From the NCBI GenBank assembly GCA_002869145.1, contig PKTM01000020.1, forward strand, positions 1 to 64,000: 64,000 nucleotides of DNA. The letters run 5' to 3'. A program made the translations under genes and the position numbers. The first letter of the stretch is position 1. Every line of letters begins with the position of its first letter. Below, in pieces: positions 1-64,000 of this stretch. The DNA comes from Denitrovibrio sp. GTDB taxonomy: Bacteria; Chrysiogenota; Deferribacteres; Deferribacterales; Geovibrionaceae. A model generated the notes under the pieces. The model made no database searches, had not been told where the DNA came from, and saw only the letters and a program-made list of their open reading frames with translations.

Positions 1-19
1 GAGATTTCAGAGTAATAGT

Positions 20-328
20 ATGGAAAATCAGAAAATCAGAATTAAACTGAAAGCTTTCGATTACAAGATTCTTGATAAAGCTGTGAAAGACATTGTCAAC
101 ACAGCAAAAAGAACAGGTGCAGAAGTGGTAGGACCTATCCCTCTGCCAACTCATATCGAAAAGTTTACAGTTCTCAGGTCTCCACACGTTAACAAGAAAG
201 CTAGAGATCAGTTTGAAGTAAGGACTCATAAAAGGCTCATCGACATCTTTGAGCACAACCCTCAAACTATTGATGCCCTTATGAAGCTTGAACTCTCTGC
301 CGGCGTTGACGTAGAAATAAAACTTTAA
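20..328 (+). CDS. rpsJ: 30S ribosomal protein S10
   Basis: S10 is a small-subunit head protein that also serves as NusE in transcription antitermination. The 102-residue product has the usual length and carries recognisable S10 blocks such as GPIPLPTH and [11 protein letters not shown]. It is the first gene of the ribosomal run and is followed 14 bp later by rplC. Only 19 bp of upstream sequence are in the window, so its promoter and any preceding tuf or fusA gene cannot be seen. A weak purine stretch precedes the ATG. Confidence 0.97.
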
Positions 329-342
329 AAGGTTAAAGAGAA

Positions 343-978
343 ATGGCAAAAGCAATTATTGGTAAGAAAGTAGGAATGACACAGGTCTTTAGTGAAGACG
401 GAATCGTTGTGCCTGTCACCGTCGTGCTTGCGGGCCCCTGTGTTGTTACCGAGGTCAGGACAGAAGAAAAAGACGGGTACTCTGCCATTCAGCTGGGTTT
501 TGACGAGATTCTCAAAGAGAGCAAAGTCAACAAACCCATGGCCGGTTATTTTAAAAAGCAAGGCGTGAAGCCTATGAAGTTCCTGAAAGAGTTCAGGGGC
601 GATGCTGGTGAGATAACAGTTGGTCAGCAGGTTGATGTGAACATTTTCGAGGAAGGTGATCTCGTAGATGTACAGGGTACCTCAATAGGTAAAGGCTTTC
701 AGGGTGTTGTTAAGCGCTACGGCTTCGCCGGCGGCCCGAAAACACACGGTTCTCACTTCCACAGAGCCCCCGGTTCTATAGGAATGTGTGAGTTCCCAGG
801 TGAAACCCCTAAAGGCAAGAAGATGCCCGGAAGGATGGGTGGCAAAAAAGTCACTGTACAGAACCTTTCCGTGGTGAAAGTAATCCCAGAAACTAACCTG
901 CTGCTTGTAAAAGGTGCCATACCCGGCCACGATGATGCAATTGTATACATCAAAGAAGCAGTTAAGGCAAAGAAGTAA
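343..978 (+). CDS. rplC: 50S ribosomal protein L3
   Basis: L3 is an early 23S rRNA assembly protein placed near the peptidyl transferase centre. The 211-residue product begins with the typical [10 protein letters not shown] block. Its central extension around [12 protein letters not shown] (about residues 147-158) is the conserved loop that reaches the rRNA core and contains the glutamine-methylation region in other bacteria. It lies second in the S10 operon order, 14 bp after rpsJ and 12 bp before rplD. A GAG-rich ribosome-binding site precedes the ATG. Confidence 0.97.
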
Positions 979-990
979 TCAGAGGAACTA

Positions 991-1617
991 ATGGCTACTT
1001 TTGACGTTAAAAACGTAAAAAACGAAATCGTAGGGACGATTGATCTGAGTGACAGCATAATGTCATATCCTGTAAAATCATCCCTCATGCATGAAGTTGT
1101 AATTATGCAACTCGCAAACAGAAGAGCCGGTACTCATTCTACTCTGAACAGGGCAAAAATGAAGGGCGGTCGAGGCGCTAAGCCTTGGAGACAAAAAGGG
1201 ACTGGTCGCGCAAGAGCAGGTTCCAAAAAGTCACCTATTTGGAGAGGCGGAGCAGTTGCTTTCGGTCCTCAGCCAAGAGACTACTCGTACACAATGCCTA
1301 AGAAGAAGATTAAGAATGCTCTCAAGTCCGCTATTGTAGCGAAAACTGAGGCCGGTGCAGTACATATACTCGATGCACTTAGTGTAGAAAACGGCAAGAC
1401 AAAAGAAGCAGTTGAAATTCTTAAGAATTTCGCCGCTGACAGAAAGGTTCTCATTGTATATAAGGAGCTCGACGAGAAAGTTGTAAATGCTTTCCGTAAT
1501 ATTCCTTATGTTGATCTTCTTGATGTAAACGGACTTAACGTTTACGACATGATCAACTCAAGAACAATTTTCGTTTGTCAGGATGCTGTTGAACGCATTC
1601 AGGAGGTTCTCGTATGA
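991..1617 (+). CDS. rplD: 50S ribosomal protein L4
   Basis: L4 binds 23S rRNA domain I and lines the peptide exit tunnel; in enterobacteria it also represses its own operon. The 208-residue protein keeps the tunnel-loop signature (KMKGGRGAKPWRQKGTGRAR, about residues 50-69) with the expected run of basic residues. The final codons overlap the start of rplW by 4 bp, which suggests translational coupling. Autogenous control by an S10 leader cannot be judged because the leader lies outside the window. Confidence 0.97.
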   Translation: MATFDVKNVKNEIVGTIDLSDSIMSYPVKSSLMHEVVIMQLANRRAGTHSTLNRAKMKGGRGAKPWRQKGTGRARAGSKKSPIWRGGAVAFGPQPRDYSYTMPKKKIKNALKSAIVAKTEAGAVHILDALSVENGKTKEAVEILKNFAADRKVLIVYKELDEKVVNAFRNIPYVDLLDVNGLNVYDMINSRTIFVCQDAVERIQEVLV

Positions 1618-1895
1618 TGACTGTTTATGATGTTATCAAAAAGCCCGTAATAACAGAAAAAGCTGTTGAGGCTAAAGAGACCCTTAATCAAGTAACATTT
1701 GCAGTAGATAAAAGAGCTACAAAGCTTCAAATAAAAGAAGCTGTGCAGAAACTTTTTGATGTGAAAGTGAAAGATGTCAGAACTATGAACAACAAAGGTA
1801 AAGAGAAGCGTTTCGGTAAAACCACTGGTAAAAGAAACGACTGGAAAAAAGCTATAGTTGTTCTTGCTGAAGGCGAAACACTCGAGTTTGTTTAA
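1614..1895 (+). CDS. rplW: 50S ribosomal protein L23
   Basis: L23 sits at the exit of the peptide tunnel and is the docking site for trigger factor and SRP. The 93-residue product shows the family opening (YDVIKKPVITEKA) and the conserved KLFDVKVKDVRT block. The start region is ATGATG. The first ATG overlaps the rplD stop in a 4-bp ATGA junction and the second is 3 bp further on; an AGGAGG motif at about 1601-1606 suits either. Length and position in the S10 operon are normal. Confidence 0.96.
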   Translation: MMTVYDVIKKPVITEKAVEAKETLNQVTFAVDKRATKLQIKEAVQKLFDVKVKDVRTMNNKGKEKRFGKTTGKRNDWKKAIVVLAEGETLEFV

Positions 1896-1910
1896 GAGAG
1901 GAAACCTTAA

Positions 1911-2738
1911 ATGGGAATTAAGAAGTTTAAACCAACTTCAGACGGAACAAGGTTTAGGACCAATAGTGACTTCGTTGATATAACAACATCAACACCTGAA
2001 AAGTCACTACTAGCCCCTATGCATCAGAAAGGTGGCCGTAACAACCACGGTCGCATTACTGTTAGACATAAGGGTGGCGGTAACAAACAAAAATATCGTC
2101 TGATAGACTTTAAAAGAAATAAAGACGGAATTGCAGCGAATGTGAAAACTATCGAATACGATCCGAACAGAAGCGCAAGAATTGCTCTTGTTGCTTACCT
2201 TGACGGTGAGAAGAGATACATCATCGCTCCAATAGGTCTTAAAGTAGGCGACAAGGTGGAGAGCGGCGAAAATGCTGATATTAAACTCGGCAATGCTAAA
2301 ATGCTCAAAAATATGCCTGTCGGTACAGTGATTCACAACGTGGAGATGAGGCCCGGTAAAGGTGGCCAGCTTGCCCGTTCCGCAGGAACATATGCGCAGC
2401 TCCTCTCAAAAGAGGGAACCTATTGCCACGTGCGTATGCCATCTGGAGAGATCAGACTTATTAAAGCTGAATGCAAAGCTACTATTGGTCAGGTTTCTAA
2501 CCAGGAGCATGAAAACATTCATATCGGTAAAGCGGGTAGAGCCCGTTGGAAAGGCGTAAGACCTACAGTTCGTGGTGTTGCTATGAACCCGATCGACCAC
2601 CCACACGGTGGTGGTGAAGGTAGAACATCCGGTGGTCGCCACCCTGTTACTCCTTGGGGTGTTCCTACAAAGGGATACAAGACAAGGAAAAAGAACAAGC
2701 CTTCCAACAAGTACATCGTAACCCGCAGGAAGAAGTAG
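1911..2738 (+). CDS. rplB: 50S ribosomal protein L2
   Basis: L2 is a highly conserved primary rRNA-binding protein needed for subunit joining and peptidyl transferase activity. The 275-residue product has the full bacterial length. Conserved features include the [17 protein letters not shown] block near residue 40 and the C-terminal [18 protein letters not shown] segment, whose histidine is the residue long studied for catalysis. It follows rplW by 15 bp and precedes rpsS by 12 bp with no sign of disruption. Confidence 0.98.
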
Positions 2739-2750
2739 GAGGATTGACTA

Positions 2751-3032
2751 GTGCCTAGATCACTAAAGAAAGGCCCGTTTATAGATGAGCACCTTGAAAA
2801 AAAGGCTACTGCTGCTAAAGAGAGCGGCGACAAGAAGGTCATCAAGACATGGTCAAGAAGAAGTACAGTACTTCCTGAAATGGTGGGTCTCACTTTTGCC
2901 GTTCATAACGGTAACAAGTTTATACCCGTATATGTCACTGAGAACATGGTTGGTCACAAACTCGGCGAGTTTGCCCTCACAAGAACTTTCAGAGGACATA
3001 AGAAAGACGATAAAAAGGTAAAGGGTAGATAA
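2751..3032 (+). CDS. rpsS: 30S ribosomal protein S19
   Basis: S19 lies in the head of the small subunit next to S13 and contacts the A-site finger. The 93-residue protein begins with the hallmark [11 protein letters not shown] sequence and contains the conserved [21 protein letters not shown] block. Translation begins at GTG, with an AGGAGG motif about 6 bp upstream in the rplB-rpsS gap. Only 1 bp separates its stop from rplV, so the two are probably translationally coupled. Confidence 0.97.
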
Positions 3033-3033
3033 C

Positions 3034-3366
3034 ATGGAAGCTAGAGCTTATGCAAAATATCAAAGAGTTTCTCCTAGAAAAACTCGCCCTGTAGCTGACC
3101 TTATTAGAGGTAAAAAAGTTGAGGAAGCACTTGCTATCCTTAAGTTTACTCCTAACAAAGGCGCCAAGATCCTTTACAAGGCTGTGAAGTCCGCTGCTAG
3201 TAACGCAGAGGAGAACCACAACCATGCTGATGCTAGTCGCATGATTGTGAAAGAGGTCATGGTAGACCAGGGGCCGGTTTGGAAGAGATTCCTGCCAAGA
3301 GCCTATGGTAGAGCTACCGGTCTTCGCAAACCGACCAGCAATATTACAGTAGTTCTTTCTGACTAA
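3034..3366 (+). CDS. rplV: 50S ribosomal protein L22
   Basis: L22 spans all 23S rRNA domains and its beta-hairpin lines the exit tunnel, which makes it a macrolide-resistance site in other species. The 110-residue product contains the [17 protein letters not shown] block near the N-terminus and the tunnel loop with [19 protein letters not shown] near the C-terminus. The family usually ends with a short KTSHITVVL-like strand, which is present here as [10 protein letters not shown]. Start spacing is 1 bp after rpsS. Confidence 0.96.
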
Positions 3367-3377
3367 CGGAGGTATTT

Positions 3378-4031
3378 GTGGGACAGAAGGTAAACCCTAA
3401 TGGATTCAGAGTTGGCATAAATAAACCGTGGAAATCGGTTTGGTTTGCTAACAAGAAAGAATACAGACAGCAGCTTCTTGAAGATATCAAAATGAGAAAA
3501 TATCTCAAAGAGAAGCTGATGCAGGCCGGTCTCGCACGCATCGGTATAGAGCGTATGGGTACACGTATCAGAATAACTCTGAACACATCACGCCCAGGCA
3601 TAGTTATCGGTAAAAAAGGTGCAGAGATTGATAAGCTCAAAAAAGAGCTTAAGAAATTTACAAAATCAGAAGTGCTTCTGGTTATCAGAGAGGTCAAAAA
3701 GCCTGAGATCAACGCTGTTCTCGTTGCAGAAAACATCGCAATGCAGATCCAGCGCCGTGTGGCTTTCAGAAGAGCTATGAAAAAAGCTGTTCTTCAAGCT
3801 ATGAAATCTGGTGCTCTCGGAATCAGAGTCGCTTGTGCAGGTCGTCTTGCTGGTGCTGACATGGCCAGAACTGAGTGGTATATCAAAGGCCGTGTGCCTC
3901 TTCAGACACTCAGAGCTGACATAGATTACGGCACAACAGAAGCTATGACCACTTACGGTATTATCGGCATCAAAGTTTGGGTCTTCACTGGTGAAGTACT
4001 CGACGACAGAAGAGCCGAGGCAGGTGCGTAA
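3378..4031 (+). CDS. rpsC: 30S ribosomal protein S3
   Basis: S3 binds 16S rRNA in the head and, with S4 and S5, forms the mRNA entry helicase. The 217-residue product starts [13 protein letters not shown], which is typical, and includes a KH domain with the [10 protein letters not shown] loop (about residues 75-84) and the C-terminal [14 protein letters not shown] block. GTG is the start codon, preceded by GGAGG about 8 bp upstream. The spacing of 2 bp to rplP supports tight coupling in the operon. Confidence 0.97.
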
Positions 4032-4033
4032 AC

Positions 4034-4462
4034 ATGCTTATTCCAAAGAGACTAAAATACAGAAAGCAGTACAAAGGCCGCATCAAAGGTAAAGCCAGCA
4101 AAGGTAACTATGTTGCATTCGGCGATTACGGTCTTTCTGCAGCAGGCAAAGGGAAGCTGACATCTCGTCAGATAGAGTCGGCGAGGATTACTATCAACAG
4201 ATACCTCAAAAGAGGTGGTAAATTGACAATCCGCATCTTCCCGCACAAACCTATCACTGCAAAGCCTCTTGAGGTTAGACAGGGTAAAGGTAAAGGCGCT
4301 GTTGAATACTATGCGGCTCCTGTGAAAGAGGGTACTATACTCTATGAGATAGGTGGTGTTACAGAAGAGCAGGCTCGTGAAGCATTTAGAAGAGCTGCTC
4401 ATAAACTCCCTATCAAATGTAAATTTGTAAAAAGAGATGATATTGCGGAGGCTGCAGAATGA
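4034..4462 (+). CDS. rplP: 50S ribosomal protein L16
   Basis: L16 helps organise the A-site region of the large subunit. The 142-residue protein begins with the standard [15 protein letters not shown] sequence. It includes the conserved [20 protein letters not shown] stretch and the [17 protein letters not shown] block, which in other bacteria contains the hydroxylated arginine region. Its stop overlaps the rpmC start by 4 bp. Gene order L16-L29-S17 is the universal bacterial arrangement. Confidence 0.97.
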
Positions 4463-4656
4463 AAGCATCCGAAATGAAAGCAATGAAAGATGCAGAGCTT
4501 AACGATAAAGAGAAAGAGCTCAGAGAGAACATCTTCAGAATGAAGTTCAAGCTTGCTACCGGAGACATTGAAGATGCCTCCGAGATCAAGAAGGCTAGAA
4601 AAGATATAGCTCGTATTAAGACAATACTCAACGAGCGCAGTATCGAGGAAAAGTAA
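4459..4656 (+). CDS. rpmC: 50S ribosomal protein L29
   Basis: L29 is a small two-helix protein on the outer surface of the large subunit near the tunnel exit, next to L23. The 65-residue product has the expected helical, lysine- and glutamate-rich composition and the family motif [15 protein letters not shown]. It is coupled to rplP by a 4-bp overlap and to rpsQ by a 1-bp TAATG overlap. Nothing is unusual apart from the dense packing. Confidence 0.95.
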
Positions 4657-4931
4657 TGGAAGCCAGGAACAACAGAAAGATAAGAAAAGGGGTGGTTGTC
4701 AGTGACAAGATGGACAAAACCGTTGTGGTTAAGGTTCAGAACCTGAAACTCCACCCAAGGTATCAGAAGTTCATCAAGAGAAGTAAAAACTTCAAAGCCC
4801 ATGATGAAGCAAACGAGTGCAGAATGGGTGACACAGTAGAGATCATTGAAACACGTCCTCTCTCCAAAGACAAATGCTGGAGAGTCACAAAGATCATTGA
4901 GCGCTCTATTGAAGTGGCCAGCGAGGGGTAA
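4656..4931 (+). CDS. rpsQ: 30S ribosomal protein S17
   Basis: S17 is a primary 16S rRNA-binding protein with an OB fold. The 91-residue product contains the diagnostic [16 protein letters not shown] opening and the [19 protein letters not shown] block, followed by [16 protein letters not shown]. The ATG overlaps the rpmC stop by a single base. rplN follows after 6 bp. Length and sequence are ordinary for the family. Confidence 0.96.
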
Positions 4932-4937
4932 CATAAC

Positions 4938-5309
4938 ATGATACAGGTAGAATCAAGACTTCGGGTTGCAGACAACTCCGGAGCAAAAGAAGTGCTTTGC
5001 ATTAAGGTGCTTGGCGGTTCTAAGATCCGTTATGGCGGAATCGGCGACATTATAGTCGCAACTGTAAAAGTGGCAGCTCCTGACAGTAACATCAAAAAAG
5101 GTACTGTTGTTAAAGCGGTTATCGTGCGTACAGCAAAAGAGAATCGCAGAAATGACGGTACATACATAAAATTTGATGACAATGCTTGTGTTCTTCTGAA
5201 CAAAACAACACTCGAACCTATAGCAACACGTGTTTTCGGACCTGTTGCAAGGGAGCTAAGAGGGAAAGGTTTTCTTAAAATCGTTTCCATGGCTCCTGAA
5301 GTACTTTAA
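4938..5309 (+). CDS. rplN: 50S ribosomal protein L14
   Basis: L14 forms part of intersubunit bridges B5 and B8 and is the binding site of the silencing factor RsfS. The 123-residue protein is collinear with the family. It starts [17 protein letters not shown] and includes the [19 protein letters not shown] segment and the C-terminal FGPVARELR block. It opens the spc-operon gene order (L14-L24-L5) with no promoter-sized gap from the S10 genes, so both operons appear fused. Confidence 0.97.
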
Positions 5310-5321
5310 GAGGGTGCACAA

Positions 5322-5651
5322 GTGAATGTAAAACTTAAACTTAAAACAGATGACCCTGTTATCGTTACAACTGGTAAGGATAAAGGGACTAAGTCAAAAG
5401 TTGTCGTACTTGACAGAGCCGAAGGCAAGGTAATCTGTGAGAATGTAAATGTGTATAAAAAACACATGAAACCTAACCAGTTCAACCCGGATGGTGGTAT
5501 AGTCGATAAGCCTATGCCTCTTGAAATCTCAAACGTTGCGTACTACTGCGGTAAATGCAGTAAAGGCGTAAAGCTTGGTTACAAGGTACTTGAGTCCGGC
5601 CAGAAAGTTAGGTTCTGCAGGTCTTGCGGCGAGATAATTGATAAGGACTAA
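5322..5651 (+). CDS. rplX: 50S ribosomal protein L24 with zinc-ribbon-like tail
   Basis: L24 nucleates large-subunit assembly and lies near the tunnel exit. The 109-residue product has the KOW-type N-terminal half (VIVTTGKDKGTKSKVVV) followed by a domain with four cysteines at residues 76, 79, 99 and 102. They are arranged as two CxxC knuckles, which suggests a bound zinc. Many bacterial L24 proteins have only some of these cysteines. Translation starts at GTG about 10 bp after a GAGGG element. The zinc role is inferred from spacing only. Confidence 0.95.
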   Translation: MNVKLKLKTDDPVIVTTGKDKGTKSKVVVLDRAEGKVICENVNVYKKHMKPNQFNPDGGIVDKPMPLEISNVAYYCGKCSKGVKLGYKVLESGQKVRFCRSCGEIIDKD

Positions 5652-5664
5652 CGGAGAATAACTA

Positions 5665-6213
5665 ATGGCGGAACTCAGAAGAATCTATAAAGAAGAGGTA
5701 GTACCGAAACTTGTTGAAAAGTTCGGCTACAAGAACGTCATGCAGGTTCCGAAAGTGACAAAAGTAGTATTGAACATGGGTGTTGGCGAGGCTGTACTCA
5801 ACTCTAAAGTGATAGAGGGAGCAGTCAGAGACATGGAGAAGATAGCTGGTCAGAAACCTGTTGTCTGCCGTGCTAAAAAGTCAATTGCTACGTTCAAACT
5901 CAGAGAAGGAATGCCTATTGGCTGCAAAGTAACACTTCGCGGTGAGAGGGCATACGAATTTCTCTACAGACTCACAAGAATCGGACTTGCAAGGGTTAGA
6001 GACTTTCAGGGGATAAATCCTAAGTCGTTTGATGGACGCGGAAACTATGCAATGGGCCTTAAAGAGCAAATTGTATTCCCGGAGATCGATTACGATAAGA
6101 TCGACAAAATACGCGGTTTTGACATCATTATAGCCACAACTGCTAATACAGATGAAGAGGCAAGAGAGCTTTTAAGGGAGCTTGGTATGCCTTTTGCAAC
6201 TCAGGAGGCATAA
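5665..6213 (+). CDS. rplE: 50S ribosomal protein L5
   Basis: L5 binds 5S rRNA in the central protuberance and contacts P-site tRNA. The 182-residue product contains the family motifs NMGVGEAV and [20 protein letters not shown] and the C-terminal [21 protein letters not shown] block. It follows rplX by 13 bp with a GGAG element. An AGGAGG motif inside its last codons serves the next gene, rpsZ, whose TTG start lies 1 bp after the rplE stop. Confidence 0.97.
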
Positions 6214-6214
6214 A

Positions 6215-6400
6215 TTGGCCACAAAAGCTAAATATCACAGTGCATTTCTTAAGAAGAAGTACAAGGTAAGGGAAAATAACCGCTGTCCAATATGCGGAAG
6301 ACCCCGGGCTTTTATGCGCAGATTCAATATGTGCAGACTTTGTTTTAGGAAGTTCGCGCTTGAGGGAGAGATCCCGGGCGTGAGAAAATCCAGCTGGTAA
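6215..6400 (+). CDS. rpsZ: 30S ribosomal protein S14, zinc-binding type Z
   Basis: This is the short, zinc-binding form of S14 (61 residues) that assembles into the 30S head. The protein has cysteines at 24, 27, 40 and 43 in a CxxC-x12-CxxC arrangement and the conserved [20 protein letters not shown] core. The start is a TTG one base after the rplE stop, placed 6 bp after AGGAGG at about 6203-6208. An upstream in-frame ATG at 6182 would add a tail unlike S14 and has no ribosome-binding site, so it was rejected. Confidence 0.95.
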
Positions 6401-6422
6401 TTTTTAAGAAGGAGACTAAGTC

Positions 6423-6821
6423 ATGGGAATGACAGATCCTATTGCTGATATGCTCGCAAGAATGCGTAATGCACTTATGGTGCATCACCAGGAAGTAGTA
6501 GTACCTCATTCAAATTTGAAAGAGGCTATGGCAGCTCTTTTCCAGGAAGAGGGCTATGTTAAAAACTTCCGTGTAGCAAACGATGGAAATCGTAAAAATA
6601 TAGTTATACACCTCAAATACAACGATCTCGGCGAGTCCGTTATTCGTGGTATAAAAAGGGTTTCAAAACCCGGCCAGAGAGTGTATGTGAACACTAAGAA
6701 CCTTAAGCCAGTACTTGGCGGACTTGGTAATGGTGTTGTTTCAACTTCACGCGGAATCAAAACCGTTAAGCAGTGCATCACTGAAAAAGTTGGCGGAGAA
6801 TATATCTGCCAGATTTGGTAA
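6423..6821 (+). CDS. rpsH: 30S ribosomal protein S8
   Basis: S8 is a central 16S rRNA-binding protein and, in enterobacteria, the translational repressor of the spc operon. The 132-residue product begins with the conserved MTDPIADMLARMRNA sequence and ends with GGVVSTSRGIKT-like (here NGVVSTSRGIKTVKQC) and GGEYICQIW motifs. An AAGGAGA ribosome-binding site precedes the ATG in the 22-bp gap after rpsZ. No obvious S8-binding hairpin was identified by eye near rplE. Confidence 0.96.
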   Translation: MGMTDPIADMLARMRNALMVHHQEVVVPHSNLKEAMAALFQEEGYVKNFRVANDGNRKNIVIHLKYNDLGESVIRGIKRVSKPGQRVYVNTKNLKPVLGGLGNGVVSTSRGIKTVKQCITEKVGGEYICQIW

Positions 6822-6833
6822 TGGAGAGTTGTA

Positions 6834-7370
6834 ATGTCCAGAATTGGTAAATTACCGATAGAGATCCCAGCTGGCGTAAAAGTCGACATGAAAGGCAAAG
6901 TCGTCAGCGTGGAAGGACCAAAAGGGAAGCTTGCGCAGGACATCCACTACAAGGCTGTGGTCAAAATTGAAGACAATGTTGTCACAGTTTCAAAAGTGGA
7001 TGAAACCAAACTTTCCAAGTCTGTGTATGGCCTTACAAGGACACTTATCAATAACATGGTCATAGGCGTAACACAGGGTTACGAGAAAAAGCTTGAGATC
7101 ATAGGTGTTGGTTACAGGGTTTCCCAAAAAGGTGCTAACCTTGACTTCGCCCTCGGTTTTTCCCACCCTGTGGAAGTGGTTCCACCGGCAGGCATAGAGC
7201 TTGTGGCTGAGAGCCAGACAAAAATCGTCATAAAAGGTATCGATAAACAGCTTGTTGGCCAGATAGCGGCAAACATACGTGAGCTGAGACCTCCTGAGCC
7301 ATACAAAGGCAAGGGTATAAGATATCTTGGCGAATACGTCATTAAAAAAGCCGGTAAAACCGGTAAATAA
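6834..7370 (+). CDS. rplF: 50S ribosomal protein L6
   Basis: L6 lies near the sarcin-ricin loop and the factor-binding site of the large subunit. The 178-residue protein consists of two related domains. It starts SRIGKLPIEIPAGV and carries the C-terminal motif RPPEPYKGKGIRYLGE, which is diagnostic. Length matches the family (about 176-180). It is 12 bp after rpsH and 16 bp before the preferred rplR start. Confidence 0.97.
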   Translation: MSRIGKLPIEIPAGVKVDMKGKVVSVEGPKGKLAQDIHYKAVVKIEDNVVTVSKVDETKLSKSVYGLTRTLINNMVIGVTQGYEKKLEIIGVGYRVSQKGANLDFALGFSHPVEVVPPAGIELVAESQTKIVIKGIDKQLVGQIAANIRELRPPEPYKGKGIRYLGEYVIKKAGKTGK

Positions 7371-7386
7371 GTAAGAGGTGTTGAAA

Positions 7387-7752
7387 GTGGCTAAGGTATC
7401 AAGAGCGGAAGCCCGTACAAGAAGGCATCTCAGCACGAGAAAAAAGATAAAAGGCACAACGCAGAGACCTAGGCTCGCTGTTTTTAAATCAAACAGCTAC
7501 ATATATGCTCAGGTCATAGACGATGTAAACGGTACAACACTTGTGACTGCCAGCTCTCTTGAAAAAGAGCTGAAAGAGCAGTACAAGGGCCGTGTAAATC
7601 TTGAGTCCGCAAAGGCCGTTGGTGCTGAAGTGGCTAAAAGAGCTAGTGATAAAGGTATAAAAAGCGTTATCTTCGACAGAGGCGGTTTCCTTTATCATGG
7701 TAGAATCAAAGCTCTGGCAGACGCAGCCCGCGAAGCCGGACTCGAGTTCTAG
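7387..7752 (+). CDS. rplR: 50S ribosomal protein L18
   Basis: L18 binds 5S rRNA together with L5 in the central protuberance. The 121-residue product ends with the diagnostic [26 protein letters not shown]-type block, split here between residues 97 and 121. GTG at 7387 is chosen as the start because AGAGG at 7374-7378 lies 8 bp upstream. In-frame GTG at 7378 and TTG at 7381 overlap or crowd that ribosome-binding site. The mature length then agrees with family norms (117-122). Confidence 0.95.
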
Positions 7753-7763
7753 GGAGGATTACT

Positions 7764-8261
7764 TTGAACTTTAATAAAGACGAAGGTCAAATTGTTGACA
7801 AAGTAGTTAACATAGGCAGAGTAACAAAAGTTGTAAAGGGTGGTAGGATATTCAAATTCACTGCTCTTGTTGTAGTTGGCGATATGAACGGTTCAGTTGG
7901 TATTGGTTACGGTAAAGCACGTGAAGTGCCTGACGCTATCAAAAAAGCACTGGACAACGCTAAAAAAGCTATGGTTCAGGTTCCAGTGGTTAACGGTACT
8001 ATTCCTCACGAGATTATCGGTGAATTCGTTTCATCAGAAATCGTGATGAAGCCTGCCGCACCCGGTACAGGTATCATTTCAGGCGGCGTGACACGTTCAC
8101 TATTTGAGCTTGCTGGCGTGCAGAACATCCTCTGCAAGTCCACAAGAAGCAGAAACGCCTATAACTCCCTTTACGCTGTTATGGATGGATTTAAAAAAAT
8201 GAGAACACTGGAAGAGGTTGCCGAACTTAGAGGCAAGACCATCCAGGAAATCATCAGGTAA
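7764..8261 (+). CDS. rpsE: 30S ribosomal protein S5
   Basis: S5 contributes to decoding fidelity and the mRNA entry channel. The 165-residue product has the S5 N-terminal RNA-binding domain (VVKGGRIFKFTALVVVGD) and the C-terminal domain with AAPGTGIISGG. Translation starts at TTG, 7 bp after a strong GGAGG. The next gene is rplO rather than rpmD; only 12 bp separate rpsE and rplO, so L30 has been lost from this locus. Confidence 0.97.
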   Translation: MNFNKDEGQIVDKVVNIGRVTKVVKGGRIFKFTALVVVGDMNGSVGIGYGKAREVPDAIKKALDNAKKAMVQVPVVNGTIPHEIIGEFVSSEIVMKPAAPGTGIISGGVTRSLFELAGVQNILCKSTRSRNAYNSLYAVMDGFKKMRTLEEVAELRGKTIQEIIR

Positions 8262-8273
8262 GAGGTTATATAA

Positions 8274-8723
8274 ATGGAACTTCATGATCTGAAACAGGCC
8301 ATAGGCGCCAATAAGAATAGAAAAAGGCTGGGACGTGGAAGCGCGAGCGGACACGGTACAACATCAGGCAAAGGGCACAAAGGTCAGAAATCAAGATCTG
8401 GCGGTGGTGTCAGACCTGGTTTTGAAGGCGGCCAGATGCCTCTTAGCAGAAGACTTCCTAAAAGAGGTTTTAACAACGCCAGATTTGCCACTGTTTACGA
8501 AACTGTAAACTTGGACACTATCGAAGCCAGATACACAGACGGCGAGGTTGTTTCCTTTGAGACTCTCAAGGATAAAAACCTTGTAAGCGGCACAAAAGAT
8601 GGTATCAAAATTCTCGGAAACGGCGAAATAACCAAAAAGCTGAAATTCGAAATCGATAAGATATCAAGCGGTGCTAAGGAAAAATGTGAAAAAGCCGGCT
8701 GCGAAGTTGTAATTCTGGGGTAA
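8274..8723 (+). CDS. rplO: 50S ribosomal protein L15
   Basis: L15 is a late assembly protein deep in the large subunit. The 149-residue product begins with the conserved glycine-rich RNA-binding tail (RLGRGSASGHGTTSGKGHKG) and continues with RSGGGVRPGFEGGQMPL and RLPKRGF. The C-terminal half contains LGNGEITKKL. It is positioned between rpsE and secY, 3 bp before the secY start, which is the standard order apart from the missing L30 gene. Confidence 0.97.
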   Translation: MELHDLKQAIGANKNRKRLGRGSASGHGTTSGKGHKGQKSRSGGGVRPGFEGGQMPLSRRLPKRGFNNARFATVYETVNLDTIEARYTDGEVVSFETLKDKNLVSGTKDGIKILGNGEITKKLKFEIDKISSGAKEKCEKAGCEVVILG

Positions 8724-8726
8724 TTA

Positions 8727-10037
8727 ATGTTTAAAAAAATAGAAGAGATTTTCTCTATACCGGAACTTAGAAGAAGAATACTATGGACACTGTTTTTCCT
8801 GTTTGTATACAGGATTGGTGCACACGTTCCGACTCCCGGTATCGATGGCGATGCACTGAGCCAGTTTTTTGCACAGCAGTCAGGTAACCTGCTCGGATTT
8901 TTCGACATGTTTACCGGCGGCGCACTCTCCAGGCTGACAGTGTTTGGCCTAGGGATTATGCCCTACATATCAGCAGCCATTATTCTGGAGCTGATGACAG
9001 TTGCTGTTCCGCACCTTGCGGAGCTTAAAAAGCGCGGTCAGGAAGGGCGTGACAAGATCACAAGGTATACCAGATACGGTACCGTTGCCATCTCTTTGGT
9101 TCAGGGTATGGGTATCGCTATCGGACTTGAGAGCATGACATCACCAGGCGGCTCGCCTGTTGTTATGTTTCCGGGGATGGGTTTTCGTATAGTTACGGCT
9201 ATAACCCTTACCACTGGTACGGTATTTCTTATGTGGCTTGGCGAGAAGATCTCCGAGAAAGGGCTGGGTAACGGTATATCTGTTATCATTTTTGCGGGTA
9301 TTATTGCAGGATTTCCATCCGCGGTGAGCAGAACTCTCACCCTTGTGCAAACAGGCGAAGTGCAGCTTTTAACAATTATAGCTGTGATGGCCATTATACT
9401 CGCTGTTACTGCAGCCATTGTTTTTATGGAGACTTCAAGCAGAAGACTTCCTATACAGTACGTCAGAAAGGGCGGCGGCGGAAAAGGGAATGTTGCTACT
9501 TCCTACCTGCCGCTTAAACTGAACCCTGCAGGTGTTATCCCTATCATTTTTGCAATGTCCATACTCGCTTTCCCAAGCACACTTGCGACATTCAGCGAAA
9601 ATGCTCTAGTGCAGAAGATAAGCTTCTTCTTTTCGCCTAGCTCAGTAGTTTACTACTTTGTTACGCTTGGATTCATAATCTTCTTCACATATTTCTATAC
9701 ATCCATTATTTTCAATCCGGATGATATAGCGGAGAACATCAACAAGTCCGGCGGTGTAATACCCGGCAAAAGACCCGGAACTGAGACTGCGAAGTTTATA
9801 GACTACACACTCTCAAGGCTGACTTTTGTGGGTGCTATATACCTAGGCGCAGTTGCGATATTGCCGCAGCTTATTATTCAGGGGTTCAATGTTCCTTTCT
9901 ATTTCGGCGGAACATCTATCCTTATCGTTATAGGTGTTGGTATGGACGTCATCTCAAAGATAGAGGCGCATCTTGTAACACACAACTATGACGGCTTCCT
10001 TAAGAAAGGACGGATAGAAGGCAGGAGCATGATATGA
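8727..10037 (+). CDS. secY: preprotein translocase subunit SecY
   Basis: SecY forms the protein-conducting channel of the Sec translocon in the inner membrane. The 436-residue product shows about ten hydrophobic segments and family signatures. These include RIGAHVPTPGID after TM1, the plug-region GGALSRLTVFGLGIMPYISA, and the cytoplasmic loop KRGQEGRDKITRYTRY. It shares a 4-bp overlap with adk. Together with LepB at 58565 it supplies the export route used by the signal-peptide-bearing proteins in this window. Confidence 0.98.
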   Translation: MFKKIEEIFSIPELRRRILWTLFFLFVYRIGAHVPTPGIDGDALSQFFAQQSGNLLGFFDMFTGGALSRLTVFGLGIMPYISAAIILELMTVAVPHLAELKKRGQEGRDKITRYTRYGTVAISLVQGMGIAIGLESMTSPGGSPVVMFPGMGFRIVTAITLTTGTVFLMWLGEKISEKGLGNGISVIIFAGIIAGFPSAVSRTLTLVQTGEVQLLTIIAVMAIILAVTAAIVFMETSSRRLPIQYVRKGGGGKGNVATSYLPLKLNPAGVIPIIFAMSILAFPSTLATFSENALVQKISFFFSPSSVVYYFVTLGFIIFFTYFYTSIIFNPDDIAENINKSGGVIPGKRPGTETAKFIDYTLSRLTFVGAIYLGAVAILPQLIIQGFNVPFYFGGTSILIVIGVGMDVISKIEAHLVTHNYDGFLKKGRIEGRSMI

Positions 10038-10681
10038 TAAATCTTATTTTCCTGGGACCACCGGGAGCCGGTAAAGGCACTCAGTCCGCAAGGATCATAG
10101 ATGAGTACAAAATTGTTCAGATATCCACAGGAGATCTTCTCCGTGCGGCTGTTAAAGCAGGCACACCTCTTGGAAAAGAGGCGAAGGTTTATATGGACGG
10201 CGGACAGCTTGTGCCAGATTCTCTCATCATAAACATGATGAAAGAGAGATTTGAGTCTGACGACTGCCAAAACGGCTTCATTCTCGACGGCTTCCCCAGA
10301 ACAACAGCTCAGGCTGTAGCTCTGGACGAAATGCTTCAAAACGAGCTGAAGACAAGTGTGACACACATTATCAGCCTAGAGGTTGATGATGAGGTTGTTG
10401 TTAAGCGAAACACTGGAAGAAGGGTTTGCCCTTCATGCGGCGCTACTTACCACATTAAGTTCAATCCGCCAAAAGACGGCGGAAAATGTGATAAAGACGG
10501 CGAAACACTGGTTCACAGAGATGATGACCAGGAAGAGACAATCCGCAAAAGACTCGGTGTTTATCATGATACAACATCACTTTTAAAAGATTATTATAGC
10601 AAGTCGGGTAAGTTTTTTGAGCTTAGCGGTGATGATCACCCCGACAAAGTTTATAGCAAGATTAAGGAAATCCTGGGTTAA
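10034..10681 (+). CDS. adk: adenylate kinase, zinc-lid type
   Basis: Adenylate kinase converts ATP and AMP to two ADP. The 215-residue long-form enzyme has the P-loop GPPGAGKGT at residues 8-16 and the DGFPRT AMP-site motif at 85-90. Its LID carries Cys132, Cys135, Cys152 and Asp155, the zinc-binding C-C-C-D pattern known from Bacillus-type enzymes, so a structural zinc is likely. It overlaps secY by 4 bp and map by 1 bp, the usual secY-adk-map arrangement. Confidence 0.97.
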   Translation: MINLIFLGPPGAGKGTQSARIIDEYKIVQISTGDLLRAAVKAGTPLGKEAKVYMDGGQLVPDSLIINMMKERFESDDCQNGFILDGFPRTTAQAVALDEMLQNELKTSVTHIISLEVDDEVVVKRNTGRRVCPSCGATYHIKFNPPKDGGKCDKDGETLVHRDDDQEETIRKRLGVYHDTTSLLKDYYSKSGKFFELSGDDHPDKVYSKIKEILG

Positions 10682-11424
10682 TGGTTGTTCTCAAAACTAA
10701 AGCTGAGATCGACAAAATGAGGATTGCGTGCTCTATAGTGCGTGAAGTTCTTGAGAAACTAGAGGATTTCGTTAAACCCGGTATCACAACATTAGATGTT
10801 GACAAATTTGCGGAGAGTATTATAAACTCTCGGGATGCGGTTCCTTCATTCAAGGGTTACCGTGGTTTTCCCGCTTCAGTCTGCACATCTGTCAACGAAG
10901 TAGTTGTGCATGGGATTCCGGGGGATAGAAAGCTTAATGACGGTGATATTGTGAGCGTAGACGTGGGCGCTTTTATTGGCGGTTTTCACGGAGATGCGGC
11001 TCGCACTTTTGCTGTTGTGGATATATCTGAGAAATCAGAGAGACTGATAAGGGTGACTCGTGAGTCATTCTTTGAAGGTATAAAAAAAGCTGTAATCGGT
11101 GGTCGGTTAACCGACATTTCAAATGCGATACAAACGCATGTGGAAGCACACGACTATGGCGTAGTAAGAGACTTTTTCGGTCATGGTATAGGTAGAGAAC
11201 TGCACGAAGAACCAACAATCCCCCATTTTGGGAGAGCAAACCGAGGTTTGCGGCTGCGTGCAGGGATGGTTGTCGCTGTGGAACCAATGGTTACCGAAGG
11301 CGATTACAGTGTTACTACCCTCAAGGACGGCTGGACGGCGGTCACATCAGACGGCTCTCTGGCGGCACATTATGAAAACACTGTAGCTATCACTTCCTCA
11401 GGACCGGAAATCTTAACGTTGTAA
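10681..11424 (+). CDS. map: type I methionine aminopeptidase
   Basis: This enzyme removes the initiator methionine from nascent proteins. The 247-residue product is a compact type I enzyme. The five metal ligands are visible as Asp94, Asp105, His168, Glu201 and Glu232, and the substrate-positioning His78 is present in VVVHGIPG. The family motif GHGIGRELHEEP is intact. No N-terminal zinc extension is present. Its ATG overlaps the adk stop by one base and infA follows after 6 bp. Confidence 0.97.
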   Translation: MVVLKTKAEIDKMRIACSIVREVLEKLEDFVKPGITTLDVDKFAESIINSRDAVPSFKGYRGFPASVCTSVNEVVVHGIPGDRKLNDGDIVSVDVGAFIGGFHGDAARTFAVVDISEKSERLIRVTRESFFEGIKKAVIGGRLTDISNAIQTHVEAHDYGVVRDFFGHGIGRELHEEPTIPHFGRANRGLRLRAGMVVAVEPMVTEGDYSVTTLKDGWTAVTSDGSLAAHYENTVAITSSGPEILTL

Positions 11425-11430
11425 AGGTAT

Positions 11431-11655
11431 ATGGGAAAGAAAGAAGACGTAATCGAAACCATCGGGACAGTGCTAGAAGCTCTGCCCAACGCTATGTTTA
11501 AAGTAGAGCTTGAAAACAAGCATGTGATACTGTCTCATCTCTCAGGAAAAATGAGGATGCACTTTATCAGAATACTCCCAGGTGACAAGGTTACTGTAGA
11601 ACTTTCACCGTATGACCTTTCCCGTGGTAGGATAACCTACCGACATAAGAAATAA
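11431..11655 (+). CDS. infA: translation initiation factor IF-1
   Basis: IF-1 occupies the A site during initiation and cooperates with IF-2 and IF-3. The 74-residue OB-fold protein contains the family motifs [28 protein letters not shown] and [15 protein letters not shown]. The first residues, [11 protein letters not shown], are slightly divergent from the usual KED-IEV sequence but the length is normal. It lies in the map-infA-rpmJ order found in many bacteria. Confidence 0.95.
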
Positions 11656-11667
11656 CGGGGTGGAACA

Positions 11668-11781
11668 ATGAAAGTCAGGGCTAGTGTAAAGCCTATTTGC
11701 AGCAAATGCAAAATAATAAAACGCAAAGGGGTAGTCAGAGTTATCTGCATCAATCCCCGTCACAAGCAGAGACAAGGTTAA
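11668..11781 (+). CDS. rpmJ: 50S ribosomal protein L36
   Basis: This 37-residue protein is the smallest ribosomal protein and binds 23S rRNA near the L11 stalk base. Translating from the ATG at 11668 gives [11 protein letters not shown] at the N-terminus and a [11 protein letters not shown] end. Its zinc ligands are Cys11, Cys14, Cys27 and His32. It is the classical zinc-containing (C+) form. The gene lies 12 bp after infA and 12 bp before rpsM, with a GGGGTGGA element ahead of the start. Confidence 0.96.
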
Positions 11782-11793
11782 AGGAGGCTTTTT

Positions 11794-12162
11794 GTGGCAA
11801 GAATTGCTGGTGTGGACATCCACAATAACAAAAAAGTCGAGGTTGGCCTTACAAACATCTATGGTGTAGGCCGTGGAACAGCAAGAGATATTCTTGCTGA
11901 GATAGGCTGTGACCTTTCTAAAAGGATTGGCGACCTTTCCGAGCAGGATATTTCTGCTATCAGAAAGTACATAGAAGACAACATCATTGTTGAAGGGGAT
12001 CTCCGCAAAGAGATATCTCTCAACATTAAAAGACTTATGGAAATCGGCTGCTATCGCGGCTCCAGGCACAAGATGCACCTTCCATGCAGAGGTCAGAAGA
12101 CCAGAAGCAATGCAAGGACAAGACGTGGTTTTGCTGGTAAACGCGGTATCAAAAAGAAGTAA
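11794..12162 (+). CDS. rpsM: 30S ribosomal protein S13
   Basis: S13 lies at the top of the 30S head and contacts P-site tRNA and L5 through intersubunit bridge B1b. The 122-residue product contains the IAGVDIHNNKKVEVGLTNIYG opening (in two blocks), the CYRGSRHKMHLPCRGQKT region and the basic RTRRGFAGKRGIKKK tail. Translation begins at GTG about 7 bp after AAGGAGG. It starts the alpha-operon order S13-S11-S4-alpha-L17. Confidence 0.97.
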   Translation: MARIAGVDIHNNKKVEVGLTNIYGVGRGTARDILAEIGCDLSKRIGDLSEQDISAIRKYIEDNIIVEGDLRKEISLNIKRLMEIGCYRGSRHKMHLPCRGQKTRSNARTRRGFAGKRGIKKK

Positions 12163-12176
12163 GGGGTAGAGGCTAA

Positions 12177-12560
12177 ATGGCTAAAAAAAGCTCTAAAAAA
12201 AGAGAAAAAAAGAACGTTCCGAAAGGTATTGCACATATTAGGTCAACTTTTAACAATACCATCGTTACATTCACCGATGTAAATGGCAATGCTGTTACAT
12301 GGGCAGCCGGCGGCGGAGTGGGTTTTAAAAACTCACGTAAATCCACCCCGTTTGCTGCGCAGATTGCAGCAGAGCAGGCAGCTAAAAAGGCTGCGGACAA
12401 CGGTATGCGTGAAGTAGAAGTTAACGTGAAAGGCCCAGGGGCCGGTCGCGAATCAGCTATTCGTGCTATTGCCGCTGCTGGTATGAAAATAACTGTTATC
12501 AGGGACGTAACACCTGTTCCTCATAATGGTTGTAGACCCAGAAAGAAGAGAAGAGTGTAA
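12177..12560 (+). CDS. rpsK: 30S ribosomal protein S11
   Basis: S11 forms part of the platform near the E site. The 127-residue product has a lysine-rich N-terminal tail ([15 protein letters not shown]) and the conserved [32 protein letters not shown] and [12 protein letters not shown] blocks. It ends [18 protein letters not shown], the family signature. It starts at ATG 14 bp after rpsM and ends 12 bp before rpsD. Confidence 0.97.
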
Positions 12561-12572
12561 CGGAGGTCCAAG

Positions 12573-13199
12573 TTGGCTAGGTATACAGGAGCAGTATGTA
12601 AACTCTGCCGCAGAGAGGGCATGAAGCTTTACCTTAAAGGTGAGCGCTGCTACAAAGATAAATGCGGATTTGAGAAAAAACCTTATCCTCCAGGTCAGCA
12701 CGGACAAGGTCGCAAGAAGATTAGCGACTTTGGTCTCCAGCTGCGTGAGAAGCAAAAGGTTAAAAGATTATATGGCGTTCTGGAGAAACAATTCAGACGT
12801 TATTTTGATAAGGCCACAAGAATGGAAGGCATTACAGGTGAGAACCTTCTTCAATTACTTGAAAGAAGACTCGACAACATCGTCTACAGAGCAGGGTTTG
12901 CGGGTAGTCGCAAAGAAGCAAGGCAGATGGTTAAGCATTGCCATTTTCTGGTAGACGGCAAAAAGGTTGACATCCCAAGTTTTCTTGTCAAACCTGGCAT
13001 GGTTGTAGAGGTTCGTGAAAAGAGCCAAAACTTTTCCAGAGTTAAAGATTGTCTGGACACAGCGGACGGCCGCGGTGTTTCTGACTGGATAGCACTGGAA
13101 AAATCTAACTTTAAGGCTGTTGTTAACAGATTGCCTGAAAGAGATGACGTTGGTTACGATATTCAGGAACACCTGATCGTGGAACTTTACTCTAAGTAA
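12573..13199 (+). CDS. rpsD: 30S ribosomal protein S4, zinc-finger form
   Basis: S4 nucleates 30S assembly and takes part in decoding fidelity. The 208-residue protein has the S4 RNA-binding domain ([19 protein letters not shown] and the [13 protein letters not shown] loop). Its N-terminus carries Cys9, Cys12, Cys26 and Cys31, a four-cysteine zinc site present in the C+ form of S4. TTG serves as the start codon, about 7 bp after GGAGG. In E. coli S4 is the alpha-operon repressor; that role is not testable here. Confidence 0.97.
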
Positions 13200-13221
13200 G
13201 ATTCACACGGAGGTTTAAAAA

Positions 13222-14226
13222 ATGGTCATCATGAACTTTCATGAAATCATAAAGCCCAAAAAAATAGAAGCCGTGGGCGAAGTCACTGACAGATACGGCG
13301 AGTATGTTGCGGAGCCTTACGAAAAAGGCTTTGGAATAACTATCGGAAACGCTCTGCGCAGAGTGCTTCTCTCTACTATAGAGGGGACAGCCGTTGTAGG
13401 CGTTAAGATAGAAGGTGTAAGCAACGAGTTTGCTACACTTGAAGGTGTTTATGAGGATGTTGTAGATATCCTTATGAACGTCAAAATGCTTGACCTTAAG
13501 CTGCACACTCACGAAACAAGGCGTGTGTATATTAAGAAATCAGGTGAAGGTCCTGTGACAGCCAGTGACATCACTGGTGACACAATGGTAGAAGTGCTCA
13601 CTCCAGATCAGCACATATGCACTATTACCGATCCTAAAAAAGAACTCAATATAGAGTTTGTTGTTAAAAGAGGTATCGGTTATGTGCCTGCTGAAGAGTT
13701 GGAAAAAGACTTTGACGAGATAGACATGCTGTCTGTTGATGCTGTGTTTACTCCTATTAAGAAAGTGAACTACAACATTGAGAACGCTCGTGTTGGTCAG
13801 AGTACTGACTATGACAAGCTTAAGCTTGAGATAGAGACAGATGGCTCTATCAATCCTGAAGATGCTATAGGTTTTGCAGCTAAGATTGTAAAAGATCAGA
13901 TGAATCTTTTTATCAACTTTGATGAACCTGTAGTAGTAGAAAATACAGATGATGAGGACAACCAGAACGACCAGCTTCTTGACCTGCTTGATAAGAGCAT
14001 CGAAGAGCTTGAGCTTTCTGTGCGTGCTTACAACTGTCTTAAAAATGCCAACATCAAAACTCTTGCAGAACTCTGCATGAAGACTGATGCTGAAATGCTT
14101 AAAACTAAGAACTTCGGTAGAAAATCTCTTGAAGAGATTAAGAAAGTTCTTCAGGAACTCGGGCTTTCACTTGGTATGGATCTGGAAGCTATAGGCTATA
14201 ACAGCACGGAATCGGAGGAAGAATAG
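13222..14226 (+). CDS. rpoA: DNA-directed RNA polymerase alpha subunit
   Basis: The alpha subunit dimerises to start core polymerase assembly and contacts UP elements and activators. The 334-residue product has the N-terminal dimerisation domain, including EKGFGITIGNALRRVLLS at about residues 34-51. A linker rich in Asp, Glu and Asn (near residues 231-246) leads to the C-terminal helix-hairpin-helix domain with LSVRAYNCLKNANIKT. GGAGG lies 8 bp before the ATG; an in-frame ATG three codons later is less well placed. The rplQ ATG follows its stop directly. Confidence 0.98.
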   Translation: MVIMNFHEIIKPKKIEAVGEVTDRYGEYVAEPYEKGFGITIGNALRRVLLSTIEGTAVVGVKIEGVSNEFATLEGVYEDVVDILMNVKMLDLKLHTHETRRVYIKKSGEGPVTASDITGDTMVEVLTPDQHICTITDPKKELNIEFVVKRGIGYVPAEELEKDFDEIDMLSVDAVFTPIKKVNYNIENARVGQSTDYDKLKLEIETDGSINPEDAIGFAAKIVKDQMNLFINFDEPVVVENTDDEDNQNDQLLDLLDKSIEELELSVRAYNCLKNANIKTLAELCMKTDAEMLKTKNFGRKSLEEIKKVLQELGLSLGMDLEAIGYNSTESEEE

Positions 14227-14580
14227 ATGCGCCATAAAGTAAGCGGATTCAAACTCGGCAGAAAACCGTCTCATAGAAAGGCTATGGTTCGCAACCTGGC
14301 CACATCACTTCTTGAGCATGGCCGTATTGAAACAACCGTGACAAGAGCAAAGGCACTTCGTATGTTCGTAGAGCCGCTTGTAACACTTGGCAAGAAGGGT
14401 GACCTTGCAGCACGCAGACGCGCAATGCAAAAGCTCCCTAACAAGGCGGTTGTTCACAAACTATTCGACGAGATAGCTCCTAAGTTTAGCGAGCGTCCCG
14501 GCGGATACACAAGAATAATTAAGACTGGATTTCGTCAGGGGGATAATTCTCCGATGGCGATTATCGAGCTCGTAGATTAA
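14227..14580 (+). CDS. rplQ: 50S ribosomal protein L17
   Basis: L17 is a large-subunit protein near the tunnel exit. The 117-residue product starts MRHKVSGFKLGRKPSHRKAM and contains LLEHGRIETTVTRAK and KTGFRQGDNSPMAIIELV, all characteristic. The start is immediately after the rpoA stop, with a GGAGGA element in the last rpoA codons. It is the last gene of the run and is followed 7-10 bp later by a strong terminator. Confidence 0.97.
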   Translation: MRHKVSGFKLGRKPSHRKAMVRNLATSLLEHGRIETTVTRAKALRMFVEPLVTLGKKGDLAARRRAMQKLPNKAVVHKLFDEIAPKFSERPGGYTRIIKTGFRQGDNSPMAIIELVD

Positions 14581-14585
14581 TAAAA

Positions 14586-14616
14586 TAAGGGGGGCATTCA
14601 GCCCCCCTATTTTTTT
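14586..14616 (+). terminator. Rho-independent terminator after rplQ
   Basis: A G6/C6 stem (GGGGGGC and GCCCCCC) closes a 5-base loop and is followed by a run of T residues. It ends the S10-spc-alpha gene run, and the leftward gene ending at 14676 lies just beyond it. Confidence 0.92.
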
Positions 14617-14675
14617 GCTTTAAATACCCTTCTCTACTAATAATCATATATTACCAAGATGCTTTAAAAATATAA

Positions 14676-15566
14676 CTAGCTAGGCGTTGAAACCTCTTGA
14701 AGTTTGAGCTTTTGCAGTCTCTCAGTCAGGCGGTTTTTAGGATTTGTTTTGTTGAACATATTCACCCTGCACGCTACATCAATGATGTGATCAATATAAA
14801 TTTTGTGAACGCCCTCTAGATTCTTTGCCACATCAGAGCAGTACATGTCAAAGAAGGCGTTCTCCATTGAAAAGTAGTTTTTAGCGACTCTATAAGCCAT
14901 AGGCGGTTTGGAGCCTACCTGCACTTTGGAGAGCAGGCCCTGTTTGTAAGCATTTCTGAAAAGTGCTTCTTTGTCTTCGCCGATAAGAGTGATGCTGTTC
15001 ATCTGTGCCATATCCAAAAGTTCCTGCATATCCATCTCGCTGGCGTAGTGGCTGACTTTAGATTTTTCATTATCAGGTTCAAGAATTCCTAGATTTATAA
15101 AATGAGCGAGAGATGTTGGGCTGAATCCATAGCAAGAGATGCCAGCATCATCGACATCAGAACCTTTATTACCAGTACTTTTGTATACGTAAGCAGTTTC
15201 GGCTGATTCTGGTGAATGGGGTGCCATCATACAGAACAGCTCATATATGTCTTTAGAATATCCAAGTATGTGTTTATATTCAGGAAATTTACCTTCAGGA
15301 ATATTGTAAAGAGTGCTTCTTATATCGTATATTCTTATTATAAGATTGCTTTTAACTTTTTCTAAGTAATCGGCCTTGGATAAATTGTTTTCTGATTCTA
15401 AAGCAGCATAATTTGTCTTATCAGTAATACGTACAATACACTCAGGATGATTTACAAAAGTGGTTAATTTTGAATTATCTCTTTTTGCGGAACTGCCTGA
15501 ATTAGCAAATATAAGGAATATGAAACCTAAACATGCGAGTATTATCGCAGAAATTATCCAGATCAT
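14676..15566 (-). CDS. membrane-anchored protein of unknown function
   Basis: I do not recognise a family. The 296-residue product has one strong N-terminal membrane segment (about residues 2-22: WIISAIILACLGFIFLIFA), so it is probably an inner-membrane protein with a large soluble part. The soluble part is mixed alpha/beta, contains several cysteines (for example CIVRI, FCMMAP, SCYGF, MYCSD) and has no repeat or catalytic motif I can name. It stands alone on the minus strand, 49 bp from the flavoprotein gene upstream. ATG at 15566 is the only sensible start. Confidence 0.65.
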   Translation of the reverse strand: MIWIISAIILACLGFIFLIFANSGSSAKRDNSKLTTFVNHPECIVRITDKTNYAALESENNLSKADYLEKVKSNLIIRIYDIRSTLYNIPEGKFPEYKHILGYSKDIYELFCMMAPHSPESAETAYVYKSTGNKGSDVDDAGISCYGFSPTSLAHFINLGILEPDNEKSKVSHYASEMDMQELLDMAQMNSITLIGEDKEALFRNAYKQGLLSKVQVGSKPPMAYRVAKNYFSMENAFFDMYCSDVAKNLEGVHKIYIDHIIDVACRVNMFNKTNPKNRLTERLQKLKLQEVSTPS

Positions 15567-15615
15567 TATTGTGTATACCTGCCAATCTGTTGTATTTTAT
15601 ATTTTCAATTCTACT

Positions 15616-16212
15616 CTATTTGGGGAACTTGTCCATATTATCTTTCAGTGATGTGCCGAGCCAGTTGATCATTTTTCCAAGATGATTCATGTTGCGCAGA
15701 CCTTCTTCATCATTATCCACTTCGCCTATCTCACGCCCTATGCCAAGATTCCAGTATGTCGATCCGGGCATAACCATTTGAGTTAGATGTAGAAAGTGGT
15801 TCATTGTATCAAATGCTCTGAGTGCACCAGCTCTGCGAACAGCTGATACTGAAGAGCCTACCTTCCCTTTGAAAAGCCCGCCGTTTGCTATCGAAACATA
15901 TCCGGATCTATCAATCAGAGCTTTCATTTCAGCGGTAACATCTGCAAAATATGTTGGTGAGCCGAGAATTATGGCATCAGCTTTAGACATCTTTTTTACA
16001 GTTTCGTTGAGTATATCGTTTTTGATGATGCATTCCATATCTTTTGTTTCAAAACATTTTTTACAGGCCATGCATCCTCTGATTGCTCTGCCGCCCACCT
16101 GTACCAGCTCAGTTTCCCAGCCGGCAGCCTCTAGTGGAGCCAAAACTTTTGTAAGTAGAATTTCAGTGTTGCCACCGTTTCTGGGGCTGCCGTTAATAGC
16201 AAGTGCTTTCAT
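15616..16212 (-). CDS. iron-sulfur flavoprotein / NADPH-dependent FMN reductase family
   Basis: This is a flavodoxin-fold protein that would bind FMN and, from its cysteines, a 4Fe-4S cluster. The 198-residue product begins with the FMN phosphate-binding loop INGSPRNGGNTEIL (residues 7-20). It carries Cys47, Cys50, Cys53 and Cys61, the compact cysteine cluster of Isf-type proteins. A second flavin motif, GSPTYFADVTAEMKALIDR, follows. A well-formed AAGGAG precedes the ATG. Substrate is unknown; family members are linked to electron transfer in anaerobes and to oxidative defence. A second Isf-like gene lies at 23314. Confidence 0.85.
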   Translation of the reverse strand: MKALAINGSPRNGGNTEILLTKVLAPLEAAGWETELVQVGGRAIRGCMACKKCFETKDMECIIKNDILNETVKKMSKADAIILGSPTYFADVTAEMKALIDRSGYVSIANGGLFKGKVGSSVSAVRRAGALRAFDTMNHFLHLTQMVMPGSTYWNLGIGREIGEVDNDEEGLRNMNHLGKMINWLGTSLKDNMDKFPK

Positions 16213-16240
16213 GTGTTAACTCCTTATGACTATTTTATAC

Positions 16241-16269
16241 AGTATAGTATTAGAATTGAAAAAAGTAAA
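16241..16269 (-). promoter_or_regulatory. putative sigma-70 promoter of the 15616-16212 flavoprotein
   Basis: Read on the minus strand, TTTACT and TATACT are separated by 17 bp, ending about 30 bp before the ATG. The match is found by eye and the region is AT-rich, so chance is possible. Confidence 0.4.
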
Positions 16270-16372
16270 ATTCGGAAATGAAGACAGAGGTGACAATGAT
16301 ATTGCTAAACTGTTTGCTGTAGAAAAAATGTGCGAATAAAGTCATTAAAATGACTCTAAAATCCGTTAACGT

Positions 16373-16990
16373 TTAACCTGCCTTACTTATAAGTAGTGAC
16401 ATGGAATTGTCGATATAGTTATAGTTCGGTTCGTCAAAATAATCTGTCTCTAGAAGATAGTTAAGAGCGTATCTCCACAACCGGTACATTTCGGAGCCCG
16501 GAATATCTAGTATGCCGCGATAAATGTGGTAGTTACCTTTAGGGAGTGTTGAAACAAGCTCGTCAACGAAAAGCAGACATGTAATCTGTCTTGGAGTTAG
16601 TTTTCCCTCTTCCAGCTGTGCTTTGATCCTGTCACGGTTGAGAAAGGCTTTCTTTTTGATTTTTTTGGATATTTTTGAAGGCATATCAGGACTTACATGT
16701 GTAAGTATCCTATCCATCTCTGCTACAACTCTTTCTGTGTGTTCGTTTTGGAAGAGGAAAAAAAGCTGATCGCTTATTAAGTGAGAGGTTTTCACTGCTA
16801 TATAGGCGCTTACGCCTAGAATCATGCTCTCCTTATACGAGATATACTCGTACCCTGTGAGGTATCCCCAGTAGTCAGGAACAAAAACAAGCATGTAGTC
16901 AATTATAGTGTAAAAAAAAGCGGTTATAACAGCTACCAGGGCAAAAAAGAGAGCGAAAACCAGTGTGTTTGCATTCATTACTTTTGACAC
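16373..16990 (-). CDS. membrane protein of unknown function
   Basis: No family was recognised. The 205-residue product has two likely membrane segments near the N-terminus (about residues 8-35 and 53-75). A basic, lysine-rich cytoplasmic portion follows (SKISKKIKKKAF around residues 103-114), with a helical C-terminal half. GTG at 16990 is used as start because GGGGAG lies 5 bp upstream; a later ATG (MNANTLVF, codon 5) is possible. It is monocistronic on the minus strand, about 250 bp from the ComFB-like gene. Confidence 0.6.
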   Translation of the reverse strand: MSKVMNANTLVFALFFALVAVITAFFYTIIDYMLVFVPDYWGYLTGYEYISYKESMILGVSAYIAVKTSHLISDQLFFLFQNEHTERVVAEMDRILTHVSPDMPSKISKKIKKKAFLNRDRIKAQLEEGKLTPRQITCLLFVDELVSTLPKGNYHIYRGILDIPGSEMYRLWRYALNYLLETDYFDEPNYNYIDNSMSLLISKAG

Positions 16991-17241
16991 ATCTGCTCCC
17001 CGGGGTTTTCAGATTATAGAAATTTTTTCCCGTTTTTCGGGTAAATTACTACTTTTCCCCTTTACATAGTATGAAAAGCAAAGCAGATGCCAGATAATGA
17101 AGAAAATTGTGTAAAGAGCAGTCAGAAAACGCAATGAGGCTCAAGGCAAGGGGAAATAATATACGCATCATGCTCGATGCTATAATGATGAGTTATACTT
17201 ATTGATTGCTAAGCTGGAACTTGTTCTGCTGAGCAGCCTGC
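16991..17241. other. intergenic region without recognised gene
   Basis: About 250 bp with no open reading frame of interest. Short inverted runs such as CCCGTTTTTCGGG near 17029 are seen, but no convincing promoter or terminator. Confidence 0.4.
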
Positions 17242-17523
17242 TTAGTCGTGACGCGGACGTGATTTGACTATTTTATAAGCCTCTTTCATTTTACGGTATA
17301 TCTCTTCGTCGGTAACTTTGTTTCTAGCTGCTGACAGGTTGTGTTCTTCTGAATGATAGCATGGCGGCAGTGTATTGAGGGTGATAGCCATAACATCAAG
17401 TATGCAGCTTCTACATGCGCAAAAGTCCTGATTGTGTTCCAGAAATACTGGAAAAATCTCCCAAGCTCTGTTTTCATTAATGTTTTTGAGCAGTTCGATG
17501 TCATATGGATTGATTTGAATCAT
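17242..17523 (-). CDS. ComFB-family protein
   Basis: The 93-residue product matches the late-competence ComFB family. It has the cysteine motif CACRSC (Cys35, Cys37, Cys40) followed by LDVMAITLNTLPPCY, the family core. In Bacillus ComFB is encoded with the DNA-uptake helicase, and related proteins in cyanobacteria have been reported as cyclic dinucleotide receptors. No competence gene is adjacent here, but a diguanylate cyclase lies at 20990. The ATG at 17523 is chosen because AGGTGAT lies about 5 bp upstream; an in-frame ATG at 17547 lacks a ribosome-binding site. Confidence 0.8.
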   Translation of the reverse strand: MIQINPYDIELLKNINENRAWEIFPVFLEHNQDFCACRSCILDVMAITLNTLPPCYHSEEHNLSAARNKVTDEEIYRKMKEAYKIVKSRPRHD

Positions 17524-17583
17524 AAAATCACCTACAATTTTTTTCATACCGATAAATCATAAGATATCATTGCGGGGTGATTC

Positions 17584-18582
17584 ATGCAAGAAAAAATGGC
17601 TGTTATAGGGGCTGGCAACTGGGGCACGGCATTAGCGGAGCTAGCCGCTGGCAATGGTTTCCATGTAGACATATATGCTCTGGAAAAGGAGCTGGTAAAA
17701 GATATTAACGAAAAACACATAAATACACTTTTTATGCCGGACACTGTTCTTTCGGAAAATATTCATGCAAAGAGCTTTGACGAGCTTAAGTCGCTGAGTG
17801 TTGAAAGGGTTGTATGGGTGGTTCCTACACAGTTTTCCAGAAAAGTTGCAGAAGAATATGCCGATTGTTTTAAAGGAAAAAAAGTACTTATAGCAACAAA
17901 AGGGATAGAGATAGATTCGGGCGACCTTATAGTGCATGTGCTGAAGAGCTGTTTTGATGCAGAGTTTTCAATATTGTCTGGCCCTTCTTTCGCTAAGGAA
18001 GTCGCAAGCAAAAAACCTACAGCTGTGAGCATAGCGTCATACAGCGAAGACGATGCTAAATGCTGGCAGGAGAGTCTTTCTGCTGATTATTTCCGTGCCT
18101 ACTACACTGATGATGTGGCGGGCGTAGAGGTCGGAGGCGCTATTAAGAACGTTATGGCTATTGCAACAGGTATCTCTGACGGGCTTGGGTATGGGTATAA
18201 TGCAAGAGCAGGTCTTATAACCCGTGGTCTTGCAGAGATAGCTAGACTGGGTGTTAAGCTCGGCGGTAAGCCTGAAACATTTATGGGGCTTTCGGGAATG
18301 GGCGATCTGGTTCTGACCTGCACGGGTGATCTGTCCAGAAACAGAACTGTGGGGCTGAAAATAGCCGAAGGCATGACATTAGAAGAGATAGTGGGGAGCA
18401 TGAAGATGGTGGCCGAAGGAGTTTACACTACAAAGGCTGCAAAAATTCTTACAGAAAAACTCGGCGTTGAAGCGCCTATTATAAATGAAGTGTTAGAGAT
18501 ACTTTATCTTGGTAAAGATCCGAAAAAATCTGTTGCATCGCTTATGGGCAGACCACTGAAGAGTGAAAAACTCGAAGGTTAA
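17584..18582 (+). CDS. gpsA: glycerol-3-phosphate dehydrogenase [NAD(P)+]
   Basis: GpsA reduces dihydroxyacetone phosphate to sn-glycerol-3-phosphate for phospholipid synthesis. The 332-residue product has the dinucleotide-binding loop IGAGNWGTALAELA at the N-terminus and the SGPSFAKEVA segment. The catalytic-lysine block GGAIKNVMAIATGISDG and the GLSGMGDLVLTCTGDLSRNR motif follow. It is divergent from the ComFB-like gene with only 60 bp between starts and is 2 bp from polA. It links to the phospholipid genes psd, pssA and cdsA elsewhere in the window. Confidence 0.96.
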   Translation: MQEKMAVIGAGNWGTALAELAAGNGFHVDIYALEKELVKDINEKHINTLFMPDTVLSENIHAKSFDELKSLSVERVVWVVPTQFSRKVAEEYADCFKGKKVLIATKGIEIDSGDLIVHVLKSCFDAEFSILSGPSFAKEVASKKPTAVSIASYSEDDAKCWQESLSADYFRAYYTDDVAGVEVGGAIKNVMAIATGISDGLGYGYNARAGLITRGLAEIARLGVKLGGKPETFMGLSGMGDLVLTCTGDLSRNRTVGLKIAEGMTLEEIVGSMKMVAEGVYTTKAAKILTEKLGVEAPIINEVLEILYLGKDPKKSVASLMGRPLKSEKLEG

Positions 18583-18584
18583 TA

Positions 18585-20990
18585 ATGAAAATAATTATAG
18601 ACGGCAGCTACATAGCATTCAGAACATATCACAAATCGCCGCCCCTGACGAACTCAAACGGAGTACCCACTTCTGTTATACACGGGGTTATGCAGACTAT
18701 CATTACTCAGATAAACAAGTATGGCATAGAGAATATTGCCGTGGTTTTTGATTCCAAAGAGAAAAACCGCAGGCACGAAATATATTCTGAGTATAAAACC
18801 ACAAGAGATGTTACTCCTGAAGATCTTGGTGTTCAGTTCGGGATTATGGACGAACTGATTCCGCTTCTTGGAGTTGCTTACTATAAGATAGCAGGTTATG
18901 AAGGGGACGACATAATAGCAACCCTAGCTGCAAATACTGATGATGAGGTGGGGATGCTCACCAAGGATAAAGATTTATATCAGATAGTTGATGACAGGGT
19001 TAAGATATTCGACTCAAAGACAGGTGATTTTGCCGGAGTCGAAATGGTGAAAGAGAAGCTTGGTGTTGCCCCGGAAAAAGTTCGTGAACTTCTGGCTCTG
19101 GCAGGTGACAGTGCGGACAATATTCCCGGTGTACCTGGGGTTGGTGTTAAAACTGCGGCAAAGCTTCTTATCGAACATGGAAGCCTTGATGGTATATATG
19201 AAAATATTGAACAGGTTAAGGGTAAACTGAAAGACAAACTCATCCAGAACAAAGATAATGCTTATCTCAGCTATGACCTTGTGGGGCTGGATGTATTGCC
19301 AGAAGACCCAGAGGTGGAGACGAAACGTGACGATGCGAAGTTAAGCGAAAAGCTTATGGAGCTGGAGCTGAAAACTATCCACGCAAAGCTTTTTACTCAG
19401 GCAGAAACAGAAGAGGCCACAGAGCAGGCTTCCAGTGTATATGTTGAGAAAGGTGAAGTCGCAGATGTGAAACTGGCCGTTTTCTATAATGGCGATATAT
19501 ATGTTTCCGATGGGGTATATTTTTGCGAGTTTAACGGGCATAAATTAGAAGATGCACAGTATTTTTATGATATAAAAGGTATTTACAGAGAATTAGGTGA
19601 AAAATATGAACAGGCCTACGACCTGTTTCTTGTGAGCTGGCTGAACGATCCTGACTCCGGCGGTATAACCAAAGGCAAAACTGACACTATTGAGAGCTTT
19701 ATCTCTATTTTGCTGTCTTTGGCTGAAAAAGAAGTGCAAAAACTTTCAGACAACGGTCTTCTGGAAGTGTATATGAATATGGAGCTTCCGGTTGCTTACT
19801 GTCTGGGCGAGATGGAAAACAATGGTATAGGGTTTGACCAGTCAGTTATGGAAAAGGTTGCCAGTCAGCTTCAGGAAGAAGTTTCAGAGATAAGCGACAA
19901 GATAAAAAACTTTGTAGGCCGCGATATCAACCTTAATTCCCCAAAACAGCTTCAGGAGTTTTTGTTTGACGAGATAGGTCTTCAGGGTCTGAAAAAGACC
20001 AAAAGCGGCTATTCCACTGATGAGGAATCACTCAGGGCTATGCTGCCTATGAATCCGATGTACGCACATGTTCTGGAAGATATTTTAAAATACAGGGAGC
20101 TTGCGAAACTGCTCTCCACATATGCTCTCCCGCTCGGAAATTACGTTTCGGCTGAGACAGGGCGTATCCATTCGTCATTTCGCCAGACAGGCACAGCAAC
20201 AGGGAGACTTTCATCTGTTAGTCCTAACATGCAGAATATCCCCATGAAAGGTTTATGGGGCGTAAAACTAAGAGAGGCTTTTGTCCCAAAAGACGGCTTT
20301 AGTTTTGTATCTTTTGACTATTCTCAGATAGAGCTGCGTATATTAGCACACCTATCCGGTGACGAGCGGCTGACAGAAGCATACAGGAACAACGAGGATA
20401 TTCACACAAAAACAGCAAGCGGAATATTCGGAGTAGAGCCGGATAAGGTCGATTCCGACATGCGCAGACTGGCGAAAGCTGTGAATTTCGGGATATTGTA
20501 TGGTTTGTCTGCCTTTGGACTTTCCAGAGACACAGGAGTTCCCCAGAAAGAGGCTAAGGTATTTATAGAAAAATATTTCGCAACCTATCCGAAGGTGAAA
20601 GACTTTATAGAACATATAGCGAAAGATACACGTAAAAACGGCTATGCTATGACGCTTGCGGGGCGCAAGAGATTTATCAAAGAGATAAACAGTAAAAACC
20701 GCACTGTATCCATGCGCGGTGAGCGTATCGCAACAAATGTTCCGATGCAGGGCTCAGCAGCTGATATTATTAAGCTGGCGATGGTTGAGTGTCAGGCACT
20801 TTTGGACGATAATAAATACAATGCGTTTGCCGTGCTGCAGGTTCATGACGAACTTGTGTTTGAAGTGGCTGACAGTGATGTGGAATCCTTCTGTACTCAG
20901 GTGCAGTCTATCATGGAAAATGTGATGAAGCTGGACGTGCCTTTGGTTGTGAACGGGGCCGCAGGGAAAAACCTTGGAGAGTTGAAGTAA
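18585..20990 (+). CDS. polA: DNA polymerase I with degenerate proofreading domain
   Basis: Pol I fills gaps and removes RNA primers. The 801-residue product has an intact N-terminal 5' nuclease (DGSYIAFRTYH, GYEGDDIIATLA, LTKDKDLYQIV, GDSADNIPGVPGVG). The C-terminal polymerase domain carries motif A SFDYSQIELR, the O-helix RRLAKAVNFGILYG and motif C LQVHDELVFE. The region between them (about residues 285-400) is short and lacks the D-x-E, N-x3-D and Y-x3-D residues of a 3'-5' exonuclease, so proofreading is probably absent, as in Thermus and Bacillus enzymes. Phenylalanine in the O-helix is the usual dideoxy-discriminating residue. Confidence 0.96.
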   Translation: MKIIIDGSYIAFRTYHKSPPLTNSNGVPTSVIHGVMQTIITQINKYGIENIAVVFDSKEKNRRHEIYSEYKTTRDVTPEDLGVQFGIMDELIPLLGVAYYKIAGYEGDDIIATLAANTDDEVGMLTKDKDLYQIVDDRVKIFDSKTGDFAGVEMVKEKLGVAPEKVRELLALAGDSADNIPGVPGVGVKTAAKLLIEHGSLDGIYENIEQVKGKLKDKLIQNKDNAYLSYDLVGLDVLPEDPEVETKRDDAKLSEKLMELELKTIHAKLFTQAETEEATEQASSVYVEKGEVADVKLAVFYNGDIYVSDGVYFCEFNGHKLEDAQYFYDIKGIYRELGEKYEQAYDLFLVSWLNDPDSGGITKGKTDTIESFISILLSLAEKEVQKLSDNGLLEVYMNMELPVAYCLGEMENNGIGFDQSVMEKVASQLQEEVSEISDKIKNFVGRDINLNSPKQLQEFLFDEIGLQGLKKTKSGYSTDEESLRAMLPMNPMYAHVLEDILKYRELAKLLSTYALPLGNYVSAETGRIHSSFRQTGTATGRLSSVSPNMQNIPMKGLWGVKLREAFVPKDGFSFVSFDYSQIELRILAHLSGDERLTEAYRNNEDIHTKTASGIFGVEPDKVDSDMRRLAKAVNFGILYGLSAFGLSRDTGVPQKEAKVFIEKYFATYPKVKDFIEHIAKDTRKNGYAMTLAGRKRFIKEINSKNRTVSMRGERIATNVPMQGSAADIIKLAMVECQALLDDNKYNAFAVLQVHDELVFEVADSDVESFCTQVQSIMENVMKLDVPLVVNGAAGKNLGELK

Positions 20991-22042
20991 TGGATAAAGT
21001 CAACAACATGATTAAAGAAAACTCTGATTTGAAAGGGGAGCTTTCGAACCTTATGGGGCTGCTTAAAGAGAACGAGACTAAGCACGAAGGTTATAAAACG
21101 GTGGAATTCGCCTTTCTGCTTGCAGAATCACTTAAAGAGATTATAGAAAAGCCGCTCAGGTATCTTGAAGACATCTTTGGAGTGGACAGGGCGGTGCTCT
21201 TTATTAATGGTGAAGAGCTGAATTTTGACCGTGAATCAAACGTTCTGGATTACCGTATATATTTTATGCCAGAGAAAGTTTTTAAGACATTTTTTCTGGA
21301 GCGCAGACCGTACAATTCGGACAATAAACTGCATTTGACAAGTGAGTTTGATGTTTATGATGATATGGGTTCATACCTTATAGCGCCCCTTATGCATGGT
21401 GGCAAAATAGTGGGCAGCTTGAACCTTTACAGCCGTGAAGAAGAGAAGTTCGGCGGTGAGGTGTCAAAAGACTTCATAAGAGACCTTGCTGCAGTAGCAT
21501 CTGTTTCCCTGCAAAAACTCCATGCTACAGAGGTTATATTTAAACAGACAAGGACAGACTTCCTTACTGGAACATATAACAAGCTGGCTATGGCGGAGCT
21601 TCTGGAACACTTCATGGCAAAGTTTAAGAGGCATGATCAGGGTTTTGTCTTTGTTTTGATGGATATAGATAATTTTAAACATATAAATGATAATGCAGGT
21701 CACCTGACAGGGGACGCCATTTTAAAACAGATATCAGACGATATAGCAGAGGGGCTCAGAACCAGTGATATTCTTGGACGTTTCGGCGGGGATGAGTTTT
21801 TTATGATAGTCCCTTATGCAAACATCGAAAACCTGTTTACACTGGTGGAGAGGCTTCAGGATATTGGCAAGAAAGTTTTCAACGCCTTCGGTTTCGGAGA
21901 AAATGCTTCGCTTTCAGGCGGTGTGGTAACTGTGCCGGGAGACATTACAGCAGAAGATACATGCGAGGACATAGTTAAGATGGCCGACGGCAGGCTGTAT
22001 CACAGCAAACGCAACGGAAAAGGATTTTTTACAGGTGTATAG
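20990..22042 (+). CDS. GGDEF diguanylate cyclase with GAF-like sensor region
   Basis: The 350-residue protein should make cyclic di-GMP. Its C-terminal GGDEF domain has the intact active-site motif at residues 266-270, preceded by the inhibitory RTSD (RxxD) site at 257-260, so product inhibition is likely. The N-terminal 180 residues start with a short coiled-coil-like stretch and then resemble a GAF domain (FGVDRAVLFIN, SYLIAPLMHGGKIVGSLNLYSRE). There are no membrane segments, so it is cytoplasmic. The start overlaps the polA stop by one base and hisD begins right after its stop. Confidence 0.92.
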   Translation: MDKVNNMIKENSDLKGELSNLMGLLKENETKHEGYKTVEFAFLLAESLKEIIEKPLRYLEDIFGVDRAVLFINGEELNFDRESNVLDYRIYFMPEKVFKTFFLERRPYNSDNKLHLTSEFDVYDDMGSYLIAPLMHGGKIVGSLNLYSREEEKFGGEVSKDFIRDLAAVASVSLQKLHATEVIFKQTRTDFLTGTYNKLAMAELLEHFMAKFKRHDQGFVFVLMDIDNFKHINDNAGHLTGDAILKQISDDIAEGLRTSDILGRFGGDEFFMIVPYANIENLFTLVERLQDIGKKVFNAFGFGENASLSGGVVTVPGDITAEDTCEDIVKMADGRLYHSKRNGKGFFTGV

Positions 22043-23317
22043 ATGATTATCAGAAAGGACGACGCAAAACTGAAAGAGATACTGAATAGAGGCGAGATAA
22101 TGGAGGGGGAATACCTTCAGACTGTACTCAATATTATAGACAACGTTAAGAAAAACGGAGATGCGGCTCTGGCTGATTATTCTCTGAAATTCGACAAATA
22201 TGATATCGCTGAAAACGGTATCGAAATCACGAAAGAAGAGATGAAGGAAGCTTGGGATGCTCTGGATGGTGAACTGAAGGGAGCTTTGGAGAGAGCGAAG
22301 GCGAATGTGATTTCTTTTCACGAAAAACAGCTTGAAAGCACATGGATATATGAGAAATCTCCCGGAACATTTCTTGGGCAAAAGGTCACTGCTCTTGAAT
22401 CTGTCGGTGTATATGTCCCCGGAGGCAAGGCTGTTTACCCATCATCTGTTTTGATGAATGTTCTGCCTGCAAAGGTTGCAGGCGTAGACGAAATTATAAT
22501 GGTTACTCCGGCAACAGGCGGTCAGGTAAACCCTGTGGTTTTAGCTGCTGCACATCTGGCTGGTGTTGACAGAGGTTTCAAAATTGGCGGGGCTCAGGCT
22601 GTTGCTGCACTTGCTTACGGCACAGAGTCTGTACCAAAAGTTTGCAAAATAGTAGGGCCGGGTAATATATATGTAGCGCTGGCTAAAAAGATGGTTTTTG
22701 GTCAGGTTGATATCGATATGATCGCTGGACCCTCTGAGATACTTATCGTTGCAGATTCCACAGCAGACGCGGACTATGTGGCTGCGGATATGCTCTCTCA
22801 GGCGGAGCACGATGAACTCGCTTCTGCCATTGTGGTTACAGACGATATGGAGCTTGCGAAAGATATAGAAAACAGTGTTTATGCCCAGCTCAAAGAGCTT
22901 CCTAAAAAAGAGATAGCCGGAAAATCTATCGAAAAATACGGTGCGATTATAGTCACTGAAAACCTTAACGAGGCGGCAGACATCGCCAATGAGATAGCTG
23001 TGGAGCACCTCGAGCTTTGTGTGGCAAACCCTATGGAATATATGCTGAAAATACGCAACGCAGGTGCAATATTTTTAGGTACTAACACGCCAGAACCTGT
23101 TGGTGATTATTATGCAGGGCCTAATCATGTTTTACCCACCGGGGGCACAGCGAAGTTCTTTTCACCGCTTGGCACTTATGATTTTCAGAAGAAATCTAGT
23201 ATTATTTACTACTCAAAAAAGCAGCTTATGGCTGATATGGAAGACATCCGCATCCTCGCAGAATCAGAAGAGCTGATAGCGCACAGAAATTCGGTGATTA
23301 TTAGGAAGGAAGGTTAG
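22043..23317 (+). CDS. hisD: histidinol dehydrogenase
   Basis: HisD oxidises L-histidinol to L-histidine in two NAD-dependent steps, the end of histidine synthesis. The 424-residue product has family signatures GVYVPGGKAVYPSSVLMNVLPA, here spread over two blocks near residue 120, and VGPGNIYVALAK. The zinc and catalytic region IDMIAGPSEIL, AEHDELASAIV and GPNHVLPTGGTAKF is also present. No other his genes are nearby; it is the last gene of the gpsA-polA-GGDEF-hisD run. Its stop overlaps the stop of the leftward flavoprotein gene by 4 bp. Confidence 0.96.
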   Translation: MIIRKDDAKLKEILNRGEIMEGEYLQTVLNIIDNVKKNGDAALADYSLKFDKYDIAENGIEITKEEMKEAWDALDGELKGALERAKANVISFHEKQLESTWIYEKSPGTFLGQKVTALESVGVYVPGGKAVYPSSVLMNVLPAKVAGVDEIIMVTPATGGQVNPVVLAAAHLAGVDRGFKIGGAQAVAALAYGTESVPKVCKIVGPGNIYVALAKKMVFGQVDIDMIAGPSEILIVADSTADADYVAADMLSQAEHDELASAIVVTDDMELAKDIENSVYAQLKELPKKEIAGKSIEKYGAIIVTENLNEAADIANEIAVEHLELCVANPMEYMLKIRNAGAIFLGTNTPEPVGDYYAGPNHVLPTGGTAKFFSPLGTYDFQKKSSIIYYSKKQLMADMEDIRILAESEELIAHRNSVIIRKEG

Positions 23318-23910
23318 TTTTTTAGGGAAACCGCCAGATTATAGCCTGACTCCTCAGACTTTTTGAGTGCCGTTTCTACTTCGGAGATAGCACCTTTTGA
23401 AAAGACTCCGAGAAATCTTAGATGGTCTTTTACTTCGTAACCGAGTGCTTCTAGAGGCATTGTCATAGCCTCTATGGTGAATCCCATGTCTTTCACGTCA
23501 AGCTGCTCGCACACAGCAGCGGCTACAGCTTGTCTGTTTTGACCAGATAATCTGCTAGACCAGTCATTAGGTCTCGGCTCTTTAAAGTCGTAAAAACAGT
23601 ACATCCTGTCTATGAAAGCTTTCATCCATGCTGTTACATTATAGTTATGCACAGGAGAGACCATAAAAAGACCTTTTGAATGCTTAATCTTCTCGTAAAT
23701 GTCTGTCATGTCGTCATTTAACCTGGTGCAGCTTTTATCTTTCCGGCACCTTTCGCAGCCTACACACGGAGAGATATTAAGACCGCTAAGCTGTACTATT
23801 TCTGATTCACATCCGGCATTTTCTGCACCTTTTGCAAAGTGTTCAATTATTATATCGGAGTTTCCGCCTCTTCTGGGGCTAGAGCCTATTATAAGTATTT
23901 TATTATGCAT
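23314..23910 (-). CDS. iron-sulfur flavoprotein / NADPH-dependent FMN reductase family
   Basis: This is a second flavodoxin-fold redox protein of the Isf group. The 198-residue product has the FMN loop GSSPRRGGNSDI (residues 9-20). Cys49, Cys52, Cys55 and Cys61 form the C-x2-C-x2-C-x5-C pattern that binds 4Fe-4S in family members. The flavin-contact segment SPVHNYNVTAWMKAFIDR follows. It is the last gene of a leftward cluster and starts 3 bp after the RseC-like gene, suggesting a shared redox role. Substrate and partner are unknown. Confidence 0.85.
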   Translation of the reverse strand: MHNKILIIGSSPRRGGNSDIIIEHFAKGAENAGCESEIVQLSGLNISPCVGCERCRKDKSCTRLNDDMTDIYEKIKHSKGLFMVSPVHNYNVTAWMKAFIDRMYCFYDFKEPRPNDWSSRLSGQNRQAVAAAVCEQLDVKDMGFTIEAMTMPLEALGYEVKDHLRFLGVFSKGAISEVETALKKSEESGYNLAVSLKN

Positions 23911-23913
23911 GTA

Positions 23914-24321
23914 TTATCCTACTATCTTATAACTTTGCTTGTCCTGACCATTATGCCTGATTTTCAGATAAACAAAATATGCGGCAAGTGTGCAAAGAGT
24001 TACCCCAGCAGTGATAAGCTGGTTTTCTGTAAGCGAATCGGTTATAACCGCAACAAGAAGCATAAGTATAAGCGGGATTATATAAACCGCAGTGAGTGAT
24101 TTGTAAAAACTGTTTTTTTCTATGCCTATCTCAACAATATTTCCAGTTTTAAGATGAGCTGAGTTTTTAAATTTGAGTCTGATATCTGTACCGTCTGTGA
24201 GGTTACAAGAAGCTTTTTCGCCACATGCAGAGCATGCACTTGATCTCGCTACCTCAACAGTGGCTGTTCCTTTTTCGTCTATTCCGATGACAACAGCCTT
24301 GTGTCGAAGCATTTCTGACAT
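23914..24321 (-). CDS. RseC/MucC-like inner-membrane protein
   Basis: RseC-family proteins are small inner-membrane proteins, linked in enterobacteria to sigma-E control and to the Rsx/SoxR-reducing system. In anaerobes they often accompany Rnf-type complexes. The 135-residue product has an N-terminal soluble part with Cys30, Cys33 and Cys39 in SACSACGEKASC. Two membrane segments follow (about residues 74-94 and 100-118). It overlaps the FapA gene stop by one base. No rseA, rpoE or rnf genes are visible in the window, so which role applies is open. Confidence 0.8.
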   Translation of the reverse strand: MSEMLRHKAVVIGIDEKGTATVEVARSSACSACGEKASCNLTDGTDIRLKFKNSAHLKTGNIVEIGIEKNSFYKSLTAVYIIPLILMLLVAVITDSLTENQLITAGVTLCTLAAYFVYLKIRHNGQDKQSYKIVG

Positions 24322-25886
24322 TATTTCCTCTTTTTCGGGTCGTATTCCAGATCTTCGTCAGGGCGAACCATGACAACATGTCCGGTGTTTTGATTAAATA
24401 TAAATTTTGCGCCCGGTGTTTTCAAGGGGACAATATGCTCGGTGTTGTAAATAACTACCTTAATACCTTCTCCTATCGATTCTTTTGCCAGAACATAAGG
24501 CATTGGATGCATAGATTTTTTAATGAGTGTTTCTATCTCTTTATCAATACTTTCATATCTTTTGTAAAGTTTGTTTCTGTCGGAAATGATTGTTTTGATC
24601 TGCTCTTTCTCTTTCAGGTTCGGATTTTTTCCCGCCATCATTTTTATAGTTTTATCTGTGGTCTTCAGTCTTTTTTCGATGCTCTCCTTAGAAAAGAGAA
24701 GTTCTTCTATGCGTTTTTCCAGAAAGTGCTTAACACCGACATGTATAAGGAACGAACTGCTGTTGTCCTGACCTATTCTTTTTGCTTCAACGTTGCTGAA
24801 GGCGTAAAATTCGCCGCCGTTTAAAATACCATCTCCTGACAAAGCGAGGATCTCACCTTCTGAGTATATCTTAGAGTTGTAGCAGTGATTTTTGATAACA
24901 ACGGCTATCCCTGCGTGCACCTCTGCACCCTCTATAAACTCTGTGGTTACAGTATTGCCCGCTCTTGTGACGCCTTTTCCTGTAGAGACTATACCTGTGC
25001 GGACTGTAATATCCTCTTCTGCGATAAGTTCCGCATCTCTCGCTATTCCCCAAACGATGATGTTTTTTGCTCTTACTGAAAATCCGCTTAAAACATCGCC
25101 GGATATCTTTACCGTGCCTTGAAAATCGACGTTACCTTCGGAGTAATCCACGTCACCATCCACATTGTACACTGGATTTACGTTCAGCTTCATTTTATTA
25201 AAGGTTATGTGACCTGCCAGAGTGGCGTAATATATAGAATCTTCTTCGTTAAACTCAACGCCGTTGCCTTTGTTGATATTTATCTTTTTACCTTTTACAG
25301 CTATGAGTTCATCGCCTTGTACAGTTTTACCGTCAATACCTTCTGTTTCAGCGAAATAGGTAAGAAGCTTGTCATCTTCCTGAACCATTACTATGTTGTT
25401 GATATCTTTGAAGTCAACTCTGCCGTCTGCGAGAACCTTCGGTTTTCTTTCTGTCAGTTCGAAGTGAAGTTCATAGGTGGCATCATTACAGTCGACCTTC
25501 TCAATGCCCTCTGCTATCACTTCCTGATATACTATATATCCTTCCTCATAAAGCCTGAAACACTCTTTAAACTTGTCCCAGTTTATTAGTTCTGTGTCGA
25601 GTTTTTTTTCGTTTAGCAGGAAGTCCTCAACGCTTTCGGTGTCAAGCCTGCCGCCAAAATTAAGAGGGGGGAATAGACTGAGTTTAGCTTTCATTCCGCC
25701 ATTTGTAATGTCAAGGGCGAGTCCGGCTCCCTTGTCTATGAGGGACTCAACGTGGACAAAGCCGCAGCCGTTCTTGTCCATCTCTATACGAAAGTCATTT
25801 TTGCTGATGCCGTATGCCTGCTCGACAATATTCACCAACTCTAAATGTTCAATGACTTTGGTGGTTTTAATAACGCTTTCGCTCAT
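24321..25886 (-). CDS. FapA (DUF342) family protein
   Basis: The 521-residue product belongs to the DUF342/FapA family, cytoplasmic proteins with a right-handed beta-helix polymerisation domain and a C-terminal coiled coil. Seen here are glycine- and valine-rich repeats (VDFQGTVKISGDVLSGFSVRA, split over two blocks, and IVSTGKGVTRAGNTVTTEFIEGAEVHAG region), then a coiled coil near residues 410-470. The ATG at 25886 is chosen because it lies 1 bp after the upstream stop; an ATG at 25934 would overlap that gene by 47 bp. Some homologues affect flagella, but no flagellar genes are near. Confidence 0.85.
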   Translation of the reverse strand: MSESVIKTTKVIEHLELVNIVEQAYGISKNDFRIEMDKNGCGFVHVESLIDKGAGLALDITNGGMKAKLSLFPPLNFGGRLDTESVEDFLLNEKKLDTELINWDKFKECFRLYEEGYIVYQEVIAEGIEKVDCNDATYELHFELTERKPKVLADGRVDFKDINNIVMVQEDDKLLTYFAETEGIDGKTVQGDELIAVKGKKININKGNGVEFNEEDSIYYATLAGHITFNKMKLNVNPVYNVDGDVDYSEGNVDFQGTVKISGDVLSGFSVRAKNIIVWGIARDAELIAEEDITVRTGIVSTGKGVTRAGNTVTTEFIEGAEVHAGIAVVIKNHCYNSKIYSEGEILALSGDGILNGGEFYAFSNVEAKRIGQDNSSSFLIHVGVKHFLEKRIEELLFSKESIEKRLKTTDKTIKMMAGKNPNLKEKEQIKTIISDRNKLYKRYESIDKEIETLIKKSMHPMPYVLAKESIGEGIKVVIYNTEHIVPLKTPGAKFIFNQNTGHVVMVRPDEDLEYDPKKRK

Positions 25887-25887
25887 A

Positions 25888-27159
25888 TTATTTAATTTTA
25901 GATAGCCCTTCCAGTAGTTTGCCGGCTCTTGCATGCCCTTCGTTTATTTCCAGGCATTTTTCAAGCTGTACTTTTGCGCTTGAAACATAACCTGTCAGCG
26001 CAAGTGTCTCAGCCAGCATATAGCGAAATTCGGCATCTTCCGGGTTAATCACCGCTGCTGCGGCGAAGTGTCTTTTAGCTTCTTCCTGTTTTTCATCTTT
26101 CAGAAGCTCCATACCTTCAAGATATAACGTGTTTGCATCTTTGTCCTGATTAAATCTTTTTAACGTGGAAAAAAGCTCGTTGTAAAGCCCTGTGTCTGTC
26201 TGATTGATAGACAGGACAGATATCTCACCGATTAATTTATTGTCCTGAAAAATATGCGCAACAGCGTTGTCTCCGGTGCTTTTCTCCATATATATTTCCA
26301 TATCGCCAACGGTCACTGTTGAATATTCGGTAACATTAAGACTGGTGAGCGAGTTCCTCAAAAAAAGAGGAATAAGGCCTATCTTTTCGTGAAAAAAGTA
26401 TTCGGCAAATTGAAGAGCGTCTTTGTAACCGAGTATTTTCATTCTTTTGTACACAGGTTCCAGCGAGGATTTGTTGTTCATTATGATATATCCGAAATCC
26501 GGATGATGAAAAGTCACAGATATACGCCCTTTGTCGTTTTCTATGGAAGATAGATAAAAATTCGGAGGTATCACGATGTTGAACTGAAGAGGGAGCGGGT
26601 CAAAGTTTACGTCATAAGGCTTCTCTTCGAATGAATAGTGTGTGTATTTTGGAAAGTTGTTCCAGCTGTTTTTTACCCAGAGGGCTCCGTAGGCGGCCGA
26701 CATAAGTGTCAGTACCCAGAAGAAAAATATAAATATTCCTGCAAGTCCCCGTTTGAACTCGAACCGAACTCTGAACTGTCTCTGGTTTAGATAAAGTATC
26801 ACAAAAGCTAAAAAGAGCACCCCTGCTATTATCTTCCACTTGAAAGGTGCAACACCCAGCAGAAATATGCGCAGAATAAGCCCTGTGTAGCATAGTGCAA
26901 GTGACATCACTGCCAGATACCTGCTGAAAACATATCCTCTGAAAAGAAGATAACCGCTTTGCAGCAGCAAAAAAGAGAAAAGCGCCACAATGACAAAATT
27001 AGAAATAGCTAAAACACTGCTGGTAGAGTCTAAAAGCATCTGCGGGTTCATGGCGTATCTCATCCCTGTATCAGCAGCTATAAAGAGACCAACCATAATA
27101 ACAAGTGGACCCAGAATAGTAAAACCGGGTACTTTTTTAACAGGTGTATAGTATGACAT
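25888..27159 (-). CDS. polytopic membrane protein with C-terminal TPR-like repeats
   Basis: No specific family was recognised. The 423-residue product has five likely membrane helices in the first 170 residues, a soluble beta-rich middle, and a C-terminal region (about 345-423) resembling two or three tetratricopeptide repeats (AKRHFAAAAVINPEDAEFRY, AKVQLEKCLEINEGHARAGK). This layout suggests an inner-membrane scaffold with a protein-binding tail. It is 1 bp from the FapA gene, so the two are almost certainly cotranscribed. ATG at 27159 follows no strong ribosome-binding site. Confidence 0.7.
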   Translation of the reverse strand: MSYYTPVKKVPGFTILGPLVIMVGLFIAADTGMRYAMNPQMLLDSTSSVLAISNFVIVALFSFLLLQSGYLLFRGYVFSRYLAVMSLALCYTGLILRIFLLGVAPFKWKIIAGVLFLAFVILYLNQRQFRVRFEFKRGLAGIFIFFFWVLTLMSAAYGALWVKNSWNNFPKYTHYSFEEKPYDVNFDPLPLQFNIVIPPNFYLSSIENDKGRISVTFHHPDFGYIIMNNKSSLEPVYKRMKILGYKDALQFAEYFFHEKIGLIPLFLRNSLTSLNVTEYSTVTVGDMEIYMEKSTGDNAVAHIFQDNKLIGEISVLSINQTDTGLYNELFSTLKRFNQDKDANTLYLEGMELLKDEKQEEAKRHFAAAAVINPEDAEFRYMLAETLALTGYVSSAKVQLEKCLEINEGHARAGKLLEGLSKIK

Positions 27160-27227
27160 AAGTCATTTTATCAAATGGATAAATGTTTGCAAAGAGGTTT
27201 AATTGCCAAAGGTGAATTATCTTGAAA

Positions 27228-27698
27228 TTATTTACTGATTTTATCCAGTCTGGACTGCCACTTCTTTCTGGACGGCCGGATTGATATCAGATGTATAAAA
27301 GAGAAGATGAAAAACAGATAAAAGAATTTCAGGTCAGCTGTGGTTATATAAACTATCAGACCGAATAGGGTTATGGTCTCAGAAAGTGCCATATTGGCTA
27401 TGGATGCATACATAAGTTTTTTGCCCAAAGCCTCTACATCTCTGCATCCACGGACAAAATATGGTTCTGTCATGTACGATAGCGGAAAAAAGACGATGGA
27501 CAGCACTATAAATGTTACGCCCATGTTCTTAATAGTTTCAAAATTCAGATAGTGGAAAATGTCCCACTGGAAGCTTTCGGCTACAGCCACAAAAAGCGGG
27601 TATAGAAAAAGCCCGTACACCATAGAGCGGTATAGTTTGTTGGTCATCTCAAAATAATAAATAAATTTCTCTTTTTCACTCATATCTGGAATATACAT
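27228..27698 (-). CDS. small polytopic membrane protein of unknown function
   Basis: No family was recognised. The 156-residue product has about four hydrophobic helices (near residues 27-45, 58-78, 98-118 and 120-138) and charged ends, with a basic C-terminus (RPSRKKWQSRLDKISK). An internal ATG at codon 6 (MSEKEKF) is an alternative start, and neither has a clear ribosome-binding site. It lies 68 bp upstream of the membrane-TPR gene on the same strand and may head that operon. Confidence 0.6.
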   Translation of the reverse strand: MYIPDMSEKEKFIYYFEMTNKLYRSMVYGLFLYPLFVAVAESFQWDIFHYLNFETIKNMGVTFIVLSIVFFPLSYMTEPYFVRGCRDVEALGKKLMYASIANMALSETITLFGLIVYITTADLKFFYLFFIFSFIHLISIRPSRKKWQSRLDKISK

Positions 27699-27754
27699 AT
27701 TTTATTGCGGAATTTAAAGAATAATATTAAATCCTTTTAAAGGAGAATTCAGCC

Positions 27755-27783
27755 TTGTTTAACAGAGTTAAATTTACTAAAAT
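27755..27783 (+). promoter_or_regulatory. putative ilvD promoter with overlapping inverted repeat
   Basis: TTGTTT and TAAAAT are separated by exactly 17 bp, 34 bp before the ilvD ATG. A perfect short inverted repeat, TTTAAC-aga-GTTAAA (27758-27772), overlaps the -35 box and spacer and could be an operator. Assigned by eye. Confidence 0.5.
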
Positions 27784-27816
27784 TATATTCATATAACTAA
27801 AAACAGAGAGGATGCT

Positions 27817-29661
27817 ATGCCTGCCTATCGTTCCCATACAAGTACAAAAGGAAGAAATATGGCTGGAGCACGTGCATTATGGCGTGCAACAGGTATGAAA
27901 GAATCAGATTTTGAGAATAAGCCGATCATCGCTGTTGTAAATTCGTTTACCCAGTTTGTTCCGGGGCATGTTCATTTGAAAGACCTTGGACAGCTTGTGG
28001 CCGAAGAGATAGAGAAGGCCGGCGGTGTAGCCAAAGAGATGAACACAATAGCCATAGATGACGGTATAGCTATGGGGCATGACGGAATGCTTTACAGTCT
28101 TCCTTCAAGAGAGATTATAGCTGATTCTGTGGAATATATGGCAAATGCGCACTGCGCGGATGCACTTGTCTGCATATCCAACTGTGACAAGATCACACCG
28201 GGAATGCTTATGGCTGCCATGCGTTTAAACATCCCTGCAATATTCGTATCAGGCGGGCCTATGGAGGCAGGAAAGGCAGAGGTTGGCGGTAAGCCGGCGA
28301 AGCTTGACCTTGTCGACGCTATGGTTGCAGCTGTCAATGATCAGATATCTGATGAGGACTGCCAGATAATGGAGCGTTCTGCGTGTCCTACATGCGGTTC
28401 ATGCTCAGGAATGTTCACTGCGAATTCTATGAACTGCCTCGCCGAAGCGCTCGGAATGGCTCTTCCTGGCAACGGAAGTCTTGTAGCCACCCACACAGAG
28501 CGCAAAAACCTTTTTTTTGAAGCCGGCAGAAGGATAGTTGATCTTTGCAGAGCCTACTATGAAAAGGATGATGTGTCTGCGCTGCCCCGTTCCATAGCCA
28601 CAAAGAAAACTTTCGAAAACGCCATGTCGCTTGATATAGCCATGGGCGGTTCTACAAATACAGTTCTTCACCTCCTCGCAATTGCACAGGAGGCAGAAGT
28701 TGATTTTACTATGAAAGACATAGACAGACTTTCCCGTATTGTTCCGCATCTTTGCAAGGTCGCTCCCTCCACACAGGAATACCATATGGAAGATGTTCAT
28801 CGTGCAGGCGGTGTTATAGGTATTCTGGCGGAGCTTGACAGGGCAGGACTTATCCAGAAAGATTTACCCACTGTACAGCAGGAGACCATAGGCGAGGTTC
28901 TCGCTAAATGGGACGTTATGACAAGCCCGTCCGCAGAAAAAAGATATAGCGCAGCTCCGGGCAATGTTGCAACTCTGGAAGCTTTCAGCCAGAGCAAAAC
29001 CCAGTCGCTAGACAAGAACCGAGAGAGCGGATGTATCAGAGATAAAGCACATGCATATTCTCAGGACGGCGGTCTGGCTGTTTTATACGGTAATTTTGCG
29101 CAGGACGGCTGCATAGTTAAAACTGCAGGAGTAGATGCTAGCATATTAAAATTCTCAGGAACCGCACGCATTTTTGAAAGTCAGGATGCTGCTGTTCAGG
29201 GAATACTTACAGATAAGATTAACCCTGGAGATGTAGTGCTTATCCGCTACGAAGGTCCAAAGGGCGGACCGGGTATGCAGGAGATGCTTTACCCTACCAG
29301 CTACCTGAAGTCCAAAGGGCTTGGTAAACAGTGCGCACTTGTTACTGATGGTCGTTTTTCCGGCGGTACATCAGGTCTCTCCATAGGTCACGTTTCACCG
29401 GAAGCCGCAGAAGGCGGAAATATTGGACTAGTGGAAGAGGGTGACACTATACACATAGATATCCCAAACCGTAAGATTCAGATTGATGTGTCTGATGAGA
29501 CGCTGAGCAAGAGACGTGCTGCTATGGAAGCAAAAGGTGCAAAAGCATGGAAGCCTGAAAACCGTGACCGCAAGGTGTCCACCGCACTCAGAGCTTACGC
29601 CGCTATGACCACATCCGCTGCAAAAGGCGCAGTCAGAGACGTGTCTCAAGTAGAGAAGTAA
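27817..29661 (+). CDS. ilvD: dihydroxy-acid dehydratase
   Basis: IlvD dehydrates 2,3-dihydroxy-isovalerate and 2,3-dihydroxy-3-methylvalerate to the 2-keto acids of valine and isoleucine synthesis. The 614-residue product has the iron-sulfur ligand motifs [12 protein letters not shown] and [19 protein letters not shown] and the C-terminal [21 protein letters not shown] block (in two parts). The length matches the E. coli enzyme (616). AGAGG precedes the ATG. It is separated from ilvBNC by about 400 bp that include a MITE-like element. Confidence 0.97.
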
Positions 29662-29672
29662 TAACAATATAA

Positions 29673-29813
29673 TGTCATTCTGAGCAGGCATCATGTTAAA
29701 GTGGTGCCTGCGTAAGAATCTCAGGCTTTTGTTGATTAGTATCATAATCATTTATAGATTAGCCACAGTCTGGGATTATTGCGTCAACACTTCGTTTTTC
29801 CTCATGATGACAA
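29673..29813. repeat. putative MITE- or REP-like element with inverted ends
   Basis: The left end TGTCATTCTGAGC (29673-29685) and the inverted right end (TGTCATCATGAGG read on the minus strand, 29800-29812) match at 10 of 13 positions. The element is about 140 bp, non-coding, and contains the string AAGAATCTCAGG. Such TGTCATTCTGAGC...AAGAATCTC patterns recur in repeats of many bacteria. Only one copy lies in this window, so mobility is inferred. Confidence 0.45.
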
Positions 29814-29827
29814 AACAAATAAAAGGG

Positions 29828-29856
29828 TTGAAACTTTATTAATTGTAATTTATAAC
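29828..29856 (+). promoter_or_regulatory. putative sigma-70 promoter for ilvBNC
   Basis: TTGAAA and TATAAC are separated by 17 bp. A start site near 29863 would give ilvB an untranslated leader of almost 200 nt. This is the best promoter-like sequence between ilvD and ilvB. Confidence 0.5.
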
Positions 29857-29977
29857 GTAAGACCCGCTGGTGGAACTATCTGCTGTTTTACCGGCATTGG
29901 AGTTCAGTATCGACACAGATACTTTACATCCGTCATACATTTTAGCTTCGGCCGCTGATCCGGAGTAGGTGGAATTT
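29839..29977 (-). pseudogene. possible remnant of a reading frame in the ilvD-ilvB gap
   Basis: The minus strand has an open stretch of about 45 codons ending in TAA at 29839. It reads plausibly as protein (KMYDGCKVSVSILNSNAGK, then a Ser/Thr-rich end and YVINYN) and has an ATG at 29940. It is closed upstream by an in-frame TAA at about 29980 and has no ribosome-binding site. It may be the tail of a lost gene or a chance frame. It overlaps the putative ilvB promoter. Confidence 0.25.
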
Positions 29978-30059
29978 GCTTATATGGGCTTCCTCAAACG
30001 GCCTTTGGGTAAATTATACATAAGACAGCGGTAATTAATTGAAGCGAGGAGTTTTTTAT
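29863..30059 (+). promoter_or_regulatory. possible structured 5' leader of ilvB
   Basis: Between the likely start site and ilvB the DNA can form at least two stems: GCTGGT with ACCGGC (start near 29865), and AGTATC-gacaca-GATACT at 29906-29923. A 16-codon frame at 29984-30034 contains three leucine codons and one isoleucine codon. No intrinsic terminator was found inside, so any control mechanism is speculative. Confidence 0.3.
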
Positions 30060-31751
30060 ATGAAAATGACAGGAGCAGAAATTCTCGTTGAATCACTGCG
30101 GAAAGAAGGAGTTGACTTACTCTTCGGATATCCCGGCGGTGTTCTCCTCGGAATCTACGACACACTATTCGATTCAGACATCAAACACATTCTCCCCAGA
30201 CACGAACAGGGCGGTATCCACGCAGCAGACGGATATGCAAGAGCCACTGGCAAAGTAGGCGTGTGCTTCGGTACATCAGGCCCAGGGGCCACGAACCTTG
30301 TAACCGGTATCTGTAATGCACAGATGGACTCTGTCCCTCTTGTTGTTTTAACAGGTCAGGTTGCAACAAGCCTTATCGGCGGAGATGCATTTCAGGAAGC
30401 TGATATTATCGGTATTACAAGACCCATAGTTAAGCACAGTTACCTTATTTCCAACCCTGAAGAGATCACAACAGTTATCAAAGAAGCTTTCCACATTGCA
30501 GCCTCAGGACGTCCGGGACCGGTCGTTATAGACCTGCCGAAAGATATCATGGCTCAGAAAGCTGAGTTCAAGTATCCTGCCAAAGTTGACCTGCCGGGTT
30601 ATAATCCCACTGTAAAAGGTCACTTGGGACAGATTAAAAAAATGCTCAGAATGATGGAAGGTGCTAAAAAACCAGTTATCTACATGGGCGGCGGTGTTGT
30701 TATCTCCGGCGCAAACGAAGAGATGGCAAAGGTCTCTGAGCTTACAGGAATACCTGTAATATCATCTTTCCTCGGTAAGGGCGGAATACCCGGAACACAC
30801 GAGAATTATATCGGCTGGCTAGGCATGCACGGAAACTATGCTTCCAACATGGCTATGGCAGAGCCGGATTTCATACTGGCAGTAGGCACAAGGTTTTCAG
30901 ACCGCTCAACAGGCCGTCTGGACGGATTTGCACCTAATGCTACAATAGCACATATTGACGTGGACCCTTCCAGCATCAGTAAAAACGTTAAAATCGACGT
31001 GCCTATAGTCGGTGACGTGAAAGCTGTTCTGAAGCAGGTTCTCGCTGAAATAGAGAAATATAGCTGGGACAAAAATCTTACGTCCAGAAAAGACTGGATG
31101 GCAAAAATTAAGGCTTGGGACAAGAAACAGCCTTTCGGTTACGACCGCAAAGCTGACATTATCAAGCCCCAGTATGTTGTTGAGTCCATATATAAAGTTA
31201 CCAAAGGCGAAGCTATCATCTGTACCGAGGTTGGCCAGAACCAGATGTGGGCAGGACAGTTCTATAAATTTAAAGAACCAAGACAGTTTATATCATCCGG
31301 CGGACTAGGAACAATGGGCTTCGGATTTCCTGCGGCAATAGGCGCAAAGCTCGGCTGTCCGGAAAAAGAGGTTTTTGACATTGCCGGTGATGGCTCGTTT
31401 ATGATGAACCTTCAGGAGATATGCACAGCTGTACAATATAATGTAGCTGTTAAGGTCGCTATACTGAACAATAAATATCTCGGTATGATAAGGCAGTGGC
31501 AGAACATGTTTTTTAACAACAGATATTCTGAATGCTGTCTCGACTGCCAGCCTGACTTTGTTAAGCTAGCAGAATCTTTCAACGCCGTAGGGATGCGCAT
31601 TGAAAGAAAAGAGGATGTTGAAGGGGCTATCAGGGAATCTTTAAAGATCAAAGACAAGCCTGTTATAATGGACTTCTGTGTGGATAGGGACGAGAACGTT
31701 TTCCCTATGATACCTGCGGGCGCCGCAGTAAACGAAATGCTGCTTAAGTAA
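30060..31751 (+). CDS. ilvB: acetolactate synthase large subunit
   Basis: This thiamine-diphosphate enzyme makes 2-acetolactate or 2-aceto-2-hydroxybutyrate, the first common step of branched-chain amino acid synthesis. The 563-residue product has the N-terminal GYPGGVLLGIYD and PRHEQGGIHAADGYAR segments containing the catalytic glutamate. The thiamine-binding motif GDGSFMMN...NNKYLGMIRQW lies near the C-terminus. ATG at 30060 is chosen because GCGAGGA lies about 10 bp upstream; a TTG at 30039 would place this site inside the gene. ilvN follows after 10 bp. Confidence 0.96.
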   Translation: MKMTGAEILVESLRKEGVDLLFGYPGGVLLGIYDTLFDSDIKHILPRHEQGGIHAADGYARATGKVGVCFGTSGPGATNLVTGICNAQMDSVPLVVLTGQVATSLIGGDAFQEADIIGITRPIVKHSYLISNPEEITTVIKEAFHIAASGRPGPVVIDLPKDIMAQKAEFKYPAKVDLPGYNPTVKGHLGQIKKMLRMMEGAKKPVIYMGGGVVISGANEEMAKVSELTGIPVISSFLGKGGIPGTHENYIGWLGMHGNYASNMAMAEPDFILAVGTRFSDRSTGRLDGFAPNATIAHIDVDPSSISKNVKIDVPIVGDVKAVLKQVLAEIEKYSWDKNLTSRKDWMAKIKAWDKKQPFGYDRKADIIKPQYVVESIYKVTKGEAIICTEVGQNQMWAGQFYKFKEPRQFISSGGLGTMGFGFPAAIGAKLGCPEKEVFDIAGDGSFMMNLQEICTAVQYNVAVKVAILNNKYLGMIRQWQNMFFNNRYSECCLDCQPDFVKLAESFNAVGMRIERKEDVEGAIRESLKIKDKPVIMDFCVDRDENVFPMIPAGAAVNEMLLK

Positions 31752-31761
31752 GGAGATTAAC

Positions 31762-32259
31762 ATGAGACATACTATATCTGTTTTAGTTGAAAACAAGTTT
31801 GGTGTACTTTCACGCATCTCCGGTCTGTTCAGCGGCAGGGGATACAACATCGAGTCATTGTCCGTTAACAAGACTCTGGAAGAAGGCATATCTATCATGA
31901 CCATCGTTACCTCTGGTGATGATGCCATTATTGAGCAAATCATAAAACAGCTTCGGAAGCTGGTGAATGTTCTGAAAGTTCGTGATGTTAGTCAGATGGA
32001 TCACATAGAGCGTGAGATGATGCTTCTCAAAGTTCGTACAGAAAAGACTAACCGTTCTGAGATATTTAACATTATTAATACATTCAGAGGCAAAACCATC
32101 GACATTACAAACAACTCTCTTGTGGTGGAAATCACAGGGGCGAAAGATAAACTGATGGCTTTTGTTAAGGTTCTGGAGCCTTACGGCATAATAGAAGTAG
32201 GGCGCACGGGTGCTATTGCACTCTCCAGAGGAAGCAAGCCCACTACGGACTTTAAGTAA
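31762..32259 (+). CDS. ilvN: acetolactate synthase small (regulatory) subunit
   Basis: IlvN binds valine and gives feedback control to IlvB. The 165-residue protein has an N-terminal ACT domain (HTISVLVENKFGVLSRISGLF, in family form VLVENxxGVLxRxxGLF, and GYNIESLSV) and a C-terminal ALS-specific domain ending in GRTGAIALSRG. This is the long form typical of IlvH/IlvN proteins. AAGGAG precedes the ATG by about 7 bp. ilvC follows after 60 bp. Confidence 0.96.
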   Translation: MRHTISVLVENKFGVLSRISGLFSGRGYNIESLSVNKTLEEGISIMTIVTSGDDAIIEQIIKQLRKLVNVLKVRDVSQMDHIEREMMLLKVRTEKTNRSEIFNIINTFRGKTIDITNNSLVVEITGAKDKLMAFVKVLEPYGIIEVGRTGAIALSRGSKPTTDFK

Positions 32260-32319
32260 GCAGTTTAACCGTCAAAATAGCCGTCTTGCGGCATTAGGTT
32301 ATATATTAAGGAGAAATTG

Positions 32320-33336
32320 ATGAAGATCTATTACGAGAAAGATACTAACCTTGAGCTTATCAAAACTAAAAAAGTAGCTGTTGTAGGCTACGGCTCACAG
32401 GGTTACGGTCACACAAACAACATGAAAGATTCTGGTGTTGACGTATGTGTAGCACTCAGAAAAGACAGCCCAAGCTGGGCAAAAGCTGAGTCCGCAGGAC
32501 TTAAAGTTATGGAAGTAAAGGAAGCTTGCAAATGGGCTGACTTTATTATGGTTCTCGCTCCAGACGAATGTCAGGGCGACATCTACAAAGAATCTATCGA
32601 ACCGGGTCTTGAAGAAGGAAACTACCTTGCTTTCGCTCACGGTTTTAACATTCTTTTCAACCAGATAGTTCCGCCAAAAAATGTAAACGTGGTAATGATT
32701 GCTCCTAAAGGACCAGGTCACCTTGTTCGTGCTGAATACGAAAAAGGCGCAGGTGTTCCATGTCTTATCGCTATAGACCAGGACTACACTGGCGACAGCC
32801 GTGATGTAGCTCTCTCTTATGCTAACGCAATAGGGGGCGCAAGAGCCGCTATCCTTGAAACATCATTCAAAGAAGAGACAGAGACTGACCTTTTCGGTGA
32901 GCAGGTTGTTCTTTGCGGTGGTATTACACAGCTTATCCAGTACGGATTTGAAACCCTTGTTGAGGCAGGCTATGCGCCAGAGATGGCTTACTATGAGTGC
33001 CTTCATGAGGTTAAGCTTATTGTTGATCTTATTTATGAGGGCGGTATCACAAACATGCGCTACTCTATCAGCAACACTGCTCAGTACGGTGACCTTACAA
33101 GAGGCCCAAGAGTTATCGCTCCTGATGTGAAAGAGCGTATGAAAGAGTGCCTTTACGAGATTCAGTCTGGTAAATTCGCTAACGAGTGGATGCTTGAGAA
33201 CAAGGCTAACTGCCCTAATTTCAACGCACTCACAAGAATGGGCGCTGAGCACCCTATCGAAGAGGTAGGCGGAAAGCTTCGCGGTCTTATGAGCTGGCTC
33301 GGCAAAAATAAAATAGTCGACAAAGATAAAAATTAA
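32320..33336 (+). CDS. ilvC: ketol-acid reductoisomerase (class I)
   Basis: KARI isomerises and reduces acetolactate to the dihydroxy acid used by IlvD. The 338-residue class I enzyme has the dinucleotide loop [20 protein letters not shown] and the cofactor-specificity loop LRKDSPSW. The metal-binding catalytic core [13 protein letters not shown] and [18 protein letters not shown] follows. The usual HAHA after GYGSQG is replaced by YGHT, a mild variation. ATG at 32320 is preferred over TTG at 32317 because AAGGAG at 32308-32313 fits it better. It ends the ilvBNC unit and has a terminator. Confidence 0.96.
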
Positions 33337-33369
33337 TATCAGCATAAAAAATCATCTTTAAGATATTAG

Positions 33370-33401
33370 AAGGCGCGTCCCGAAAGGTTCGCGCCTTTTT
33401 T
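33370..33401 (+). terminator. Rho-independent terminator after ilvC
   Basis: The stem AAGGCGCG / CGCGCCTT closes a loop of about 10 bases and is followed by a T-run, about 35 bp after the ilvC stop. Confidence 0.9.
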
Positions 33402-33470
33402 ATGCAAAAATAATTATTGGACTATATTGAGGTATGTTGACATTTGTAGATTGATATAATGAGAAGTATG

Positions 33471-33499
33471 AAAAAAGGCGGTCAAGTGACCGCCTTTGT
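33471..33499 (-). terminator. terminator of rplY (minus strand)
   Basis: Read on the minus strand, AAAGGCGGTC and GACCGCCTTT form a 10-bp stem with a 4-base loop, followed by T residues. It lies about 50 bp after the rplY stop. A second stem, GTGACCG-gattaaa-CGGTCAC, lies between it and the gene at about 33516-33536. Confidence 0.8.
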
Positions 33500-33549
33500 A
33501 AATTATTCATCTTAAAGTGACCGGATTAAACGGTCACAGTTGTGTTATA

Positions 33550-34176
33550 TTAGTCCTCAGATCTTTCTGAGATTATCTCTGGTTCAGGCATTTCTTCTGG
33601 ACCATCGGCTGGCTCTACCTCTTCGAGTCTAGGCTCACTCACATATGCAATAGCGCCTTCTGTTGGCTCAAGCAGTGTATGCTCTTCGCTGAACTCGACT
33701 TCTGTAATATTGAACGCCTCGCCTATCTTAAGGTGAGAAATGTCTACTGTAATCTTTTCAGGGATATTTTTCGGAAGAGTACGAATCTTAACACTTGTTA
33801 TAGATGTGTTCAGAATTCCTCCATGTTTAAGCCCTTCAGGCTCGCCTACTATTTCGAATGAAACGTCAATGTCTACTTCCTGTCCAACAGTAAGTGACTG
33901 GAAATCAGCATGGATTATTTTGTCTGCTGTGTGGTTGTACTGAAGTGTTTTCAGGAAACAGTCAACAGGCTCTTTGATCCCTTTTATTTTAAGCTCAACA
34001 CGGAAGTTTCCGAAAGGTCTTTTTTCAAGATCCATCACGTTCATCATAATAGGTATACTGTCTTCGCCTCTATGAGTAACAATAGCAGGCACTTGCCCTG
34101 CTTTGCGGGCCTCGTTCATTTCGCCCTGAGTCATAGGTTTTCTCTTTGTAGCTTCCCATCTAATGGTCTTTATCAT
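33550..34176 (-). CDS. rplY: 50S ribosomal protein L25 / general stress protein Ctc
   Basis: The long Ctc form of L25 binds 5S rRNA. The 208-residue product has an N-terminal L25 domain (about residues 5-92, including ARKAGQVPAIV and LQYNHTADKIIHADFQ). The C-terminal TL5/CTC beta domain has PEGLKHGGILNTSI and DISHLKIGEAF, and an acidic tail follows. ATG at 34176 is chosen with AGGAG 6 bp upstream; a TTG codon just before it is possible. It is inverted relative to its neighbours, between ilvC and psd. pth, often adjacent in other genomes, is not present. Confidence 0.94.
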   Translation of the reverse strand: MIKTIRWEATKRKPMTQGEMNEARKAGQVPAIVTHRGEDSIPIMMNVMDLEKRPFGNFRVELKIKGIKEPVDCFLKTLQYNHTADKIIHADFQSLTVGQEVDIDVSFEIVGEPEGLKHGGILNTSITSVKIRTLPKNIPEKITVDISHLKIGEAFNITEVEFSEEHTLLEPTEGAIAYVSEPRLEEVEPADGPEEMPEPEIISERSED

Positions 34177-34211
34177 CAAATTCTCCTTAGTCTATTTTTT
34201 GTGTAGCAGGC

Positions 34212-34240
34212 ATAGTAACACTAAAAACCCTATAAATCAA
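34212..34240 (-). promoter_or_regulatory. putative rplY promoter
   Basis: On the minus strand TTGATT and TACTAT are separated by 17 bp, ending about 35 bp before the rplY ATG. It lies back to back with the putative psd promoter. Confidence 0.5.
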
Positions 34241-34261
34241 TCGTCGGGTTAATTATTCTTC

Positions 34262-34290
34262 TTGAAAACTGAACATATAGAAGGTATCTT
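34262..34290 (+). promoter_or_regulatory. putative psd-pssA promoter
   Basis: TTGAAA and TATCTT are separated by 17 bp, about 28 bp before the preferred psd start. Divergent from the rplY promoter. Confidence 0.5.
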
Positions 34291-34317
34291 AAGCAAAAAT
34301 GTATAGAGGTGGTCGTT

Positions 34318-34935
34318 TTGATAGCTAAAGAAGGATTTCCGTTTGTTTTTGGGGCTTTGGCCGTATTTATTATACTTGTAATATTTCCTGTTAAGCTCCT
34401 GATATTTTTATCACTTTTATGCTGCGTGTTCTTCCTGTGGTTTTTCAGAGACCCGGAAAGGAGCATACCACCTTTCAAAGACATAATGGTTTCGCCAGCT
34501 GACGGCAAAGTTGTCGAAGCGCTAGAGACAGAGTATGAAGGGCGGGAAGTCACTAAGATAAGCGTTTTTATGAACGTGTTCAATGTGCATGTTAACAGAA
34601 TGCCTATCGGCGGCGAGCTGACTGCAATAACCCATAAGCCGGGTAAATTTCTAGCAGCTGATAAGCCTGAAGCATCATATGAAAATGAACAGAATATCAT
34701 TGATATATCTACACAATATGGCGATGTGACAGTGAAGCAGGTGGCAGGATTACTCGCCAGAAGAACAGTCTGCAACGCTAAAGTAGGGGAAAAACTTCCT
34801 GTTGGAGAAAGATTTGGAATTATAAAATTTTCATCCAGAGTGGAAGTCTTTGTCCCGAAAGGGTTTGACATTTGTGTTAAAAGTGGTGATATTGTGAAAG
34901 CAGGCGAGTCAGTAATCGCTAAATATATAGGTTAA
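34318..34935 (+). CDS. psd: phosphatidylserine decarboxylase proenzyme, short type
   Basis: Psd makes phosphatidylethanolamine from phosphatidylserine at the inner membrane using a self-made pyruvoyl group. The 205-residue product is the short form found in many anaerobes. It has two N-terminal membrane segments, FFRDPER, SPADGKVVE and VFMNVFNVHVNR. The processing site usually reads F-G-S-R; here it reads F-S-S-R (residues 171-174), with serine in place of the glycine. TTG at 34318 is the preferred start because AGAGG lies 8 bp upstream; GTG at 34309 overlaps that site. pssA follows after 7 bp. Confidence 0.92.
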   Translation: MIAKEGFPFVFGALAVFIILVIFPVKLLIFLSLLCCVFFLWFFRDPERSIPPFKDIMVSPADGKVVEALETEYEGREVTKISVFMNVFNVHVNRMPIGGELTAITHKPGKFLAADKPEASYENEQNIIDISTQYGDVTVKQVAGLLARRTVCNAKVGEKLPVGERFGIIKFSSRVEVFVPKGFDICVKSGDIVKAGESVIAKYIG

Positions 34936-34942
34936 CAAGAGA

Positions 34943-35695
34943 TTGGAACACACAACGAATAACAAAAGTTACCTTTTACCGAACCTCGTTACCATACTTG
35001 GGCTTTTTTGTGGATTTTACTCCATAATAGCTACTTTGAACGGGGAATATGTTATTGCTGCAAGCGCTACTCTGGTAGCATTTGTCTTCGACGGCATAGA
35101 CGGGAAACTTGCGCGTATGCTTAACGCTACCAGTGACTTTGGGATTCAACTCGATTCACTGGCTGACCTTATATCTTTTGGAGTGGCTCCTGCTATACTG
35201 GTATATCAGTGGGCGCTTGTCCCTTATGGCAGACTCGGCTGGATGGCTGCGTTTCTTTTTGTAGCCTGTGGTGCTTTACGTCTTGCACGTTTTAATGTTC
35301 AAACAAAAAAAACCGACCCACGATTTTTTATTGGTTTACCTATCCCTGCAGCAGCAGGTGTTATTGTGACCAGTGTTCTTTTTACAAAAGAATTTATAGG
35401 CGACCCAAACTCTATGACAGTTCCAATATGGTTTACTTTTAACATATACATTCTCGCCTTCTTGATGGTGAGCAACATAAGATATTACAGCGGAAAGACC
35501 ATAACTCATCTTAAGTCATATAACGCACTTGTAGTATTTGTACTCATGATCTTTGTTCTTGGTCTCTATCCAGAGCTTTTCCTATTTCTCCTAGCCACCG
35601 GATACGCTCTAAGCGGTTTGCTATATCTAGCTTATGTTCGCTTAAAGAAGTCTAAAAAGGCAGAAGAGGTAACAAACAGCGAAGAACATTTATAA
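34943..35695 (+). CDS. pssA: CDP-diacylglycerol-serine O-phosphatidyltransferase
   Basis: PssA joins CDP-diacylglycerol and serine to make phosphatidylserine, the substrate of the Psd encoded just before it. The 250-residue membrane protein has about eight hydrophobic helices and the CDP-alcohol phosphotransferase signature. Here this is DGKLAR, eight residues, G-x3-D-x3-D (near residues 51-74). TTG is the start, with a weak AAGAGA ribosome-binding site. A lysine- and glutamate-rich C-terminal tail faces the cytoplasm. A terminator follows about 40 bp downstream. Confidence 0.93.
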   Translation: MEHTTNNKSYLLPNLVTILGLFCGFYSIIATLNGEYVIAASATLVAFVFDGIDGKLARMLNATSDFGIQLDSLADLISFGVAPAILVYQWALVPYGRLGWMAAFLFVACGALRLARFNVQTKKTDPRFFIGLPIPAAAGVIVTSVLFTKEFIGDPNSMTVPIWFTFNIYILAFLMVSNIRYYSGKTITHLKSYNALVVFVLMIFVLGLYPELFLFLLATGYALSGLLYLAYVRLKKSKKAEEVTNSEEHL

Positions 35696-35738
35696 GAAAA
35701 AAACCTGCTGGTCAGGAGAAAATTATAAATAAAAGCTA

Positions 35739-35770
35739 AAACCTCAGCCTTAGGGCTGAGGTTTTTTTTT
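35739..35770 (+). terminator. Rho-independent terminator after pssA
   Basis: AACCTCAGCC and GGCTGAGGTT form a 10-bp stem around a 4-base loop, followed by nine T residues. It ends the psd-pssA unit before leuA. Confidence 0.93.
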
Positions 35771-35978
35771 AACCATTTTTAGGCAAATACATAAAGACAG
35801 AGGGGGATAAATAGATGCTAAACCTAGGTTAGTTATAAGAGTGAGTGAAAATAAAACAGCTTAGTCGGTTTTCGGCTGTATCTTTTGGCAGTAATTGAAA
35901 AAACTTTACAAAAGACGAAAAAAGTAGAAGAAAAAATGTGAATAAATTGATAATATTAAAACGATGGAGGAATTTGCA
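35771..35978 (+). promoter_or_regulatory. leader region of leuA with palindrome and mini-frame
   Basis: The 208 bp before leuA hold no gene. AACCTAGGTT (35821-35830) is a perfect 10-bp palindrome. It lies inside a mini-frame at 35815-35832 (M-L-N-L-G, two rare CTA leucine codons) preceded by AGGGGGA. This could be an operator or a leader peptide, but no attenuator stem was found downstream. Confidence 0.25.
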
Positions 35979-37538
35979 ATGTCCAAGAAAAAAGTGATTA
36001 TTTTTGACACAACATTAAGAGACGGTGAACAGGCTCCCGGTTTTTCCATGAATACAGACGAAAAATTACAGATGGCACTTCAGCTTGAAAGATTGGGCGT
36101 AGATGTAATGGAGGCGGGTTTCCCTATCTCTTCTCCGGGTGATTTCGAGGCTGTTACAAAAGTATCAAAGATGATAAAAAACACAGGTGTGGCAGGGCTT
36201 TGCCGTGCTAACGAAAAAGATATATCAGTGGGTTGGGATGCTCTGAAGCATGCTGTGAGACCTCGCATCCATACGTTCATTGCTACTAGTGACATACACC
36301 TGAAGCATAAATTGAAAAAAAGCAGAGAGGAAGCTCTCGAAATTGCTGTGAATGCAGTTAAATTTGCCAGAAACCTCTGCGACGACGTAGAGTTCAGTGC
36401 AGAGGATGCACTGAGAAGTGATGTGGATTTTCTCTGTCAGGTTGTTGAGGCTGTTATAGCTGCGGGTGCAAGCACAGTTAACCTGCCGGACACCGTAGGC
36501 TACACAATGCCTTTTGAGATAGACAAGGTTATATCCACTATAATAAACAAAGTGCCAAATGTGGATAAAGCACGGATTTCTGTGCATTGTCATAACGATC
36601 TTGGGCTTGCCGTTGCAAATTCACTTATGTCTGTTAACGCTGGTGCATCTCAGGTGGAATGTACTATTAACGGTATTGGTGAGCGTGCGGGAAACTGCTC
36701 GCTGGAAGAGGTTGTAATGGGACTTAATGTTCGCAAGGACCTGTTCGACGATATCGAAATTGGTGTTAAAACAAACGAAATATACCGTGCTTCCAAACTG
36801 CTCACAAGCATAACTGGTGTTGGTGTTCAGCCGAACAAAGCCATAGTTGGCAAAAACGCTTTTGCACACGAAGCTGGTATACATCAGGACGGAATGCTGA
36901 AGAATCGCATAACATACGAGATAATGACTCCTGAAAGCGTGGGTTACCCTTCAACAAGCCTTGTGCTTGGGAAACACTCCGGCCGTCACGCTTTTGTCGA
37001 AAGGATAAAAGACCTGGGTTTTGCTGTTGAACAGGATGCTATACAGAAAGCATTCGAAGAGTTTAAAGTGCTTGCAGATAAAAAGAAAGAGGTCTTTGAC
37101 GAAGATATCGAAGCTATAATCCTGAACCAGTCAAAGGACTATCAGGAAACATACATCATGAAATCAGTAAACATCCTTAGCGGAGATACAGCAATACCTA
37201 CTGCAACCGTAAAACTTGAAGACAAAGATGGGAATGTCATGGTGGACGCCTCTACCGGAGACGGACCTGTCGACGCTTGTATGAAGGTTATAGAGCGTAT
37301 AGCAGGTATAAGCGGAAGGCTGAAAAGCTATAATATCAAAGCTCTTACAGCAGGAAAAGATGCTGTGGGCGAGGTTACACTCTCCTCAGAGTTTGATTCG
37401 TCCGGTTATGACATTAGAGGGCGCGGCTCTGATACTGATGTTGTTGTAGCCAGTGCTAAGGCATATCTTGATGCACTTAATAAATATATTACACGCAAAG
37501 AGTCCAGAGAATCGATGAATTCTGATAAAGGGGTATAA
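35979..37538 (+). CDS. leuA: 2-isopropylmalate synthase
   Basis: LeuA condenses 2-ketoisovalerate with acetyl-CoA, the first step toward leucine. The 519-residue product has the DRE-TIM core (FDTTLRDGEQAPG at residues 9-21, HCHNDLGLAVANSL, GKHSGRHAF). The C-terminal regulatory domain carries TVKLEDKDGNV, which fits LeuA rather than citramalate synthase. ATG at 35979 is used because GGAGG lies 8 bp upstream; an ATG at 35964 overlaps that site. The order ilvBNC-psd-pssA-leuA is known from Geobacter-like genomes, here interrupted by inverted rplY. Confidence 0.95.
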   Translation: MSKKKVIIFDTTLRDGEQAPGFSMNTDEKLQMALQLERLGVDVMEAGFPISSPGDFEAVTKVSKMIKNTGVAGLCRANEKDISVGWDALKHAVRPRIHTFIATSDIHLKHKLKKSREEALEIAVNAVKFARNLCDDVEFSAEDALRSDVDFLCQVVEAVIAAGASTVNLPDTVGYTMPFEIDKVISTIINKVPNVDKARISVHCHNDLGLAVANSLMSVNAGASQVECTINGIGERAGNCSLEEVVMGLNVRKDLFDDIEIGVKTNEIYRASKLLTSITGVGVQPNKAIVGKNAFAHEAGIHQDGMLKNRITYEIMTPESVGYPSTSLVLGKHSGRHAFVERIKDLGFAVEQDAIQKAFEEFKVLADKKKEVFDEDIEAIILNQSKDYQETYIMKSVNILSGDTAIPTATVKLEDKDGNVMVDASTGDGPVDACMKVIERIAGISGRLKSYNIKALTAGKDAVGEVTLSSEFDSSGYDIRGRGSDTDVVVASAKAYLDALNKYITRKESRESMNSDKGV

Positions 37539-37614
37539 TTAGTATTTATTATTATAAGAAATAAGTATAATATTACAAATAGATGTATACACATGTCTAT
37601 AAAGTGGGGTAACG

Positions 37615-39333
37615 ATGAAGCTTAATGTAAAGATTACACTTTTTGTGGCAATCACAGTTTTAATCGGAATGGGACTTTTATTTGTTGTTAATTTCTTCCA
37701 ACTGAAAGAAGACTATTTTGATGCTGAGATCTCAAAAGCCAGGAGTTTTGTTCTGGCGGCTGAAGGCGTAAGAGAATATATGGGCATAAGCCTTGAAAAC
37801 GAAATTTACGACACTGAGGCTGTTAAAAATGATCTAGATAAGCTTCTTTTAACCGTACATATAGTAGGTGCTATGAAGGTTATGGAGCTTAAATCAGATG
37901 AGGCCGGCCTTAAATTTAAAGTGCCGAAGGTTTCTCCCAGAAATCCTAAAAACAAACCAGATGCTATAGATCTTGATGCTTTGAAACAACTCAAAAGTCT
38001 TGATAAAGGCGGAAATAAAACTCCGGAGCTTGTTATCCACGACGATGCAGGAGAGCAGATAAGATATTATAAAGCTGTCAGGCTTTCTGCTATGTGTGAG
38101 CTTTGTCATGGTGACCCAGCGACATCTATGGAAAGATGGGGCAACGACGAGGGGCTTGACCCGACAGGCGTAAAGATGGAGAACTGGAGAGCAGGTGAGC
38201 TTCACGGAGCTTTTGAGATATTCCTGCCTACAGGCCCTGTTTATGCCGCTATTTACAAGAGCTTAGGCGTTTCTGCATTAATTTTCTTTGGTGTAGGTGC
38301 AGTTATACTTATCGTGCTTGTAACAATAAACAATAAATTCATATTCAAACGTTTGACCTATATGGGCGAAATGCTGAATCAGGTTGCCGCTGGTGACTTT
38401 AGTATTCAGGTGAAAGATGACTCATCAGACGAGGTGGGCGATCTTGCCAAATCTATGAATAAAATGGTGAATGATGTGAATGATGCCATGAGTGTTGTCG
38501 TTGATTCGATAGCGTCTCTTGCATCTACATCAGCTGAGCTTTCAAGCAACGCTGAAACCATAGCCTCTGGAGCGCAGGATCAGTCAGAACAAACAGCAGC
38601 CACCGCTTCAGCTGTGGAAGAGGTTAATTCCACTGTTGTGGAAGTTGCCCAGAATGCTGCAAACGTCTCCAACAGTGCAGAAGAGGCGAGCCACTCTGTT
38701 GATAAAGGTCATGAGCTGGTTGAAGAGACCAGAAATATGATGGAGCGCATCGCTGCGACAGTTTCAGAATCTGCACAAACCGTACGTAAGCTCGGAGAAT
38801 CCTCAGAGCAAATCGGTCAGATCATTCAGGTGATCGACGACATTGCAGACCAGACCAATCTTCTGGCTCTGAACGCCGCTATTGAAGCTGCGAGAGCGGG
38901 TGAGCATGGACGTGGTTTTGCTGTGGTTGCAGATGAAGTTCGTAAACTTGCTGAAAAAACTGTAAAAGCCACTCAGGAGATCGCTGAGATGATCCAGATG
39001 ATTCAGGCTGATACAGGCGGCGCCGTTATGGGAATGCATGAAGGTGTTGAGCAGGTAGAGCAGGGAACCAAAAAAGCGGAAGAGGCTAAATCAGCACTCG
39101 ACGTTATCAAGGTGAACGTGGATACAGTTTCCAACGAAGTAGCCATGATAGCAAGAGCCACTGACGAGCAGGCATCTGCCACTGAGATGATGGCGCAGAG
39201 CATAGAGAACATCTCCAGAATTTCCGGAGAGAACTCCATAGCATCTCAGGAGACTGCAGAAGCTGTAGAGCAGCTTAGCCATCTGGCTAGCGAACTGCAG
39301 GCTCTGGTCAGCAGATTCAAAATAAGACAATAG
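37615..39333 (+). CDS. methyl-accepting chemotaxis protein with c-type haem motif
   Basis: The 572-residue transducer has a membrane segment at residues 7-28, a periplasmic domain of about 185 residues and a second membrane segment at 217-238. A HAMP region ([14 protein letters not shown]) and a long cytoplasmic coiled coil with the signalling tip [20 protein letters not shown] follow. The periplasmic domain carries CELCH at 161-165 (CxxCH) within CHGDP, resembling the Tll0287/DUF3365 haem-binding fold. It may therefore sense redox state, oxygen or nitric oxide. No CheR-docking pentapeptide ends the protein, and no che genes are adjacent. Confidence 0.92.
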
Positions 39334-39354
39334 TCTGAGCAGTACAATAAACAT

Positions 39355-39382
39355 AAGGCGGGTTAACAACCCGCCTTTTTTT
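39355..39382 (+). terminator. Rho-independent terminator after the chemotaxis receptor
   Basis: AGGCGGGTT-aac-AACCCGCCT forms a 9-bp stem with a 3-base loop, followed by a T7 run, about 25 bp after the stop codon. Confidence 0.93.
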
Positions 39383-39424
39383 ATCTGAGCACATATATAT
39401 TGAACTGGCATAACCAGAATATAT

Positions 39425-39453
39425 TTGCACATTAGCGGGAATTTCCGTATAAT
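39425..39453 (+). promoter_or_regulatory. sigma-70 promoter of yebC-ruvC-ruvA
   Basis: TTGCAC and a perfect TATAAT are separated by 17 bp, 60 bp before the yebC start. It is the clearest promoter in the window. Confidence 0.65.
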
Positions 39454-39512
39454 CACCATCCGATTCAAGAATAATCAGACATAAAGGTTAGAATAGATTT
39501 TGGAGGATAATG

Positions 39513-40262
39513 ATGGCTGGACACAGTAAATGGGCCAACATTAAGCACCGCAAAGCGGCGCAGGATGCAAAGAAAGGTAAGGCTTTCACTAAAGTGGCAA
39601 AAGAGCTTACCGTTGCAGCAAAAATAGGCGGCGGTGACCCGGAGATGAACCCCAGGCTGAGGCTTGCGCTTGATAAGGCAAAAGCGGCAAACTTACCGAA
39701 AGATAATGTAGAACGTGCTATCAAGAAAGGTACAGGCGAAGGCAGCGATGCGGTTTTCGAAGATGTTGTATATGAAGGTTATGGGCCGGGCGGAGTAGCC
39801 ATACTTGTTAAGGCGCTTACTGACAACAAAAACAGGACAGTCGCAGAAGTGCGCAGCACAATGAGCAAAAAAGGCGGAAATATGGGCGAGCCGGGCTGTG
39901 TTGCATGGATATTCGAAAACAAAGGTCTGATAGAGATCAGCAAAGAAGTTATAGATGAAGAATCACTTATGGATCTGGCTCTAGAGGCCTGTGCAGAGGA
40001 TGTGCTTGACGAAGGTGATGTTTTTCAGGTGGTTACAGAACCGTCAGAATATTTCACTGTGAAAGGTGTCATTGAAGAAAAAGGGCTTGAGATGAGCTAT
40101 TGCGAAGTCACTATGAAACCAACCAATAATGTTCCTATTGAAGGCTCTGACCTTAAACAGCTTTTTAATATTACAGAAGCTCTTGAGGATCTGGACTATG
40201 TGCAGGAAGTATTTTCTAACTTCGAGGCTGACGACGACGCTATGGCTTCTTTGGAGGACTAA
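39513..40262 (+). CDS. yebC: YebC/PmpR family regulatory protein
   Basis: YebC-family proteins are DNA-binding regulators in some species and have more recently been tied to relief of ribosome stalling. The 249-residue product begins with the canonical AGHSKWANIKHRKAAQDAKKGK sequence (two blocks) and includes NLPKDNVERAIKKGTGEG and YEGYGPGGVAILV. ATG at 39513 fits GGAGG at 39502-39506 with 6-bp spacing and gives the family N-terminus. The preceding ATG at 39510 is too close. It is followed directly by ruvC, the common yebC-ruvC-ruvA order. Confidence 0.95.
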   Translation: MAGHSKWANIKHRKAAQDAKKGKAFTKVAKELTVAAKIGGGDPEMNPRLRLALDKAKAANLPKDNVERAIKKGTGEGSDAVFEDVVYEGYGPGGVAILVKALTDNKNRTVAEVRSTMSKKGGNMGEPGCVAWIFENKGLIEISKEVIDEESLMDLALEACAEDVLDEGDVFQVVTEPSEYFTVKGVIEEKGLEMSYCEVTMKPTNNVPIEGSDLKQLFNITEALEDLDYVQEVFSNFEADDDAMASLED

Positions 40263-40754
40263 TTGCCTGCAATAGTAATGGGCGTTGACCCCGGATTGCA
40301 GTGCACAGGCATAGGCATTGTGCAGGTTTGGCCGGGCAAGGTCGAATACGTTGCCCACGCTGTGGTCCGTACAGATGCAAAGGCGTCTCTGCCGGAAAGA
40401 CTGGGCACTATATGCGAAGGCATCCGTGACGCTGTAGCTGAATACAAACCATCTGTGGCGGCAGTGGAAGACGTGTTTTACTCTGTGAATGTGAAAAGCG
40501 CCATGCTGCTTGGACAGACCAGAGGCGCAATAATAGCGACCCTCCTTAGCGAAAATATGAAGGTGAGTGAATTCACCGCACTTCAGATAAAAAAAGCTGT
40601 TGTCGGTTACGGCAAGGCGGACAAACAGCAGGTTAAAAAAATGGTGGAAGTTCTGCTGAATAAAAAAATGGGCAATGTTCCGGCAGACGTAACAGATGCT
40701 CTTGCATGCGGGATATGCTTAGGTTTTAATCTGACAGGCCGTTTGAATTTCTAG
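40263..40754 (+). CDS. ruvC: Holliday junction resolvase RuvC
   Basis: RuvC is the endonuclease that resolves Holliday junctions after RuvAB branch migration. The 163-residue product shows the RNase-H-fold acidic residues: Asp in GVDPGLQCTG near residue 8, Glu in VEDVFY near residue 69, and the Asp pair in PADVTDALACG near the C-terminus. TTG directly after the yebC stop is the start, preceded by GGAGGA. A slightly shorter C-terminus than in E. coli (173) is within family range. Confidence 0.95.
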   Translation: MPAIVMGVDPGLQCTGIGIVQVWPGKVEYVAHAVVRTDAKASLPERLGTICEGIRDAVAEYKPSVAAVEDVFYSVNVKSAMLLGQTRGAIIATLLSENMKVSEFTALQIKKAVVGYGKADKQQVKKMVEVLLNKKMGNVPADVTDALACGICLGFNLTGRLNF

Positions 40755-40763
40755 GAGTTTGAT

Positions 40764-41345
40764 ATGATTTACAGCATACGCGGAACACTAATAGAAAAAT
40801 CACCAGACAAGGCTGTCATAGACACAGGCAGTATAGCCCTTGAGATGAATATCTCCGCAAGCACATATCAGCAGCTTCCTGAAACCGGAAAAGATGCACA
40901 TGTGTACACTCATTTTGTAATGCGAGATGATGGTGTCTATCTTTACGGGTTTTCAAAAATGGAAGAGAAGAGACTCTATCTTCTTCTTATTACAATATCA
41001 AAAGTGGGGCCGAAACTGGCTCTGGCAATACTTTCTGGCATGGATGTTAATAAATTTATGAACGCTGTGATGAACAGCGAAGTCGGGCTGATATCAACCA
41101 TACCTGGAATAGGTAAAAAGACGGCTGAGCGCATTGTTGTAGAGCTGAAAGACAAGTTCGGACAGATATCTGTAAGCGAAACTGATGGCGCCGCATCTAC
41201 TGGTGCTGACGACGTGGTGAGCGCACTGCTAAACATGGGCTACACACGTGCAGACTGCCAGAAAGCTGTAAATAAAGTGTATAAGGCTGAATCTTCATTC
41301 GAGGAACTCTTCAAACAGTCTCTAAAAGAGCTTAGTTCATTCTAA
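40764..41345 (+). CDS. ruvA: Holliday junction branch-migration protein RuvA
   Basis: RuvA binds four-way junctions as a tetramer and loads RuvB. The 193-residue product has the N-terminal OB domain (YSIRGTLIEKSPD), helix-hairpin-helix motifs (LLITISKVGPKLALAIL and ISTIPGIGKKTAERIVVELKDK) and the C-terminal domain III that contacts RuvB (SALLNMGYTRADCQKAV). It starts 9 bp after ruvC with AGGAG upstream. ruvB is not the next gene and does not lie in the window. Confidence 0.96.
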   Translation: MIYSIRGTLIEKSPDKAVIDTGSIALEMNISASTYQQLPETGKDAHVYTHFVMRDDGVYLYGFSKMEEKRLYLLLITISKVGPKLALAILSGMDVNKFMNAVMNSEVGLISTIPGIGKKTAERIVVELKDKFGQISVSETDGAASTGADDVVSALLNMGYTRADCQKAVNKVYKAESSFEELFKQSLKELSSF

Positions 41346-41438
41346 AAAAATCTTTTATCGAAAACCTGTGATTTTTGTGTGATTTTATATTAGAATCAGA
41401 CATGAATATACTCATCAAATACAGACAAGGACTGAAAA

Positions 41439-42089
41439 TTGCTTGAAATAGTAAATCTTAATAAATCTTTTAAAAAAGGGAGCTATACCCTTAATGTTTT
41501 AGAGAATTTTTCCATGAGTGTAAAAAGCGGCGAACGTGTTGCCATCGTGGGGCCCTCCGGTGCAGGAAAATCCACCCTGCTTCAGATAATAGGCGGGCTG
41601 GACAAACCAGACAGCGGTACTGTTGTTTTCGATGGAGAAAATGTTTTCGAGAAAAAAGGGAAAATGCTCGACAAGTACAGGAACAACTCAGTCTGTTTTG
41701 TCTTTCAGTTTCATTATCTTCTTGAGGATTTCACCGCTTTGGAAAACGTTATGATACCCGCTCTTATAGCTGGCGTGAACAGATCAGAAGCTGAAGAGAA
41801 AGCGAAGACACTGCTTGAAAGAGTAGGACTTTCTGACAGGGCGCAGCACTTCCCCACAGAGCTTTCAGGAGGAGAGCAGCAGCGCACAGCGATAGCCAGA
41901 GCCCTTATGAACGGGCCTAGAATGATATTGGCGGACGAGCCAACGGGCAGCCTTGACAGGAAGAACAGTGACGAGATCATCGACATGTTTGACCTGATGA
42001 AAAAAGATGGCCTTACTGTGCTCATTGTGAGCCACGACGAAACAATAGCAGATACTTGTGACCGGAAGGTAGTGCTGGAGAAGTCATGA
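41439..42089 (+). CDS. lolD: LolD-like lipoprotein-releasing ABC transporter ATPase
   Basis: The 216-residue ATPase belongs to the LolD/MacB-type group, most likely LolD, which drives release of outer-membrane lipoproteins from the inner membrane. Visible are Walker [10 protein letters not shown], the Q-loop [16 protein letters not shown], signature [15 protein letters not shown], Walker [13 protein letters not shown] and the switch His in VSHD. Translation appears to begin at TTG, since no ATG is close. The LolC/E permease gene is not adjacent. It overlaps mtnP by 4 bp. Confidence 0.88.
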
Positions 42090-42883
42090 AAAAGCTCGGT
42101 ATTATCGGCGGAAGCGGACTATACGATATTGAAGGTTTTGATTTTGTTCAGGAGGTTCCTGTACAGACCAAATACGGCGAACCTTCAGATAGCTACAGAG
42201 TTTTTGAGTACAAGGGCGTAAGCTTTTACTTCCTGAACAGACACGGCAGAAAACATTCCATACCGCCCCACAAAGTTAACTATAAAGCTAACATTGCAGG
42301 CTTCAAAGAACTGGGAATAAATCACATAATTTCGATAACTGCCACAGGCGGGATAAACAGCTCATATAAACCGGGAGACATAATAATCCCTGATGACGGC
42401 ATAGACATGACCTCTGGTCGTAAAGGTACATACTTCGACGGCGGACTTATTCATCATATAGATATCACTGAACCCTTCTGCCCTATAATGAGAGGGGTTT
42501 TGGAAAATGCTGCAGCTTCTGCTGACGAGGATGTTTTCACAAGCGGCACATATATCTGCACAAACGGTCCCAGACTGGAGACCGGTGCAGAGATAAAGGC
42601 TTTTGACCGCTGGGGCGCTGACCTTGTGGGTATGACACTTTTTCCCGAGTGTGTGCTGGCTAGAGAGAGTGAACTTTGTTATGTCAACATGAGCTTGATA
42701 ACAAATTATGCTGCGGGAACCACTGACAGCAAGCTAACCACTGATGAGGTTGTTGCTGAGATGTCAAAATCTATGGAAAGACTAAAAAATATAATAAGCA
42801 TGATACCTGTGTATTATACGGAAAATCGTGTTTGCGAATGTAAAAACGCATTGAAAGGTACAAAGATAAGTAAAAATGATTGA
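42086..42883 (+). CDS. mtnP: S-methyl-5'-thioadenosine phosphorylase
   Basis: MtnP cleaves methylthioadenosine to adenine and methylthioribose-1-phosphate, recycling a by-product of polyamine and AdoMet metabolism. The 265-residue product has the phosphate loop [11 protein letters not shown], the phosphate-site [18 protein letters not shown] and the purine-binding [12 protein letters not shown]. These favour an MTA or related purine-nucleoside substrate. It overlaps lolD by 4 bp and murB by 8 bp. Exact substrate preference (MTA versus guanosine or inosine) cannot be settled by eye. Confidence 0.88.
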
Positions 42884-43730
42884 AAAAGATGTAAGTCTGA
42901 AAAATTATTGCAGCTATAAAACAGGTGGGAAAGCAGAGCTTTTCTGTTGCCCCGAAGAAATTTTTGACCTGAAAGTTGCCCTTAAATTTGCCTCAGACAA
43001 CAGCCTCCCGCTCACCATATTAGGCACAGGATACAATGTGCTGATAGCGGATAAAAAGATAAAGGGGCTGGTGCTCTCCACAAGATGCCTAAACCGTTTT
43101 GTTGAGATAGACGGGCTGAATGTCTATGCAGGCGCCGGAGAGCTGCTGGACAAGGTCATTATGACCTGCATAAAAAATAACCTCGAAGGTATCGAGGGCA
43201 TGTCCGGTATCCCGGGGTCAGTTGGAGGCGCTGTTTGTATGAATGCAGGCGCTTTCGGCACTGAGATAAAAGATGTCGCTGAAGCTGTTGGTGTTTGCGG
43301 GCTGGATGGCAGGGAGCAGATAATCAATGCCGAAGATGCTGGCTTTGGCTACAGAAGAGCGGAAAACATAAATGGTATCGTTACATGGCTGAAACTGAAA
43401 CTGAAAGAGGGAAATTCCGAAGATCTGCTGCGAAAACGTGGCGAAATCCTGAAAGCGAGAACAGAGAAGCAGCCGCTGGAAAGTCCTTCATGCGGTTCTG
43501 TTTTCAAAAGGCCAGAAGGCGGCTATGCTGGCGCACTTATAGAGCAGTGCGGTTTGAAAGGTTTTAAAATTGGACAGGCGCAGGTTTCAGAAAAACATGC
43601 TAATTTTATAATAAACACAGGCAATGCAAAATCGGCAGATATTTACAAGCTGATAAACTATGTTCAGGAGACGGTCAAAAAAGAGACCGGAGTACATCTT
43701 GAAAGAGAGGTCCGTTTCGTTGGTTTCTGA
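42876..43730 (+). CDS. murB: UDP-N-acetylenolpyruvoylglucosamine reductase
   Basis: MurB reduces the enolpyruvyl group to form UDP-MurNAc in peptidoglycan synthesis. The 284-residue FAD enzyme begins NYCSYKTGGKAEL and has the FAD site TILGTGYNVLIADK and GMSGIPGSVGGAVCMNAGAFGTEI (in two blocks). It also carries the catalytic-serine segment SPSCGSVFKRPEG and the C-terminal EKHANFIINTGNA. This matches type II MurB. Its 3' end overlaps possible alternative starts of the lipoprotein gene that follows. Confidence 0.95.
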   Translation: MIEKDVSLKNYCSYKTGGKAELFCCPEEIFDLKVALKFASDNSLPLTILGTGYNVLIADKKIKGLVLSTRCLNRFVEIDGLNVYAGAGELLDKVIMTCIKNNLEGIEGMSGIPGSVGGAVCMNAGAFGTEIKDVAEAVGVCGLDGREQIINAEDAGFGYRRAENINGIVTWLKLKLKEGNSEDLLRKRGEILKARTEKQPLESPSCGSVFKRPEGGYAGALIEQCGLKGFKIGQAQVSEKHANFIINTGNAKSADIYKLINYVQETVKKETGVHLEREVRFVGF

Positions 43731-43779
43731 AAAGCATAATACGGTTGAAATTTCTGATGCAGAGAAGAAGGAACTCATA

Positions 43780-45111
43780 ATGAAGGTGTATCCCAGGCTG
43801 AAAAAGAAGGCGAAGATCATACGTTTTTTCAAGCTGACCAATGCGGTACTGCTTCTTCTTTTTATGACCTCATGTGCAACAACAAGTGACAACTTAGAAT
43901 ATAAAGAAAAGCTGCAGGAGCAGTTGGTCAGTATGCAGATAAAACAGGGGCTGACCCAAGGCGAGATCCCTTCTGATTTTGAAAAAGATATGCCCGAATC
44001 AGACATAACGCTGGCTTCAGTTATCAGGTTTTCAAAAGAGCCTACAGTGAAACAGATAGCAACAGATGTTGAAGATCTGGACTATGACGGCGGCATACTT
44101 GTCCTTCTTAAAAAAGACAGGCTGGAGACCAACCATATAGACTGCCCATACATAAGCATAGCTGAAGATAACTACCTTTCTGTTCGGCTTGAGGACGGTC
44201 TTGCGGTTGTAACAGGCTCAGAAACGGCGTATTTGCTGGATGTTGTTAAGTGCGGCATCATTTACGAGACAAGCTCTAAAGGGAAAGGCTTTTCTCTCTC
44301 TGATAAATATATGCTGGAGTTCACTCCATATGGTTTTGAGCTTTTTGACAGCAGACACACTAGAAAGCTTCAGTCTGGTAATTTTTTGGGTGCTGTGCGG
44401 ATTGGTGACATTTCCGGAAACAGCGTGATGTTTGCCAATGAAAACGGAAAGGTAGCGCTGATGAACACTGTCACAGTAAAATTCTCAGCCATTTATCCCG
44501 AGAGCATAGACATTAAAGAGGCGTATTTCGAGGACAATAACGTATACATACTGAACGCTGAAAATGAGCTTATGAGGCTTGCGGCAAATTTTGTGAGTGG
44601 TAAACTTGAGCTTGCAGAAAAGATACAGGCTAAAGAAGGCTGTTTCTTTTTGAAGAGAAACGGCAGGTTATTTTGTGACAAGTATGTTTATGGCTTGGAC
44701 ATAGCCTACAGGTCGCCTGTGGATGGTCAGCAAGGTCTTGTCAGGGATGTGCTCATCTTTCTTATTGACGAAGGTGTTGTTAATTTTGTGGATGTGGAAC
44801 GAACATATAAGAAGGCAGTACTTTTCAGAAGTTCCAGTAAGAAACTCTGTCTGAACGAAGGGCTCGCTTACTTTACCGATCTGGATGGTTCGGTGAAATA
44901 TATCAGTGCAAAAGGTGCTGAGAAGAAAGCAGCAGAAATGCCTGCGAACTGTGACCACAGATTCGACTTCGAAAAAGGAGCGCTGAAGACACCAGACGGT
45001 AGTGAAATATATAGATTTGCAGAGATAGTGAACCAGTCAGAAAAGGCTATTATGCTGAAAAGGGTTATCGATGAAGATGTCTATTATTACTTTGAGCCGC
45101 TAGTTGATTGA
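43780..45111 (+). CDS. putative lipoprotein of unknown function
   Basis: No family was recognised. From ATG at 43780 the 443-residue product has a basic N-terminus, a hydrophobic core (AVLLLLF, residues 22-28) and a lipobox-like end MTSC with Cys32. This suggests export and lipidation. The rest is beta-strand-rich with scattered paired strands, which could be a beta-propeller. AAGGA lies about 7 bp before the ATG. A longer form from TTG at 43720 also has a good ribosome-binding site (GAGAGG) and overlaps murB by 11 bp. It converges on gspN with a 12-bp stop-to-stop overlap. Confidence 0.6.
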   Translation: MKVYPRLKKKAKIIRFFKLTNAVLLLLFMTSCATTSDNLEYKEKLQEQLVSMQIKQGLTQGEIPSDFEKDMPESDITLASVIRFSKEPTVKQIATDVEDLDYDGGILVLLKKDRLETNHIDCPYISIAEDNYLSVRLEDGLAVVTGSETAYLLDVVKCGIIYETSSKGKGFSLSDKYMLEFTPYGFELFDSRHTRKLQSGNFLGAVRIGDISGNSVMFANENGKVALMNTVTVKFSAIYPESIDIKEAYFEDNNVYILNAENELMRLAANFVSGKLELAEKIQAKEGCFFLKRNGRLFCDKYVYGLDIAYRSPVDGQQGLVRDVLIFLIDEGVVNFVDVERTYKKAVLFRSSSKKLCLNEGLAYFTDLDGSVKYISAKGAEKKAAEMPANCDHRFDFEKGALKTPDGSEIYRFAEIVNQSEKAIMLKRVIDEDVYYYFEPLVD

Positions 45112-45813
45112 TGTTTGTAAATTGCTGAATCTGCCGATAATCTTCATATTTTTCTTCTGACCAAAAACGTCTGCTGTCCCGTTTATATTCACCACAGAGC
45201 TTTCCATGTTTTTATTATTTATTTTCAGAACACCTTTCAGGTCAAGGTTCATATCGTAGTTTGATGTGAGTTTGTTTATGGTTATGTCATACCCTTTTAT
45301 GGAGATTTCTGCGTTCATCTTTTCAAAAGGGAGCATACCTATAGGTGATTCCACCTCTATTTTGTCTGTGGATGCTTTTATAAGAGCAGTATTTCCCTGC
45401 GGGTTGCCTGTGCCTTCTACAGCAAGGGGTGATGATAGTAACGCCTTCCCTTTTGCGTAGGAGTTTATAATTTCAGGGCTGATCTGTGCTGTGAATTCAA
45501 CATTAGACGGTGATATCTCCGCCTCGCATGTTATAAGCCCTTTCGAACTGATAGATATGTTTCTGGTGAGCAGAGATATGGGGGAGTATGATGCAGTTAG
45601 GTCACCTACCGTCACGCCGTTAACCTCAAGATCGCTGAATTTTGTAGAGAATGGTCCAGAATCAACTAAGTCGTAGCTTATATTTATGCCGGCATCTTTT
45701 GCCGCTCTTGAAATGCCCATTTTCACGATATTTCCGTAAGGAAACATCATCCAGAAGAAGAAGATAAATAAAATAGCGAAAGCTGCGGTGCTTATCAGAA
45801 GCTTTTTCTTCAT
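45100..45813 (-). CDS. gspN: type II secretion system protein GspN
   Basis: GspN is an inner-membrane component of some type II secretion systems. The 237-residue product has one N-terminal membrane helix (about residues 5-24) and a periplasmic, beta-rich domain. It resembles the GspN form found in deltaproteobacteria-like systems, with SFPxGxIV-like MMFPYGNIVKMGI after the helix. It is last in the leftward gspGHIJKLMN operon and overlaps gspM by 4 bp. Similarity within this family is low, so the call rests partly on position. Confidence 0.8.
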   Translation of the reverse strand: MKKKLLISTAAFAILFIFFFWMMFPYGNIVKMGISRAAKDAGINISYDLVDSGPFSTKFSDLEVNGVTVGDLTASYSPISLLTRNISISSKGLITCEAEISPSNVEFTAQISPEIINSYAKGKALLSSPLAVEGTGNPQGNTALIKASTDKIEVESPIGMLPFEKMNAEISIKGYDITINKLTSNYDMNLDLKGVLKINNKNMESSVVNINGTADVFGQKKNMKIIGRFSNLQTSIN

Positions 45814-46271
45814 TGTTTTATAATATCCATTACCAGATTCAGGTACTGTTCGTCATCGAAACGTTTGCTGATTTTAATATTACTCGATACAAGATTTCCG
45901 AATCTTTCTATATTTCTAAGGAAGCTGACCATCTCGTTATAGGTCAGTCCGTCAAGGCGTATTGCTGCTGCTTCCTGAGCACATGGAACAGTTTTTGGTT
46001 TTATGCTGGTTATTTTTGAACCGAGACCTTCACGTTCAGCGTTGGTTTGAAGGAATGAAAGCAACCCTGATTTAACCTGCTGAGTTTTGTTTCCGCCAGT
46101 TGTTTTTATCTCTGCTATAAGCTTTCCAGCCTTTTCTATATTTGCTTCCACTGCTTTCAGTTCGCTTTTTGCACTGTTTATCTTTGAGTTGAAAGCGAGA
46201 TGTGTCCAGTAGAACACTAAAAAGATTGCACCGGCCGCAATGGCTATTGTCATTATTTTTTGTCTGTTCAT
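45810..46271 (-). CDS. gspM: type II secretion system protein GspM
   Basis: GspM partners GspL in the inner-membrane platform. The 153-residue product has a short cytoplasmic N-terminus and one membrane helix (about residues 8-28). A coiled-coil segment and a C-terminal ferredoxin-like domain follow (LDGLTYNEMVSFLRNIERFG is the family's best-conserved part). Its ATG overlaps the terminal TGA of the extended gspL frame (46268-46271). Both overlaps in this stretch are four bases long, supporting translational coupling. Confidence 0.83.
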   Translation of the reverse strand: MNRQKIMTIAIAAGAIFLVFYWTHLAFNSKINSAKSELKAVEANIEKAGKLIAEIKTTGGNKTQQVKSGLLSFLQTNAEREGLGSKITSIKPKTVPCAQEAAAIRLDGLTYNEMVSFLRNIERFGNLVSSNIKISKRFDDEQYLNLVMDIIKQ

Positions 46272-47260
46272 ATTTCGAACCTCACGGTAAAGCCAATGCA
46301 GTCTTCTTTCTGAACAGTGTCGACTATCTGCGCTTCTTTACCTGTTTGTGCTGTGAGCTCTTTGGTGAACTCCTCCAGAAAAGTGTAGTCAGTTGAAGTA
46401 CCCTGACAGGTGACGTTGTTGCTTTTTATCTCAAGTATGTCAGCTGTTATGTTGGAGTTATACGCTTTGCTGACAGTCTCCAGAACAAAAAGTGTCTTGT
46501 ATTTTACGTTGCCCTCTGAGGAACCGCCGGCTAAGGCAAGCAGTTTGCCATATGGGTCTTTGCTTTTTGCTGCTCAGACACTTGCATATAAACTTTCAAG
46601 AGCTGCTTTGGCATTATTTAGCTTTTCAGTATGACTTTTCATGCGGAAGTAATCCCCGGCAATGAATATAAGATAGCAAGCAATGAGCACTGCCGCAGGC
46701 AGTTTGAATCCATCTAAGGAGGTGTTTTTGTTTTTCACAAAAGGGAGCGTGAGCTTAGCGTTTGGGTTTGGTTCCCAGTCAGGCTCCACAGCTTCTGCCA
46801 CTTCATCAGTATTAGAGATCAAACCGTCTTCTATGGTGATCCCTGAACCGTCTGCCATGTATGTGAAGGTGTCCATTTTACTGTAAACTGATGCCAGAGG
46901 GGAGCTTATGTAGGACGCTTTAGCGAAAACAGTCTCATACTGATGGTAGTTTTCAGCGAATTCTGCGTTAAAGATACCTATGAGAATCTTATCATTTTTC
47001 AGAAGATAGCAGAATTTTTCACAAAGCTGCTGAGGAAAACTTCCCATAAGATAATTACCTATGAAAAGATTCAGCTTGCGCTTTGGCGCATCCGGGAACT
47101 CCATTGTGGTGTAAAAAAGCTCAGAATCAGAGAGCATAAGCACAAAGCCCGGCTTTATGTTTTTTAGCTCTTCTTCTTCCAGTTTATGCCTTCCGGCATG
47201 TGTGAGTGAATAAAACTGCGAATCTTCAAAAATCAGCAATTGTTTAATAGTAGTGTCCAT
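46268..47260 (-). CDS. gspL: type II secretion protein GspL, frame interrupted by an in-frame TGA
   Basis: GspL couples the GspE ATPase to the inner-membrane platform. Codons 1-228 give a cytoplasmic domain and a membrane helix (residues 185-204). They then meet TGA at 46576-46574. The same frame continues for 101 sense codons (AAKSKDPYGKLLALA onward, ending CIGFTVRFEI), giving the periplasmic ferredoxin-like domain, and stops at 46270-46268 in an ATGA overlap with gspM. The whole locus is thus intact except for one codon. It may be a recent nonsense mutation, a recoded TGA or a base error. The gspK overlap at the 5' end is 17 bp. Confidence 0.8.
46574..46576 (-). other. in-frame TGA within gspL
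   Basis: This codon (position 229) separates two parts of one GspL-like frame. A 6-bp stem is possible directly after it (GAGCAG with CUGCUU, loop of 26 nt, starting in the TGA itself). The loop lacks the apical GU-containing sequence expected of a bacterial SECIS, so selenocysteine is not well supported. Confidence 0.85.
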
Positions 47261-48167
47261 TAAGTCCTGCCGTAAAATTAACTACTTGCGATGATGCCCC
47301 GTCTTTTTTTACTAAGGCATGATAGTATCTCGGTTCATCGTTCAAGGTTACTTCAGTCTTTACGTAAAATAAAGAGCTTTTTACAGAAATCAAGGGGAGT
47401 ACTTTCAGATATACTTCCTCTTCCAGATAAGCAGCTTCCTGTATGTTTGAAGGATCCTTGTATTCTTTTGTTTTGCTGTAGCTTTCTATGTCCTGTGCGA
47501 CCTGTGATATTTCAGGCAGAAAAGCTTCTATGGCGAGCTTGCTAGCAAAATTTATGTTTAGTGTGTCATCAGGGGAGTATACGGTGAAGTAGTCTTTCAC
47601 TTTTGCAAACTCCTCGTAGTTGTTCATCAGTATCCGAAGCTCAAAAAGTGAGCTTAAAGGCGCGTTTTTTGTCCGGAACTCTGCCCCGTTATATTCATAC
47701 AGTGCACCCTCTTCGCCGCCGGCAGTTACTGTTGTGTCACTGTCTATGTAGTCTTTTATCACTGCACACTCCAGTGAATCAGCTTCCATCTCTGTGGCTA
47801 TGGTTTCACAGGCAGCCATATATCTGGCTGCAATAGCCTCATCTTTAGATGCAAGTCCGTTCAGGGCTATCTTCCCGCTTAGGGGTATAATATCCACAGA
47901 AACAAATCCATAGGGAACTTCCACAACAGGGATTAAAGTCCAGCTATCCATGCGGGAATCATAAATGCTGTCGTCATCTTTGAGCACTTCTACCATAGCG
48001 GAAAGTGCCGTCATGGCGTATATGTGCGCCTGATTCTCTAGGAAATCTCCAGAAGATTCCTCGATACTTTTTATACTTCTTTCGTGTATGAGCAAAACAG
48101 TGGAGGCGGCAAAGGCAATAAATATAAGGACAAAGATCAGTACCGATCCCTTTTTATTTAATTCCAT
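47244..48167 (-). CDS. gspK: type II secretion system minor pseudopilin GspK
   Basis: GspK caps the pseudopilus tip together with GspI and GspJ. The 307-residue product has a prepilin leader MELNKKG followed by SVLIFVLIFIAFAAS. It lacks the glutamate at position 5 of the mature protein, as is usual for GspK. Its large size and the helix-rich GspK domain (LNGLASKDEA, DYIDSDTT, LNINFAS) agree with the family. It overlaps gspJ by 10 bp and gspL by 17 bp. Leader cleavage would need a GspO-type peptidase, which is not in this window. Confidence 0.9.
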   Translation of the reverse strand: MELNKKGSVLIFVLIFIAFAASTVLLIHERSIKSIEESSGDFLENQAHIYAMTALSAMVEVLKDDDSIYDSRMDSWTLIPVVEVPYGFVSVDIIPLSGKIALNGLASKDEAIAARYMAACETIATEMEADSLECAVIKDYIDSDTTVTAGGEEGALYEYNGAEFRTKNAPLSSLFELRILMNNYEEFAKVKDYFTVYSPDDTLNINFASKLAIEAFLPEISQVAQDIESYSKTKEYKDPSNIQEAAYLEEEVYLKVLPLISVKSSLFYVKTEVTLNDEPRYYHALVKKDGASSQVVNFTAGLNGHYY

Positions 48168-48724
48168 TTCTCACCTTTGTAATCGGTTGTTTTGCTTAGC
48201 TGCCCGCTTCCGGCTATGAAAACAAGCGAATGTTCGTTCACATTAAAAGAGACTTTTATAATAGTGTCCATCTCGTCGAAGTCATCTGTAAACCTGTATC
48301 CGTTGTGAGCCTGTATTTTGAAATCTGAAACATTCGGCAGCAGATAAATCTTCCACTCGTACTGATGGGCGTCAGAGCTTTCCTCACGGATGAGATATCC
48401 GTTTTCCACGTAATATTTGACAACAACAGGGAAAGCCTTCTCCATTTTTATGCTGTTGTTAGTTCTTACAGAGAGAGTATCGTTATCCCCCTCTTTATTT
48501 ATATTCAGTGAATCTTTATACATCTGAAGTATGTAAGGTTTTATAACCTTCCTAGCTGAAAGCAGTAGCGAGTTGTTGTAGTAGCTTTTCTCTGTGATTG
48601 CTTTAGTGTTCAAAAGGGCATCAAGCGTTGTATACACACCTGTGAGGACTATGGCAGAAAGTGTGAGAGCTATGAGAAGCTCAAGCAGGGTAAACCCCTT
48701 CTCAGTCTCTTTCATAGTAAACAT
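48158..48724 (-). CDS. gspJ: type II secretion system minor pseudopilin GspJ
   Basis: GspJ is a minor pseudopilin. The 188-residue product has the type IV leader ending in KG, then FTLLELLIALTLSAIVL with the conserved Glu5. The C-terminal body is larger than that of GspH and GspI, as expected. ATG at 48724 is used because GGAAAG lies about 5 bp upstream; ATG at 48715 or 48742 also read in frame. It overlaps gspI and gspK, so the minor pseudopilins are tightly packed. Confidence 0.88.
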   Translation of the reverse strand: MFTMKETEKGFTLLELLIALTLSAIVLTGVYTTLDALLNTKAITEKSYYNNSLLLSARKVIKPYILQMYKDSLNINKEGDNDTLSVRTNNSIKMEKAFPVVVKYYVENGYLIREESSDAHQYEWKIYLLPNVSDFKIQAHNGYRFTDDFDEMDTIIKVSFNVNEHSLVFIAGSGQLSKTTDYKGEKWN

Positions 48725-49037
48725 AACTGCTTTCCACTCCATCGTATTCCGCTGTCAGTGTGATCTCCTCCACACCTGGAAAAAGTGTGGGCTGCTGTGA
48801 TGATTTGTAGTTTACTTCATACCCCAGTGCATTTTTGCCGTTTTCTTTAAAAACTTTGCCGGGGTAATTTATTATTTCAAGTACCCGCTGGTAGCCGGAT
48901 TCTACTACTATGGTCTTTTGAAGTGCATAAGCAGATGTGTCCACAGATATAGCAGACAGCCTGTAAACCCCAAGCATGCTTATAGAAAGAACCGCCAGTG
49001 CTATAAGCACTTCCAGAAGTGTAAACCCTTTTTTCAT
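48702..49037 (-). CDS. gspI: type II secretion system minor pseudopilin GspI
   Basis: GspI forms the pseudopilus tip complex with GspJ and GspK. The 111-residue product has a very short leader (MKKG) followed by FTLLEVLIALAVLSISMLG, with Glu5 conserved. The small C-terminal domain of about 85 residues agrees with the family. Its start overlaps gspH by 4 bp and its end overlaps gspJ. No unusual feature. Confidence 0.88.
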   Translation of the reverse strand: MKKGFTLLEVLIALAVLSISMLGVYRLSAISVDTSAYALQKTIVVESGYQRVLEIINYPGKVFKENGKNALGYEVNYKSSQQPTLFPGVEEITLTAEYDGVESSYVYYERD

Positions 49038-49456
49038 CTTCGCACCACTTTTAAAAGAGCGGGGTATGATTCGAGCTCTGTGCCATCTGAGAATTTTAGA
49101 ACGAATTGATCGAATATACCGTCAGGATAAAAATATATATTTAAAGAACCGCCGGTTCTTTCATCGTTTATGAAGGCATCCTGCAGAGTGCCCGCCGGAA
49201 GTGAAGCTTTGTCCCCATTGCTCATCTGCACTGTGTATGAACCTTTAGACAGAGTGATGAACACCTGCACGTTAAGCTCACTCGCTTCTTTTAGATGGTT
49301 TTCTATAATTTCCTGAAATAAAACTTCCGTCTTGTCTGATAGTATTGTGTTTTCAGCAAAACGCGGAGCTATGGTCATAAAACCAAGCCCCACTATAATG
49401 AGCACAATAAGGATCTCTATAAGGGTAAAACCCTTTTTTCTGTAGGTATTATTCAA
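49034..49456 (-). CDS. gspH: type II secretion system minor pseudopilin GspH
   Basis: GspH is a minor pseudopilin. The 140-residue product from TTG at 49456 has an 8-residue leader NNTYRKKG followed by [17 protein letters not shown] with Glu5. An in-frame ATG at 49510 would overlap gspG by about 60 bp and give an improbably long 26-residue leader. The TTG lies in the last codons of gspG, so its translation may depend on gspG. The C-terminal half matches the GspH beta domain only by general character. Confidence 0.85.
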
Positions 49457-49874
49457 AGCTTTTGATGTCTGCGTTAAAATCCTCGCCGCCCTCCTGACCA
49501 TCTGCGCCATAGGATATTATTTCGTAATCTCTGTCATCATCGCCAGGGCTTCTGTAAATGTATTCGTTATCCCAAGGGTCAAGCATGCTTGACTGTTCCA
49601 GATAGCCGCCTTTTTTAAAATTCTTCGGAACCGGCTGTGTATCAGATTTTTCCACAAGTGCTTTGAGCCCCTGATCTGTGGTTGGGTAAAAACCGTTTTC
49701 AAGCTTATATATTTTCAGTGCAGACTCTATAGCCTTCATGTCAAGAGTCGCTTTGGTGACTCTTGCCTCGTCAGGTTTATCAAGGAATTTTGGGACAAGA
49801 AGTGTGCCCAGTATTCCAAGTATTACAATAACAACAAGTATTTCTATAATGGTAAATCCTTTTCTGTTTCCCAC
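49449..49874 (-). CDS. gspG: type II secretion system major pseudopilin GspG
   Basis: GspG forms the pseudopilus shaft. The 141-residue product has the leader MGNRKG followed by [22 protein letters not shown], split over two blocks, with Glu5. It carries [13 protein letters not shown] and the calcium-loop region ([13 protein letters not shown] and [17 protein letters not shown]), all diagnostic. GTG at 49874 is the start, with GGAGAAG 5 bp upstream; an ATG at 49919 would make an over-long leader. It heads the leftward operon behind a good promoter. Confidence 0.94.
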
Positions 49875-49905
49875 TGTATCTTCTCCGTAAATTAATTTTA
49901 ATGCG

Positions 49906-49934
49906 ATTATATTTGACAATACAGTTTAAGACAA
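49906..49934 (-). promoter_or_regulatory. putative promoter of the gspGHIJKLMN operon
   Basis: On the minus strand TTGTCT and a perfect TATAAT are separated by 17 bp, about 30 bp before the GTG start. The rightward gsp operon starts about 120 bp away, so the two may share regulation; a rightward promoter was not clear (TTGACA at 49913-49918 has no good partner). Confidence 0.55.
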
Positions 49935-49996
49935 GAGTTAGTCTGGCGATATCTGAAAAAAAATAGTATGTTGTTTCCTGTGAAGGAGACACCGTG

Positions 49997-50428
49997 ATGA
50001 CTGATAAAAACAGGTCTGACATGCTTGCTATGGTGGTTTTGGTAGCTGCCGGTATTGTCTGGTTTATTATCCGAATGCAGCGTGGTGAGTTTTTCCCACC
50101 ATCTGCGGGGGATGTGTTTACATACATCATTTTTGCACCGCTTGCGGAGGAACTTTTTTTCAGAGGAGTCTTGCAGGATCATGTTAACGATTGGCTGAGA
50201 AAAAACGGCAGAAAGCACCTCTTTATAAAAACTCCGGTTCTTAGCAAAGGAAATATTTTCACTTCACTGGTTTTTTTGCTTGTGCATATTCCATTCTGGG
50301 GAGTGTCCCACTCCTTACTGGTGTTTTTTCCTTCCATTGCCTTTGGCTTTATATATGACAAAACAGGAAAATTAGTGTATCCTATATTTCTTCATGCAGT
50401 ATATAATGTTAATGTTTTTATTGTTTGA
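49997..50428 (+). CDS. CPBP-family glutamic intramembrane protease
   Basis: The 143-residue protein is a small member of the CPBP/Abi family, relatives of Rce1-type proteases. Conserved motifs are EELFFRG (the catalytic glutamate pair), a mid-protein His in LVHIPFWG and the C-terminal GFIYDKTGKLVYPIFLHAVYN block. Three or four membrane helices are predicted. ATG at 49997 sits 8 bp after AAGGAG. It is placed at the head of the rightward gsp operon and overlaps the earliest possible gspC start, so it may process a protein linked to secretion. Confidence 0.85.
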   Translation: MTDKNRSDMLAMVVLVAAGIVWFIIRMQRGEFFPPSAGDVFTYIIFAPLAEELFFRGVLQDHVNDWLRKNGRKHLFIKTPVLSKGNIFTSLVFLLVHIPFWGVSHSLLVFFPSIAFGFIYDKTGKLVYPIFLHAVYNVNVFIV

Positions 50429-50457
50429 AAAAATACAAATTCATGGTATCTGGTGAG

Positions 50458-51303
50458 ATGAAACTAAATAACTATATCTATTTAATATATCCGGTTCTAA
50501 TAGCATTCAGTCTGGCCTGGGCTGTTACTGGGTGGCTTTCAATGAAGACATCCGCTGACACGCCTAGCTCTTATAATCTACCTGTGAAGGCAAAAGAATC
50601 TGCGCCGGTACTCCCCGACACAGAGCTTATCCTGACTAAGAACATTTTCGGTGCTATGGTTACACAGGAGACCCTGAGTGAACCTGCTGTTTCAAATAAC
50701 GCTCCCGCTGCGGCAGCTTCCGATCCGGGTTTTGACGGAAAGCTTATAGGCACTGTAACAGGAGATGATGAATCTATAGCTGTTTTACAATATAAAGATA
50801 AGAATTATATTCTAAATCTGCTGGAAGAGAATGAAGGTCTTATGCTGGTGGAGGTAGGGTCTTTCTATGCTGTCATCACTAAAGGGGGCGAAAGATACAA
50901 GCTTCTTTTGAAAGATGAAAGCAAAAGCGGCGGACCGAAAAAATCTGCCATAAAGATAAATGAGAGCAGTGCCCCAACAACAGAAAGGCTGAAAATATCC
51001 AGAAAAGATGTTATAGAAAAACTCTCAGATGTTAACAGCGTTATCAAGTCGGTACTCATTGTTCCCTTTGAAAGAAATGGCAATTTTGAAGGCTACAGGG
51101 TGCGCAGGATGACAAACACCTCTGTCCTTAAACAGATAGGTGTACAGAGGAATGATGTTATAATGAGACTCAACGGCAAATCGCTTGAATCCCCCACGGT
51201 TTTCTTTGATGCACTGAAAAACGCGGAAAACCTAAGCGCAGTCAGCCTTGACATACTAAGATCCGGAAAGAAAATGACATTATATGTGGAGATAGAAGGA
51301 TGA
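50458..51303 (+). CDS. gspC: type II secretion system protein GspC
   Basis: GspC links the inner-membrane platform to the secretin. The 281-residue product has a short cytoplasmic start and one membrane helix (about residues 8-27). A periplasmic homology region follows (ILTKNIFGAM and DGKLIGTVTGDDESIAVLQ). A C-terminal PDZ domain (LKQIGVQRNDVIMRLNGKSL) is also present. The start is uncertain: ATG at 50458 gives a typical short N-terminus; ATG at 50443 or TTG at 50425 are possible. It overlaps gspD by 4 bp. Confidence 0.87.
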   Translation: MKLNNYIYLIYPVLIAFSLAWAVTGWLSMKTSADTPSSYNLPVKAKESAPVLPDTELILTKNIFGAMVTQETLSEPAVSNNAPAAAASDPGFDGKLIGTVTGDDESIAVLQYKDKNYILNLLEENEGLMLVEVGSFYAVITKGGERYKLLLKDESKSGGPKKSAIKINESSAPTTERLKISRKDVIEKLSDVNSVIKSVLIVPFERNGNFEGYRVRRMTNTSVLKQIGVQRNDVIMRLNGKSLESPTVFFDALKNAENLSAVSLDILRSGKKMTLYVEIEG

Positions 51304-53150
51304 AGTTTATTAAAGTTACACTAATAATGCTGATGCTGGTTTTTGCCACTTCTGCTATGGCTGCGGTTAATGTGAATTTCAGAAATATGGAGATGATAGA
51401 ATTTGTCACCTTCGTATCTGAGTTTACAGGGAAAAATTTCGTTTATGATGAAAAGGACGTGAAAGGAAATATTACCATCGAATCCTCGTCAGAGATAAAT
51501 TCCCGCGACATTATGAAGATATTCTCTTCAGCGCTACGCGCAAACGGGTTGGAGCTAGTGGACAGAGGGACATTCACTGCCATAGTCAGACAGAATGATA
51601 TTAATGATATCGATGATTCTGAGGGCACTGGTGATGAAAATGCTCTTATAACAACCGTTCTCACTGCCAGAAATTACGATGTAAAGGTTCTTGTTACTGC
51701 GCTTGCCAGAATAAAGTCAAAAACCGGATTTGTAGACGTTCTGAAAGGGCTGAACGGCGTAGTGGTTCGTGACAGGATAGAGCGTATTGCAAAGATCAAA
51801 TCACTTATGGAGAGGCTTGAGCTGAAGGCAGAAGGCTTTAACCTGAATATTGTGAAGATAGAGCACGCATCTGCGGAAAGTGTGGAAACCGCACTTAAGA
51901 AGATGTATGCCGACCTTGAGAAGAAGCTTCTTATCTCCAGCGAACCTGTTATTGTGGCTGATGCCTACTCAAACTCACTCATAATAGCCTCGGAAGCAGT
52001 CGATCTTGCAAAAATAAAATATATAATATCCCAAATAGACACAGAGACGACAGGGACACATAACGCTCCCAAGGTTTTTTATCTGAACAATGCAAATGCA
52101 GAAGATATCCAGAAAGTTCTGGATAAGCTTACCGGTGTTGAAAACTCCTCTCAGGAAAAAGGGAAAAAAGCGCCAACTACCAAATCTTCTGTGGCATATG
52201 ACAAGTCGACAAACTCCATCATAGTATTTGGCGACCCTGACCTTTACACTAAAGTGGAAGACCTTATTAAAAAGCTTGATATACCCAGACAGCAGGTCTA
52301 TGTGGAAGCACTCATTCTGGAGACAACACTGGAAAGTGGAAGCGATTTTGGTGTTGAGTGGCTTGCCGGTGCAGGCAACTCGTCAGAAGCTGGTACGGTT
52401 GGATACTTAAACTCAAGCGGGAATTTGCAGAATTTTATGTATGGAGGCACAGGCGGAGCTCCAAACCCAAATGCTTTGGCCGGAGGGTTTAACTTAGGTG
52501 TTTTAGGGAATATCGTTAACTTTAACGGACTTAATTTTCCTACTCTCGGCTTGCTTGCGAACTTTATCAAAACATCAAACGGTATAAATATTGTCTCGAA
52601 CCCTCAGCTGCTGACTCTTGACAATGAAGAGGCAGAAGTTTTCGTAGGTGAAAACAGACCTTTTGTTACCGATAACCGTGTAGATTCAAACGGCAACAAT
52701 GTTCAGTCATATGACTACAGAGATGTGGGCGTAAAACTGAAGATAGTTCCACAAATATCCTCCAACGATACAGTAACTCTTCAGATAGAGCAGGAAGTGA
52801 AAAAGGTTACCGCAAGTGCTGGTGCAGAGACTCTCCCTGTGACTCTTACAAGGTCAACAAAAACAAAAGTGAAACTTCAGGACGGGTCAATAATGGTAAT
52901 ATCCGGCTTGCTCAAGGATGATTCTGAGAAATATAACTCAGCAGTGCCTGGGTTTTCCAGAATACCTATCTTAGGCTGGCTGTTCAAAACAAAAGCCGGC
53001 AACGCAGAAAAGACAAATATGATGGTATTTATCTCTACACACATCATCCGCACAGCAGAGCAGGCGAAGGCTCTTACAGAGAAAAAACAGAAAGAATCTG
53101 CTGAGTTTAAACAAGATGTAGACCAAAGGATTAGAAAAGAATTTAAATGA
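51300..53150 (+). CDS. gspD: type II secretion system secretin GspD
   Basis: GspD multimerises into the outer-membrane channel. The 616-residue product has a signal peptide (MKFIKVTLIMLMLVFATSAMA) and the N0 domain (VNVNFRNMEMIEFVTFVSE). N1-N3 repeats follow (LKGLNGVVVRD, VADAYSNSLIIAS, VAYDKSTNSIIVFGD), then the secretin domain (VYVEALILETTLES, VPGFSRIPILGWLF). It lacks a long S-domain for a pilotin. The stop overlaps gspE by 4 bp. Signal peptide cleavage would be by LepB (58565). Confidence 0.95.
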   Translation: MKFIKVTLIMLMLVFATSAMAAVNVNFRNMEMIEFVTFVSEFTGKNFVYDEKDVKGNITIESSSEINSRDIMKIFSSALRANGLELVDRGTFTAIVRQNDINDIDDSEGTGDENALITTVLTARNYDVKVLVTALARIKSKTGFVDVLKGLNGVVVRDRIERIAKIKSLMERLELKAEGFNLNIVKIEHASAESVETALKKMYADLEKKLLISSEPVIVADAYSNSLIIASEAVDLAKIKYIISQIDTETTGTHNAPKVFYLNNANAEDIQKVLDKLTGVENSSQEKGKKAPTTKSSVAYDKSTNSIIVFGDPDLYTKVEDLIKKLDIPRQQVYVEALILETTLESGSDFGVEWLAGAGNSSEAGTVGYLNSSGNLQNFMYGGTGGAPNPNALAGGFNLGVLGNIVNFNGLNFPTLGLLANFIKTSNGINIVSNPQLLTLDNEEAEVFVGENRPFVTDNRVDSNGNNVQSYDYRDVGVKLKIVPQISSNDTVTLQIEQEVKKVTASAGAETLPVTLTRSTKTKVKLQDGSIMVISGLLKDDSEKYNSAVPGFSRIPILGWLFKTKAGNAEKTNMMVFISTHIIRTAEQAKALTEKKQKESAEFKQDVDQRIRKEFK

Positions 53151-54601
53151 TAGATTACGACAAGATTATTGAGATATATCTGAAATATCCCGACAGGGGG
53201 GATTTTGTCCCTGTGAAAGACGGAGAAGGAATCTGTCTGCTCTACGACGGGCAGGCAGGGCTTTCCAAAGCCAGACACCTTGCCTTTTCCTCCGGTTTTA
53301 AGGCTGATTTCAAACAGACTGAACGTCAGTCTATTTTAAGTGAGCTTGAAGTTCTGGAATCCGCCCGTGAAGACGAATATGAAGGGGATATGGAGGATAT
53401 GGACGATGTTTCAGACATCCTTTCTGCCTCTTATGACGATGCACCGATCATTCGACTGGTGAACCAGACCATAATTCAGGCGGCAAAAAATGGCGCTTCA
53501 GATATTCACTTTGAAGGTCTCACAGGCAAATTTGCTGTCCGTTTTCGTATAGACGGAAAACTTACAACAATAAAACATTACCCAAAAAGTCTTCAGGAAT
53601 CTGTTATAGCAAGGCTGAAGGTTATCTCCGACCTTGACGTGGCAGAGACCAGAAAGGCTCAGGACGGACGCATTAACCTGAAAATTGGAAATAGAGATGT
53701 CGATATCAGGGTTTCTACAATACCTTCTGTAACAGGCGAGAAGGCTGTTTTGAGGATACTGGAAAAATCTAAGAGCTTAGTTACCATAGAGACCACAGGA
53801 CTGCCGGAAAGCCTTGTTCCGTCTTTTCGCAAGGTAATTAAACGACCAAACGGCATCATCCTTGTGACAGGTCCAACAGGTTCAGGTAAAACAACAACTC
53901 TTTACGCTGCTCTTCAGGAGATGGTAAGTGACGACACTAACATCATGACCATCGAAGACCCTGTAGAATACCATATGGAACAGATAACTCAGGTTCAGGT
54001 GAACAAAGCCGTAGATATAACTTTCGCAGGTGCTGTAAGGTCATTTCTCAGGCAGGATCCTGACATTATACTTATAGGTGAGATACGTGACACTGAAACA
54101 GCCCATGCGGCTATTCAGGCTGCTCTCACAGGTCACCTTGTACTCTCCACTCTGCACACAAACAATGCACCAACTGCGGTTGCGAGACTTCTGGATATGG
54201 ATGTTGAACCATTCCTCCTCTCTTCCTCGCTTATTTCTGTTATCGGGCAGAGACTTGTGAGAAAACTTTGTTCTCACTGCAAACAGAAGGTCACGGCAGA
54301 AGAATATGTCAAAGACTTTTTCCGCAGTGCAGGATTTGAACTGGATGAGTATTATGTACCATCCACAGAAGGGTGCAGCTCATGCATGCATACAGGATTT
54401 GCAGGCAGAACGGGTGTTTTTGAAATGCTGAATGTGGATGACAGTCTCCGCAAACTTATAAATGAACGTGCAGATGCATCTGCCATTTCAAAAGCCGCAT
54501 CAGAAAAAGGCTATAAATCGTTAATGTACCATGGTTTTGAACTTGTCACAAAAGGGATCACATCCCCTAATGAGATTATTGCAGTAGCAGGAACAGAGTA
54601 A
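53147..54601 (+). CDS. gspE: type II secretion system ATPase GspE
   Basis: GspE is the cytoplasmic motor that drives pseudopilus assembly. The 484-residue product has a short N-terminal domain and an acidic linker. The ATPase core carries Walker A GPTGSGKTTTLYA, an Asp box (IMTIEDPVEYH), Walker B LIGEIRDTETA and a His box (LSTLHTNNA). A C-terminal four-cysteine zinc site CSHCKQKV...GCSSCMHTGF is present. The N-terminus is truncated relative to E. coli-type GspE, as in many non-enteric systems. Overlaps gspF by one base. Confidence 0.95.
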   Translation: MIDYDKIIEIYLKYPDRGDFVPVKDGEGICLLYDGQAGLSKARHLAFSSGFKADFKQTERQSILSELEVLESAREDEYEGDMEDMDDVSDILSASYDDAPIIRLVNQTIIQAAKNGASDIHFEGLTGKFAVRFRIDGKLTTIKHYPKSLQESVIARLKVISDLDVAETRKAQDGRINLKIGNRDVDIRVSTIPSVTGEKAVLRILEKSKSLVTIETTGLPESLVPSFRKVIKRPNGIILVTGPTGSGKTTTLYAALQEMVSDDTNIMTIEDPVEYHMEQITQVQVNKAVDITFAGAVRSFLRQDPDIILIGEIRDTETAHAAIQAALTGHLVLSTLHTNNAPTAVARLLDMDVEPFLLSSSLISVIGQRLVRKLCSHCKQKVTAEEYVKDFFRSAGFELDEYYVPSTEGCSSCMHTGFAGRTGVFEMLNVDDSLRKLINERADASAISKAASEKGYKSLMYHGFELVTKGITSPNEIIAVAGTE

Positions 54602-55794
54602 TGCCGGTATTTAGCTATGACGGAATAGATAAAGCTGGAAAAAGGGCAAAAGGAAGCATTGAGGCTCCCGGTAAAAATGCCGCACTGGCCAAGCTGTCCG
54701 CTGATGGGGTTCTCGTTGCAGAGATTCATCAGGCCTCTGCAAAGAAAAAGGGTGACAGGTTTTCATTTTCATTCAAAAAGAAGGGATTGCCTGATGTTTT
54801 CTTTCAGCTTTCTATTCTGCTTTCCAGCGGTATCCAGCTTACACGTGCTTTAAAGATTACTGCTGATTCTACAAAAGACATAAAACTTAAAAGATCACTT
54901 CTGGATATGGTAGAGAAGGTTAGCTCTGGTAAACGTTTTTCTGAAGCTATGATGCCTTATAAAAAGATATATACAGAGCTTTACATACATCTTATACGCA
55001 CATCTGAAAAGGTGGGAAGGCTCTCCGCTGTTTTGCTGGACATCTCCCGTTTAGAAGAAGAGAAGAGGAAAGCCGGCGAAAAGGTCACCAGTGCCATGAT
55101 ATACCCCAGTGTTGTGATGATGCTTGGTTTTGGAGTTGTGGGTTTTATGCTTACTTTTGTTGTGCCAAAGCTTGAGAGTATCTTCAAATCAGCAGGGGCA
55201 GACATTCCGAATTCTACAAAAGTACTTCTGTTCTCTGCGGACTTTCTGCAGAATTATGGCGTATTGGTTTTCTTTTTAGTGCTCATCTTTGCTGTTTTCA
55301 TGCGCAGGCTTTACAGTGCAAAAGGTAGGTTCAGGATTGGGATGGACAAGAAACTTTATAAAATAGGCTTTGTGCGTGATGTTACTGTTTCGAGAATGGC
55401 ACACGTTTTATCCTTTCAGCTGCGTGAGGGGCTTCCGCTTGTGGAGGCACTGGCAAACACTGGCGAGGGGATAGGTAATTTTTACGTGAAAGAGGCAGTG
55501 GAAGAGATCGCAGAAGGTGTTAAAGGCGGACGAAAATTTTCAGAATGTGTTACAGAGACAGGGTTATTTTCGGAGCTTTTCATTGCGGCTGTTGCTACAG
55601 GTGAAAAAAGCGGAAACCTGCCTGACCTGCTAGACAGGGTAAACACCTACTACACAAGAAAAACAGATCAGTTTACTGCCAGATTTGTATCCGTCATTGA
55701 ACCAGTTTTTATTATGTTTATCGGACTTGTTGTTGGTTTTATAGTGGTGTCTATCATGGAGCCGCTTTTTAATATTAATACTCTGGTCAAGTAA
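54601..55794 (+). CDS. gspF: type II secretion system inner-membrane protein GspF
   Basis: GspF is the polytopic platform protein that interacts with GspE and GspL. The 397-residue product has two repeated GspF domains (FFQLSILLSSGIQLTRAL and HVLSFQLREGLPLVEAL) and three membrane helices, with the second after EKSGNLPDLLDRV. ATG overlaps the gspE stop by one base. It ends the rightward operon; no terminator follows in the short gap to the secreted-protein gene. Confidence 0.95.
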   Translation: MPVFSYDGIDKAGKRAKGSIEAPGKNAALAKLSADGVLVAEIHQASAKKKGDRFSFSFKKKGLPDVFFQLSILLSSGIQLTRALKITADSTKDIKLKRSLLDMVEKVSSGKRFSEAMMPYKKIYTELYIHLIRTSEKVGRLSAVLLDISRLEEEKRKAGEKVTSAMIYPSVVMMLGFGVVGFMLTFVVPKLESIFKSAGADIPNSTKVLLFSADFLQNYGVLVFFLVLIFAVFMRRLYSAKGRFRIGMDKKLYKIGFVRDVTVSRMAHVLSFQLREGLPLVEALANTGEGIGNFYVKEAVEEIAEGVKGGRKFSECVTETGLFSELFIAAVATGEKSGNLPDLLDRVNTYYTRKTDQFTARFVSVIEPVFIMFIGLVVGFIVVSIMEPLFNINTLVK

Positions 55795-55874
55795 TAACTT
55801 TTCATTAGGCCCCGTCATTTTCAGATAAAAATATGATATTATTATTAATGAAGTTGTGTCACGGAGGTGTAGCA

Positions 55875-56648
55875 GTGAGACTTTTACTTATAATATTATT
55901 GAATTTTTTGGTAAGCGGGGCAGTTTTTGCCGGCACATGTACCATCAATGGTGTTTACGATGTGCTTTATGATACAAACCTTGACGGCAAGCTTGATCCT
56001 AACCCATTGTCTGCTCAGATGAAGTTTAACGCACAAGGCGGCAGCTTCGAGGGGAAGTATGTGAAACCATATCGTGATCATATTTTTCAAGGCAAATGTT
56101 ATAAATTAACTAAAAGCGTCATCAGTATGATGTATAACGATAAAGGAAACGGTTACTACTCCACATATACCATCACAGAGACAGCGAAAGATAAATATAA
56201 GGGCGCATGGACAGATGTGAGGGGCAACGTTGGCGATTATGTCATGACTAAAAGCAGCTCTGCCGTTAACAGCAACCCTGTAGCTAACCCTGCGGAAAAT
56301 GTTAAGAAAGACAAAAAAACAGCAGCGGTTAAAGGCGGCAATTATATAAGGATAGACAAGAGTGAGTATAGTGTTGTTAAGGATGGCGTTGTTAAAGTTT
56401 ATTTTGATTTACCCGGGTTCATTGCGCAGCAGGTTTGTGTAACTCATAACAATGGAAAAGTTATCAGATGCTCTATGCATGAGACCAGCAGAAAGAAAAA
56501 CGGTTCTGTTGATTTTTATATACCACAGCCTGCTGGGGAATATAAAATAGTAGTCTTTTATTATGATGATAAAATAACTGACCAGAGAGAGAGGAACAGA
56601 CTGCTTGAAACTCCCAGACAGACACTGCAATTTAAGGCTCTGCCATAA
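55875..56648 (+). CDS. secreted protein of unknown function
   Basis: No family was recognised. The 257-residue product starts at GTG 7 bp after GGAGG and has a signal peptide (RLLLIILLNFLVSGAVFA, cleavage before GTC), so it is exported. The mature part is beta-rich with cysteines near its N-terminus and two later (QQVCVT, IRCSM), and a flexible Asn/Pro/Lys linker near residue 145. It lies 80 bp after gspF on the same strand, which makes it a candidate type II secretion substrate, but no export signal for that route is known. Confidence 0.65.
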   Translation: MRLLLIILLNFLVSGAVFAGTCTINGVYDVLYDTNLDGKLDPNPLSAQMKFNAQGGSFEGKYVKPYRDHIFQGKCYKLTKSVISMMYNDKGNGYYSTYTITETAKDKYKGAWTDVRGNVGDYVMTKSSSAVNSNPVANPAENVKKDKKTAAVKGGNYIRIDKSEYSVVKDGVVKVYFDLPGFIAQQVCVTHNNGKVIRCSMHETSRKKNGSVDFYIPQPAGEYKIVVFYYDDKITDQRERNRLLETPRQTLQFKALP

Positions 56649-56653
56649 TAATA

Positions 56654-56688
56654 AAGGGGCCTCTTTCCGGAGGCCTCTCCTCTTTTTA
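56654..56688 (+). terminator. putative terminator after the secreted-protein gene
   Basis: AGGGGCCTC and GAGGCCTCTCCT pair around a TTTCCG loop, with a slight bulge, and are followed by TCTTTTT. It ends before lepA. Confidence 0.75.
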
Positions 56689-56706
56689 ATATCTAAAAGA
56701 AACCTC

Positions 56707-56736
56707 TTGAACTTTGTACCCGATATAAGGTATTTT
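56707..56736 (+). promoter_or_regulatory. putative lepA-lepB promoter
   Basis: TTGAAC and TATTTT are separated by 18 bp, 30 bp before the lepA ATG. Assigned by eye. Confidence 0.4.
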
Positions 56737-56765
56737 TAGCGGATAACCTAAAGTTAAGGGGACAT

Positions 56766-58562
56766 ATGAGTAACATCCGAAATTTCAGCATTATTGCACA
56801 CATAGATCATGGGAAATCAACTATCGCAGACAGGCTTATTGAAGCCACTTTCGCAGTGGAAAAACGCCAGATGCGTGACCAGATTCTTGACAGTATGGAT
56901 ATCGAACGAGAAAGGGGTATCACTGTTAAAGCTCAGACTATCCGACTGAAATATAAGGCTGACGATGGAAAGGATTACATCCTGAATCTTATCGACACCC
57001 CCGGGCACGTTGACTTTACTTACGAAGTATCACGTTCGCTTGCCGCCTGTGACGGAGCTCTGCTTGTTGTAGATGCTGCTCAGGGCGTGGAAGCACAGAC
57101 CATTGCTAATGCATATATGGCTGTTGACCAGAATCTTGAGCTTATACCTGTTTTGAACAAAATAGATCTCCCTTCTGCTGACCCTGATAATGTTAAACTG
57201 GAGATAGAGGAGATAGTGGGCATAGATGCATCTGATGCCATACTTGCAAGCGCTAAGGACGGCACCGGAACCAAAGAGATACTTGAAGCCATAATAAAGC
57301 GCATTCCAGCTCCCGACGGCTCAGATACGGAACCTCTTAAAGCTATGATTGTAGATTCTTGGTATGACCAGTATCTTGGGGTTATAGTTCTTTTGCGCAT
57401 GGTGGATGGTGTTCTTGAAGCCGGCGACAAGATACAGTTCATGTCTAACAAGTCAGAAAGGGTTGTAGACACAGTGGGCTATTTCCTGCCAAAACCTACT
57501 AAAACAGAAAAACTTGTAAGCGGTGAGGTCGGTTTCCTCACTGCATCAATAAAAGATATTAGAGAGATCAACATAGGGGACACTATTACAATAGCGAAAC
57601 GCCCCACATTAAAGCCATTTCCAGGTTTTAAAAAAGTGAAGCATGTTGTTTTCAGCGGTCTTTACCCTGTTGATTCTGGTGATTATGAAGATTTGCGAGA
57701 TGCTCTTGAAAAGCTTTCTCTGAACGACAGCTCTATCGCTTATGAGGCGGAAACTTCTCTTGCGCTTGGTTTTGGTTTTCGATGCGGTTTCCTCGGTCTG
57801 CTCCACATGGAGATCATTCAGGAGAGGCTGGAGCGGGAATTTGGACTGAACCTTGTGAACACAGCGCCCACTGTTATTTTCATAATAACAAAGAAGGACG
57901 GCGAAATTATTGAGATCGATAATCCCGCCGGAATGCCTGACGTTGGCGAAATAGAGATGATTGAAGAACCTGTGATAGCATCCACAATAATTCTGCCGGA
58001 TGAATTTGTAGGCCCTGTTATGAAGCTTCTTGTAGCAAGGAGAGGCATACAGACCAACATGAAATACATAAATGAGACCCGTGTGATGCTGGAATATAAG
58101 CTGCCGCTGAACGAGGTAGTGATGGATTTCTATGATAAACTGAAATCTGTCTCAAGGGGATATGCATCCTTTGATTACGAATTTGCTGGGTATATGCCGG
58201 GCGCTCTTGTAAAACTTGAAATACTTCTGAACGGCGAAAGAGTTGATGCGCTTTCGGTTATAGTACATAAAGATAAGGCTTTTTACATTGGCAGAGACCT
58301 TACTGCAAAACTGAAAGAGGTTATACACAGGCAAATGTATGATGTGGCCATTCAGGCGGCACTGGGTAATAAAATCCTCGCAAGAACCACTGTTAAGGCC
58401 TTTAGAAAGAACGTTACTGCTAAATGCTATGGCGGAGACATTACCAGAAAGAAAAAGCTTCTGGAAAAGCAGAAGGCGGGCAAAAAGAGAATGAAAAATG
58501 TAGGCAGTGTGGAGGTTCCACAGGAAGCTTTCATGGCTGTACTAAAACTGGGTGATGATTAA
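56766..58562 (+). CDS. lepA: elongation factor 4 (LepA)
   Basis: LepA is a ribosomal GTPase that acts in initiation and in rescue or back-translocation. The 598-residue product has the GTP motifs AHIDHGKST and [14 protein letters not shown], with NKIDLP as the guanine-specificity loop. The LepA-specific C-terminal domain has [22 protein letters not shown]. Its size matches the family (about 600). It is followed 2 bp later by lepB, an arrangement seen in many bacteria. A weak ribosome-binding site precedes the ATG. Confidence 0.97.
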
Positions 58563-58564
58563 TT

Positions 58565-59215
58565 ATGACTGATATAAACACTGAACTGGGAAAGCCTAAG
58601 AAGAAGAAAGACGGATTTTTTGACTCACTTGTAGTGGCAGTTGTTATTGCAATGCTGATCAAAGGTTTTTTTCTCAAGACTTATACCATTCCATCCGAAT
58701 CTATGTACAGCACATTAAAAGTAGGCGACTTTCTTATTTTGAACAGGTTGGCATATAAGTTCGGAGACATTGAAAGAGGCGATGTGGTTATTTTCGAATA
58801 TCCGTTAGAGCCTCAGAAAGATTTTATCAAACGTGTGGTAGGAGTACCCGGCGACAGTTTGAAGCTTGTGGATAAAGTTTTATATGTTAACGGTGAAGCT
58901 ATTGATGAGCCTTATAAAAGAGTTAACGGACAGGTTCCGCTTCCGGCTGAGCTTACCCATAAAGACAATTTTGAACAGTTTACCGTTCCCGAAGGCAAAT
59001 ATTTTGTCATGGGCGACAACAGAGACAACAGCTACGACAGCCGTTTCTGGGGTTTTGTGGATGGAAGCAAGGTAAAAGGGGAAGCGTTCATGATATACTG
59101 GTCGCTTGAAAGCCCTAAATATAACTCGGTGTGGGCGAAGTTTCCACTGAGGATGTTTAGATTTTTGAACCCGAAGTACGACAGGTTTGAACGATTCTTC
59201 AAGCTTATAAATTGA
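58565..59215 (+). CDS. lepB: signal peptidase I
   Basis: LepB cleaves Sec and Tat signal peptides on the periplasmic side of the inner membrane. The 216-residue product has one N-terminal membrane helix (about residues 20-37). The catalytic Ser46 lies in PSESMYST, the catalytic Lys89 in FIKRVVGVPGD, and the family boxes GDVVIFEYP and GDNRDNSYDSRFWG are present. It is short compared with E. coli LepB (324) but within the family. The terminator-like stem at 59307 follows. Confidence 0.95.
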   Translation: MTDINTELGKPKKKKDGFFDSLVVAVVIAMLIKGFFLKTYTIPSESMYSTLKVGDFLILNRLAYKFGDIERGDVVIFEYPLEPQKDFIKRVVGVPGDSLKLVDKVLYVNGEAIDEPYKRVNGQVPLPAELTHKDNFEQFTVPEGKYFVMGDNRDNSYDSRFWGFVDGSKVKGEAFMIYWSLESPKYNSVWAKFPLRMFRFLNPKYDRFERFFKLIN

Positions 59216-59264
59216 AAAAACCTATGAATCATGTAATAATTACAAGAATTATAATATGATGCTA

Positions 59265-59287
59265 GTTTCGTTGCATTTATAGGCTAT
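59265..59287. repeat. direct repeat A, copy 1
   Basis: A 23-bp sequence starting GTTTCGTTGCATTTATAGG. It recurs at 59435-59457 with one mismatch (position 20). Confidence 0.9.
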
Positions 59288-59306
59288 TTGTCAAGACAGG
59301 TACAGA

Positions 59307-59336
59307 AACATCTGAAGTGTTAATACAGATGTTTTT
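59307..59336 (+). terminator. putative terminator after lepB
   Basis: AACATCTG and CAGATGTT form an 8-bp stem around an 11-base loop, followed by TTT. It lies about 90 bp after the lepB stop, between the first copies of the two direct repeats. Confidence 0.6.
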
Positions 59337-59371
59337 CCGGAAATGCATAAGAGACCGGATATGGATAAATT
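59337..59371. repeat. direct repeat B, copy 1
   Basis: A 35-bp sequence starting CCGGAAATGCATAAGAGACC. It recurs identically at 59459-59493. Confidence 0.95.
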
Positions 59372-59434
59372 GGGGAGCGCACGGCGCGACCCGGCAGCCG
59401 GAGCTGCGAAAGCAGAGCGACAGGCTTGCCGTAG
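59372..59434. other. GC-rich block between repeats
   Basis: These 63 bp are visibly more GC-rich than the surrounding AT-rich DNA and contain the stem GCAGC-cgga-GCTGC at 59394-59407. They separate the first and second copies of the A-B repeat pair. Origin unknown. Confidence 0.6.
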
Positions 59435-59457
59435 GTTTCGTTGCATTTATAGGATAT
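59435..59457. repeat. direct repeat A, copy 2
   Basis: Second copy of the 23-bp sequence, one mismatch from copy 1, now almost adjacent to repeat B copy 2 (1 bp apart). Confidence 0.9.
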
Positions 59458-59458
59458 G

Positions 59459-59493
59459 CCGGAAATGCATAAGAGACCGGATATGGATAAATT
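59459..59493. repeat. direct repeat B, copy 2
   Basis: Second, identical copy of the 35-bp sequence, ending 14 bp before the preferred pyrH start. Confidence 0.95.
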
Positions 59494-59507
59494 CTTAGAG
59501 GTGAATG

Positions 59508-60224
59508 GTGGCAAAATCTGCATACAAGACAATCCTGCTGAAACTCAGTGGTGAAGCCCTGATGGGCAAATCAGATTATGGAATTGATTTCGAAACTGCC
59601 AACTTTATAGTTAATGAAGTAAAGAGTGTAGTTGAACTGGGTGTCAGGGTAGGGATAGTTGTCGGAGGCGGCAACATATTCAGAGGAATGCAGGGTACAG
59701 CCCAGAAGATGGACAGGGTGCAGGCCGACTACATGGGGATGCTTGCTACTGTTATAAACTCTCTGGCACTTCAGGACGGTCTGGAAAAGGTGGGGATACC
59801 CACCAGAGTTCAGACAGCCATTGAGATGCGCCAGATAGCAGAACCTTTCATCAGAAGAAGAGCCATGAGACATCTGGAAAAAACCAGAGTGGTCATCTTT
59901 GCAGCAGGAACAGGAAACCCTTATTTCACAACAGACACAGCAGCCACACTTCGGGGCACAGAGATAAACGCAGAGGTGATACTTAAAGCCACCAAAGTTG
60001 ACGGTGTATACACTTCGGATCCAATGAAAGATAAAAATGCTGTCAAGTTCGATACTATAAGCTATCTGGACGTTATAAACAAAGGTCTGAAAGTTATGGA
60101 CTCAACAGCCATTTCAATGTGTATGGATAACAAAATACCAATAATAGTTTTTGATATATTCTGTAAAGGGAACATGAAGAATGTTGTTCTCGGAGAAAAA
60201 GTAGGAACAATCGTGGAGGGATAA
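59508..60224 (+). CDS. pyrH: uridylate kinase
   Basis: PyrH phosphorylates UMP to UDP and is the bacterial hexameric UMP kinase. The 238-residue product contains [11 protein letters not shown] at the N-terminus, [10 protein letters not shown], the nucleotide site [15 protein letters not shown] and [12 protein letters not shown] at 59508 is favoured because AGAGG lies 6 bp upstream; an ATG three bases earlier is too close to that site. It heads the pyrH-frr-uppS-cdsA-dxr-rseP run; rpsB and tsf, the common upstream partners, are absent. Confidence 0.95.
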
Positions 60225-60225
60225 C

Positions 60226-60783
60226 ATGCCGAATTCAGTTATTAAAGAGATGAAAGATAGAATGGATAAGAGCATTGAGCACTACAGGGATGAACTGAAA
60301 GCTGTAAGAACAGGAAGGGCCTCTATTGCTATGTTCGACAATGTAACTGTAGACTACTATGGTGCACCAACACCTTTGAACGCTGTTGCAACACTAAGCT
60401 CTCCAGAGCCAAGACTTATTACAATTTCACCTTGGGACCCTTCTATGATACCGCCGATAGAAAAAGCTATACTTAATTCAAGCATGGGTTTCAACCCTTC
60501 TAACGATGGAAAAATCATACGCATTCCTATTCCGCAGCTCACTGAGGAGCGCAGAAAAGAGATTGTTAAAATGGTGAAAAAGATGGCAGAAGATGCCAAA
60601 GTAGCTATAAGAAATCTACGTCGTGACGGTAATGATAAGATTAAAAAACTCGAAAAAGATAAAGAAATATCAGAAGATGATTCCAAGAAATTTGTAGATC
60701 AGGTGCAGGAAATTACCAACGACTTTATCACGAAAGTGGATGAAGTTACTTCTGCCAAAGAGAAAGAGGTCATGGAGATATAG
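60226..60783 (+). CDS. frr: ribosome recycling factor
   Basis: RRF splits post-termination ribosomes together with EF-G. The 185-residue product has the expected length and the motifs VRTGRASIAMFDNVTVDYYG (two blocks) and PWDPSMIPPIEKAILNSSMG, and it ends with the KEKEVMEI helix. It starts 1 bp after pyrH, with GGAGGG in the last pyrH codons as ribosome-binding site, and its stop overlaps uppS by one base. Confidence 0.97.
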   Translation: MPNSVIKEMKDRMDKSIEHYRDELKAVRTGRASIAMFDNVTVDYYGAPTPLNAVATLSSPEPRLITISPWDPSMIPPIEKAILNSSMGFNPSNDGKIIRIPIPQLTEERRKEIVKMVKKMAEDAKVAIRNLRRDGNDKIKKLEKDKEISEDDSKKFVDQVQEITNDFITKVDEVTSAKEKEVMEI

Positions 60784-61517
60784 TGACTGAAATAAAGATA
60801 CCTGAACACCTTGCAATAATTATGGACGGCAACGGCCGTTGGGCAAAAAAACGTGATCTTGCCCGTATTTTCGGACACAGACAGGGTGCTGATGTTGTCC
60901 ATGACATAGTTCAGTACACGTCTGATATTGGTGTTAAATATCTTACTTTATATGCTTTTTCAATGGAGAACTGGCTTCGCCCGAAAGATGAAGTGGGTTT
61001 TCTGATGAAGCTGATTGAGGAGTATCTGAACAAAGAAGTTGAAGAGATGGATAAAAACAATGTCCGTCTTCTGGTTTCCGGCAGAACGCATCTTTTACCG
61101 GATGAGACCAGGGAAATTATTGAGCAGTCTATTGAAAAACTTTCAAAAAACACAGGGATGGTTCTTAACCTCTGCATATCATACGGCGGCAGGAGCGAGA
61201 TTGTTGATGCTGCCAGAAAGATGGCAGAGCTGGTTATTCAGGGCGAAATAGAGCTGACGAAGATAGAGAGAGACGAGTTCGGGCAGTTTATGTATAATCC
61301 TGAAGTGCCTGACATAGACCTGCTTATTCGTTCCAGCGGCGAGATACGCATCAGCAATTTCATGCTGTGGCGAGCCGCATACTGCGAGCTTTATTTCACA
61401 GATACACTATGGCCTGATTTTGATAAAAAGATTATAGACGAAGCTTTTGCTGAGTACTCAAGCCGTGCAAGAAGGTTTGGCATGACTGATGAACAGATGG
61501 CGGACGAAGATGAGTGA
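60783..61517 (+). CDS. uppS: isoprenyl transferase (undecaprenyl diphosphate synthase)
   Basis: UppS builds the C55 lipid carrier for cell-wall sugars from farnesyl diphosphate and IPP. The 244-residue cis-prenyltransferase has the signature [13 protein letters not shown] (catalytic Asp), FSMENWLRP and the C-terminal [18 protein letters not shown]. The usual RTSGE or RTGGE is read here as RSSGE. GTG is the start, overlapping the frr stop. The gene ends in an overlap with cdsA. Dxr downstream supplies the isoprenoid precursor pathway. Confidence 0.95.
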
Positions 61518-62307
61518 GAGAACGCAGAGAGTTCTAACATCACTTGTAGCGATACCGCTTATCGCTGCACTTATAATATATTACGACAATATTATCTTTT
61601 TTCTGGCAGTGCTGGTGATAATACTTATCTCCACAAAAGAATATATGACAATGCTGGAAAGTGCAGGAATAAAAATATTATACTTTCCTGCTTTTTTTGG
61701 TTCGGTGCTTTTGCCATACAGCATATATACAGGGGATGTAAGCATATTTTCCGCTGCTCTTGTTGTTACAGCCGGTCTTTCTATGGTTTTCAAACTTTTT
61801 TCAACAGAACCTCTGGAAGATACATTTATACAGATAGGAAGCACTCTTATGACAGTGCTTTACGCACCGCTAATGTTTTCATTTATAATCCTTTTGCGTA
61901 AGACTGGAGTGCACTACATCTTTCTTCTGGTGGTTATCATTTGGATGAGTGACACCAGTGCATATTACATAGGATGCAGGTACGGCAAGCATAGGCTTTA
62001 TGAGAAGATCAGCCCTAAAAAAAGTATAGAAGGAGCATTTGCAGCTTATATCGGCGGTGTTTCCTCTGGTGTTCTATACGCATATCTGTTTATGGACGAC
62101 TCACTTTACCAAGTGGCATTTGCATCTTTTCTTGTAGTTACTGCAGGGATGATAGGCGACCTTGTTGAGTCCATGTTTAAAAGACGTGCTAATGTTAAAG
62201 ACTCCGGAAGCCTTATACCCGGTCACGGCGGTGTGCTTGACAGAGTAGATTCACTTCTTTTTGGTGCGCCCGCACTTTATCTGTATGTTATCTATGTGAT
62301 GGTTTAG
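61510..62307 (+). CDS. cdsA: phosphatidate cytidylyltransferase
   Basis: CdsA makes CDP-diacylglycerol, the substrate of PssA (34943). The 265-residue membrane protein has about eight hydrophobic helices. Its C-terminal signature is [21 protein letters not shown] followed by VLDRVDS, which matches the family pattern. ATG at 61510 overlaps the uppS stop by 8 bp and gives a normal N-terminus ([16 protein letters not shown]); a start at 61489 would add seven residues. Confidence 0.94.
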
Positions 62308-62310
62308 ATC

Positions 62311-63447
62311 ATGGCGAAAAAGATAGGCATCATAGGTTCTACCGGCTCCATTGGAACCCAGGCTCTTGATGTGATTCGTCAGAATCGTGATGATTATCAT
62401 ATAAGTTTTCTTAGTTGTAATAACAATGTAAAATTGCTCAAGGAGCAGGCGGAAGAGTTTTCACCTGACCATATATGCGCTACAGGCAGTGAATTGCCTG
62501 ATGGTGCTTTAAAAGGGCTGGAAGGCCTTAAGAAGCTCATCAGAAATGAAGACCTGGACATTGTTCTTCTTGCTGCTGTGGGCGCTGCTGGGATTGTTCC
62601 GGCGTATGAGGTTGTTTCCAGAGGTATTGACCTGGCTTTAGCAAATAAAGAATCCATTGTAGCATCAGGCAGACTTCTTCTGGACAAGGCGAAAGAGACT
62701 GGAAGCAGAGTTATCCCTGTGGATTCTGAGCACTCAGCGATATTCCAGTGCCTTCAGGGACAGAAGAAGGAGCATCTTGAAAAAATAATTCTTACAGCCT
62801 CCGGCGGTGCTTTCAGAAACACACCAGTAGACGCACTTAAACTTATGGAGCCTGATGACGCTTTGAAACACCCAAACTGGGTTATGGGCAGCAAGGTCAC
62901 TATAGATAGTGCTACAATGATGAATAAGGGGCTGGAGCTTATAGAGGCGAGATTTCTTTTTGATGTTGAGCCTTCCATGCTGGGTTTGGTGATACACCCC
63001 GAGTCCATAGTTCACTCATATATAACTTTTAAGGATGGAAGCATGCTGGCACAGATGGGCGACCCGGACATGCGGACACCTATATCATATTCAATGGCAT
63101 ATCCAGAAAGGATTGTTTCCGGTGTGAAACCCCTTGATCTGTCTTCGGTTGGAGTGCTGAATTTTTACAAACCGGATCTTGAAAAGTACACTTGTTTAAA
63201 GCTTGCCTATGAGGTATTGAAAAAGGATCGCAATGCTCCTATGATAGTTATGAATGCGGCTAACGAGATAGCTGTTTCTGCTTTTATGAACAAGACAATA
63301 GCCTATCTTCAGATTTCAGAGATAATCGAAAAAGCTTTGAATAAATGCGATTTTAATGAACCACAGTCAGTTCAGTCTGTCATAGAGATTGACACAAAAA
63401 CAAGATATGTGGTTCAAGAGATTTTAAAGAGGGAAGTGAATAAATAA
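62311..63447 (+). CDS. dxr: 1-deoxy-D-xylulose 5-phosphate reductoisomerase
   Basis: DXR makes 2-C-methyl-D-erythritol 4-phosphate in the non-mevalonate isoprenoid pathway. The 378-residue product has the NADPH site GSTGSIGTQALDVI, the ALANKESIVASG segment and the metal-binding VDSEHSAIFQCL. The lid and product-binding region GSKVTIDSATMMNKGLE is also present. It is 3 bp after cdsA and overlaps rseP by one base. Confidence 0.96.
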   Translation: MAKKIGIIGSTGSIGTQALDVIRQNRDDYHISFLSCNNNVKLLKEQAEEFSPDHICATGSELPDGALKGLEGLKKLIRNEDLDIVLLAAVGAAGIVPAYEVVSRGIDLALANKESIVASGRLLLDKAKETGSRVIPVDSEHSAIFQCLQGQKKEHLEKIILTASGGAFRNTPVDALKLMEPDDALKHPNWVMGSKVTIDSATMMNKGLELIEARFLFDVEPSMLGLVIHPESIVHSYITFKDGSMLAQMGDPDMRTPISYSMAYPERIVSGVKPLDLSSVGVLNFYKPDLEKYTCLKLAYEVLKKDRNAPMIVMNAANEIAVSAFMNKTIAYLQISEIIEKALNKCDFNEPQSVQSVIEIDTKTRYVVQEILKREVNK

Positions 63448-64000
63448 TGGGCTTTATTTCAGCAATAATATTACTAGGGATACTGATTTTTATACATGAA
63501 CTTGGACACTTTCTTGTTGCCAAGCGAAGCGGTGTGCTTGTGGAGAAGTTTTCCATAGGTTTTGGGCCAAAACTCTTTTCAAAAACTGTAGGCGAGACGG
63601 AATATGCACTTTCAGCAATACCCCTTGGCGGTTTTGTTAAGATGTATGGTGAAAGCCTAGAATCAGAAGTGGAAGAAGAGCTTAAAGACAGGTCTTTCGC
63701 CCATAAATCTCTTAAGGCACGCTTTGCCATAGTTTTTGCAGGGCCATTTTTCAATTTCATGCTGGCTGTTTTTATATATGCACTTATATTCATGGCGGGC
63801 ACTCCAAGATTTTTAGCATCTGTAGGCGGCACAGTAGAGAGCTCACCAGCTGCTGAGGCAGGGCTTGTTGAGGGATACATTATTCTTGCTATGGATGGTT
63901 CTGAAGTTAGATATTGGGACGAGATGAGCCAATATATCAGCCAGAAACCGGGCGAAGCTATAAACTTAGAAATTGATCGTGATGACAAAATAATAAATAT
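63447..64000 (+). CDS. rseP: site-2 protease RseP (partial, cut by window end)
   Basis: RseP is an inner-membrane zinc protease that cleaves signal-peptide remnants and, in other bacteria, anti-sigma factors. The visible 184 codons start with MGFISAIILL and the zinc motif HELGH (residues 17-21). A periplasmic PDZ domain then begins (GTVESSPAAEAGLVEGYIIL). The remainder, including the second metal motif, lies beyond the window. The ATG overlaps the dxr stop by one base (TAATG). The RseC-like protein at 23914 is the only other sigma-E-related gene here. Confidence 0.93.
   Translation, partial: MGFISAIILLGILIFIHELGHFLVAKRSGVLVEKFSIGFGPKLFSKTVGETEYALSAIPLGGFVKMYGESLESEVEEELKDRSFAHKSLKARFAIVFAGPFFNFMLAVFIYALIFMAGTPRFLASVGGTVESSPAAEAGLVEGYIILAMDGSEVRYWDEMSQYISQKPGEAINLEIDRDDKIIN

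Follow-up and report, generated by a model that had tools for sequence, protein, structure and literature searches.

A single in-frame TGA in gspL of a draft Denitrovibrio genome is probably a base error of the assembly

The TGA that interrupts gspL in this draft Denitrovibrio assembly is best explained as a consensus base error (probability about 0.73). We favour this explanation because the same assembly carries single in-frame stops in its only ligA, its only trmD and several other genes. If so, codon 229 would be a sense codon in the living cell, probably for glycine, and a normal GspL of ~330 residues would be made and would work in the type II secretion system (T2SS). Coordinates given without a contig refer to the window, which is the whole stretch of DNA analysed (64,000 nucleotides; contig PKTM01000020.1).

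The gspL gene lies on the minus strand between gspK and gspM (Table 1). Its translation runs for 228 codons, meets the TGA and continues for 101 sense codons to a terminal TGA that shares the sequence ATGA with the gspM start codon ATG. The sequence-only reading had described the frame in these terms, leaving the strand unstated, and had placed it in an otherwise intact secretion operon; translation bore out the former, and the remaining T2SS genes are all open, as the latter implies. Between 45100 and 55794 of the window the T2SS genes form two divergent groups, one G-H-I-J-K-L-M-N-like (minus strand) and one C-D-E-F (plus strand), with a CPBP-protease-like gene separating them.

Table 1. Coordinates of gspL, of the surrounding type II secretion genes and of other single in-frame stops in the genome
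Feature	Position	Strand	Remarks
gspL frame interrupted by a single in-frame TGA	46268..47260	-	no internal stop in 39 other genomes; fold match to GspL
in-frame TGA, codon 229	46574..46576	-	Gly (GGN) in most relatives
gspL codons 1-228	46577..47260	-	cytoplasmic domain, membrane helix and beginning of periplasmic helix
gspL codons 230-330	46271..46573	-	linker and ferredoxin-like periplasmic domain; conservation kept
gspM	45810..46271	-	ATGA overlap with gspL terminal stop; Pfam T2SSM E=1.2e-06
gspK, intact	47244..48167	-	Pfam T2SSK_1st above cut-off; NCBIfam T2SS_GspK E=4.2e-27, below its cut-off
putative gspN, intact	45100..45813	-	named from position alone; no Pfam match
pseudopilin genes gspJ, gspI, gspH, gspG, each open	48158..49919	-	
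divergent gspC, gspD, gspE, gspF, each open	50425..55794	+	
ligA, only copy in the genome	C14:105126-107039		one TAA near codon 41; domains confirmed
trmD, only copy in the genome	C14:80747-81439		one TAA
further single in-frame stops	C28:100409-100411, 104234-104236, 120443-120445		fit one G:C-to-T:A change
further single in-frame stops	C14:38998, 75097, 96861		fit one G:C-to-T:A change

The predicted identity of the gene as gspL was confirmed by fold, synteny and homologues. A structure model of the product was made with a residue in place of the TGA (mean pLDDT 73.6), and in it Foldseek matched the N-terminal part to the cytoplasmic domain of EpsL/GspL/PulL (4pht, 1yf5 and 5tkw, E 2e-06 to 1e-05). 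The part encoded downstream of the TGA matched the periplasmic domain of XcpY and PulL (5n7l, 6ghu and 5hl8, target TM-score 0.72-0.77), so that the earlier suggestion of a credible GspL periplasmic domain after the stop was upheld by the fold match. Coming directly after a long helix (residues 186-227) that contains the membrane segment, the stop site precedes the ferredoxin-like periplasmic domain. A product stopping at residue 228 would thus lose the periplasmic domain, as had been proposed from the sequence and as both the model and the fold search indicate. In searches of the curated T2SSL models, gspL matched neither PF05134 nor any other Pfam or NCBIfam model. Because an intact gspL homologue from the same genus also has no Pfam match, the GspL models miss this divergent clade. 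A sequence-profile search of the PDB with the gspL product retrieved no meaningful match.

We identified gspL in 40 of the 60 genomes searched, this genome included, and none of the 39 other genomes with a match has an internal stop; the TGA is private to this assembly. The nearest homologues (55-60% identity) are in two genomes of the same genus, the draft MAG Denitrovibrio sp. BM704 (G002) and a complete genome (G001; a single contig of 3,222,077 bases). The aligned relatives have glycine (GGN) nearly throughout at the stop column, the exceptions being one lysine and two histidines, and Cys, Sec or Trp was found there in none of them. The ancestral codon was therefore likely, though not certainly, Gly; its exact form is uncertain because the seven codons around the TGA align poorly with both genus relatives (~7-9 of 21 nucleotides identical, ungapped), an unusual divergence. 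Window positions 46550-46600 can also be aligned with 6 nucleotides lost and sequence gained in frame about a displaced AGV motif (ASV in this genome); a small rearrangement that keeps the frame is possible near the TGA. Compensating frameshifts around the stop were rejected, as the other two frames have no relative-like sequence when inspected by eye.

Compared with the genus relatives, the part of gspL after the TGA is 58-59% identical and the part before it 56-63%, and private changes in the post-TGA part occur in similar numbers on this branch and on the sister branch. Judged from this conservation, the sequence after the TGA is real coding sequence with no hint of relaxed constraint. Because it is conserved like the part before the stop, the frame is either still translated or ceased to be so only very recently.

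Single in-frame stops are found in other genes of this genome. We compared syntenic blocks, namely the whole of contig C28 (155 kb) and 120 kb of contig C14, with both genus relatives. In these ~275 kb, 9 of ~155 genes had a full-length frame broken by just one in-frame stop, and frameshift-like breaks were nearly absent. The reverse test in the complete genus relative gave no such stop in 93 genes (Fisher p = 0.013). TGA, TAA and TAG are all represented among the nine, which are gspL, ligA, trmD, recC-like, kinase/phosphoglycerate-mutase-like, DMT-type permease and PBP-like genes and two others; names besides gspL, ligA and trmD were assigned by sequence look. Two further stops, C14:49306 (close to the gene end) and C14:93377 (in an unaligned column), were excluded from the nine. 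The BM704 draft MAG, unlike the complete genome, has several single in-frame stops too, and many of these are a TAA or TAG in place of Glu or Ser.

Most bacteria cannot do without NAD-dependent DNA ligase and TrmD, and the genome in which both genes are interrupted, ligA at C14:106937 and trmD at C14:81058, is rated 99.4% complete. It is hard to see how living cells could truly carry the ligA and trmD stops, and the interruption of the only ligA and the only trmD therefore points strongly to base errors in the assembly. The trmD frame of this genome, like that on contig C13 of the BM704 MAG, is ~430-440 codons long, ~200 longer than the family model, which suggests a fusion with a C-terminal domain.

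The nine stops also share a substitution pattern. Relatives have Gly, Glu/Asp or Ser at all nine sites, each of which becomes a stop by one G:C-to-T:A change. Codon usage predicts that 34% of random nonsense changes would be of this type, and the chance of nine out of nine is ~6e-5, the statistical tests reported here having been picked after the data were seen. Among private radical single-step missense changes, G:C-to-T:A accounted for 10 of 18 in this genome, compared with 2 of 14 in one relative and 1 of 8 in the other (3 of 22 together; p = 0.006). This excess is clear only with a stronger radical-change cut-off and invisible with another missense filter. G-to-T change is a recognised signature of guanine oxidation, some of which takes place outside the cell (PMC12390751), and oxidised guanine may be the cause of the G:C-to-T:A bias here.

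We infer that the gspL stop is an error of the same kind as the other single stops. The private nature of the stop and the normal constraint on the post-stop half count in favour of a base error, and an excess of internal stops has been reported as a marker of base miscalls and of a poor-quality assembly (PMC11017572). Against it, the assembly comes in just 29 contigs, a number that gives no hint of very low coverage. A literature search on MAG polishing with premature stops returned no match. Mutation, read-through and base error had been left unranked in the sequence-only reading; the stops in ligA, trmD and other genes now favour base error, while sense codons in the relatives and the failure to find a SECIS element speak against recoding.

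The main rival to a base error is a real nonsense mutation that arose very recently in the strain or the sampled population; it would cut GspL at residue 228 and impair or abolish the T2SS. We consider this distinctly less likely, but it deserves to be taken seriously. The stop is private to this genome and constraint after it is intact, as would be expected of a very young change. Type II secretion is in general dispensable, and phage pressure can lead to its loss; a spontaneous phage-resistant Ralstonia mutant combined a gspL lesion with a defective T2SS (PMC9765573). Because gspL is generally non-essential, its stop could be true even if the other stops are errors. However, impossible stops are frequent in this assembly, the gspL stop has the same apparent G:C-to-T:A change, and the open T2SS genes around it give no sign of a decaying system. 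Were the stop true, it would mean no more than that one strain had lost type II secretion, an ordinary event. A functional split, with the periplasmic half made from an internal start like separate PilM and PilN, is barely credible. Although the counterpart of GspL in the related type IV pilus system consists of two proteins (PMC9765573), no ATG, GTG or TTG follows the stop in frame until a GTG 97 codons downstream, nearly at the end of the gene, and a separate downstream half would have neither a membrane helix nor an export signal.

Recoding would instead yield a full-length GspL, with one selenocysteine if the TGA is decoded in that way. The sequence-only reading had allowed for this if the cell makes selenoproteins, and the search that it proposed found adjacent selA and selB, selC (tRNA-Sec, UCA) and selD, which contains its own in-frame TGA. 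Because this machinery is complete, the selenoprotein claim needed testing. The selD gene (C10:39378-40295) has its TGA near the N-terminus, followed by a good SECIS-like hairpin (GGGUCC-GGC-GGACC), and is probably itself a selenoprotein gene, judged from these features. Under a published bSECIS model with a cut-off of -7.5 kcal/mol (PMC13188914), this control from the same genome passed (-9.7 kcal/mol, GGC loop, 17 nt from the UGA), in a test that 17% of random coding positions also pass. The best gspL hairpin reached only -6.1 kcal/mol, in keeping with the earlier remark that a convincing SECIS is lacking, and Rfam gave no match near the site. Homologues with Cys exist for nearly all selenoprotein families (PMC13188914), but Cys and Sec are absent from the gspL column in the aligned relatives, and the site is a predicted structural linker, not a redox site. 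Selenocysteine can also not account for the TAA and TAG that break other genes likewise. The SECIS test and the missing Cys homologues led us to reject selenocysteine in GspL, which we regard as highly improbable.

Reassignment of UGA, or general read-through of it, as Gly or Trp has even less to recommend it. Each of the four TGA sites among the nine has Gly in at least one relative, which resembles UGA read as Gly; however, TGA normally terminates many genes here, including gspL itself and gspL of the relatives. TAA and TAG occur likewise at Glu and Ser, and Gly to TGA needs just a one-step G-to-T change, without recoding. Read-through as Trp, one of the earlier proposals, found no support, as no relative has Trp at this position, the tRNA-Trp has a CCA anticodon, and the sole UCA tRNA found among the tRNA genes typed (most, but not all) is the tRNA-Sec, selC. 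Tests of recoding by aligning relatives at the codon, also proposed earlier, returned ordinary sense codons. The tRNA content and the use of TGA as a terminator led us to reject Trp or Gly reassignment. It is equally far-fetched that a few percent of genes, including ligA and trmD, truly carry stops that a general mechanism reads through to give, among other products, full-length GspL; of all these readings only such read-through would be important, and nothing supports it. Selenocysteine, reassignment and split-gene function are very unlikely even when taken jointly.

With a base error as the preferred explanation, the gspL stop is an ordinary finding, and its use is as a warning for other single-stop observations in this genome. 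Neither recoding nor gene loss should be concluded from a single in-frame stop here before the reads have been checked, however tempting the complete selenocysteine system may make such a conclusion.

This gspL shares with GspL, PulL, XcpY and EpsL of known type II secretion systems the K-L-M gene order, a cytoplasmic domain, a single membrane helix and a ferredoxin-like periplasmic domain. It differs from them in that its frame is broken by a TGA and that it is too divergent for the Pfam and NCBIfam GspL models. With bacterial selenoproteins, such as SelD of this genome, it has in common an in-frame UGA in a host with the selenocysteine machinery. Unlike them, it has no Cys homologue and no acceptable SECIS, and GspL is not a redox protein. 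It also resembles spurious pseudogenes that arise from base miscalls in bacterial assemblies (PMC11017572), where single internal stops likewise lie in conserved genes that are intact in other respects and exceed both the frameshifts and the stops of a related complete genome. Those cases were diagnosed by reassembly, whereas the diagnosis here comes from essential genes and the substitution pattern.
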